Source: Alphaproteobacteria bacterium
Lineage (GTDB): Bacteria > Pseudomonadota > Alphaproteobacteria > ATCC43930 > CGMCC-115725
Length of the DNA stretch: 33,863 nucleotides
Assembly: GCA_028871055.1 (NCBI GenBank)
Contig: JAGWON010000024.1
Coordinates: forward strand, 1 to 33,863
Direction: 5' to 3'
Below, in pieces: positions 1-33,863 of the stretch. Position 1 is the first letter of the stretch; every line of letters starts with the position of its first letter. Both the position numbers and the translations under genes were made by a program. Under the pieces are notes generated by a model, which did not search any database, had not been told where the DNA came from, and saw only the letters and a list, made by a program, of their open reading frames with translations.

Positions 1-178
1 GGCCAATGCAGAAAGCTCGACTCGCACAATGATTCATTGGTGCGGGCGCAGTCTGTGGACAACATGATGCAATTCCTGTGGGTAATGCGCGACACCGCAC
101 GAGTCGTCGCTGCAGGTCCAATAGTTTGCGGCACCATTATGTTTTTGGGCGGCATTGCCTTCGGATAGCGGCGCACGA
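1..178. other. Intergenic DNA, no gene seen
   Basis: No convincing reading frame is present before the hicB stop at 179. A TGTGGACAA 9-mer near position 53 resembles a DnaA box on the minus strand, but a single copy means little. The left edge is cut by the window, so this could be the flank of a gene outside it. Confidence 0.5.
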
Positions 179-574
179 TCACGCCCGCTTCCGCTCCAAC
201 AATTTCTCCGCCGCCTCCGCGAGAAAGCGCGAGCGGTTGTTGGTGCGCTCGTCGATCCGCTGCACGAGGTCTTCCGGCAGCGTCACATTGACGCGCAGCA
301 CGCGCTCGGACGGCACGACAGCGCGTACCAGAATGCGGGCCGCCTCGCGCACCTCGGGATCATGCTCGATCCGGTCGAGCGCGCTGGGTTCGGGAATGGC
401 CATGCCGTCCTCGACCATCAGCTCGAGATGGCCGCGCAGGGCTTCCTCCGCATTGTGCGCCGCCTCTTGCGTGCTCTCGCCGGCGCTCGCCAGACCCGGA
501 AGGTCGGGAAAGAAGACGCTGTAACCGGGAAAATCGCCGGTCTCGACAATGGCGGGAAAATAGATGATCGCCAT
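179..574 (-). CDS. hicB: HicB-family antitoxin
   Basis: This 131-aa protein is the antitoxin partner of the HicA-type mRNA interferase encoded just upstream on the same strand. Residues 1-60 form the partial RNase-H-like HicB fold (PAIVE..., PDLPG, then a helix with AEEAL). Residues 90-131 hold a ribbon-helix-helix-like DNA-binding region (RVNVTLPEDLVQRID) ending in a basic tail, so the protein probably also represses its own promoter. The frame is open further upstream, but the ATG at 574 fits the family start and lies 2 bp after the hicA stop, which implies translational coupling. The hicA-hicB order is the usual one. Confidence 0.9.
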   Translation of the reverse strand: MAIIYFPAIVETGDFPGYSVFFPDLPGLASAGESTQEAAHNAEEALRGHLELMVEDGMAIPEPSALDRIEHDPEVREAARILVRAVVPSERVLRVNVTLPEDLVQRIDERTNNRSRFLAEAAEKLLERKRA

Positions 575-576
575 GC

Positions 577-768
577 TTATCTCCTGAGCTTGACGCCCGA
601 TTGCCGCTCGATGCTCTTGAGCGTGCCGATTTTGACGTCCTTGACCGGGTGCGGAACGGTCACCAGGCCCGGCCGTTCGGGGTGGCTGAAATGGTGATGA
701 TCGCCCGTCACGCGTTTGAGCCGCCGGCCATCCGCCTCGATCGCCCGGATCACGTCGCGGCTGTTCAT
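577..768 (-). CDS. hicA: HicA-family mRNA interferase toxin
   Basis: This small basic 63-aa protein has the double-stranded-RNA-binding-like HicA fold: an N-terminal helix (SRDVIRAIEADG), then KRVTGDHHHFSHP with the family catalytic histidine, then VPHPVKDVKIGTLKSIERQSG. Family members cleave mRNA independently of the ribosome and are neutralised by HicB. The frame extends further upstream, but MNSRDVI at 768 matches the family N-terminus. There is no Shine-Dalgarno sequence before this ATG; instead a perfect 6-3-6 palindrome directly abuts the start, so the message may be leaderless or very short-leadered. Confidence 0.9.
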   Translation of the reverse strand: MNSRDVIRAIEADGRRLKRVTGDHHHFSHPERPGLVTVPHPVKDVKIGTLKSIERQSGVKLRR

Positions 769-783
769 GTGTATAGCATACAC
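769..783 (-). promoter_or_regulatory. Palindrome abutting hicA start, probable HicB operator
   Basis: GTGTAT-AGC-ATACAC is a perfect inverted repeat ending one base before the hicA ATG. On the minus strand it contains TATACA, a plausible -10 element. HicB antitoxins with ribbon-helix-helix domains commonly repress their own operon at such palindromes; binding here is inferred. Confidence 0.55.
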
Positions 784-933
784 ACTGGTTGTAAGGCGAG
801 TTCCGTGGCGGTTGGTTGATTTCCCTTGACTTTTCGGCCGGATTGTGGAACAAAAGAAGAACGAAAGCAAGGCGGCTTAGGCGCGGGCAAAGGAGAGCGC
901 TCATATCGTGATAAGCTTGGGCACTGTAAGTTG

Positions 934-1143
934 ATGACCATGCTCAGAATCGAGACCGAACGCGAAGCAGACGGCCGGTGGATCGGCGAGGTGCCGGCGC
1001 TGCCGGGCGTTCTCGCCTACGGCCAAACTGAAGCTGAAGCCCGTACCAGGGCGACCGCTCTTGCGCTGCGCGTGATTGCTGACCGTATCGAGCACGGCGA
1101 GAAACTTCCGGCCGAAGCGCGCGATCTGTTCGCGCCGGCGTGA
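934..1143 (+). CDS. hicB: HicB-like antitoxin (short form)
   Basis: This 69-aa protein consists essentially of the HicB fold alone: TEREADGRWIGEVPALPG, then AEARTRATALALRVIADR. It has no C-terminal DNA-binding domain, unlike the protein encoded at 179-574. The start could be the ATG at 934 or at 940; neither has a strong ribosome-binding site (only GTAAG nearby). It overlaps the following hicA-like gene by 4 bp (GTGA), typical of a co-translated pair. Short HicB proteins of this kind are usually classed as type II TA antitoxins, although some are orphans. Confidence 0.8.
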   Translation: MTMLRIETEREADGRWIGEVPALPGVLAYGQTEAEARTRATALALRVIADRIEHGEKLPAEARDLFAPA

Positions 1144-1352
1144 GCGTCTGGCCGGCCGCGAAAGCGGGCCAGGTTCTGCGGGCGCTTCACCGCATCGGAT
1201 GGGCGCTCAAGCGGCAGAGCGGTTCGCATCGCGTCCTGTCGCGGCCCGGTTGGCAAGACATCGTATTCGCCTTCCACGACGGCGATGAGCTCGGACCGCG
1301 GATATTGGCGCGTCTCGCCAAGCGCACCGGCCTGCGTCCGGAAGATTTATAG
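1140..1352 (+). CDS. hicA: HicA-like (YcfA family) toxin
   Basis: This 70-aa protein starts with GTG inside the stop of the preceding hicB. The body matches the HicA/YcfA fold: AGQVLRALHRIGWALKRQSGSHRVLSRPG with the conserved Gly-Ser-His, then a hydrophobic strand (IVFAF) and a C-terminal helix ending in LRPEDL. It is expected to be an mRNA interferase held by the short HicB. The order is antitoxin then toxin, opposite to the module at 179-768. The terminase-like gene begins 48 bp downstream on the same strand and may be read through from this operon. Confidence 0.8.
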   Translation: MSVWPAAKAGQVLRALHRIGWALKRQSGSHRVLSRPGWQDIVFAFHDGDELGPRILARLAKRTGLRPEDL

Positions 1353-1400
1353 CCGCGCGCAGCGGACGCGAAGGCGTGCGCACGCAACCAAAGGAGTCCC

Positions 1401-2384
1401 ATGGCCTATCGCCGCAACCGCAAGCGGCCGCTCAATCCGCGGCAGCAGAAATTCGTCGAGCAGTTCCTGATCACCGGCATCGGCCGCGACGCTGCCATCC
1501 GCGCCGGCTATTCGCCCGGCGGCGCCACCGAGTCCGCCTGCCGCCTGCGCAAGCTGCCCTATATCGCCGAAGCCATCCGCCAGGGCCGCGCCGGCGAGGC
1601 CCGCCGCGCCCAGGTCGCGCGCGAGCGCGTGCTCTTGGAGCTCGCCCGCGTCGCCTTCTCCGATATCGGCGAAGTGCTCGATTGGACGAGCGCCAAGGAC
1701 ATCACGCTCCGGCCCTTGGCCGAGATCTCGCCGCATCACCGCGCCGCCATCGCCGAGCTCGCGCCGCGCAAGGATGTCGGCCCGCGCGTCAAGCTCCACA
1801 ACAAGTCGCGCGCGCTCGACGCCATCGCCCGCCACCTGGGATTGTTCGACAAGACCGTGCCGGCGGTGCCGCAGCCGTACATGCGCAAGCCGGGCCAGGA
1901 CGCGCGCACCATCCTCGTCGAGCGCCTCAAGCGTCTCGCCTTGTCCGGCGAGACCGAGAGGCAGAAGGAGGAGCGCGCCGCCGCCAGCCTCAACGCCGGC
2001 GCCCCGCTGGGCCTGCCATCGTTCGCGGCGGATACGTCGTCAGATCCGTCACCCCCACCCCAACCCTCCCCCTTCGAGGGGGAGGGAATTGAAAAGAAAT
2101 CCCCCTCGCTCTTCGAGGGCGCGGGTCATGACGAGGGTGTGGGTCATGACGAGGGCGCGGGTCATGACGAGGGTGTGGGCCATGACGACGGCGTGGGTCA
2201 TGACGACGGCGTGAGTTATGACGAGGGCGTGGGTCATGACAAGAAAATACCCTCCCCCCTTGAGGGGGGAATTATCCCGTTGACAAAACATTTCTCTAGG
2301 CATACGATTGCTCCATCTTCGATAGGTGGCGCACATGCAGAACGAGGTTTTTCAGGACGACACAAAGGCGCGCGAGTGGCTTGA
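1401..2384 (+). CDS. Terminase small-subunit-like protein with rearranged C-terminus
   Basis: Residues 1-195 look like a phage terminase small subunit of the Terminase_2 type: LNPRQQKFVEQF, then a helix-turn-helix with DAAIRAGYSPGGA, and a helical oligomerisation region. In phages this protein recognises DNA for packaging by the large subunit; no large terminase or other phage gene is visible here, so this is an orphan or prophage remnant. AGGAG lies 5 bp before the ATG. From about residue 205 the sequence is unlike a terminase. It reads through a palindromic repeat (PPPQPSPFEGEG), about seven copies of an 18-bp repeat encoding a GHDEGV-type hexapeptide, then into the left end of the insertion sequence, where it finally stops. 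The last 39 residues or so are therefore encoded by the IS. Confidence 0.7.
   Translation: MAYRRNRKRPLNPRQQKFVEQFLITGIGRDAAIRAGYSPGGATESACRLRKLPYIAEAIRQGRAGEARRAQVARERVLLELARVAFSDIGEVLDWTSAKDITLRPLAEISPHHRAAIAELAPRKDVGPRVKLHNKSRALDAIARHLGLFDKTVPAVPQPYMRKPGQDARTILVERLKRLALSGETERQKEERAAASLNAGAPLGLPSFAADTSSDPSPPPQPSPFEGEGIEKKSPSLFEGAGHDEGVGHDEGAGHDEGVGHDDGVGHDDGVSYDEGVGHDKKIPSPLEGGIIPLTKHFSRHTIAPSSIGGAHAERGFSGRHKGARVA
2064..2086. repeat. REP-like palindrome (family A)
   Basis: CCCTCCCCC-TTCGA-GGGGGAGGG is a perfect palindrome inside the extended terminase reading frame. The same motif recurs around the IS insertion site, near 4290, 5675, 7885 and 29660, so it belongs to a dispersed repeat family of this genome. 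Confidence 0.8.
2121..2242 (+). repeat. 18-bp tandem repeat, about seven copies
   Basis: Consensus GTGGGTCATGACGAGGGC is repeated six full times plus a partial copy, with small substitutions (GAGGGT, GACGGC, AGTTATG). The unit is a multiple of three, so the reading frame encodes an acidic hexapeptide repeat (V/A-G-H-D-E/D-G). Each copy carries the palindrome TCATGA. Copy number is likely to vary between strains. Confidence 0.9.
2259..2266. repeat. Left target-site duplication of the IS element
   Basis: CTTGAGGG directly before the left terminal repeat is identical to the 8 bases directly after the right one at 4233-4240. An 8-bp duplication is the size expected for the IS1595 family. The target was itself a CCCTCCCCCTTGAGGGGGAGGG-like palindrome split by the insertion. 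Confidence 0.85.
2267..2290 (+). repeat. Left terminal inverted repeat of the IS
   Basis: It starts GGGAATTATCCC and pairs with the reverse complement of 4209-4232, with three mismatches in the inner half. Confidence 0.9.
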
Positions 2385-3279
2385 GGCCCATCTGTGGCCG
2401 AATGGTCCGGTGTGCCCGCATTGCGGCACAATCAATGAAGCCACGCTGATCCGCGGCGAGAAGCGCTCGCATCGCGATGGCCTCTACATGTGCAACGCCT
2501 GCCGCCAGCAATTCACGGTAACGGTCGGTACGATTTTCGAGCGTTCGCATGTGCCGCTGAATAAATGGCTGTATGCGACGTTCCTGCTGTGCGCGAGCAA
2601 GAAGGGGATTAGCTCGCACCAGCTGCACCGCATGCTGGCCGTCACCTACAAGACGGCTTGGTTCATGAGCATGCGTATTCGCGAAGCGATGCGCGAGGGC
2701 AAGTTTCCGGGGCGGCTCGGGGGCGACGGCAAGATGGCTGAGGCCGATGAGACTTACGTAGGCGGTCGAGAGAAGAACAAACACCGCCGCAAGCGCCGCT
2801 CCGACAACATCGGCGGTATGGGCAAAGAGCCGGTTTTCTCGATTGTGGAACGCGGGGGCAAGGTGCGCTCGCAACATGTGCCGGAAGTCAGCGCCGAAAC
2901 GCTGCGACCGCTCTTGCAGACCCAACTCGACGCTAAAACCGTTCTCATGACGGATGGCGAAGGCCAGTACCGCATCATTGGACCGCTGTTCGCCAAGCAT
3001 GAAGCCGTCAACCACGGCATCGGCGAATACGTGCGCGGCGACGCCCACACGAATACGGTCGAGAGCTACTTTGCGACGCTGAAACGCGGCATCACCGGCA
3101 CCTACCACCACGTCAGCCAGCAGCACCTTAAGCGGTATCTGGCCGAGTTTGATTTCCGGTACAACGAACGCTCGGCGCTCGGCGTTGAAGATCGCGAACG
3201 CGCCGCGAAGGCCCTCAAGGGAATTGTAGGAAAGCGCGTGACCTACAAGCGACCTGGTAACGCGCGACTCGGCGCGTAA
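2335..3279 (+). CDS. IS1595-family transposase
   Basis: This 314-aa protein catalyses cut-and-paste or replicative movement of the surrounding element. An N-terminal zinc ribbon is visible (CPHC at residues 27-30 and CNAC at 53-56), followed by helices and a DDE catalytic domain. That domain has EADETYVGG (D138), MTDGEGQY (D207) and HTNTVESYF (E243). The C-terminus has the FDFRYNERS stretch usual for ISXO2-like transposases. The frame opens a few codons earlier with GTG, but the ATG at 2335 preceded by AGGTGG fits better. Length and motifs look complete. Confidence 0.95.
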   Translation: MQNEVFQDDTKAREWLEAHLWPNGPVCPHCGTINEATLIRGEKRSHRDGLYMCNACRQQFTVTVGTIFERSHVPLNKWLYATFLLCASKKGISSHQLHRMLAVTYKTAWFMSMRIREAMREGKFPGRLGGDGKMAEADETYVGGREKNKHRRKRRSDNIGGMGKEPVFSIVERGGKVRSQHVPEVSAETLRPLLQTQLDAKTVLMTDGEGQYRIIGPLFAKHEAVNHGIGEYVRGDAHTNTVESYFATLKRGITGTYHHVSQQHLKRYLAEFDFRYNERSALGVEDRERAAKALKGIVGKRVTYKRPGNARLGA

Positions 3280-3308
3280 GGGACTCGCCGAATTTTTCCG
3301 AGTGCGGC

Positions 3309-3458
3309 TTAAGCTTTCGGGCGACGCTGCCGACCGCGCCGTGAAGCTTTTTTCGCGGCTTGCCGGTGGATAGGCTTGGCCTTCCCAATGGCCGTAATTG
3401 CTCGCTCGAATCGCTGCCACGCGTCGGGGAGCAGTTCGATTTCCGAGTAGGGTTTCAT
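3309..3458 (-). CDS. Small basic protein carried by the IS (49 aa)
   Basis: The protein begins MKPYSEIELLPDAWQRFERA, a short amphipathic helix, and ends in a very basic Lys/Arg tail (KKASRRGRQRRPK). TAGGAAAA lies 5 bp before the ATG at 3458, which decides the start over an in-frame ATG at 3473. It is transcribed towards the transposase gene and divergently from the 199-aa passenger. I recall similar small proteins beside IS1595-type transposases but cannot name a function; nucleic-acid binding by the basic tail is a guess. Confidence 0.6.
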   Translation of the reverse strand: MKPYSEIELLPDAWQRFERAITAIGKAKPIHRQAAKKASRRGRQRRPKA

Positions 3459-3479
3459 CGGTTTTCCTACCATTAAATG

Positions 3480-3531
3480 AGGATAGCATGCCGGGACGGA
3501 AAAGACTCCCGTCCCGGCTTCGCTGTATCCT
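3480..3531. repeat. Long interrupted inverted repeat inside the IS
   Basis: Outer arms AGGATA (3480-3485) and TATCCT (3526-3531) enclose a perfect 10-bp stem, GCCGGGACGG (3490-3499) with CCGTCCCGGC (3509-3518), and a 9-nt loop. It lies 31 bp before the start of the 199-aa gene, between two divergent genes. It could be a leader hairpin, a terminator-like barrier protecting the passenger from transposase transcription, or a protein-binding site. Confidence 0.7.
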
Positions 3532-3562
3532 GCGGGTGCCAACCAACGCAGGAGCGAAAGCA

Positions 3563-4162
3563 ATGGCGCTATTCAGCGGCCAGCGAATTGCGATTACCAA
3601 GATTGAAGCCGCGCGAAGGCAACTCAGAACAGCATTGGAGCTTTGGTTCGCAGATGGCGACCCCGTGTCCATCCACACACTGGCATATGCCGCGTATGAG
3701 GTGGTCCACTTTGTCGCAAAATCGAAAGACCCGAACACCGAACTGATCTTCGATTGGCCCGGCATAAAAGACGAGGCGCGCGGGCAATGGCGGAAAATCA
3801 TCGCTGGCGACGCGAATTTCTTCAAGCACGCGAACCGCGATCCGGATGACAGTATCGAGTTCGGGCCTGCCCACTCGAAGATATTTATTATGTTTTCGCT
3901 CATGGGACTGCGTTCAATGAAGCTTCCGCTGACGCAGATCGAAGAGGCATTTAGCAGTTGGCTTCTCTTCAACCATCCCGAGGTGTTGACGGCGGAGGGG
4001 CGAAAGCCCTATGCCAAGCTTTTCGAGGATCAGGCAGCGATCAAGGAGGTACGCGATCTCAGCCGAAGTGAGTTTCTGGAGCGCTTCATCCAATCGCGCC
4101 AAATGAACGCGGCGCCTCCGCGTGGAGTGGTTATTGGTCATATCCAACTCCCCAAGTTCTGA
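3563..4162 (+). CDS. IS passenger protein of unknown function (199 aa)
   Basis: I do not recognise a named family. The ATG at 3563 has GGAG 8 bp upstream and is preferred over the longer open frame. The protein is mostly helical: an N-terminal helix with TKIEAARRQLRTALELW, then SIHTLAYAAYEVVHFVAKSK, a loop with DANFFKHANRDPDDSIEF, and more helices. The arrangement of two long helices followed by a conserved-looking FFKHANRD loop recalls HEPN-type helical bundles, but the RxxxxH signature of HEPN nucleases is not clear, so that is only a hint. It ends 46 bp before the right terminal repeat, so it travels with the element. Confidence 0.75.
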   Translation: MALFSGQRIAITKIEAARRQLRTALELWFADGDPVSIHTLAYAAYEVVHFVAKSKDPNTELIFDWPGIKDEARGQWRKIIAGDANFFKHANRDPDDSIEFGPAHSKIFIMFSLMGLRSMKLPLTQIEEAFSSWLLFNHPEVLTAEGRKPYAKLFEDQAAIKEVRDLSRSEFLERFIQSRQMNAAPPRGVVIGHIQLPKF

Positions 4163-4208
4163 GAGTTGGTTGCGCCGGCCTGTCGCCATCCTTCATAGCG
4201 CTAGCCCG

Positions 4209-4232
4209 TGTTTCGTAAAAGGGATAATTCCC
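4209..4232 (-). repeat. Right terminal inverted repeat of the IS
   Basis: It ends GGGATAATTCCC and is the reverse complement of the left end with three mismatches. The direct repeat CTTGAGGG follows at 4233-4240. Confidence 0.9.
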
Positions 4233-4283
4233 CTTGAGGGGGAGGGAAGGGTGGGGGGCGATGCTTCGTCCTCTGTTTCTTTT

Positions 4284-4386
4284 CCCTCGCCCCCGAAGGG
4301 GGAGCTTGCCGCCGTTGAACATGCCACCCGGCATGTTCAGCCAAGCGTCCGGAGCACGCTTGGCATGGCGGCAAGGGGTGAGGGGG
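4284..4386. repeat. Long REP unit of about 103 bp, copy 1
   Basis: It runs from CCCTCGCCCCCG to GGGGTGAGGGGG. Inside are nested inverted repeats: GAACATGCC...GGCATGTTC and CCAAGCGT...ACGCTTGG, plus GCTTGCCGCC...GGCGGCAAG. It is nearly identical to 5671-5772, differing only at scattered bases. Confidence 0.85.
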
Positions 4387-4641
4387 TATCGTCTCCCGCC
4401 GTGCCCGTCGCCGCCCACACCCCGCCCGCCGAACCGCCGTCGCCCGGCCGCACCTTTCCGCCCGGCTTCACCCTCGGACGCGAGTGACGAAAAAAATAGC
4501 CCCGCAATCGGAAGCGCCGCTTCCCGCCGCTGAGCCGGTCTCTCCCGTCATGCCCGGCCGAAGTGCCAAGATCGGCTCTGCCGATCTTCCACGCCTTCAG
4601 ACGTGGATGGGCGGGACAAGCCTCGTCCTCGGGCCGGTAAT

Positions 4642-4751
4642 GTCTCAGTTTGGCCCTCCTTCGAGACGCCCCGCGCCCTCATGCTGAGGAGCGTAGCGTC
4701 TCGAAGCATCGAGGGCGCGGGAGGCTCCTCAGGATGAGGCCAAACCGAGAC
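4642..4751. repeat. 110-bp inverted-repeat element (MITE/REP-like)
   Basis: The ends GTCTCAGTTTGGCC and GGCCAAACCGAGAC match as inverted repeats at 13 of 14 positions. Internally GAGACGC...GCGTCTC, GCGCCCTC...GAGGGCGC and CTCCT...AGGAG also pair, so most of the element could fold into one long hairpin. It has no coding capacity. Confidence 0.75.
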
Positions 4752-4990
4752 ACCACGCTCGGGCCGGCCTGCAGCCGGACCCGTGGGCCCGGCCATGACG
4801 CTGTGCGAACCGACATCGTCGTGCCCTTTGTGTCGCCGTGGTGAATCTTCGGTTACCGCGCGCCGCGATCACGTCCACGCGATTGTCACCGCGCCGCCGA
4901 AATTCCCCATCGCGCCGCCGCGCGCGCCGGCGTAATCTGCGCGGCGTCCGGCCTGGTGGGCCCGACGTTGCCCAAGGAGCTTCTCCGTTC

Positions 4991-5461
4991 ATGTCCGTCA
5001 CAGCAAGGACCGTCGCGCGGCGCGGCCGGCGGATCGGCGCGTGCGTGCTCGGCCTCGCGCTGCTCGCCCTCCTGGCCGGCGCACCCGCCGCCTTCGCGGC
5101 CAAGCTCACCGTCACCATCACCGGCGTCCACAGCGACAAGGGCAACGTCTACGTCGCGCTGTTCAACACGGCCGACAATTTCCCCGACGGCGACTACGCC
5201 CTGCGCCACTTGAAGGTGCGGGCCTCGACCGCGCCCATCGTCGTCACCTTCGACGGCATTCCGTCCGGCACCTACGCCGTCGCCTGCTATCACGACGAAG
5301 AGCTGCTCGGCCACTTCAAGACCAACTGGTTCGGCTATCCGCTCGACGGCTACGCGCTGTCGAACGGCATCCGCGCCGTCGTGTCGCGGCCGACCTTCGC
5401 CGACGCGGCGTTTCCGGTCCACGGCGCCGGCACGCAGGTCACGCTCAACGTCCGCTACTAG
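4991..5461 (+). CDS. DUF2141 family exported protein
   Basis: This 156-aa protein starts with an Arg-rich n-region and a hydrophobic stretch ending AAFAA, a signal peptide probably cleaved near residue 37. The mature part matches DUF2141: LTVTITGVHSDKGNVYVALFN, FDGIPSGTYAVACYHDEE, NWFGYPLDGYALSN. The fold is a single beta-sandwich domain; the family's function is not established and it is expected in the periplasm. AAGGAGC lies 10 bp before the ATG. There is no operon partner, since both flanks are repeat-filled. Confidence 0.85.
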   Translation: MSVTARTVARRGRRIGACVLGLALLALLAGAPAAFAAKLTVTITGVHSDKGNVYVALFNTADNFPDGDYALRHLKVRASTAPIVVTFDGIPSGTYAVACYHDEELLGHFKTNWFGYPLDGYALSNGIRAVVSRPTFADAAFPVHGAGTQVTLNVRY

Positions 5462-5512
5462 CGCGGAAAATGAAGGGCCGGCTCACGCCCGGCCATGACG
5501 CTGCTCTTTTTT

Positions 5513-5635
5513 CGTCATTCCCGCGACGCTTGTCCCCGCGACAGCGTGGAGCGGGAATCCAGGAGCAAGCTACGTGCCGCCGCCCCCGGATCAAGTCCGG
5601 GGCAGGCTCTGGACCCCCGCTTCCGCGGGGGTGAC
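5513..5635. repeat. REP/BIME repeat (family B), copy 1
   Basis: It runs from CGTCATTCCCGCG through AGCGGGAATCCAGG and GGATCAAGTCCGGGGCAGG to CCCCCGCTTCCGCGGGGGTGAC. Two palindromic REP ends flank a central spacer. Related copies lie at 7756-7857 (opposite orientation), 27272-27332 and 28503-28604. Confidence 0.85.
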
Positions 5636-5670
5636 AAAAAAAGGAAGTCCCCTCGCCGCTCTTTATCTTA

Positions 5671-5772
5671 CCCTCGCCCCTGAAAGGGGAGCTTGCCGCC
5701 GTTGAACATGCCTCCGGCATGTTCAGCCAAGCGTCCGGGGGACGCTTGGCATGGCGGCAAGGGGTGAGGGGG
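5671..5772. repeat. Long REP unit, copy 2
   Basis: It is nearly identical to 4284-4386 in the same orientation, with the same nested inverted repeats around GAACATGCC and CCAAGCGTCC. Together with the family-B repeat it fills most of the 447-bp gap between the DUF2141 gene and the next gene. Confidence 0.85.
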
Positions 5773-5908
5773 TCCGCGCCGCCGCTTGCCGTCACCGCGC
5801 GGTCACAACCCCCTATCGACACCCGCGACCGTCAGCCGCCTTTCCGGCTATAGAAGAGGCGACCCATTTCCGCGCGGACCCGCGCGACTGCAACCCAGGG
5901 AGACTTCG

Positions 5909-6175
5909 ATGAGCGACACGGTGTGGATGATGGACCAGGCGGTGACGTCGTTGCCGCTGTTCACGGGGCTCGTGCTGCTGTGGGCCGGCTTCGCCATCGG
6001 CAACGGCTTTCTTGCCCACCGCCTCGGACACAGCGTCGCGCTTTGGGTGATCCTGTCGCTGATCCCGATCGTCAACTATTTCTTCTACTTCTTCGTCATC
6101 TACGCGACCGTGCTCGGCATCATCAGGCGGCTCAACATCCTGACCGAGCGCCTCGCCGCCGGCCAGACGACGTGA
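5909..6175 (+). CDS. Small two-TM membrane protein of unknown function (88 aa)
   Basis: Two hydrophobic segments are clear: residues 15-35 (LFTGLVLLWAGFAIGNGFL) and residues 44-70 (ALWVILSLIPIVNYFFYFFV), with a short polar loop between. The C-terminal tail is cytoplasmic-looking (RRLNILTERLAAG). AGGGAG lies 6 bp before the ATG at 5909, so the longer open frame is not used. I do not recognise a named family. It stands alone between repeat-rich gaps; the glutathione reductase gene follows after 192 bp. Confidence 0.75.
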   Translation: MSDTVWMMDQAVTSLPLFTGLVLLWAGFAIGNGFLAHRLGHSVALWVILSLIPIVNYFFYFFVIYATVLGIIRRLNILTERLAAGQTT

Positions 6176-6198
6176 TTGCCGCTGGATGTCCGGCGTTG

Positions 6199-6310
6199 CG
6201 TCCTTCGACTGCGCGCTCCTTCGCCAAGCTCCGGAGCGCTCGCTCGGGATGAGGCGGGTTTCTCAAACCCACAAAGAACCGTCCTCACCCTGAGCTTGTC
6301 GAAGGGCGCA
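6199..6310. repeat. Degenerate palindromic repeat (family C-like)
   Basis: TCCTTCGACTGCGCGCTCC... near the left end and CCTGAGCTTGTCGAAGGGCGCA at the right form imperfect inverted arms around CTCGGGATGAGGCGGGTTTCTC. The motif pair CCTTCGA/TCGAAGG with GATGAGG resembles the element at 4642-4751 and common rhizobial repeats. Confidence 0.55.
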
Positions 6311-6367
6311 CAACGCTCATGCAGTGCCGCGCATGACCGCGCCGCCCCTTTCCGCTAGCATCGCCCG

Positions 6368-7744
6368 ATGGCCTACGACTTCGACCTCTTCACCATCGGC
6401 GCCGGCTCGGGCGGCGTCGCGGCGTCGCGCCGCGCCGCGCGCTACGGCGCCCGCGTTGCCATTGCCGAGCATTCGCGCGTCGGCGGTACCTGCGTCATCC
6501 GCGGCTGCGTGCCGAAGAAGCTCTTGGTCTACGCCGCGCACTTCGCCGACGAGGCCGAGGACGCCGCCGGCTTCGGCTGGCGGATGTCGCCGCCGGTGCA
6601 TTCCTGGCCCGGCCTCATCGCCGCCAAGAACGCCGAGATCACCCGCCTCGAAGGCGTCTACCGCACCATGCTGAGGGAGGCGGGCGCGGGCCTCATCGAA
6701 GGCACCGCCAAGCTGATCGACGCGCACACCGTCGAGGTCGCCGGCAAGCGTCACACCGCCGCCAACATCCTGCTCGCCATCGGCGGCCATCCGGTGACGC
6801 CGAAGATCCCCGGCATCGAGTACGTCATCTCGTCGAACGAGGCGCTCGACCTGCCCGCGCTGCCGCGCAACGTCCTGATCGTCGGCGGCGGCTACATCGC
6901 GGTCGAGTTCGCCGGCATCTTCGCCGGCCTCGGCGCGCAGGTGCAGATGGTGATCCGCGGCGACGAGCTGCTGAACGGCTTCGACGACGACATCCGCGTC
7001 CATTTGGCGCGCGAGATGCGCGCGCGCGGCATCGTCATCCACACCCGCACCGAGATCGCCTCGATCGAGAAGGAGCGCGAAGGCTTCAACCTCGCGACCA
7101 AGGCGGGCGGCGAGCTTTCGGCCGATTGCGTCATGTACGCCACCGGCCGCCGGCCCAACACCACGGGCATGGGTCTCGCCGAACTCGGCATCGCGCTCGA
7201 TCCCGAGAGCGGCGCGATCAAGGTCGACGACTGGTCGCGCACCTCGGTGCCGAATGTCTACGCCATCGGCGACGCCACCGACATGCTGAACCTGACGCCG
7301 ACGGCGATCGCCGAAGGCCGGGCGCTGGCCGAGACGCTCTTCAACCACAATCCGATCAGCGCGCGGCTCGAGGTGGTGCCGACGGCGGTGTTCTCCAATC
7401 CGACCATCGGCGCCGTGGGCCTGACCGAGCGCGAGGCGCGCGCGGCGCACGCCACGATCGACATCTATCGCACGCTGTTCCGGCCGTTGAAGGCGACGCT
7501 GTCGGGCCGCGACGAAAAGACGCTGATGAAGCTGATCGTCGACCGCGCCAGCGACAAGGTGCTGGGCGCACACATGATCGGACCCGACGCGCCCGAGATC
7601 ATCGGCGGCCTCGCCGTCGCGCTCACCTGCGGTGCGACGAAGAAGCAATTTGATCGCACAATCGGCATCCATCCGACTGCGTCGGAGGAGTTCGTCACGC
7701 TGCGCACCAAGGTGCCGGAGCCCAAGGCCAAGGCGGCGGAGTGA
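6368..7744 (+). CDS. gor: Glutathione-disulfide reductase
   Basis: This 458-aa FAD flavoprotein reduces oxidised glutathione with NADPH in the cytoplasm. An FAD-binding GAGSGG lies at residues 11-16, and the redox-active disulphide is C42/C47 in GGTCVIRGCVPKK. The NADPH-binding Rossmann motif GGGYIAVEFA is at 173-182, followed by arginine R197. TGRRPNT and YAIGDAT give the second FAD contact. The C-terminal HPTASEEFVTLR (H435, E440) supplies the acid/base pair and distinguishes glutathione reductase from lipoamide dehydrogenase and mercuric reductase. Length is normal. The gene appears monocistronic, with repeats on both sides. Confidence 0.96.
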   Translation: MAYDFDLFTIGAGSGGVAASRRAARYGARVAIAEHSRVGGTCVIRGCVPKKLLVYAAHFADEAEDAAGFGWRMSPPVHSWPGLIAAKNAEITRLEGVYRTMLREAGAGLIEGTAKLIDAHTVEVAGKRHTAANILLAIGGHPVTPKIPGIEYVISSNEALDLPALPRNVLIVGGGYIAVEFAGIFAGLGAQVQMVIRGDELLNGFDDDIRVHLAREMRARGIVIHTRTEIASIEKEREGFNLATKAGGELSADCVMYATGRRPNTTGMGLAELGIALDPESGAIKVDDWSRTSVPNVYAIGDATDMLNLTPTAIAEGRALAETLFNHNPISARLEVVPTAVFSNPTIGAVGLTEREARAAHATIDIYRTLFRPLKATLSGRDEKTLMKLIVDRASDKVLGAHMIGPDAPEIIGGLAVALTCGATKKQFDRTIGIHPTASEEFVTLRTKVPEPKAKAAE

Positions 7745-7755
7745 CGGCACCAGCC

Positions 7756-7857
7756 GTCACCCCCCGCGAAAGCGGGGGTCCAGAGCCTGCCCCGGACTTG
7801 ATCCGGGGGCGGCCATCCGATTTGTGGCTCTGGATTCCCGCTTCCGCGGGAATGACG
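7756..7857. repeat. REP/BIME repeat (family B), copy 2, inverted
   Basis: It begins GTCACCCCCCGCGAAAGCGGGGGTCCAG and ends with GGATTCCCGCTTCCGCGGGAATGACG. This is the reverse orientation of the copy at 5513-5635. A family-A remnant (CCCTCTCCCCTGAGGG) follows near 7885. Confidence 0.85.
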
Positions 7858-7949
7858 AAATGAGCAGCTCCGCCATTCCCCCCAATACCCTCTCCCCTGA
7901 GGGAAGAGGGCAGGGTTAGGGGGCGATACGGACGCGATCGTCCGCGCCG

Positions 7950-8114
7950 CTAATCCGTCTCCGCCGGCTGGGTGACCGCTGCCGGCATTTCGCTCGACGC
8001 GGTCAGCCGGTCGGCCTCCTGCTCGAGCCCCATCCAGCGCAGCTTCGAGATCAGGATGCGCCGCTCGTCGCTCATGCACTCGTGTTCGTGCCGTTCGCGC
8101 GGTTCGGGCATCAT
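7950..8114 (-). CDS. Small conserved-looking protein behind the phasin (54 aa)
   Basis: A short frame starts at the ATG at 8114 with GGGAGG 8 bp upstream and ends in TAG at 7950. The protein begins MMPEPRERHEHECMSDERR, continues with an amphipathic helix (ILISKLRWMGLEQEADRL), and has a loose Ala/Pro/Thr tail. It lies 35 bp after the phasin stop on the same strand, so it is probably the second gene of that operon. I do not recognise a family; the helix could be a protein-binding segment. Confidence 0.65.
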   Translation of the reverse strand: MMPEPRERHEHECMSDERRILISKLRWMGLEQEADRLTASSEMPAAVTQPAETD

Positions 8115-8149
8115 CGTCGTTGCCTCCCGTAAAACTTGGGCCGCTTTGG

Positions 8150-8626
8150 TTACTCCGCCGCCGCGGCGTGCGCCGAGCTCGGCCGTTGCGGCATGCGCTT
8201 AGCGATGTTGCGCGCCTCGTCGAGGCTCTCGCTCATTCTCTGGTTGATGAGCTTCATCACCTCGGCGCTCGATTTGGTCGCGCGGTCGGCGAGTTCGCAG
8301 AACCCGTCGAGCGTGTGGCGGGTGTAATCCGCCGTCTTGCCGAGTTGCTCGTCGAGCGACCCCGGCTTGTTGATCGCCTCCTGGACGAGCGAAGCGAAGT
8401 TTTGCATCGACTGGCGGGCGAATTCCATCTGCCGCGCCGTCAGTTCCTGGGCGCACTCGGCGCAGAGCTTGTTGGCCTCCATCAGCGCGGCCCAGTTGCG
8501 GCGCTGGCCGTCGAGCATGGCGTCGTAGTTGAATCCCGAGAAGAAGGGGAAGTCGCTCATCATCTTGGCGAAGGCGGCGCCGGCGGCGCCGGTGTCGGTA
8601 ACAGATCCGTTGGTGGGTTTGGCCAT
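8150..8626 (-). CDS. Phasin family protein
   Basis: This 158-aa, mostly helical protein is of the kind that coats polyhydroxyalkanoate granules and stabilises their surface. The Phasin_2-type region covers residues 25-145: FPFFSGFNYDAMLDGQRRNWAALMEANKL, then heptad-like helices with ARQMEFARQSMQNFASLVQEA and KLINQRMSESLDEARNIAKR. The N-terminus is low-complexity and the C-terminus is Ala-rich. No PHA synthase or depolymerase gene is in the window. The small 54-aa gene follows closely. Confidence 0.88.
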   Translation of the reverse strand: MAKPTNGSVTDTGAAGAAFAKMMSDFPFFSGFNYDAMLDGQRRNWAALMEANKLCAECAQELTARQMEFARQSMQNFASLVQEAINKPGSLDEQLGKTADYTRHTLDGFCELADRATKSSAEVMKLINQRMSESLDEARNIAKRMPQRPSSAHAAAAE

Positions 8627-8944
8627 TGCGTCTCGCTTTGTCGAATAGAAGGTGCCAGCACGCGGTGTTGGCGCCGGGAGTCGATCACGGGGGTGTCTCG
8701 GGTGATCTCCTCGACGTTCTCGGGTCTTTACCGGAGGCCGGAGCCGTCGAAGATGATTCCGTTCCCACGATGAGCCCTCTCACCCCGCCTTGTCCATAGG
8801 GGATACCCTTTAAATTTTTTCAGAATCCCCCGGAGTCGGTGTGCGCTGCACGCGACTTATCCACCGGTGGTGGATAAGGCTGTGCACGGTCTTCACAACG
8901 TCATGAAACGGTTACGCGCGTGTCATCGCGCTGCCTTGTGAGCG
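8627..8944. other. Intergenic region upstream of the phasin gene
   Basis: There is no gene in these 318 bases. They hold an AT-rich patch (CCTTTAAATTTTTTCAG, 8807-8823) and a strong palindrome at 8857-8877. Both divide the phasin promoter region from the end of the nicotinamidase gene. No terminator with a T-run is visible. Confidence 0.5.
8857..8877. promoter_or_regulatory. Palindrome made of two DnaA-box-like 9-mers
   Basis: TTATCCAC-CGGTG-GTGGATAA is a perfect 8-5-8 inverted repeat. Each arm plus one base reads TTATCCACC, one mismatch from the DnaA consensus TTATCCACA. A GTGCAC site and an AT-rich patch lie nearby. It could be a DnaA-binding regulatory or titration site, or the operator of another regulator. 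Confidence 0.4.
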
Positions 8945-9571
8945 TCACGTCACCGCGGCGCTGCGCAGGACGGCGACGCCAGCTTCGCGCATCGCCGCCA
9001 TGGCCCGATCGAGCGAGCCTTCGAGGTCGATGGCGCGGCAGGCGTCTTCAATGATCGTGACTTTGAATCCTTCGCGCCGCGCGTCCAGCGCCGACCACGC
9101 CACGCAATAATCGGTCGCGATGCCGGCAAGCCAGAGCTGCGTCAGACCACGTTCGCGCAGATAGCCGGCGAGGCCGGTCGGCGTCGTGTGGTCGTTCTCG
9201 TAGAGCGCCGAATAGGAATCGATCGCCGGGTCGAAGCCCTTGCGGATGACCAGCTCGGCCCGCGGCACGTGCAGCTTGGGATGGAACGCCGCGCCGGCGG
9301 TATCCTGGACGCAATGGTCGGGCCACAGCGTCTGCGTGCCATAGGCGACGGCGATGGTCTCGAACGGCTTGCGGCCGGGATGGGAGCTGGCGAAGGATTG
9401 GTGGCCGCGCGGATGCCAGTCCTGGGTGAGGCCGACATGGCGGAAGCGCCGCGCGAGATCGTTGATCAGCGGCACGATCGCGTCGCCGTCCTTCACCGCC
9501 AGCGCGCCGCCCGGACAGAAATCGTTCTGCACGTCGACGATCAGCAGAAAATCGCTCGCGCCCGGCGTCAT
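8945..9571 (-). CDS. pncA: Nicotinamidase
   Basis: This 208-aa cysteine hydrolase of the isochorismatase-like superfamily deamidates nicotinamide to nicotinate for NAD salvage. The catalytic triad is visible as D13 (VDVQNDF), K111 (VIRKGFD) and C156 (ATDYCV). The metal-binding residues D51, H53 and H86 lie in DWHPRGHQSF and WPDHCVQ. The cis-peptide region GIATDYC is typical of PncA. Length is normal. It is divergent from the oxidoreductase operon and shares its 217-bp upstream region. Confidence 0.95.
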   Translation of the reverse strand: MTPGASDFLLIVDVQNDFCPGGALAVKDGDAIVPLINDLARRFRHVGLTQDWHPRGHQSFASSHPGRKPFETIAVAYGTQTLWPDHCVQDTAGAAFHPKLHVPRAELVIRKGFDPAIDSYSALYENDHTTPTGLAGYLRERGLTQLWLAGIATDYCVAWSALDARREGFKVTIIEDACRAIDLEGSLDRAMAAMREAGVAVLRSAAVT

Positions 9572-9702
9572 GCCCGGAGTCTACGCTTCTCCGCGCGCTG
9601 TGCCATCGGCCCGGCCACGGCTCGTGTTTTTGCTGACGATCCCGGCGCCGGCGGATGGAACTAAGAACCAGTTTCATCGACAAGGTCAAAAACAAAACCG
9701 AA

Positions 9703-9716
9703 TTGATCTAAATCAA
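9703..9716 (+). promoter_or_regulatory. Perfect FNR/FixK box
   Basis: TTGATCTAAATCAA matches the FNR/FixK consensus TTGAT-N4-ATCAA at every fixed position. The box centre is at 9709.5. TAACCT at 9739-9744 is a plausible -10 element and would place the start of transcription near 9751, with the box at -41.5. This is the geometry of a class II, oxygen-limitation-activated promoter. It lies 72 bp before the first gene of the oxidoreductase operon. Confidence 0.85.
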
Positions 9717-9738
9717 TTTCGCTCGTTCGCGGTTGGAA

Positions 9739-9744
9739 TAACCT
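9739..9744 (+). promoter_or_regulatory. Likely -10 element of the oxidoreductase operon
   Basis: TAACCT keeps the three most conserved -10 positions (TA...T). Its spacing from the FNR box is that expected for activator-dependent promoters lacking a -35 element. Transcription would start near 9751, giving a leader of about 38 nt with GAGGGAGG before the ATG. Confidence 0.5.
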
Positions 9745-9788
9745 ATGAGGTTTTCGACGTGCATCTGCGTGACGAGGGAGGACATGCG

Positions 9789-10931
9789 ATGGCCACCGGA
9801 TCCGTAGAGATCGTATACCGCGGTGTCTTTCAGAAGACACTAGCAAAGAACATCTGCCGTGGAATCGTCTTCGCCGCGAGAAAACAGGGGAAAGTCGGGA
9901 TCGCCTTCTCGCGCTACAGTGACTCTCCCGAACGCAATGGCATCCCCGCCAAGCAATTCGCCGTCGTTGCTGACACGGACGAAGAGATGGAGGAGTACCT
10001 GTCACGGTACGAGCCCGACAGCAACGACGTCACCATTGTGGCTGATGACACGTTGTGCAAAGGCATCGAATCTTGGGCATGGAACGGCCTGCAGCCGGTC
10101 AACAGGATGCTCAAGGCGGGGGGCACGCTTCTGGTCACCTCGACCCGTTCGGCGAACAGCCTGATCCGTGACATCCACCGCAAGGGCGAGCCTTTCAATC
10201 TCGCCGTCGTCAAGGGTCGCGCCAGCTTCTCGGGGATGTGGGTTTACCGCGATGATCACACCGACATGCGCCTGCTCGGCGCGCTTGCCAAGGTCGCACC
10301 GCATATCGTCACCCTGGATTCCATCGTTGCGGCGATCAACGAGCCGAAGAAAAACGACCTCAAGGCGGCTTCCGCGAAGCAGGCCTACGATCTGGTTGCC
10401 TCGACCACGGTCGGCGCCAATCAGGGCAACGACACCGTCCCCTTCAGGTTCGACTTGCCCGGGTGGCGGAAAATGGAAGAGTGCCTGGTGGTTGGCGCCC
10501 GGAAGGTCAAGCAGGAGGTTCCCGGCTGGGACGGCGGCTACGTTCCCGGGCGCAACCCCACCTACAAGAAGTTCACGACGCGCACCTTGCGGCCGGTGAT
10601 CAACTTCGACACCTGCACCAAATGCACGATCTGTTGGATGCAATGCCCGGACACCGCCTTCGACATCACGCCCGACGGCTACTACGACGCCAACATGGAG
10701 GCATGCTGCGGCTGTGGCATCTGCGAGGCGGTCTGCCCGGTGGCCAACTGCGTCACCATGGTCAATGAGGAAGCCTTCACGGATAACCAGAGCCAGTGGC
10801 GAATGTGGGCCAAGGACAAGAAAACCTACGCGGCCTGGCGGGTGGAAAGGATTTCGTTGCCGGCCGTCCGTAGCCACGGGTTTCAGCACTTGGGCCAATA
10901 TGCGGAGGAGATAGCCAATGAGCGCCGTTGA
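9789..10931 (+). CDS. 2-oxoacid (probably oxalate):ferredoxin oxidoreductase, fused gamma-delta subunit
   Basis: This 380-aa protein joins the gamma domain (residues 1-185) to a ferredoxin-like delta domain (about 255-335). The gamma part has IVYRGVFQKTLAKNICRGIVFAARK and VADDTLCKG. The delta part carries two [4Fe-4S] motifs, C276/C279/C282/C286P and C306/C309/C312/C316P, which pass electrons from the TPP site to soluble ferredoxin. A fused gamma-delta chain is how I recall the Moorella oxalate oxidoreductase being arranged, whereas pyruvate and 2-oxoglutarate enzymes usually have separate or all-in-one chains. The ATG at 9789 follows GAGGGAGG at good spacing. The 3' end overlaps the alpha gene by 14 bp. 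The clusters should be oxygen sensitive. Confidence 0.9.
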   Translation: MATGSVEIVYRGVFQKTLAKNICRGIVFAARKQGKVGIAFSRYSDSPERNGIPAKQFAVVADTDEEMEEYLSRYEPDSNDVTIVADDTLCKGIESWAWNGLQPVNRMLKAGGTLLVTSTRSANSLIRDIHRKGEPFNLAVVKGRASFSGMWVYRDDHTDMRLLGALAKVAPHIVTLDSIVAAINEPKKNDLKAASAKQAYDLVASTTVGANQGNDTVPFRFDLPGWRKMEECLVVGARKVKQEVPGWDGGYVPGRNPTYKKFTTRTLRPVINFDTCTKCTICWMQCPDTAFDITPDGYYDANMEACCGCGICEAVCPVANCVTMVNEEAFTDNQSQWRMWAKDKKTYAAWRVERISLPAVRSHGFQHLGQYAEEIANERR

Positions 10932-12186
10932 CACAGCTATTCCTACTCCGAAGAAATCGCCTCTCGATGTGGTGATCGCCCCACGCACTGAAAACGAGGA
11001 GCTCATCAGCGGCAGTGAAGCGATCGCACATGCCGTCCGGCTCGCCAACGTCGACGTGATCACGGCGTATCCGATCCGTCCCTACGACACTGTCATGCAG
11101 TACGTGTCGAAGATGATCGCCGACGGCGATTTCGACTGCGAATTCATCGTTGCCGAGAGCGAGCACTCGCAGTTCGAGATCGTGAAGCACGCGTCCGCCG
11201 TAGGGGCACGCGTGTTCGCGGGCTCGAGCGGCGTTGGCTGGTTCTACGCCTTCGAGGCGTTGGCGGTGACCGCCGGGTTGCGCCTGCCGATGGTCGCCAT
11301 GGTAGGCAACCGGGCTCTGGACGATCCTGGTGCTTTCGGGGTTGAGCACAACGATGCGCTCGCGGTGCGCGACCTCGGCTGGATGCTTTGCTGGGTGTCG
11401 ACGGCGCAAGAGGCGTTGGACACCGCACTGATCGCCTACCGGGTGGCCGAGGATCCGCGGATTTTCCTGCCTTGCGCGATCAGCTGTGATGGTGCGTTTC
11501 TCACCCACTCGCAGTCGATCGTCAAGGTCCCCAGCCAGGCTATGGTCGATAGCTTCCTGCCGCGCTACGACCGGGGAGACAAGCGCCTACACCCGGACAA
11601 TCCGATCACCATCGCCCCGCAGGTGAACGAGGATTGGCTGATGGAGATGCGTCGTCAGAGCGACGAGGCGGCACGCCGGGCCAGCGATGTCCTCATCGAA
11701 GCCTACCGCGATTTCAATGCGAAGTTCGGACGCGGCGGCGAGCCCTTCATCGAGCGCTACATGATGGACGATGCCGAGGTCGCTCTGGTGGGAATGGGGA
11801 CGATGGCCATGCCCGTGAAGGTGGCTGTTCGCAAGATGCGGGAGCAAGGCAAGAAGGTCGGCTTCGTGCGCGTGAGATGGTTCCGCCCGTTCCCCACCCG
11901 CGAACTGCAGGACGCACTCGCCGACGTGCACGCCGTAGGTGTCATCGATCGCGACTTCAGCTTCGGCTCGGCCTTTTTCAGCGGCGTGTTGGCCAACGAA
12001 CTACGTTCCGCGCTGTACCCGGCAAAGAAGAAGAACCAGCCCAAGATCCTGTCATTCATCGCCGGTCTGGGCGGACGCGAAGTGAGCACCGGTAACGTGA
12101 TGAAAATGACCAAGACCGTCTTCGACGCCGCAAACGGCGTCGGCACCGACGCGCAAGACACCTACTGGATCGGAGCACGGGAGTAA
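10918..12186 (+). CDS. 2-oxoacid (probably oxalate):ferredoxin oxidoreductase, alpha subunit
   Basis: This 422-aa subunit combines the pyrimidine-binding domain I with domain II. SGSEAIAHAVRLANVDVITAYPIRP (residues 31-55) is the family N-terminal motif, but pyruvate enzymes have YPITP and here the threonine is R54. The substrate loop reads GNRALDDPGAFGVEHND (130-146), with R132, D135 and F140. My recollection of the Moorella oxalate enzyme (Arg31, Arg109, Asp112, Phe117) gives a constant offset of 23 to these residues, which supports oxalate as substrate. That numbering needs checking. GGAGGAG lies 7 bp before the ATG, inside the preceding gene, so translation is coupled. Confidence 0.9.
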   Translation: MSAVDTAIPTPKKSPLDVVIAPRTENEELISGSEAIAHAVRLANVDVITAYPIRPYDTVMQYVSKMIADGDFDCEFIVAESEHSQFEIVKHASAVGARVFAGSSGVGWFYAFEALAVTAGLRLPMVAMVGNRALDDPGAFGVEHNDALAVRDLGWMLCWVSTAQEALDTALIAYRVAEDPRIFLPCAISCDGAFLTHSQSIVKVPSQAMVDSFLPRYDRGDKRLHPDNPITIAPQVNEDWLMEMRRQSDEAARRASDVLIEAYRDFNAKFGRGGEPFIERYMMDDAEVALVGMGTMAMPVKVAVRKMREQGKKVGFVRVRWFRPFPTRELQDALADVHAVGVIDRDFSFGSAFFSGVLANELRSALYPAKKKNQPKILSFIAGLGGREVSTGNVMKMTKTVFDAANGVGTDAQDTYWIGARE

Positions 12187-12191
12187 CGGCC

Positions 12192-13211
12192 ATGCAAGAA
12201 GCGAAAGAACAGGCAAGCGCGCGTGATTTCACGTCACCGCAGGTGCTCGAGCCGTGGACCGGCATCAAGAAAGTCGCCCATGAGGAGTATTACACCTCGG
12301 GTCATCGCACCTGTCAGGGCTGCGAATCGGCGCAGATGATGCGGCTCCTGGCCAAGGCGGCCGGCCCGCGCACGATTGTCGTCGGCGCCACGGGCTGCAT
12401 GTACGTGGCCAACACGACCTATTACTCCACGCCGTGGGTATTGCCCTGGATGCACACGCAACTCGGCTCCGCTGGCTCCGCAGCCACCGGTACCGCCGCC
12501 GGCCTGCGAGCGTTGATGCGCAAAGGCAAGATGGACAAGGAGCCGATCAACGTCATCGCCGTCTGCGGCGACGGCGGGGGCGCCGACATGGGGCTGTCGG
12601 CGATTTCGGCGGCACTGCAGCATACCCAGTACAACTTGCTGGTCATGTTGTACGACAACGAATCTTACGCCAACACCGACATCCAAATTTCGGGTTCGTC
12701 GCCGTACGGCGTGAACACCAGCTTCAGCCCGCCGGGCAAGCTGCACCGTATCATGCACAAGCATTGGAAAAAGAACACCGCGCCCATGCTCGCGGTCGGT
12801 CATCCGGACTGCCGATACGTCGCAACCGTCGTCGCCTCGAACGCCGTCGACACCTTGAACAAGGTGCGTCGGGCGCTCAGCATCGGCGGGCCGACATTCC
12901 TTCACTCGCTCAATCCATGCCCGAAAGGCTGGGATTACGATCCGAAGTATTCCCAGCAGATCGGCGAGCTTGCGGTGGAAACCGGCATCTGGCCGCTCTA
13001 CGAAATCGAAGACCGGAAGCTGAAGATGTACGGCAAGAGCCAGCACATCGCGAGCGGCGTGGTCAAGCGTAAGCCGGTCAGCGAGTATCTGTTGCGGCAA
13101 GGACGATTCGCCCACTTCACGCAGGAAGACATCGCGCGTGTCCAGGCGAGAACGGATGAAATGTGGGAGAAGTGGTTCCTCCCCGGGGTGATCGCGCTCT
13201 CCGGGGCCTAG
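12192..13211 (+). CDS. 2-oxoacid (probably oxalate):ferredoxin oxidoreductase, beta subunit
   Basis: This 339-aa subunit binds thiamine pyrophosphate and a [4Fe-4S] cluster. The TPP/Mg motif is CGDGGGADMG (125-134) followed by LYDNESYANT (153-162). Likely cluster ligands are C41 and C44 (TCQGCES), C69 (GATGCMY) and C243 (LNPCPKGW), the pattern of 2-oxoacid:ferredoxin oxidoreductases. It begins 5 bp after the alpha stop with GGGAG upstream. With the alpha and gamma-delta chains it would oxidise a 2-oxoacid without CoA if the substrate is oxalate, giving two CO2 and two low-potential electrons. Confidence 0.92.
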   Translation: MQEAKEQASARDFTSPQVLEPWTGIKKVAHEEYYTSGHRTCQGCESAQMMRLLAKAAGPRTIVVGATGCMYVANTTYYSTPWVLPWMHTQLGSAGSAATGTAAGLRALMRKGKMDKEPINVIAVCGDGGGADMGLSAISAALQHTQYNLLVMLYDNESYANTDIQISGSSPYGVNTSFSPPGKLHRIMHKHWKKNTAPMLAVGHPDCRYVATVVASNAVDTLNKVRRALSIGGPTFLHSLNPCPKGWDYDPKYSQQIGELAVETGIWPLYEIEDRKLKMYGKSQHIASGVVKRKPVSEYLLRQGRFAHFTQEDIARVQARTDEMWEKWFLPGVIALSGA

Positions 13212-13281
13212 CTCGGTACGACGTGGGAGATAGCGTTGCGACCGCTGCGGACCACTCGCTTTAACCGAGCAGGAAGACAAG

Positions 13282-13584
13282 ATGACGACCGTCGTCACCG
13301 ATAATTGCCGGCGCTCTCGTTTCACGGACTGCGTATTGGTCTGCCCGGTCGCGTGCTTTCATGGCGACGATGAGATGCTCTATATCGACCCCGTGGTATG
13401 CATCGATTGCGGGGCGTGCATATCCAAATGTCCAGTCCAGGCGATCTACGAAGATCCGATACCGGCTGACAAGCAGCATTGGATTGAAATCAATGCGATG
13501 CGCGCGCCCGCCTTGCCGGTAATCAGAACGAAGCAGGAGCCTTACCCGGGCGCCGAAGCGAGAAAGAAGGCATTGGGGTTCTGA
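13282..13584 (+). CDS. 7Fe-type ferredoxin
   Basis: This 100-aa ferredoxin is of the FdxA type. The N-terminal site reads DNCRRSRFTDCVLVCPVACF (C9, C17, C21), where position 12, often Cys in this family, is Ser; this suits a [3Fe-4S] cluster. The second site, CIDCGACISKCP, supports a [4Fe-4S] cluster. The C-terminal extension of about 45 residues is normal for the type. AGGAAG lies 6 bp before the ATG. It follows the beta gene by 70 bp and precedes the reductase gene by 55 bp, so it is the natural electron carrier between them. Confidence 0.93.
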   Translation: MTTVVTDNCRRSRFTDCVLVCPVACFHGDDEMLYIDPVVCIDCGACISKCPVQAIYEDPIPADKQHWIEINAMRAPALPVIRTKQEPYPGAEARKKALGF

Positions 13585-13639
13585 CGTCGGCAAGCCCATT
13601 ACCGCCGTCTAGCTGTCTCGACGCCGGGTATTTCGCGCC

Positions 13640-15016
13640 ATGAGCAGTCTTGGGACGCAAAAAAACCCGTTGCGCGCAGCCATTGTCGGCAGCGGCCCGG
13701 CCGGCTTCTACGCTGCCGAGGCGCTGATCGGATCGGCGCCGGCGGTGCTCGTCGACATGTTCGAGCGGCTGGCCTCGCCTTTCGGGCTGGTGCGCAGCGG
13801 CGTCGCCCCGGACCACCCGAAGCTCAAGCAACCCATCAAAGTCTATCAGCAAATAGCCGAGTCCCCGCAGTTCCGATTCCTCGGCAATGTCACCGTCGGG
13901 CATGACGTCAGCGTGAAGGAGCTCAAGGATTGCTACCATGTGGTCATATTCGCCTGCGGCACGCAAACCGACCGGACCATGGGGATTCCGGGGGAGTCTC
14001 TGCCGGGCAGCCACGCGGCAACCGAGTTCGTCGGCTGGTACAACGGCCACCCCGACTACCGCGACCTGGTGTTTGATTTGTCGCATGAGACCGCGGTCGT
14101 CATCGGACAGGGGAACGTCGCCGTCGACGTGTGCCGAATTCTTGCCAAGACAGCGGACGAGCTGCGACATACCGACATCGCCGCGCACGCTCTTGAGGTT
14201 CTGGCACAAAGCAGAATTCGCGACATCCATATGATCGGACGCCGCGGTCCGGCGCAGGCGAAGTTCACGCATCCGGAGATCAGAGAGCTCGGGGAATTGG
14301 CGGAGTGCGACCCGGTCGTGGATCCGCGTGATCTCGAGCTCAATTCGGCGAGCCGCGAGGAACTCGCGGACAAAAGAAACCGCGCCAATATCAAGAGCTA
14401 TGAGGTGCTGCAGGCGTTCGCGGCCCGGCCGCCATCGACCCGCCACCGGCGCTGTCACATCGAATTCCTCAAGAGCCCGATCGAGCTCAGCGGCGAAGGC
14501 AGGCTCGAGCGCGTGGTGCTGATGCGGAATCGTTTAGAGGGGGAACCTTCACGGCAGGTCGCTCGGGAGACCGGCGAAATAGAGGAGCTCGCATGCGGCG
14601 TGCTCTTCCGCAGCATCGGCTACCGTGGCGTTGCTATCCTCGGGGTTCCGTTCGATGAGGCGCGTGGCGTCATCCCCAATCGGGACGGACGCGTGATCGA
14701 TGATGGGGACGTCGTTGCTGGATTGTATGTCACGGGCTGGATCAAGCGCGGACCGACCGGGATCATCGGCACCAATCGAGAGGACAGCGTGCTGACGGTC
14801 AATTCGATCTTGGCTGATCTGCCGCACCTCGATGTTGGCGCGAGGCCGGGCATGGACCGATTGCGGGCTCTTTTGGAAGGCCGCGGGAGTCGCGTGGTCA
14901 GCTATGCGGATTGGCAGAAGATTGATGCGGCAGAAATACGGCGCGGCCAACCGGCAGCAAAGCCGCGGGAGAAGTTTACTCGGCTGAAAGAAATGCTGGA
15001 TGTGCTCGGAAGCTGA
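13640..15016 (+). CDS. Ferredoxin-NADP+ reductase, adrenodoxin-reductase/FprA type
   Basis: This 458-aa flavoprotein matches adrenodoxin reductase and mycobacterial FprA. It has an FAD site (VGSGPAGFYAAEAL, residues 16-29) and the family signature PFGLVRSGVAPDHPKLK. An NADP Rossmann motif VIGQGNVAVDVCRIL is followed by IGRRGPAQAKFTHPEIREL, whose arginines bind the NADP phosphate. GWIKRGPTGIIGTNR is the C-terminal FAD contact. It would transfer electrons from the 7Fe ferredoxin to NADP+, or the reverse. It lacks a clear Shine-Dalgarno sequence. It is the last gene of the operon. Confidence 0.93.
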   Translation: MSSLGTQKNPLRAAIVGSGPAGFYAAEALIGSAPAVLVDMFERLASPFGLVRSGVAPDHPKLKQPIKVYQQIAESPQFRFLGNVTVGHDVSVKELKDCYHVVIFACGTQTDRTMGIPGESLPGSHAATEFVGWYNGHPDYRDLVFDLSHETAVVIGQGNVAVDVCRILAKTADELRHTDIAAHALEVLAQSRIRDIHMIGRRGPAQAKFTHPEIRELGELAECDPVVDPRDLELNSASREELADKRNRANIKSYEVLQAFAARPPSTRHRRCHIEFLKSPIELSGEGRLERVVLMRNRLEGEPSRQVARETGEIEELACGVLFRSIGYRGVAILGVPFDEARGVIPNRDGRVIDDGDVVAGLYVTGWIKRGPTGIIGTNREDSVLTVNSILADLPHLDVGARPGMDRLRALLEGRGSRVVSYADWQKIDAAEIRRGQPAAKPREKFTRLKEMLDVLGS

Positions 15017-15374
15017 TCGGGCGGACAGCACGATCAACGTCGTAGGAGATCATCCATCCCGACATCGGGGAACGTTGCCCCGACATCCGCCCGCTGCCCA
15101 GGCGATCCCGGTGCCAGAGGACGGAAATAGCTGGTTTGCATCATCGGCTGCATCGTCTCGCAACGACCGCGCCGAAACGAGCCGGCAAAGCAATCAATAG
15201 GAATAGCGGCCGCTAACCCGGCTGCCGGGCCTCGACGCTTTCGGGCCTGCCGCCGAGGTGCTAGGTTGACACGGCAAATGCGTGCTGCCGGTGGCGGCGC
15301 GCGCAGTGGGGCTTCTGTCCACGACGCTTTTTACTGGTTTTTTTCGATTGTGTGCGCCTGTCCGCGGTCGGCAC
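15017..15374. other. Intergenic region with hairpins
   Basis: I see no gene in these 358 bases. TCGGGG-AACGTTG-CCCCGA at 15065-15083 can form a 6-bp stem 49 bp after the reductase stop and may mark the operon end, but it lacks a T-run. A second GC-rich inverted region lies near 15208-15235 (CGGCCGCTAACCCGGCTGCCGGG). A TTGACA at about 15266 could be a -35 element for the kinase gene, but no good -10 follows. The kinase frame itself opens at GTG 15282. Confidence 0.5.
15065..15083 (+). terminator. Possible terminator hairpin after the oxidoreductase operon
   Basis: A perfect 6-bp stem (TCGGGG/CCCCGA) encloses a 7-nt loop. There is no downstream U-tract, so intrinsic termination would be weak; it may instead mark a Rho-dependent or processed end. 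Confidence 0.35.
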
Positions 15375-18300
15375 ATGCTTACGATTGAGCGCATCCGCTC
15401 GATGGCGACGCGCCGGCGCGTCGTCGCCGGCTGCGCCATCGCCGCGGCGTATGTCGCCAGTGGCCGCCTCGGCCTGCTGCTGGCGGTGCCGCCCGGCTAC
15501 GCGACGGCGATCTTTCCGCCCGCCGGCATCGCGATGGCGGCGATGTTCATCGGCGGCGGCGCGACGCTGCCGGGGACGTTCATCGGCTCGTTCGTGCTCA
15601 ATCTCTGGATCGGCGATGCGGTGTTTCACGGCATCGGCGGCTTGGCGGTATCCGCCGCGCTGGTAGTCGCTCTCGCCTCGACGATACAGGCCGCGCTCGG
15701 CGGCTGGTCGCTGCGCCGTCTGATCGGCTATCCGGCGCCGCTGGACAGCCTCGGCGACATCGCGCGGTTCTTCCTCGTGACCCCGGCGCTGTGCCTCGTC
15801 AGCGCGACGCTCTCGCTCGGCGGCTTGGAGGTGTTCGGCGCGGTCGGCGCGTCCGATTTCGGCACCAGCTGGTTCATCTGGTGGATCGGCGACACGCTCG
15901 GCGCGTTGTTCCTGCTGCCGCTGGTCATGGTGGCGGTGGGCGAGCCGCGCGCCCTATGGCGCGGCCGGATGCAGTCGGTCGCGGCGCCGATGCTGCTGTT
16001 CTTCGCGCTCTTCGTCGCGATCTTCATCCGCGTTGGCGTCTGGGAAAACGAGCAGTCGCTGCTCGAATTCCGGCTGCTGTCGCAGCAGCTGCTCGACCGC
16101 GCCGAGGCGCGGCTCGGCGAGTACGACACGCTGCTGGCGCAGCTCGGCCGTTCGTTCGGCGGTCCGGCGCGGCTGTCGCGGCGCGATTTCGACCGGCTGG
16201 CGCACGGCCTCCAGGGGCAATTCCCGGCGGTCCAATCGATCGAATGGGCGCCGCGGGTGGTTTCGGCGAGCCGCGCCGAATTCGAGGCGGCGCAGCGGCG
16301 CGAGCTGTCCGGCTTCCAGATCCGCGAGCGCGACCAGATCGGGCGCCTGCGCCGCGCCGGCGCCCGGCCGGAGTATTACCCGATCGCCGATCTCGATCCC
16401 GTCGGCGGCAAGGACGGCGCACTCGGTTTCGATCTCGCCTCGGACCCCGTCCGCCGCGCCGCCGTCTACAGCACGGTCGAAAGCGGGCACGTCACCGCGA
16501 GCGCGCCGGTCCGGCTGATCGAGATGCCGGGCGATCCGACCGGCATCCTGCTGGCCGTGGCGGTGCCGCAAGGCCCGAACGGATCCGGCGTCGTCGCCTT
16601 CGCGCTGCGGGCGGACGCGCTGATGACCGAGCTGCTCGGCCCGTCGCGAACGCTGCTCGACGCGCAGCTCGTCGACGTCGACGCCAAGCAAATGCTGTTC
16701 GACGGCTTCCCACCGGCCGCGACCGGTGCGCGTTACGCGCAGAGCTTCCCCTTCGACGGCCGGACCTACGGCCTGCAGACGGTGCCGACGGCGCTCTATC
16801 TGGTCCAGCACCGCGGCTGGCAAAGCGTCGCCGTGCTCATCGTCGGCGTGTTCAGCACCAGCCTGCTCGGCGCGCTGCTGATGCTGGGCAGCGGCGAGCG
16901 CCGGCGCTTCGCGCGCGCGATCGCGGATCGGACGCGCGAGCGCGACCGCATCTGGCAGGTCTCGGAGGATCTGCTCGGCGTCGGCACCTTCGATGGCCGT
17001 TTCATCAGCCTGAATCCGGCTTGGACCCGGACGCTCGGCTGGAGCGAAGACGAGCTCAAGCGGATGCCCGTCGACAAGCTGCGTCATCCCGACGATGCGG
17101 CGATTGCGATCGAGGGTCGCAAGCGCCTGGCCGAGGGCATCGGCACGGTGCGCATGGAGAACCGGTTCCAACACAAGGACGGTTCCTATCGCTGGATCGA
17201 TTGGACGATGACGGCCGAGGAAGGCCTGATTTACATCGTCGGCCGCGACGTCACCGCCGTGAAGGCGGCGGCGCAGACCCTGCGCCAGACCGAGGAACAT
17301 CTGCACCAGCTGCAAAAGACCGAATCGATCGGCCGGCTGGCGGGCGGTATCGCGCATGATTTCAACAACCTGCTCACCGTCGTCATCGGCAATCTCGAGA
17401 TCATCACGCGCTCGCTCGCCGCCGGCGAGGGCCGGGCGCGCAAGGCGGTCGCCGCGGCGATGGCCGGCGCGACGCGCGCCGCGACCCTGACGCAGCGCCT
17501 GCTGGCCTACGGGCAGAAGCAGCCGCTGCGGCCGAGCGCGGTGGACGTCAACAAGCTGATCGTCGACATGTCCGAGATGATCCGGCGCACCCACGGCGAA
17601 ACCATCCATTACGAGTTCGCGCTGGCCGAGGGTCTGCAGCCGTGCTTCTGCGATGCCAACCAGCTCGAGACGGTGATCCTCAACCTGGTGATCAACGCGC
17701 GCGACGCCATGCCGAACGGCGGCCGGCTGAAGATCGAGACCGCCGCCATCGCCATCGACGACGCGACGACCGCGGCCGAGGGCCTGGCGCCGGGACCTCA
17801 CGTCATGCTGGCGGTGAGCGATACCGGCGTCGGCATGTCGCCCGAGACGGCGGCGCGCGCGTTCGAGCCGTTCTTCACCACCAAGGACACGGGCAAAGGG
17901 ACCGGTCTCGGCCTCAGCATGGTGTACGGCTTCGTCAGGCAATCGAACGGCCATGTCGACATCGAGAGCACGGTCGGCCGCGGTACGACGGTCCGGGTAT
18001 TCCTGCCGCATTTCGTCGCCGCCGAGGCGCCGGCAGAGGTGCCGTATACGCCGGCGCCGTCCGCCACGGCGCCGCGCGGGTGCGGCGAAACCATCTTGAT
18101 CGCCGAAGACGATTTGGGCGTCCTCGGCTATGTCGCCGAAACCCTGCGCGAGCTGAATTATTACGTGCTCGAGGCCGACAACGCCGCCGCGGCGCTGGAG
18201 ATACTGGCGCAGCCGCAAGCCGTGCACCTGCTGCTCACCGACGTGATCATGCCGGGCATCAACGGGCGTCACCTCGCCGATCAGGCCAAGGTGATGCAGC

Positions 18301-18485
18301 CCGACATCAAGGTTCTGTTCATGACCGGTTATCCGCGGGACGTGGTGGTCGACCGCGGCCGGATCGAGCCGGGCATCGAATTGATCCAGAAGCCGTTCGC
18401 GCGCGAGACCCTGGCGGCGCGCATCCGCGCGCTGCTCGATCCGCGCTCCGAACCGCCCGTCGTCGAGGAATCGGCGCGCGCCTGA
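15375..18485 (+). CDS. Hybrid sensor histidine kinase: MASE1-CHASE-PAS-HisKA-HATPase-REC
   Basis: This membrane sensor has about 1036 residues from the ATG at 15375; a GTG start 31 codons upstream is also possible. Residues 10-230 are a multi-TM MASE1 domain (FPPAGIAMAAMF, IWWIGDTLGALFLLPLV). Residues 240-440 are an extracytoplasmic CHASE domain (QSIEWAPRV, GFDLASDPVRRAAV), closed by a TM near 480-505. A PAS domain follows at 530-630. The phosphoacceptor is H661 in GGIAHDFNN. The ATPase motifs are NARDAMPNGG, DTGVGM and GTGLGLSMVYG. A receiver domain carries D956 (LLTDVIMPG) and KPF. MASE1 and CHASE ligands are generally small molecules; the signal here is unknown. No separate response regulator lies nearby. 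Confidence 0.92.
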   Translation: MLTIERIRSMATRRRVVAGCAIAAAYVASGRLGLLLAVPPGYATAIFPPAGIAMAAMFIGGGATLPGTFIGSFVLNLWIGDAVFHGIGGLAVSAALVVALASTIQAALGGWSLRRLIGYPAPLDSLGDIARFFLVTPALCLVSATLSLGGLEVFGAVGASDFGTSWFIWWIGDTLGALFLLPLVMVAVGEPRALWRGRMQSVAAPMLLFFALFVAIFIRVGVWENEQSLLEFRLLSQQLLDRAEARLGEYDTLLAQLGRSFGGPARLSRRDFDRLAHGLQGQFPAVQSIEWAPRVVSASRAEFEAAQRRELSGFQIRERDQIGRLRRAGARPEYYPIADLDPVGGKDGALGFDLASDPVRRAAVYSTVESGHVTASAPVRLIEMPGDPTGILLAVAVPQGPNGSGVVAFALRADALMTELLGPSRTLLDAQLVDVDAKQMLFDGFPPAATGARYAQSFPFDGRTYGLQTVPTALYLVQHRGWQSVAVLIVGVFSTSLLGALLMLGSGERRRFARAIADRTRERDRIWQVSEDLLGVGTFDGRFISLNPAWTRTLGWSEDELKRMPVDKLRHPDDAAIAIEGRKRLAEGIGTVRMENRFQHKDGSYRWIDWTMTAEEGLIYIVGRDVTAVKAAAQTLRQTEEHLHQLQKTESIGRLAGGIAHDFNNLLTVVIGNLEIITRSLAAGEGRARKAVAAAMAGATRAATLTQRLLAYGQKQPLRPSAVDVNKLIVDMSEMIRRTHGETIHYEFALAEGLQPCFCDANQLETVILNLVINARDAMPNGGRLKIETAAIAIDDATTAAEGLAPGPHVMLAVSDTGVGMSPETAARAFEPFFTTKDTGKGTGLGLSMVYGFVRQSNGHVDIESTVGRGTTVRVFLPHFVAAEAPAEVPYTPAPSATAPRGCGETILIAEDDLGVLGYVAETLRELNYYVLEADNAAAALEILAQPQAVHLLLTDVIMPGINGRHLADQAKVMQPDIKVLFMTGYPRDVVVDRGRIEPGIELIQKPFARETLAARIRALLDPRSEPPVVEESARA

Positions 18486-18530
18486 GCCGCGCCCGCCGGC
18501 GGCCGGGCCGCGCCCTAAGGCGCTGCGGCG

Positions 18531-18547
18531 CCTACCACGGTGGTAGG
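18531..18547. repeat. Perfect 17-bp palindrome
   Basis: CCTACCAC-G-GTGGTAGG lies between the kinase stop and the rlpA-like start. It could be a hairpin at the end of the kinase transcript or an operator for the downstream gene; a GC-rich GGCGCTGCGGCGCC stem sits directly before it. Confidence 0.6.
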
Positions 18548-18642
18548 AAACTCGCCGCCGTCATCTGAACCTTGATGAACAGCGGCGGCTGCCTCTGGCC
18601 GGGGCAACCAATCGCGGCTTGCGGCGTTAGTCCATCGCCCCC

Positions 18643-19155
18643 ATGCCGCACAAGCCCGTGGTCGCAGGGTTGGTCTTCGGATGCTCGCTCGTGGCCGCCC
18701 TTGGCGGTTCGGCGACGGGGGTGTTGAACACGGCGCCGCACGCGACGAGCGTGACCGTCGTCCTGCCGCCGGACCCGCAGCGCGCCGTCGCCAAAGTTTT
18801 GCCGTCACGGCCGAAACATGGAAAAGTGCTGCGGGGCGTCGCCTCGTGGTATGGCGGGCCGGTCTTCCACGTGACCGCCAATGGCGAGAGATTCCGGCCC
18901 AACACGTTGGCGGCGGCCTCGCGCACCCTGCCGTTCAACACCCATGTGCGCGTGACCAATCTGCGCAACGGTCGTTCGGTGGTGGTGCGCATCAACGACC
19001 GCGGTCCCTACGTGCGCGGCCGCGTGATCGACCTCACGCCGAAAGCCGCGGCCAGGCTCCACATGAAACACAACGGCATCGCGCCGGTCTATATCGAGAT
19101 CGTCCGCTACGAAACGCCGTCCGCCGCGGTAAACGCGGTCGCCGTCGCACACTGA
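18643..19155 (+). CDS. RlpA-like septal ring lytic transglycosylase family protein
   Basis: This 170-aa protein has an N-terminal hydrophobic segment (residues 6-27, VVAGLVFGCSLVAALGGSATG) that should export it, followed by a linker and a double-psi beta-barrel at about 65-155. The barrel shows GVASWYGGPVFHVTANGERF, LAAASRTLPFNTHVRVTNL and VVRINDRGPYVRGRVIDLT, all RlpA hallmarks including the catalytic-site D of NDRGP. There is no SPOR domain, so it is the short form. A cysteine at residue 14 is not in a good lipobox. RlpA enzymes cut denuded peptidoglycan glycan strands. The start lacks a strong ribosome-binding site. Confidence 0.85.
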   Translation: MPHKPVVAGLVFGCSLVAALGGSATGVLNTAPHATSVTVVLPPDPQRAVAKVLPSRPKHGKVLRGVASWYGGPVFHVTANGERFRPNTLAAASRTLPFNTHVRVTNLRNGRSVVVRINDRGPYVRGRVIDLTPKAAARLHMKHNGIAPVYIEIVRYETPSAAVNAVAVAH

Positions 19156-19189
19156 GTCGAACGGCGTCTCGCTGCGCGCCGGCTCCGCC

Positions 19190-20161
19190 ATGTCGATCGT
19201 CCCCAGCCTATCCGCCCGTTTCGCTTCGCGCCTTCGCTTCACGCCGAGCCCGTGCGCCGCCGTCGCCGTCGCTCTGGTGGCTGCGGTGCTCGCCGGTCCG
19301 GCCCGGGCGCAAACCGAGCAGGCGTTCCAATTGTGCGCGGGCGGCGGCGGCACCGCGCTCGACCTGCAGATCAAAGCGTGCACGGCGCTGATCCTGTCGG
19401 GCGACTTGAATCCGACGAATCTCGCCGTCGCCTTCGACAACCGGGGCGTTGCCTATGCCACCGACCATCAATACGACCGCGCGATTGCGGACTACGATCA
19501 GGCCACGACACTCAATCCCGACGACGCGACCGCCTTCGACAACCGAGGTCTCGCCTATGCCGCCGAGCGGCAATACGACCGCGCCATCGCCAGCTACGAC
19601 CAGGCCATCAAGCTGAGCCCCAAAAACGCCGTCTTCCTCGACAACCGCGGTCTTGCCTGCGCCGGCAAGGGGCAATACGACCGCGCCATCGCCGATTACG
19701 ACGCGGCCCTCAAGCTCGCGCCGGACGCCGATGTCTTCTACGATCGCGGCAATGCCTATGCCGACAAGCACCAATACGACCGCGCCATCGCCGACTACGA
19801 CGCGGCCCTCAAGCTCGACCCGCTCTCCGCCGCCGCGCTCAACAACCGCGGCCTCGCCGAGGCCGGCAAAGGACAATACGACCGCGCCATCGCCGATTAC
19901 GACCGCGTGATCGAGCTCGTGCCGAAATCCGCCTTCGCCTTCAACAACCGTGGCCTCGCCTACGCCGAGAAAGGGCACGACGACCGCGCCATCGCCGATT
20001 ACAATCACGCCATCAAGCTCGACGCGAATTACGCGGCCGCCTTCTACAATCGCGGCCTCGCCAAGCAGCGCAACGGCGACACCGCCGGCGGCACGGCCGA
20101 CATCGCCAAGGCGCGGCACCTCGATCCGGCCATCGGCAAGTCGGTGGAAGGCGGCGGCTGA
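19190..20161 (+). CDS. Secreted tetratricopeptide-repeat protein
   Basis: This 323-aa protein has an N-terminal signal peptide ending ARAQT near residue 41. About seven consecutive 34-residue TPR units then span residues 75-315, each of the form NRGLAYA-x5-YDRAIADYDxAIKL-P. The units are so alike that the DNA shows a repeat with a period near 102 bp. It probably forms a periplasmic superhelical scaffold for protein-protein contacts. Its partner is unknown. It starts 34 bp after the rlpA-like stop and may be co-transcribed with it. Confidence 0.85.
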   Translation: MSIVPSLSARFASRLRFTPSPCAAVAVALVAAVLAGPARAQTEQAFQLCAGGGGTALDLQIKACTALILSGDLNPTNLAVAFDNRGVAYATDHQYDRAIADYDQATTLNPDDATAFDNRGLAYAAERQYDRAIASYDQAIKLSPKNAVFLDNRGLACAGKGQYDRAIADYDAALKLAPDADVFYDRGNAYADKHQYDRAIADYDAALKLDPLSAAALNNRGLAEAGKGQYDRAIADYDRVIELVPKSAFAFNNRGLAYAEKGHDDRAIADYNHAIKLDANYAAAFYNRGLAKQRNGDTAGGTADIAKARHLDPAIGKSVEGGG

Positions 20162-20344
20162 CGGCCGCTGTGCGCCGGCGCTCGATTTCCTTGCCCAGCA
20201 CGCGGTCGAGCGACTAGGGCCCGCCGCGCGGCACCATGGCAAAGGCGAAGACGCCCATCATAAAGGTGTAATCCATGCCGCGGGTGCGAACGCGACCGCG
20301 GCGATCCTCGCGCTCAATCTCGTCCCGGTGCTCGGCAGCGTGGT

Positions 20345-21058
20345 CTAGCGGCCGGCGAACGCCGCCGCCGAACCGACGGCGTTTCTCTGGCGCAGCTGCG
20401 CGAAGATGATGCCGTGCAGGATCAGATAGAATGGCACCAGCACGGTCGGAATGAGCGACCACGGCAGCGTCAGCATCGCGAATGGACCGGGTACGCCGGT
20501 CGTGAAGACCTGCAGCGGCCCGGGCGCCGTCATTACGCCCAAGGCGAGCGCGAGGACCAGGTCGAGTGTGCCGAAGGCGTTCCAGGCCAACGGCACGAGC
20601 CTGTTCGATCCGCGTGTCATCGCCACGACGGCGGGGAACGCCAGCACGCCGGCGATCATGTCGCCCAATCCCGCCGAGTAGGGAAATGGTCCGGCGATCC
20701 GGCCTTCCACGCCAAGCAGCAGCATGAAGACGCCGAGCACACGATAGGCGTTGAGGCCGATGAGCAAGTCGGTCGGCAGCGCCAACGCTATCCGCCGGAA
20801 TGCCGGCGACAACGCCGCCGCGAGCGCCGCCGCGACGAGCGGCACGGCCACCACGATTCCGATCGGCGGTACGCGGCCGGCAATCGTGCCGAGCAAGGCG
20901 CCGCTCTGCGCCGTCGCGAACGCGAATCCGGTCCACAGTCCGACGACGGCGAGGAAGGCGAGGCGCGTCGCCCGCGACGCCGGTATCGCCGTGGCGATGG
21001 CGCCGAAATTGAAAACGATCGCGGCGATCAGCGTGACGGTTCGGATTTGGTCGAGCAT
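20345..21058 (-). CDS. Integral membrane protein of unknown function (237 aa)
   Basis: Six or seven hydrophobic segments cover nearly the whole length, for example VTLIAAIVFNFGAIATAI, IGIVVAVPLVAAALAAAL, VLGVFMLLLGVEGRI and LVLALALGVMTAP. GGGAG precedes the ATG at 21058. The gene lies 28 bp after the EmrB-like stop on the same strand and is probably the last gene of the efflux operon. I cannot assign a family; similar proteins are annotated only as membrane proteins. Confidence 0.75.
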   Translation of the reverse strand: MLDQIRTVTLIAAIVFNFGAIATAIPASRATRLAFLAVVGLWTGFAFATAQSGALLGTIAGRVPPIGIVVAVPLVAAALAAALSPAFRRIALALPTDLLIGLNAYRVLGVFMLLLGVEGRIAGPFPYSAGLGDMIAGVLAFPAVVAMTRGSNRLVPLAWNAFGTLDLVLALALGVMTAPGPLQVFTTGVPGPFAMLTLPWSLIPTVLVPFYLILHGIIFAQLRQRNAVGSAAAFAGR

Positions 21059-21086
21059 GGCAGTCTCCCTTGGTTGTCAGCTTGGA

Positions 21087-22640
21087 TCAGTGCGCGTCTT
21101 TGGCCGGCTGCGCCGGCGCGGCGACCGTGCGCATCAGCGGCACCAGCAGCGTGGCGACGACGAAGGCGACCATGATGGCGCGGAAGGCGTCGGCATAGGC
21201 CATGGTCGCCGCCTCGCGATAGGCGAGGTCGTGGAGTTGTTGGAGCGCGGCGTGCTGTCCGGCGCCGGCCGAGCCCAGCACCGTGGCAAGCCGCGCGCTC
21301 AGTCCCGTCAGCAGCCGCCCCATCGCCGCGTTTGCCGGCGTCAGGCTCGAGGCGATGTCGAGGAAGTGCCGGTTGGTCGCGTCGTTGAGGATGGCGCCGC
21401 CGAGCGCGATGCCGACCGCGCCGCCCAGATTGCGCATCATGTTGAACAGGCCGCTGGCGTATTTGAGCCGCACCGGCGGCAGGCTGCCGAGGCCGAGCGT
21501 CACGGCCGGTCCAACCGCGAACACCTGGGGAAAGCCGCGCAGGATCTGCGGCACCAGCAGCTGGTCGCCGCCCCAGTCGTGGGTGATGAAGCTGAAGCTC
21601 CACATCGACAGGCCGAAGCTCGCCAGGCCGAACATCATCAGCCAGCGCAGGTCGACCTTGCGCCCGAGCGCGACATAGATCGGCACGCCGACGAGCGACG
21701 CGGCGCCGGTCGAGAAGATGGCGACGCCGGTCTGCCAGGCGGAAAAGCCGCGCACGTAGCCGAGGAACAGCGGCGTCAGGTAGATGGTCGAGAAGATGCC
21801 GATGCCGGTGACGAAGGACAGGATGCAGCCGAGCAGGAAGTTGCGGTTGCCGAGCGCGCGCAGATCGACCACCGGCCGCGCCGTGGTCAGGCTGCGGATC
21901 ACGAACAGGACTCCGGCGACGGCGGCGACGATCGCGCAGTCGCGGATGGTCGGGTCGCTGAGCCAGTTCCAGCGCGCGCCTTCCTCGAGCACGTATTCGA
22001 GCGTGCCGAGGCCGACCGCCATGAGCGCGATGCCGGGATAATCGGCCTCGCCCAAGAGCGACAGGTCGGGCTCGTCGATATCGACCAGCAGGGCGACGCC
22101 GAGCGCCACCAGCAGTCCGGGCATGAGATTGATGTAGAACAGCCAGTGCCAGTCGAGCGTGTCGGTGATCCAGCCGCCGATGACGGGACCGAGCGTCGGC
22201 GCGACCGAGGCGATGGTGCCGACCACGGCGGCCGCGTAGATCCGCTGCTGGCCTTGGAAATAATGGAAGGACGAGGTGAAGACGGTCGGAATCATCGACG
22301 CGCCCAGCATCCCCTGGAGCGCGCGGAAGACGATCATGCTGTCGATGTTCCAGGCCAGGCCGCACAGCATGCTGGCGAGGGTGAATCCCAACGCCGAGGC
22401 GGTGAACAGCCAGCGCGTCGAGAACACGCGGGTCAGCCAGCCCGACAGCGGAATGACGACGATCTCGGCGATGAGATAGGCGGTCTGGACCCAGGAAATC
22501 TCGTCCTGTGCCGCCGATAGGCCGCCGCCGATGTTCTGAAGCGACGAGGCGACGATCTGGATGTCGAGCAGGGCGACGAACATGCCGACGCACATGACGG
22601 CGAAGGGCAGGATCGCCTTGACGCCCGCCGGTCCGCTCAC
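21087..22640 (-). CDS. DHA2-family MFS drug efflux transporter, EmrB/QacA type
   Basis: This 517-aa transporter has about 14 TM segments. The N-terminal motif reads VALLDIQIVASSLQNIGGGL; loop A is GWLTRVFSTRWLF, and motif C is seen as PTLGPVIGGWITDTLDWHWLFYINL. It exports hydrophobic compounds with proton antiport, together with the membrane-fusion protein encoded upstream. The start is GTG at 22640, overlapping the HlyD stop by 4 bp (GTGA). The frame is open further upstream, but that part is only antisense of, or in another frame to, the HlyD gene. Confidence 0.93.
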   Translation of the reverse strand: MSGPAGVKAILPFAVMCVGMFVALLDIQIVASSLQNIGGGLSAAQDEISWVQTAYLIAEIVVIPLSGWLTRVFSTRWLFTASALGFTLASMLCGLAWNIDSMIVFRALQGMLGASMIPTVFTSSFHYFQGQQRIYAAAVVGTIASVAPTLGPVIGGWITDTLDWHWLFYINLMPGLLVALGVALLVDIDEPDLSLLGEADYPGIALMAVGLGTLEYVLEEGARWNWLSDPTIRDCAIVAAVAGVLFVIRSLTTARPVVDLRALGNRNFLLGCILSFVTGIGIFSTIYLTPLFLGYVRGFSAWQTGVAIFSTGAASLVGVPIYVALGRKVDLRWLMMFGLASFGLSMWSFSFITHDWGGDQLLVPQILRGFPQVFAVGPAVTLGLGSLPPVRLKYASGLFNMMRNLGGAVGIALGGAILNDATNRHFLDIASSLTPANAAMGRLLTGLSARLATVLGSAGAGQHAALQQLHDLAYREAATMAYADAFRAIMVAFVVATLLVPLMRTVAAPAQPAKDAH

Positions 22641-23752
22641 GGCGCGCTCCGCGGATCGGACCGTGTGTCCACCGCCACCGTCGTCGACAGGCCGGGCCGC
22701 AGCAGGCCGAGCGTCGCGCTGTCGTCGTCGAGCACGATGCGGACGGGAACGCGCTGGACGATCTTGGTGAAGTTGCCGGTGGCGTTCTGCGGCGGGATGA
22801 CGCTGAACACCGCGCCAGTCGCCGGCGCCAGGCTGACGACGTGGCCGTGGAAGACGCGGCCGGCGAGCACGTCGGCGGCGACGGTCGCCTTCTGGCCCGG
22901 ACTCATGCGGGCGAGCTCGTTTTCCTTGAAGTTGGCGTCGATCCACAGCCCGTGCGCGGGAACGACGGAGAGCAGCGTGGTGCCGGACGTGACGTAGGCG
23001 CCGACCTGTGCCAGGCGATCGCCGACATAGCCGTCGATCGGCGAGTCGATCTCGGTATAACCACGGTCGAGTTGCGCCGTTCGTAGATCGGCCTCGGCTT
23101 GGGCCTCGGCTGCCTTGGCGCCGGCGATCTCGGTTTCGAGCACGGCGAGCTGCTGCCGGGCGGCGTCGAGCGCCGCGGCGGACGCCAGCACCGCCGCCTG
23201 CGCGGTCTGCGTCGCCGCGAGCGCGCGTTGCGAGCTCTGCACCGAGCCGGCGCTGACGCGGGCGAGGGTGCGATAGCGGATCGCGTCTTCGTCGGCGAAC
23301 ACGGCGGCCGCCTTTTTGGCCGCAAGGTCGGCCTCGGCCTGGCGGATCGTCGCCTGCTGCAGCGTAGTTTTTGCCTGCAGGTTGGCGAGCGCGGCCTGAC
23401 GCTCGCCGACGGTTGCGGTGGCGCGATCGAGCGCGGCCTGGAAGTCGCGGGGGTCGAGGCGGACGAGCGGCTGGCCTTGCCGCACGTATTGATTGTCCGC
23501 GACCAGGATTTGCGCGACGAAGCCGGCGACATGCGGCGCGATCGGCGTCACGTCGCCGCCGACATAGGCGTCGTCGGTGGTCTCGACGAAGCGGCCGAGG
23601 GTCCACCAGTGTTCGCCGTACCACAGCGCGACGAGCGCGGCGAGGCCGAGCGCAATCGCGGCGACGCGCCGGCGCGAGGCGAGCCGCCCGATCACCGCCG
23701 CCGGCGCGACCGCGACGCGGTCGATACCCTGATCGATCGTCTGTTCGCTCAT
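22637..23752 (-). CDS. HlyD/EmrA-family membrane fusion protein
   Basis: This 371-aa periplasmic adaptor of the efflux pump has one N-terminal TM (residues 30-48, VAAIALGLAALVALWYGEH). A biotinyl-lipoyl-like half follows (VGGDVTPIAPHVAGFVAQILVADNQYVRQGQPLVRLD), then a long alpha-helical hairpin rich in Ala, Gln and Glu (about 95-210). The second lipoyl half (YTEIDSPIDGYVGDRLAQVGAYV) and a beta-barrel domain come last. The ATG at 23752 lies 11 bp after the HxlR gene. With EmrB it would span towards an outer-membrane channel, which is not encoded here. Confidence 0.93.
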   Translation of the reverse strand: MSEQTIDQGIDRVAVAPAAVIGRLASRRRVAAIALGLAALVALWYGEHWWTLGRFVETTDDAYVGGDVTPIAPHVAGFVAQILVADNQYVRQGQPLVRLDPRDFQAALDRATATVGERQAALANLQAKTTLQQATIRQAEADLAAKKAAAVFADEDAIRYRTLARVSAGSVQSSQRALAATQTAQAAVLASAAALDAARQQLAVLETEIAGAKAAEAQAEADLRTAQLDRGYTEIDSPIDGYVGDRLAQVGAYVTSGTTLLSVVPAHGLWIDANFKENELARMSPGQKATVAADVLAGRVFHGHVVSLAPATGAVFSVIPPQNATGNFTKIVQRVPVRIVLDDDSATLGLLRPGLSTTVAVDTRSDPRSAP

Positions 23753-23763
23753 GATGGCACCTC

Positions 23764-24252
23764 TCACATCGCGGTGGGCGGCGCGTGCCGGCGGCGCGTT
23801 TGCTCGTCGGCGGCCGGTCCGGCGGCGGTGCGAAAGCGCGGTGCCACCAAGGGCGCGCCGCTGGCGCGGTCGACCAGCACCGCGTCGACCGGCTTGCCGG
23901 TTTCGGTGTCGACGACGACGACGCTCGCGCCCTCGGGCGCGAAATGCTTGTTGCCCCAGGCGAGCAGCGCCAGCAGCACCGGGCGGAAATCCTGCCCGCG
24001 CTCGGTCAGCACGTATTCGAAGCGCGGCGGCCGCGCGCTGTAGCGACGGCGCTCGAGCAGGCCGCTCGCGACCAGGGCGTTGAGCCGCCGCGTCAGCATG
24101 TTGGGCGCGATGTCGAGGCTCTTCTGGAACTGATCGAAGCGCGTCAGGCCATGGAACGCGTCGCGCAGGATCAGGATGCTCCACCATTCGCCGACGCGCT
24201 CGAGGCTGCGGGCGATCGGGCATTGCATCTTGCCGAAGCTTTTGCGCTGCAT
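23764..24252 (-). CDS. HxlR-family transcriptional regulator
   Basis: This 162-aa protein has a winged-helix HxlR domain at residues 9-105: QCPIARSLERVGEWWSILILRDAFHGLTRFDQFQ, then IAPNMLTRRLNALVASGLLERR and YVLTERGQDFRPVLLALLAWG. A C-terminal extension contains VVVVDTETGKPVDAVLVDR, seen in many proteobacterial members. The start is taken at the ATG at 24252, with GGGAG upstream; M9 would be a shorter alternative. It is the first gene of the efflux operon and probably represses it through the palindrome just upstream. Confidence 0.9.
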   Translation of the reverse strand: MQRKSFGKMQCPIARSLERVGEWWSILILRDAFHGLTRFDQFQKSLDIAPNMLTRRLNALVASGLLERRRYSARPPRFEYVLTERGQDFRPVLLALLAWGNKHFAPEGASVVVVDTETGKPVDAVLVDRASGAPLVAPRFRTAAGPAADEQTRRRHAPPTAM

Positions 24253-24271
24253 GGGACGGTCGCTCCCGTTA

Positions 24272-24310
24272 CTATCAATATGATAGCAACTGGTACCACA
24301 GGCACTATCA
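24272..24310 (-). promoter_or_regulatory. Probable HxlR operator region
   Basis: CTATCA-ATA-TGATAG (24272-24286) is a perfect 6-3-6 palindrome. The half-site CTATCA recurs at 24305-24310, 33 bp along, which is about three helical turns. Both lie within 60 bp upstream of the HxlR gene in an otherwise GC-rich gap. This suits autoregulation of the efflux operon. Confidence 0.6.
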
Positions 24311-24395
24311 TAATGCAAGCGACATGTTAACGGGCAGGATTCCGGCCTTTTGCCGGCTTTCGCATCCCGGCCGATTGCTTCGGGACGGGCGCCGT

Positions 24396-25181
24396 TTAAA
24401 GCGTGCGGAAGCCGAGCCGCCGCGAGATCGCGTCCGCCGCCCGCTTGAGCGCGCGGGCGACCGCGCCGTCGAAAGCGACGCCGAGCTCCTCGCTGCGGCC
24501 GAGCGCGCCGATCACCGCGCCGATCCGGCCCTTGTGGTCGAACACCGGCGCGGCCAGGGCATTGACGCCGGGCACGAGATCGCCGCTGACATGCGCCAGG
24601 CCGATTTTGCGCGTCCGGTCGAGCAGCGTCTCGACCGCTTGCTGCTTGTAGAGCGCGGTCGCCGGTCCGCGCGCGGCGGCGCGCTCGGCGGCGATCAGCG
24701 CCCGCGTCTGCGCCGCCGGCAGGAACGCGGCGAAGACGCGGCCGGTCGCGGTCGTCAGCAGCGGCAGGATCGAGCCGACGCGCACGTTCATGGTGACGGG
24801 CCGCGCGCTCTCCTCGAGATCGAACACCACCGGTCCCTGTCGGCTCCACAGCGCCAGCAGCACGGTCTCGTCAATCGCGTCGCGCAGCGCCGGCAGCCGG
24901 CTTTGGGCGCAGCGCACGACGTCGATGGTGCGCAAACCGGCAAGACCGAGCGCGATGCTGAGCGGACCGATGCCGTAATGGCCGGTCACCGCATCCTGCT
25001 CGACCAGGCCGGTGCGCGTCAGGCTGACGAGATAGCGGTGCGCCTTGCCGGGATGGAGGCGGGCGAGGCCGGCGATATCCTTGAGCGGCGCCGCACGCCC
25101 GGCCGCGATCAGGGCGCGCAGCAGTCCGGCCGCGACCTCGACCGACTGGATTCCCCGCTGCGACTTGCGTTTCGTTGACAT
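24396..25181 (-). CDS. IclR-family transcriptional regulator
   Basis: In this 261-aa protein an N-terminal winged helix (residues 10-75, QSVEVAAGLLRALIAAGRAAPLKDIAGLARL, AHRYLVSLTRTGLVEQD) is followed by the IclR effector-binding domain. That domain has LPALRDAIDETVLLALW, then LLTTATGRVFAAFLP and VNALAAPVFDHKGRIGAVIGALG. It is transcribed divergently from the gentisate-dioxygenase-like gene with 77 bp between, so it very likely controls that gene in response to an aromatic acid. The shared gap is AT-rich (GATTATCAGATGAATC at 25204-25219) and probably holds the operator. Confidence 0.92.
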   Translation of the reverse strand: MSTKRKSQRGIQSVEVAAGLLRALIAAGRAAPLKDIAGLARLHPGKAHRYLVSLTRTGLVEQDAVTGHYGIGPLSIALGLAGLRTIDVVRCAQSRLPALRDAIDETVLLALWSRQGPVVFDLEESARPVTMNVRVGSILPLLTTATGRVFAAFLPAAQTRALIAAERAAARGPATALYKQQAVETLLDRTRKIGLAHVSGDLVPGVNALAAPVFDHKGRIGAVIGALGRSEELGVAFDGAVARALKRAADAISRRLGFRTL

Positions 25182-25258
25182 CGTCCGGCGCTTGACGATT
25201 ATGGATTATCAGATGAATCATACCATGTGTAACAAGGAACGCGCAGAGGGAGGACGCC

Positions 25259-26380
25259 ATGGCCCGCACCGCGCGGCAGGCCCGCGCCGCCCTGAAGACC
25301 GACGCCAAGGCGCTCAATCTCGTCGAGTTCTGGGAGCAGCGCGCCGACGTCGAGTTGCGGGCGCCGCGCAACCAGGCGATGGCGCATCGCTGGCGCTGGT
25401 CCGACATCGAGCCGCGCCTGCGCGTCGCGGCGAGGACCGTGCCGATCGAGGAATGCGAGCGCCGCGCGCTGGTCTTCGCCAATCCCGGCCTCGACGGCAA
25501 GCCCTACATCACCAACACGCTGTTCGCCGCCTACTCGCTCTACAACCCGGGCGAGCAGGCGCCCGTCCATCGCCACACGCCGTCGGCCAGCCGCTTCGTG
25601 CTCGAGGGCGACGGCGGCTTCACCGTGGTCGAGGGCGAGAAGCTGCGCATGGCGCGCGGCGATCTGATCCTGACGCCCGCCGGCACCTGGCACGATCACG
25701 GCAACGACGGGCGCGAGCCGGTGATCTGGGTCGACGTGCTCGACGTGCCGCTGGTCGAGAGCCTCAACGCCACCCGTTTCGAGTTCGACTACGCCGAGAG
25801 CGATCCCGGCACCAACAGCGGCCAGCCGGTGCGCAAGCCGGTGCAGACCGTGCGCGCGCCCGCCGGCCATTCGACCAATCTCTACGGCGCCGCCGGCATC
25901 CTGCCGCGCTTCGTCTCGCACCGGCGCGGCCCGAACCGGCATTCGCCGATGTTCGTCTATCGCTGGGAAGCGACGCGACAGGCCTTCGATCGGCTGCGGC
26001 AATACGACGGCAGCCCCTATGACGGCGTACTGATCGAATACGTCGATCCCACCACCGGCGGCGCGGTCATGCCGACGATGGCGTTCCGCTGCCAGCTCCT
26101 GCGCGCCGGCGAGCGCACGCGCGCGCAGCGCAAGACCGCGAGCAGCCTCTATTGCGTGCTCGAGGGCGAGGGCTGCACCGAGGTCGAGGGCAAGCGGCTC
26201 GATTGGCAACGCAACGACGTCTTCACCGTGCCCGGCTGGCTGTGGCACGAGCACCGCAATGCCGGCAGCGGCGACGCCTTTCTCTATTCCGTCACCGACG
26301 AGCCGACGCTGCGCAAGCTGGGATTGTTCCGCGCCGAGGGCCGCCGTGCCGACGGCACGGTCGAGCCGCTGATCGACTGA
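25259..26380 (+). CDS. Gentisate 1,2-dioxygenase-like bicupin
   Basis: This 373-aa protein has two cupin domains. The first keeps the iron ligands H104 and H106 (VHRHTPSASRFVLEGDG) and H145 (GTWHDHGND). The second has SLYCVLEGEG and WLWHEHRN and has lost part of its metal site, as is normal. Such enzymes cleave gentisate, salicylate or 1-hydroxy-2-naphthoate with O2; which of these cannot be told from the sequence alone. GGGAGG lies just before the ATG. No maleylpyruvate isomerase or fumarylpyruvate hydrolase gene follows, so the rest of the pathway must lie elsewhere. Confidence 0.88.
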   Translation: MARTARQARAALKTDAKALNLVEFWEQRADVELRAPRNQAMAHRWRWSDIEPRLRVAARTVPIEECERRALVFANPGLDGKPYITNTLFAAYSLYNPGEQAPVHRHTPSASRFVLEGDGGFTVVEGEKLRMARGDLILTPAGTWHDHGNDGREPVIWVDVLDVPLVESLNATRFEFDYAESDPGTNSGQPVRKPVQTVRAPAGHSTNLYGAAGILPRFVSHRRGPNRHSPMFVYRWEATRQAFDRLRQYDGSPYDGVLIEYVDPTTGGAVMPTMAFRCQLLRAGERTRAQRKTASSLYCVLEGEGCTEVEGKRLDWQRNDVFTVPGWLWHEHRNAGSGDAFLYSVTDEPTLRKLGLFRAEGRRADGTVEPLID

Positions 26381-26461
26381 CGCCGCACCGCGCCGCCGTT
26401 CGCGCGGCTGGGCTCGCCTGTTGTAGGGTGCGACAGCATGCAACCTTCGGGGGAGGGGATC

Positions 26462-27232
26462 GTGCCGAATATATTGCGCATCGTTGTGCCGGTGCTCGCC
26501 GCGTTCGTCGCGTTCGCTGTGCTCGTCGCCGGCCGCGCCGCGGCCGAGGATCGCGTCGTGCTGCAAACCCGGCCGGGCGTCACCCAGCCGATCCTGTTCC
26601 AGCCGGCGGCTTCGCCGGTCGCCAGCGTCGTGCTGTTTCCCGGCGGCGTCGGCGTCATCGCGGTCACCGGGGGCAACTTCCTGCTGCGCGTGCGCGGCGA
26701 GTTTGCGGCTCGGGGCATCAGTGTCGCCGTGATCGACGCGCCGTCCGATCGCAGCACCGATTCAATCGAATACCGCGCCAGTGCCGACGCCGCGCAGGAT
26801 CTCGCTGCCGTCGTCAACTTTCTGAAGTCGAAGGCGTCGGTGCCGGTGTGGCTGGTCGGCACCAGCAACGGTTAGGTCTCCGCCGCCAATGGCGCGGTGC
26901 GCCTCGGGCCGTCTCAGGTGAACGGTCTGGTGCTGACCTCGTCGGTGTGGAGCGGCGGCATGGGGCTCGTCCCGCTCGACAAGGTCGCCGTGCCGACCCT
27001 CGTCGTCCACAATCGCCAGGACGGCTGCCGCAAAAGCTCGCCCTCCGACGCCGAATCGGGGCTGGCCCGGCTCGCCGCCGCGCCGGCGAAACAGCTCGTC
27101 TTCGTTTCCGGCGGCGTTCCGAAGGGCAATCCTTGCGGTGGCCTATCGGCGCACGGCTATTACGGCATCGAGAACCAGGTCGTTCCCGTCGTCATCGACT
27201 GGATCAAAAGCCGCACTCCGCCGGCGCACTAG
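26462..27232 (+). pseudogene. Alpha/beta-hydrolase-like secreted protein with in-frame amber stop
   Basis: The reading frame has 256 sense codons interrupted by one TAG at 26873-26875. The GTG at 26462, with GGGGAGGGG just upstream, is the best start; an ATG at 26438 lies before that site. Residues 1-28 form a signal peptide (VAGRAAAED). The first part carries VLFPGGVGVIAV and ends in WLVGTSNG, a GxSxG nucleophile elbow; the stop falls directly after it. The same frame continues with VSAANGAVRL and runs to a catalytic-His-like SAHGYYGIE. A single base change of a Ser or Leu codon, TCG or TTG to TAG, would explain the break. It may be a true pseudogene or a sequencing error. Confidence 0.8.
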
Positions 27233-27271
27233 AACGGATTGCGTTTAAATTGAATCGCCACATCCACACAT

Positions 27272-27332
27272 CGTCATTCCCGCGAACGCGGGAATCCAGG
27301 GCTCCTGGACCCCCGCTTGCGCGGGGGTGACG
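27272..27332. repeat. REP/BIME repeat (family B), short copy
   Basis: CGTCATTCCCGCGAACGCGGGAATCCAGG is followed directly by CTGGACCCCCGCTTGCGCGGGGGTGACG. The two REP ends are present and the central spacer seen at 5513-5635 is missing. The rest of the 228-bp gap before the HU gene shows no gene. Confidence 0.85.
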
Positions 27333-27460
27333 AACGCGGTGTGCCAACCTAATTGCATCATGCCCTAGGTCGCGGCTGCAGATTTTTATCGGCACAAACC
27401 CGCTCCGCGCGCAGCTCGCGCGCGCTGAAGAAAGAAACGCCTCGACGCCAGGCCGGAAGC

Positions 27461-27733
27461 CTAGGCGACGGCTTCTTTCAGGTCCTTGCCGGCGCGGAAG
27501 CGCGGCACCCGTCGCGCGGCGATCTTGATGGTTTCGCCGGTCCGCGGATTCCGCCCTTCGGTCGCCGCGCGTTGCGCGACGCGGAAGGTGCCGAAGCCGA
27601 CGAGACGAACGTCGCTGCCTTTCTTCAACTCGCGGCTGATGCAGTCGAGGACCGCATCGACCGCGCCTTCGGCACGCGATTTCTTCAAGCTCGCGACCGA
27701 AGCGACGGCGTCTATCAAGCCCTGTTTGTTCAT
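27461..27733 (-). CDS. hup: HU-family DNA-binding protein
   Basis: This 90-aa nucleoid protein has the classic HU fold: MNKQGLIDAVASVASLKKSRAEGAVDAVLD at the N-terminus, then VRLVGFGTFRVAQRAATEGRNPRTGETIKI, whose NPRTG and following basic residues form the DNA-binding arm. It ends with PRFRAGKDLKEAV. The ATG at 27733 has AAGGG upstream and matches the family start; an in-frame ATG five codons earlier is less likely. Confidence 0.95.
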   Translation of the reverse strand: MNKQGLIDAVASVASLKKSRAEGAVDAVLDCISRELKKGSDVRLVGFGTFRVAQRAATEGRNPRTGETIKIAARRVPRFRAGKDLKEAVA

Positions 27734-27824
27734 GGTTGAGCCCTTCATGCTCGTGACGAACGGTCATGCCTTATAGTGAGTCGGCCCTGGCGTAAACGCC
27801 GACTCGACGCGCCGGCGCCAATGG

Positions 27825-28436
27825 TCACGGCTGGGCGCGGCCCTCATAGAGATAGGTCATGACCTTCGGCCCCGGCATGTAGCCGGTGCGGAGGTCGCGG
27901 ATGGCGAAGCCGGCGCTTTCGATCAGCGCGCGGATCGGCCGGTTGAGGTGACAGCCACCGGCGAGCGGCCGCCACAGCGGCGTCAGCCGGTTCTGCCATG
28001 TGCGCACGCGCGCGTCCGGCGACAGGCCGTGCTCGACGAACAGCAACTGGCCGCCGGGCTTGAGCACGCGGCGCATCTCGGCGAGCGCGCGGCCGATGTC
28101 GGGAATGGTGCACAGCGTCCAGGTGGTGACCACCGTGTCGACGCTGCGGCCGTCGAGCGGAATCGCCTCGGCCGAGCCCTCGATCCATTCCACCGGCCGC
28201 GCCGCCGCGCGCGCCGCCCGCCGCGCCATCGCCAGCAGCCGCGGCGACGGCTCGAGCGCGACGAGTTCGCGCACGCGCGCGCCGTAGAACGGCAGGTTGA
28301 GGCCCGAGCCGGCGCCGATCTCGAGCACGCGGCCCGTGGCGGCGCCGACCACGCGCTGGCGATAGGGCACGAGCCGGCGATTGCGCATCGCCAGATGGCA
28401 GAGACGCGGCACGATGCGGTCGGCGTAGAAGCCCAT
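27825..28436 (-). CDS. Class I SAM-dependent methyltransferase
   Basis: This protein of about 203 aa starts MGFYADRIVPRL, the usual beginning for this group; an ATG eight codons upstream is possible. Motif I is VLEIGAGSGLNLPFY (residues 38-52), the acidic motif II is ALEPSPRL, and post-I WIEGSAEAIPL is also visible. RVLKPGGQLLFVEHG is motif III. Its sequence resembles small UbiE/phospholipid-methyltransferase-like proteins, but the substrate cannot be read off. It lies 91 bp upstream of the HU gene on the same strand. Confidence 0.88.
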   Translation of the reverse strand: MGFYADRIVPRLCHLAMRNRRLVPYRQRVVGAATGRVLEIGAGSGLNLPFYGARVRELVALEPSPRLLAMARRAARAAARPVEWIEGSAEAIPLDGRSVDTVVTTWTLCTIPDIGRALAEMRRVLKPGGQLLFVEHGLSPDARVRTWQNRLTPLWRPLAGGCHLNRPIRALIESAGFAIRDLRTGYMPGPKVMTYLYEGRAQP

Positions 28437-28502
28437 GTCGGTTTCCGTGCGGTCGTGCATCCAGGCTAGGGCATGTTTCGCTCAGGTAGAACCACGCTCC
28501 CG

Positions 28503-28604
28503 CGTCGTTCCCGCGCAAGCGGGAACCCAGGGGCGGGTAACGTGCGTTTGCCCCCAGATCAAGTCCGGGGCAGGCTCTGGGTCCCCGCTTCCAGAGGGGC
28601 GACG
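28503..28604. repeat. REP/BIME repeat (family B), copy 4
   Basis: CGTCGTTCCCGCGCAAGCGGGAACCCAGG, a central GATCAAGTCCGGGGCAGG and GGGTCCCCGCTTCCAGAGGGGCGAC repeat the arrangement seen at 5513-5635 with more divergence. It occupies the divergent gap between the methyltransferase and lipoprotein genes. Confidence 0.75.
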
Positions 28605-28729
28605 GTCAGGTTGTTCAATCTCATGGCAACGCGTTCCGGCTCGACGCGTGGTCGCGGCGTCGCAAGGCCGGCGTTCGTCGCGCCCGTCGGCCACAAGAAT
28701 GTCACGCGACACCGCGGGAACGATTCCGT

Positions 28730-29542
28730 ATGCCGCAGGAGCGTTCAGGGGGAGTGATCCTGCTGTTGCGGTTTGTCAAATTCGGCCTGTTTGCCGTCGT
28801 TTTCGCTGTCGCCGGTTGCGCCCCCGCCTACTCGCCCAACGTCTATTCCGGCGACGCGGTGCAGCAGGCCAACAAGGTCGAGCGCGGCACGGTCATCGGC
28901 TTCCGTCAGGTCGAAATCCAATCCGACGGCACGGTGGGCGCCGTCGCCGGCGGCGCCGCGGGCGGCGTTCTCGGCTCGCAGGCTGGCGACGATACCGTTG
29001 CCCGCGCGCTCGGTGCGGTCGGCGGCGCGGTGGTCGGTGGTCTGGTCGGCACGACCGTCGAGCATACGACCGGCGACACCACCGGCTGGGAGTACATCGT
29101 CAGCGAAACCAACGGCGACCTGGTCTCGGTGACCCAGCGGCAGCCGCAGCCGATCGCGGTCGGCCAGCACGTGCTCGTCATCGCCGGCAAGCAGGCGCGC
29201 ATCGTTCCGGATTATTCAATCGCGTCGGCGCCGTCGGCTGCCAGTACCGCCAACAATAAGACGGCCGCGCCAGGAACGGCGCCGGCGGCCGCGGCGGCTC
29301 CGACGCCGATTACGCCGGCGAGCAATACGGCAGCGCCGGCATCGACGGCGAATTCTGCAACACCGGCCGCGGCGCCGCCGCCGCCCGTTCCCGCTTCAGC
29401 CTTTGTCGCGGCAACTCCGCCGAGCGAGCCGCAGCCCGCATCGTCCGCGGCGTCCGCGCCGTCGCCGGCTCCCGCCGACAACGGTGGGAACGCAGCCGCG
29501 CCAACGCCGCCGGCGCAGCAGCAGAGCGAATTCAATCGATGA
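28730..29542 (+). CDS. Glycine-zipper outer-membrane lipoprotein, SlyB-like
   Basis: This 270-aa protein has a lipobox FAVAGC with the acylated cysteine at residue 30 (start at the ATG at 28730; a GTG start at 28754 is possible). YSGDAVQQANKVERGTVIGFRQVEI precedes a glycine zipper (about 65-110, GAVAGGAAGGVLGSQAG and LGAVGGAVVGGLVGTTVE), as in SlyB/Pal-like 17-kDa surface antigens. GWEYIVSETNGDLVSVTQ and VGQHVLVIAGKQARIVPDY complete the conserved part. The last 110 residues are an Ala/Pro/Thr-rich low-complexity tail, longer than in typical SlyB proteins, possibly reaching into the cell wall. Confidence 0.88.
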   Translation: MPQERSGGVILLLRFVKFGLFAVVFAVAGCAPAYSPNVYSGDAVQQANKVERGTVIGFRQVEIQSDGTVGAVAGGAAGGVLGSQAGDDTVARALGAVGGAVVGGLVGTTVEHTTGDTTGWEYIVSETNGDLVSVTQRQPQPIAVGQHVLVIAGKQARIVPDYSIASAPSAASTANNKTAAPGTAPAAAAAPTPITPASNTAAPASTANSATPAAAPPPPVPASAFVAATPPSEPQPASSAASAPSPAPADNGGNAAAPTPPAQQQSEFNR

Positions 29543-29577
29543 CGGAGACGGATGTCGCCGCGCTCAGCGGCGCGCTT

Positions 29578-29726
29578 GGAGCATGATCGGATCAGGTTGA
29601 CGCACGTTCCCCACACGCGGCTTCGGGTAGGGCTCGGCTGCGCCTCGTCAACCCAAAGCAACCCTCTTCCCCTGAACAGGGGGAGAGGGAAGGGGGTATG
29701 ACTCGATCTGCACCAATCATGCTTTA
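29578..29726. repeat. Composite palindromic repeat between lipoprotein and nitrilase genes
   Basis: The outer arms GAGCATGATCGGATC and AATCATGCTT are inverted. Between them lies a family-A unit (CCCTCTTCCCCTGAACAGGGGGAGAGGG). A GC-rich stem (GCCGCGC-TCA-GCGGCGC) sits just before it, near 29555, and could end transcription of the lipoprotein gene. Confidence 0.55.
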
Positions 29727-30878
29727 GCGGCGCCGCGCCGGTGTGCGCGATCCGCTCCGACGCGTCTTGCGAACGCGGGATGAAGCGGGATGGCGCCGCG
29801 TCTCGCCCGCGCTGCGCTCGGCAGCGGCGCGTTGCGGCGCCGTGGCGCCAACCGAAACCGCTTCCGCCGCGGTTATCGGCGGCAGCTCGGCGCTGACCGC
29901 GTCCTGGAACGTCGCCGGTTCGCGCGGCGTGCGGTCGACCGCGAAACGGAAGATGTCGAAGCGGTTGTAATAGCCGACGACGTCGTGGAACTGCTTGGGC
30001 TCGACGCAGCGCGCGACGTCGATCTCGGCAGTGACGATGCCTTCGTCCTCCGCCAGCACGTCGCTGATCACCGTGCCGGTCGGATCGAGGATCATCGACA
30101 CGCCGCGCGGCGAATTCTCCAGCGTCTCGCGTGCATCCTTGTCGAGCAGTTCGAGCGCCCGGCGCAGCGTGGTGTCGACGCAGCCCGACGCCACCACGTT
30201 GAACGCCTTGGCCTCGAAGGCGTGGGCGCCAGCGCGGATCTCGATCGCCCGCCGCAAATCGTAGCCGCCGGCCTCGCTCGCCGGCCGCGTCGGCCACACC
30301 GGCGGATAGGACGACATGTGCACCTGCTCGCCCTGCGCCATCAGCGCGAATCGCGCCAGCGGATTGGTGTTCTCGCCGCAGATCAGCATGCCCAGCCGCC
30401 CGATCTCGGTCTCGGCGACGCGCAGGCCGCGACCGTCGCCGTTCGCCCAGATCAGCTTTTCGTAGAACGTCGGCACCAGCTTGCGGTGATGGTTGAGGAT
30501 CGCGCCGTCGCTGCCGATCAGCAGGTTCGAATTCCACAGGCAGCCGACGCTGGCATCGGTCGCCTCGCTGAAGCCCAGCGACACCACCGCGCCGTGGCGC
30601 CGCGCCGCCGACCGGATTTTCGTGATCTCGGGTCCGTCGAGCTTGAGCGACTGCGCCGCCAGCGCGGCGAACAGATCGTGCGAACGGATCGGCGCCTGCA
30701 ACGCCGCCCACACCGGAAAGCCGGGCACGAACGATTCCGGAAACACCACCAGCCGCGCGCCGGCGCGCGTCGCCTCGGCGATCAGGTCGCAGGCCTTGTC
30801 GGCGGTCTTGCGCGCGTCGAGGAACACCGGCGCGGCGTGGCAGGCGGCGGCCTTGAAGCGCGGATAGGAGCGGGGCAT
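29724..30878 (-). CDS. Nitrilase
   Basis: This 384-aa carbon-nitrogen hydrolase has the Glu-Lys-Cys triad E48 (VFPESFVPGFP), K133 (HHRKLVPT) and C167 (LICGENTNPLARF). The CGEN-NPLAR context and the length mark true nitrilases, which convert a nitrile to the carboxylic acid and ammonia, rather than amidases of the superfamily. The substrate (aliphatic, aryl or arylacetonitrile) is not determinable. The ATG at 30878 has GGAGG 5 bp upstream and is preferred over the longer frame. The last 50 residues are a basic low-complexity tail that may be a chance extension into repeat DNA. Confidence 0.92.
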   Translation of the reverse strand: MPRSYPRFKAAACHAAPVFLDARKTADKACDLIAEATRAGARLVVFPESFVPGFPVWAALQAPIRSHDLFAALAAQSLKLDGPEITKIRSAARRHGAVVSLGFSEATDASVGCLWNSNLLIGSDGAILNHHRKLVPTFYEKLIWANGDGRGLRVAETEIGRLGMLICGENTNPLARFALMAQGEQVHMSSYPPVWPTRPASEAGGYDLRRAIEIRAGAHAFEAKAFNVVASGCVDTTLRRALELLDKDARETLENSPRGVSMILDPTGTVISDVLAEDEGIVTAEIDVARCVEPKQFHDVVGYYNRFDIFRFAVDRTPREPATFQDAVSAELPPITAAEAVSVGATAPQRAAAERSAGETRRHPASSRVRKTRRSGSRTPARRR

Positions 30879-30892
30879 CGGAACCTCCGGGG

Positions 30893-31186
30893 ATGGGCGT
30901 CGCGTATCTTCCTTCGCTCGCGCACCGAATGCCCGAGGCAAAAAGCCGCGGTCCCTCCGGGCAGAAGATCCTGGCGGAATCGTTCGCGGTCCTGCTGCCG
31001 GGAGCCGGCGATTTCGATCTCGCTAAGAAATAATTCGGCGATCCCAAGACCGACTTGCGCGCCGGCGATGCTCTGCATCTCGCGATCGCGACCAATCACG
31101 GCGCCGAGGCGATCTACAGTCTCGACAAGACGCTGCTCAAGGCCGGCCGCCGCCTCGGCTTGCCAGTGAGCGCGGCCGTCATGTAG
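30893..31186 (+). pseudogene. Decayed PIN-domain (VapC-like) toxin remnant
   Basis: Only the C-terminal half of a PIN domain survives. After a TAA at 31031-31033 the same frame reads DLRAGDALHLAIATNHGAEA and YSLDKTLLKAGRRLGLPVS, the usual VapC C-terminus with its conserved acidic GDALHLA. Before the stop, KILAESFAVLLPGAGDFDLA fits the middle of the domain. The N-terminal strand with the first catalytic aspartate is missing, since the frame begins at the nitrilase promoter. It is therefore 5'-truncated and carries a nonsense codon. No VapB remnant is seen. Confidence 0.7.
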
Positions 31187-31206
31187 AGCAGGACATATGC
31201 GAATAT

Positions 31207-31255
31207 GCTATATTGGCGCCTGCGGGATCGAGGTTCGGCAATGCGCCAATATAGC
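31207..31255. promoter_or_regulatory. 13-bp inverted repeat spanning the hicB start
   Basis: GCTATATTGGCGC (31207-31219) and GCGCCAATATAGC (31243-31255) are perfect inverted repeats. The GAGG ribosome-binding site and the ATG at 31241 lie in or at the edge of the 23-nt loop. It may be the HicB operator, a leader hairpin limiting translation, or both. The left arm also overlaps a TATGCTATAT -10-like sequence. Confidence 0.65.
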
Positions 31256-31474
31256 TTCTCCGTCGTTCTTGAGCCGCAGAAAGGCGGCGGCTTCACCGTG
31301 CTGGTCCGGGCGCTGCCCGAAGTGGTGACGGAAGGGGACACGAAGGAAGAAGCGCTCGCTCATGCGGAAGAAGCGATCCGGGCGGTGCTCGATTTTCGAC
31401 GTGATCGCCATCTGGACATTCCTGCCGATACGCCCCCCGAGATTCGCCGCGTGACCGTCGTCGCCTCCGCATGA
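31241..31474 (+). CDS. hicB: HicB-family antitoxin (third module)
   Basis: This 77-aa protein has the HicB fold: MRQYSFSVVLEPQKGGGFTVLVRALPEVVTEGDTKEEALAHAEEAIRAVLD. The tail is short, without a separate DNA-binding domain. The ATG at 31241 has GAGG 7 bp upstream; the frame is open a little further up but that part overlaps the promoter. It overlaps the following hicA by 4 bp (ATGA). The partner toxin is frameshifted, so this antitoxin may now be an orphan. Confidence 0.88.
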   Translation: MRQYSFSVVLEPQKGGGFTVLVRALPEVVTEGDTKEEALAHAEEAIRAVLDFRRDRHLDIPADTPPEIRRVTVVASA

Positions 31475-31706
31475 GCGGCGGACGGCTGCCGGTCGTCGAC
31501 GCAAAACGGGTCATTCGCGCACGGGAACGAGCGGGGTTCGTCCTCGACCGCGTCGTTGGAAGCTACCACGTGCTCACGCTTCCCGGCGATCTCTCGCGAA
31601 CCGTCACCGTGCCGTTCCAGGGAGTCGCGACCTCAAACCCGGAACGCTCCGCGCCATTATCAAACAGGCCGGCTTCACCGTTGCGGAGTTCAGTGAGTTG
31701 CTCTGA
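31471..31706 (+). pseudogene. hicA: hicA toxin gene with frameshift
   Basis: The gene starts in the overlap with hicB and reads VVDAKRVIRARERAGFVLDRVVGSYHVLTLPGD, then SRTVTVPFQG. From about 31622 the family sequence continues only in another frame, SRDLKPGTLRAIIKQAGFTVAEFSELL, ending in TGA at 31704-31706. One missing base in the GGGA stretch near 31620-31623 explains this. Without correction the frame runs to 31767 with unrelated residues. The conserved histidine of HicA survives before the break, but the C-terminal strands do not. Confidence 0.85.
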
Positions 31707-31859
31707 TGCAAAGCCTCACAGGTCAATCAGACAGACAAATCAACTCCGACCCCGGTTTTCCGCCTGATGAAGACTCTGAGCCCGATGACTTTTACGCCTA
31801 GGTCTCATGCGGGTCGAACCCGTAGACCGTCCGCGCCTCGCTAGCTTGCGAGCAAGCGA
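31707..31859. other. Convergent intergenic region with hairpins
   Basis: GGTCT-CATG-CGGGT-CGA-ACCCG-T-AGACC at 31801-31828 can form a two-part stem, and GCTTGC-GA-GCAAGC lies near 31843-31856. Together they may end transcription from both sides. No gene is visible; the GGGTCGAACCC core recalls a tRNA T-arm but no tRNA can be folded. Confidence 0.5.
31801..31828. terminator. Possible bidirectional terminator hairpin
   Basis: Outer stem GGTCT/AGACC and inner stem CGGGT/ACCCG close on a 3-nt loop. It lies between convergent genes. No clear T-run follows on either strand, so the role is uncertain. Confidence 0.4.
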
Positions 31860-32909
31860 TCAGCGGAAGATGTTTTGAATTTTAATGATACCGTCCACGC
31901 TGATTTTGTTGATTAGCTTAGAAATCACACCTTCGCGCGTCTTTAGCTTTACCGAACCGCGCGCCTTTTCTCCGAGAGGAGTCAATTCAAATGTAATTTC
32001 TCCCTCTACTATGAGGCCCATATCTTTGAGTGTTTCAATCGCTTCGGTCATTGTACGAAAGTGCGGAATAAGTTCCGGCTCGCCTAAGGGATGGCCAATA
32101 TCTGGTAATCGGGACACGCTTTGCGCGATGGCATCCTTCTTTAGATTTGCGCGGTCGATGATGCCGAGAGCGGCTTGATCGGGCGGTGGGAAAAAATACT
32201 GGAATATTCCGAGCACGCGCAACCGCCGAATCAGTTCTTCTGTGCGTTCACCACGAAATAGATCCCAGTCGGATTCCTGAAGGTCGAAGAGTGGCAGCGC
32301 GCAGACGCCCATTTCTCTGTCGGCGGCCATCGGATCGACCGTGCAAAGTTTGACGAGGTCGAGCGGCTGCGAATCTGGCCGAGTAAACCCGAGTGCTGAT
32401 TTTAGAACGTCGTGCAACGTCAGTTGTCGTAGTGCGTAATGGATTTGCGAGAGCACATCGAGAGGCGCATTCTTGAAGGCGTTAATCGTCGAGCCGAACA
32501 CGAATTTCATCGATTCGTTTAAGCGAGCTTTCTCGACTTCGTTGAGTTTCCCAAGTCGCTGGAAAACTTCCGGCGTGATTGTGGTTAGACCAAGGGACTC
32601 AATCAGGCGGCGTGCGATCATTGGCAACGCAAAGGCGATGGGTCGCGCGACCACAACTTGAACACCCGGAAGGGTGTTCTGAATGTCCACCTGAATCATT
32701 GCGGCGGCGCGCGCGTCATGTTCGTCGGAGATAACGACAAGACGTTTCCGCGTGTCATCCGCACCTATTGCAAGAACGGGATGCGTAATACCCGAAGAAC
32801 CAACTATTGTTGCCGCGCTTCGTGGCTCTGTTCCGACCACTTTCAGAAAATTACGCCAGAATGCCGCTCTCGCCTGGTCATACGATTCGTTGGGGTTTAA
32901 GTCTGCCAT
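31860..32909 (-). CDS. Unrecognised protein of 349 aa in lower-GC DNA
   Basis: I do not recognise a family. The ATG at 32909 has GGGAGGGG 5 bp upstream and is preferred over the longer frame. The N-terminus is MADLNPNESYDQARAAFWRNF. A beta-rich segment follows (residues 40-95, PVLAIGADDTRKRLVVISDEHDARA, then VQVVVARPIAF). The middle is helical (about 105-300). The C-terminus (305-349, MTEAIETLKDMGLIVEGEITFELTPLGEKARGS) looks like a winged-helix. No TM or signal peptide is present. Codon use is visibly richer in A/T than its neighbours, which suggests transfer. It sits alone between a decayed TA region and aroG. Confidence 0.8.
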   Translation of the reverse strand: MADLNPNESYDQARAAFWRNFLKVVGTEPRSAATIVGSSGITHPVLAIGADDTRKRLVVISDEHDARAAAMIQVDIQNTLPGVQVVVARPIAFALPMIARRLIESLGLTTITPEVFQRLGKLNEVEKARLNESMKFVFGSTINAFKNAPLDVLSQIHYALRQLTLHDVLKSALGFTRPDSQPLDLVKLCTVDPMAADREMGVCALPLFDLQESDWDLFRGERTEELIRRLRVLGIFQYFFPPPDQAALGIIDRANLKKDAIAQSVSRLPDIGHPLGEPELIPHFRTMTEAIETLKDMGLIVEGEITFELTPLGEKARGSVKLKTREGVISKLINKISVDGIIKIQNIFR

Positions 32910-33063
32910 CTGTCCCCTCCCGGCGTGCCACCGTGGGCGTGCCGTGCGACCCAAATCATGTGTTGTTATGCCCGAAATCATAGCCTCCCGTCTGCAAGGG
33001 GAGGTCGAAAAGCATTCCCATCACTTGAACTATTGCGTACGATGATAGAAGTAGGTTTCCAAC

Positions 33064-33863
33064 ATGGCCACGAAAGCGAAATGGACGCCCGATAGCTGGC
33101 GCGGCAAGCCCGTCAGGCAGGCGCCCGACTATCCCGATGCCAAGGCGGTCGCCGCGGTCGAGGCGACGCTGCTGCGCTATCCGCCGCTGGTCTTCGCCGG
33201 CGAGGCGCGGCGGCTCAAGGCCGCGCTGGCCGAGGTCGTCGCCGGCAAGGCTTTCCTGCTGCAAGGGGGCGACTGCGCGGAAAGCTTCGCCGAGTTCCAC
33301 CCCAACAACATCCGCGACACTTTCCGCGTCCTGCTCCAGATGGCGGTGGTGCTGACCTATGGCGCCGCCTGTCCCGTGGTCAAAGTCTCGCGCATGGCCG
33401 GGCAATTTGCGAAACCCCGGAGTGCGGATACCGAAACCCAGAACGGCAAGACGCTGCCCGCCTATCGCGGCGACATCATCAACGGCATGGAGTTCACCGC
33501 GGCTTCGCGCCGGCCCGATCCGCAGCGCATGCTCCAGGCCTACAGCCAGTCGGCGGCGACGCTCAACCTGCTGCGCGCCTTCGCCCAGGGCGGCTACGCC
33601 GATCTCCACCGCGTCCATTCCTGGACCCAGGGCTTCGTCGCCCAGAGTCCGGCCGGCGCGCGCTATCAGGAATTGGCCGATCGGCTCGGCGAGACGCTCG
33701 ACTTCATGGCCGCGTGCGGCCTCACCAGCGAGACCACGCCGCAGATCCGCGAGACCGATCTCTTCACCTCGCACGAGGCGCTGTTGCTGCCCTACGAGCA
33801 GTCGCTGACCCGCGTCGATTCCACCACCGGCGACTGGTACGACTGCTCGGCGCACAAGCTCTG
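33064..33863 (+). CDS. aroG: Class II DAHP synthase (partial, cut by window end)
   Basis: The first 266 codons of 3-deoxy-7-phosphoheptulonate synthase, the entry enzyme of the shikimate pathway, are present. The type II (plant/actinobacterial) form is shown by [64 protein letters not shown] and [14 protein letters not shown]. The cysteine of GGDCAES and the arginine of RMAGQ are metal or substrate contacts in the family. Full length is usually around 450-460 residues, so roughly the last 190 lie outside. The ATG at 33064 has only a weak AGG upstream. No leader peptide or attenuator is visible. Confidence 0.95.

Follow-up and report, generated by a model that had tools for sequence, protein, structure and literature searches.

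The window (the whole stretch of DNA analyzed here, 33,863 nucleotides of an alphaproteobacterial contig) contains five genes on one strand (+), whose order and positions agree with the initial annotation: a fused gamma-delta chain of 380 aa (9789..10931), an alpha chain comprising TPP-enzyme domains I-II (10918..12186), a beta chain predicted to bind TPP and the proximal [4Fe-4S] cluster (12192..13211), a 7Fe-type ferredoxin of the FdxA family (13282..13584) and an adrenodoxin-reductase-type NADPH-ferredoxin reductase of the FprA type (FNR; 13640..15016). The gamma-delta gene starts with an ATG at 9789, with GAGGGAGGA upstream, and the last base of its stop codon is 10931; the frame is open from 9354. 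It encodes two [4Fe-4S] binding motifs (10614..10736; C276, C279, C282, C286, C306, C309, C312 and C316) followed by a C-terminal extension (10782..10928). A scan for promoters and terminators gave no signal above shuffles.

The three-chain enzyme is related to oxalate oxidoreductase

The oxalate oxidoreductase (OOR) of acetogens has a fused gamma-delta chain, an arginine at the threonine position of the pyruvate enzymes, a second arginine and a switch loop, and from these features the initial annotation had proposed the window enzyme as a candidate OOR. In the PDB copy searched, where Moorella thermoacetica OOR (EC 1.2.7.10; PDB 5c4i, 5exd and 5exe) is the sole OOR with a solved structure, this enzyme was the closest solved relative of alpha, beta and gamma-delta. 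The top match of alpha was OOR alpha (5c4i_A; 44% identity, 331 bits versus 228 for the pyruvate:ferredoxin oxidoreductase (PFOR) of Methanosarcina), that of beta was OOR beta (5c4i_C; 299 bits versus 195 for PFOR), and gamma-delta matched the Moorella OOR delta chain (5c4i_B) by phmmer over residues 8-330 with E 3.9e-20. Structure prediction covered gamma-delta only, and the AlphaFold model (mean pLDDT 67.8) was nearest to OOR chain 5exe_E (Z 21.7, 270 residues aligned, rmsd 4.2). Among NCBIfam profiles, OOR profile NF045791 ranked first for the window alpha (384 bits versus 344 for PorA and 277 for PadG), and PorA ranked first for 9 of 9 sampled alphas from outside the clade described below. 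The curated equivalog cut-offs were reached by none of the three chains for OOR (NF045790/1/2; 93/230, 384/500 and 342/590 bits, respectively), nor by alpha for PadG (277 bits, cut-off 700).

An alpha tree of 95 rows, built without duplicates L004-L006 and fragments L054, L057, L059 and L085 (relatives being the best 80 of 120), placed 38 alphas including that of the window in one clade, which joined only Moorella OOR (100/100), the sole OOR entered by name and a long branch. Pyruvate enzymes lay outside the group formed by OOR and the clade (100/100), and the window alpha thus did not fall inside a pyruvate clade; phenylglyoxylate dehydrogenase was compared by profile score alone, and no 2-oxoglutarate enzyme entered the tree by name. 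Further, the clade and Moorella OOR share 23 alpha and 20 beta positions that are rare elsewhere, compared with 1 and 1 for an archaeal PFOR control under the same rule. At one of the 23 alpha positions, position 44, the clade has Asp but the window has Asn.

Signature residues of the alpha chain

The phmmer alignment of the window alpha with 5c4i_A is gapless up to the GNRALDDPGAFG stretch, with an offset of 23, and therefore R54 of YPIRP (codon at 11077..11079) and R132, D135 and F140 within that stretch correspond to Moorella Arg31, Arg109, Asp112 and Phe117, as the initial annotation had read them. Arg54 replaces the threonine of the pyruvate-type YPITP and is Arg in 42/42 clade rows with a residue at this site (of 44 rows, two are gapped and two come from duplicate genomes) but in none of 53 other homologues (52 Thr, 1 Ser). 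D135 was present in 43/43 clade rows and 0/53 others, and F140 in 43/43 and 1/53, respectively. The expectation that the arginines and loop residues would be rare elsewhere thus held for R54, D135 and F140 but not for R132, which all 53 non-clade homologues carry and which we consequently rejected as an OOR signature.

These counts bear on whether the window enzyme could be a diverged PFOR (or phenylglyoxylate dehydrogenase) that acquired its arginine by chance. Archaeal and bacterial PFORs (PDB 9bt4, 1b0p and 6cin) belong to the same superfamily and share the TPP and [4Fe-4S] chemistry, and the PorA profile score is compatible with such an origin; however, PFORs differ from the window enzyme in YPITP, in a pyruvate-type loop and in tree position, the arginine is fixed across the clade, and relatives of the operon are adjoined by oxalate genes (see below). 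We regard a diverged PFOR as very improbable, and a chance arginine in a pyruvate enzyme was rejected by the residue counts and the tree.

The active-site loop (R132-A-L-D135-D136-P-G-A139-F140; 11311..11337) has D135, G138 and F140 in common with Moorella OOR. As an observation absent from the initial annotation, the Moorella switch residue Asp116 is replaced by Ala139, with Ala in 38/38 tree rows; Asp136 occupies the place of Moorella Pro113, also in 38/38. In the available sections of one study of OOR, the YPIRP motif is termed unique, and Asp116 and Arg31 are named as partners in a "bait and switch" (PMC5020499).

Cluster ligands and an additional tail

All 12 Cys ligands for three [4Fe-4S] clusters are present, each in 38/38 rows (two duplicates among the gamma-delta rows) and in Moorella OOR: C41, C44, C69 and C243 of beta, and the eight of gamma-delta. 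The 38 rows per chain of this alignment (chains >330 or 300 aa) differ from the 38 clade rows of the tree, and duplicates L004 and L005 remain in the signature-residue, Cys-ligand and tail counts. Asn161 of beta (Moorella Asn143) was found in 38/38 clade chains and also in 52/52 other enzymes. Two residues past it, Asp163 (codon at 12678..12680) is Asp in 38/38 clade rows, compared with Gly in Moorella (Gly145) and in 52/52 other beta chains. Moorella gamma Glu154 aligns, beside an alignment gap, with Asp (27/38) or Glu (11/38). The available text of a 2025 probiotics survey names beta Asn143 and gamma Glu154 as catalytic-site residues of OOR (PMC12654022).

The gamma-delta extension, which the initial annotation had passed over, measures 62-103 aa past the last cluster motif in the 40 chains scored (41 in the set), and an RxHGxxxxGxY motif occurs in 38 of the 40. 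The Moorella chain stops about 14 residues past its last Cys-Pro, so the clade differs from it by a tail of about 50 residues.

Moorella OOR is nearest to the window enzyme in sequence, tree and fold, and the two have in common three chains with a fused gamma-delta, YPIRP, the equivalents of Asp112 and Phe117, the cluster cysteines and beta Asn143, the last being universal in the other beta chains as well. Judged by sequence, the window enzyme is a member of a clade sister to Moorella OOR. We describe it as a sister branch and not as a plain OOR match because the OOR cut-offs were not reached, Asp116 is changed to Ala and the gamma-delta tail is absent in Moorella. Further differences from Moorella OOR are the linked ferredoxin and FNR genes of some loci and the haem-copper oxidase genes of the carriers.

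Oxalate genes in the same genome and beside related operons

The route from oxalate through formyl-CoA (Frc and Oxc) is non-oxidative, CoA-dependent and formate-yielding, and its enzymes are unrelated to OOR. The initial annotation had noted no frc or oxc and proposed that the operon would be an alternative to this route. This was correct inside the window but not for the genome, in which both Frc (723 bits, cut-off 504) and Oxc (953 bits, cut-off 739) are encoded on other contigs, and an absence of the formyl-CoA route is rejected. Because the same genome encodes Frc and Oxc and other genomes have frc or oxc beside the homologous operon, the replacement reading is unsupported: the formyl-CoA route coexists with the OOR-type enzyme. 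Frc/Oxc with an OxlT-type antiporter thus share with it the proposed substrate, the genome and, in some loci, the neighborhood.

On the stretches examined, a gene for Frc, Oxc or an antiporter-like protein lay beside the operon in 11/42 carrier loci compared with 0/38 control loci (Frc in 7/42 and Oxc in 4/42, each 0/38 in controls), with thresholds chosen after inspecting the tblastn match table; the other 31 carrier stretches, many of them short, had no Frc, Oxc or antiporter-like MFS gene. The carrier count omits L004 and L005, whose genomes are already represented by L036 and L026, and L102-L108 and L110-L112 were used only within the tblastn database. Matches under the thresholds included, in L043, a Frc-like one (44.6%) at a distance of ~7 kb and, in four control loci, weak ones to TPP enzymes or MFS proteins. 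Because the control loci are mostly Clostridia, a poor phylogenetic match, we added a class-matched count: Frc was over its cut-off in 35/385 Alphaproteobacteria genomes, including 3/3 with a clade alpha. Overall, 19/44 carrier genome handles, representing 17 distinct genomes, had Frc over the cut-off. Under a uniform model, which takes no account of shared descent, the probability that 7 of 17 Frc genes lie this near the operon by chance is 1e-10 to 5e-13. Among the carrier genomes searched by profile, none from outside Proteobacteria reached the Frc or Oxc cut-off (G389 and G399, the same genomes as G228 and G306, were omitted from the Oxc and haem-copper oxidase counts).

In locus L022, an oxalate/formate antiporter (TIGR04259, 549 bits, cut-off 335) directly follows the FNR gene. 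The MFS gene near oxc in the window's own genome matched only a lactate-transporter profile, under its cut-off, and the window MFS gene within 21090-23624, considered as a candidate oxalate antiporter, had no tblastn match (E 1e-15) to the one in L022.

A rival reading is that the operon serves another small 2-oxoacid from the same metabolic surroundings, such as glyoxylate or mesoxalate, with YPIRP adapted to that acid and oxalate left to Frc/Oxc alone; in its favor, oxalate is already handled in this genome by the products of frc and oxc. The scores under the OOR cut-offs and the lack of conservation of Asp116 point the same way, but the OOR motif YPIRP has been termed unique in the text available (PMC5020499), the loop and the further alpha and beta positions follow OOR, and no glyoxylate-specific family was found among the annotated neighbor clusters, which are part of all neighbors. 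We therefore consider another 2-oxoacid unlikely. Consistent with the PDB matches, the tree, the shared-derived positions, the gamma-delta fold and the oxalate genes beside relatives, the three chains probably constitute an OOR-type 2-oxoacid oxidoreductase, sister to Moorella OOR, that operates alongside Frc/Oxc. Weighing against this are the unreached OOR cut-offs, an alpha identity of only 44%, the change at Asp116, the 31 carrier stretches with no oxalate gene, the lack of Frc and Oxc over the cut-offs outside Proteobacteria and, in the window's own genome, the location of frc and oxc on other contigs and the mere lactate-transporter match of the MFS gene near oxc.

Ferredoxin, FNR and the proposed electron path

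The window ferredoxin scored 104 bits against NF045490 (FdxA_Protbact), under the cut-off of 135, and we take it to be of the 7Fe type from its Cys spacing, compared by eye with the 7Fe pattern. The FNR aligned end to end with FprA (1lqt, E 1.2e-117) and adrenodoxin reductase (1cjc, E 8.1e-114) and, like FprA, carries a GRRGP motif, presumably NADP-related; its genomic partners are the 2-oxoacid:ferredoxin oxidoreductase (OFOR) and the ferredoxin.

In an OOR-type enzyme acting in the direction of oxidation, Arg54 and Arg132 of alpha would hold the oxalate, which would then react with thiamine pyrophosphate and release two CO2 with no need for coenzyme A. Two low-potential electrons would pass from the beta-chain cluster to the pair in gamma-delta and on to the linked ferredoxin, from which the FNR may deliver them to NADP+. 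Coupling to NADP via the linked FNR is plausible. Loci with alpha-, beta- and gammaproteobacterial titles retain the linkage, either upstream (L024, L060 and L085) or downstream (the window, L022, L026 and L029) of the operon, although the copy in L026 has just 45% identity. It is also possible, though we think it rather doubtful, that oxalate is oxidized without electrons reaching NADP+, the ferredoxin and FNR serving other partners and reduced ferredoxin being used directly; the FNR is linked in just 7/42 carrier loci (the ferredoxin in 5/42), and no FNR match was found on the Rokubacteria and Chloroflexi stretches, but the retention of the linkage across three proteobacterial classes argues for NADP coupling.

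Carriers encode haem-copper oxidases

Enzymes of the OOR kind are known from oxygen-shunning bacteria. In its available sections, the probiotics survey cited above attributes OOR to certain anaerobic bacteria and reports that BLAST finds it only in Blautia among the species examined (PMC12654022). In the parts available, one large survey left OOR aside (PMC8062136), and no OOR was annotated in a genome study of the soil bacterium Paraburkholderia terrae (PMC5986945). A literature search, judged from titles and abstract starts, returned no OOR reported from an aerobe.

A haem-copper oxidase family gene was found in 42/42 carrier genomes. We lean, by a narrow measure, toward a second OOR branch in oxygen-respiring Rokubacteria, Chloroflexota and several Proteobacteria that oxidizes oxalate directly, in which the acidic switch has moved (alpha Asp116 lost, alpha Asp136 and beta Asp163 fixed), extra invariant cysteines, together with the conserved tail of gamma-delta, may protect the clusters against oxygen or form a docking site for a partner, and, in some Proteobacteria, a dedicated ferredoxin-FNR pair would yield NADPH, complementing the formate and NADH of Frc, Oxc and formate dehydrogenase. 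If the clade is active on oxalate, direct oxalate oxidation would also occur among uncultured bacteria of soil, groundwater and the sea that have haem-copper oxidase genes, as an uncounted sink and source of reductant in oxalate cycling, and the clade may provide an OFOR adapted to oxygen. The spread of the clade across several phyla with haem-copper oxidase genes had escaped the initial annotation; the alpha chain was found in 49/95 genomes of the phylum to which the L044 genome (titled Rokuibacteriota) belongs.

Organization of the operon and its relationship to oxalate oxidoreductase

As proposed in the initial annotation, five genes lie together on the forward strand, encoding a fused gamma-delta chain (9789–10931), an alpha chain (10918–12186), a beta chain (12192–13211), a ferredoxin (13282–13584), and an NADPH-ferredoxin reductase (FNR; 13640–15016) that can be aligned end to end with both FprA and adrenodoxin reductase. 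The open frame of gamma-delta begins at 9354; the start chosen, ATG 9789, is directly preceded by GAGGGAGGA and agrees with the N-terminal start of the homologue consensus. The gamma-delta and alpha genes overlap by 14 bases, and alpha and beta are separated by 5 bases. A CHASE/PAS histidine kinase gene (15282) comes next after the operon, and the opposite strand carries an isochorismatase-domain gene upstream of it. At the window start (179–3276), genes for a HicB-like antitoxin, a phage terminase small subunit, and an IS1595-type transposase occur in close proximity and are probably a mobile-element remnant.

The oxalate oxidoreductase (OOR) of Moorella was the top solved-structure match of alpha (331 bits; runner-up, Methanosarcina pyruvate:ferredoxin oxidoreductase (PFOR), 228), beta (299 bits; runner-up, 195), and gamma-delta (E = 3.9e-20). 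Similarly, OOR models ranked first in NCBIfam for all three chains, each scoring below the curated cut-off (384/500, 342/590, and 93/230 bits). The AlphaFold model of gamma-delta (mean pLDDT 67.8; below 50 in six stretches, including 219–264, 287–305, and the tail end, 361–380) gave OOR entries as its three top structural matches (Z 21.4–21.7, 266–277 residues aligned, rmsd 4.1–4.2), followed by PFOR gamma chains (Z 19.2 and 19.0, 168–169 aligned).

A contig scan with alpha, covering the best 80 of 120 relatives, yielded 79 loci, to which loci from two further genome scans were added. Across this set, identities to the window alpha were bimodal: at least 62% (one fragment, 57%) versus ∼38% or less. 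Among the best 80 of 120, record titles in the high-identity group comprised Acetobacteraceae, Rhodospirillales, Kiloniellales, Xanthobacteraceae, Beta- and Gammaproteobacteria, and Proteobacteria, and further Chloroflexi/Dehalococcoidia, Rokuibacteriota, Methylomirabilota, and Acetothermia, with Acidobacteria represented by a fragment. A maximum-likelihood tree of 95 rows placed 38 alphas of the high-identity group, including that of the window (the clade), in one group (100/100) that was joined solely by Moorella OOR (100/100), the only named OOR included, whose branch was long (1.37). Outside this group fell 53 other homologues and the PDB sequences of pyruvate enzymes. Identity to Moorella OOR alpha was 40.8–46.0% in the clade and 31.0–38.7% in other homologues, and archaeal-type PorA was the first-ranked profile in 9/9 sampled non-clade alphas. 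OOR was the nearest known enzyme in all sequence, tree, and fold comparisons made, and the enzyme of the window most likely works like OOR.

Active-site residues and the gamma-delta tail

Four alpha residues had been put forward as OOR marks. Three held: R54 (Moorella Arg31) was found in 42/42 clade rows with a letter and 0/53 others, D135 (Asp112) in 43/43 and 0/53, and F140 (Phe117) in 43/43 and 1/53. R132 (Arg109) was present in every sequence with a letter there, clade and non-clade alike, and is uninformative. Of 176 clade-invariant alpha columns, 23 were common to Moorella OOR and rare in others (1 under the same rule with archaeal PFOR); for beta these were 20/147 (PFOR control, 1). The twelve cluster cysteines were present in 38/38 rows per chain.

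Asp116 and Arg31 of Moorella OOR are named as bait-and-switch residues (PMC5020499). In the clade, the Asp116 position is Ala (38/38 rows) and the Pro113 position is Asp; beta Asp163 is also fixed (38/38) and is Gly in Moorella and 52/52 others. Near the active site, the clade has thus lost one acidic residue and gained two, and from these alignments we infer that the acidic switch has moved. PMC12654022 also names beta Asn143 and gamma Glu154 for OOR. The former is present in the window (Asn161, two residues before Asp163) but universal; in the column of Glu154, the clade has Asp or Glu next to an alignment gap.

The clade has further conserved cysteines (beta C125, 38/38; gamma-delta C307, 37/38, and C321, 38/38). 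After the last cluster motif, its gamma-delta chains extend for 62–103 residues, compared with about 14 in Moorella. This tail (window 10782–10928), with the motif RxHGxxxxGxY (38/40 scored chains), is absent from Moorella OOR and is possibly an oxygen shield or a docking part. Two defining features of OOR, a score above the curated cut-offs and Asp116, are lacking in the enzyme of the window, and we therefore place it in a sister branch of OOR.

Oxalate genes, proposed electron transfer, and distribution

The idea that the enzyme replaces the formyl-CoA pathway is not supported, because the same genome (3.07 Mb, 33 contigs) itself encodes Frc (contig C19, 723 bits) and Oxc (C26, 953 bits). 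Neighbours of frc encode an acyl-CoA ligase, SucCD-like proteins, a NuoF-like subunit, a formate dehydrogenase alpha chain (734/666), and a protein matching a GntR-type regulator profile below cut-off; an MFS gene near oxc matches only a lactate-transporter profile, below cut-off. Frc scored above cut-off in 19/44 carrier genome entries (17 distinct genomes), all titled Proteobacteria or its groups or of the window's class, and Oxc in 7/42 carriers. Among 385 alphaproteobacterial genomes, 35 had Frc above cut-off and 3 a clade alpha, all three with Frc. Two further POR_N matches in the genome (C30, 17301–17999; C23, 95430–95924), whose frames span 634 and 645 residues, probably represent 2-oxoacid oxidoreductases with fused gamma and alpha chains.

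In the proposed scheme, oxalate would be oxidized to two CO2 on TPP without CoA, and electrons would pass through three [4Fe-4S] clusters to ferredoxin, FNR, and NADP+, yielding NADPH. The oxalate/CO2 couple lies well below the NADP couple, so this flow would be downhill. Alongside, Frc, Oxc, and formate dehydrogenase would convert oxalate to formate and then yield NADH. Of this scheme, the genes, their relationship, the residues, and the linkage are observed, whereas the substrate, the direction of the reaction, NADPH formation, and oxygen tolerance are inferred.

All 42 carrier genomes had a match to PF00115 haem-copper oxidases (two below 350 bits), a family that also includes nitric oxide reductases. 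Within the phylum to which L044 belongs, 49/95 genomes carry the alpha. The PMC literature searched contained no mention of the multi-phylum clade, whose occurrence in haem-copper-oxidase-gene carriers is, more than the single operon, the notable point.

Gene neighbourhood in relatives

Neighbours were counted in 42 non-duplicate clade loci (stretches of 3–34 kb; thresholds fixed after table inspection) and, as a control, 38 non-clade 2-oxoacid:ferredoxin oxidoreductase (OFOR) loci, mostly from Clostridia. Clade loci contained Frc (7/42), Oxc (4/42), the tripartite tricarboxylate-type transporter proteins TctC (18/42) and TctA (17/42), a GntR-FCD regulator (6/42), FNR (7/42), ferredoxin (5/42), and an MFS protein related to the L022 antiporter (3/42); each was 0/38 in the control. 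Cut-offs were exceeded by Frc of L031 (TIGR03253, 679/504), Oxc of L037 and L060 (TIGR03254, 1023/739 and 1005/739), and the L022 MFS protein (TIGR04259 oxalate/formate antiporter, 549/335), whose gene is directly 3′ of FNR. L022 has the window's gene order except for an unplaced 100-residue frame between beta and ferredoxin. The ferredoxin and FNR genes instead precede the oxidoreductase genes in L024 and L060, indicating that the linkage outlasted rearrangement.

In 4/42 loci (L031, 5542–7263; L024, 2656–4407; L023; L026), Frc is accompanied by a TPP enzyme only 26–27% identical to Oxc, in place of the Oxc present in other loci. The L031 copy scored 446/587 for acetolactate synthase PRK05858, 355/600 for 2-hydroxyacyl-CoA lyase, and 223/739 for Oxc; this enzyme may be a non-orthologous oxalyl-CoA decarboxylase or may condense formyl-CoA. 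An Fmt-like formyltransferase, also in 4/42 loci (L031, 12334–13260, under the fmt cut-off at 166/201.5; L024; L026; L060), perhaps connects formyl-CoA or formate to folate. In 13 Rokubacteria/Methylomirabilota loci (L044–L051 and L053–L057), a TctC gene lies 3′ of the oxidoreductase genes in 10, and L045 has an antiporter-like MFS gene (44%) in its place; upstream, 10 of these loci carry a gene from a cluster with a PdxR/MocR-like annotated representative and 8 a gene from a cluster represented by PdxT.
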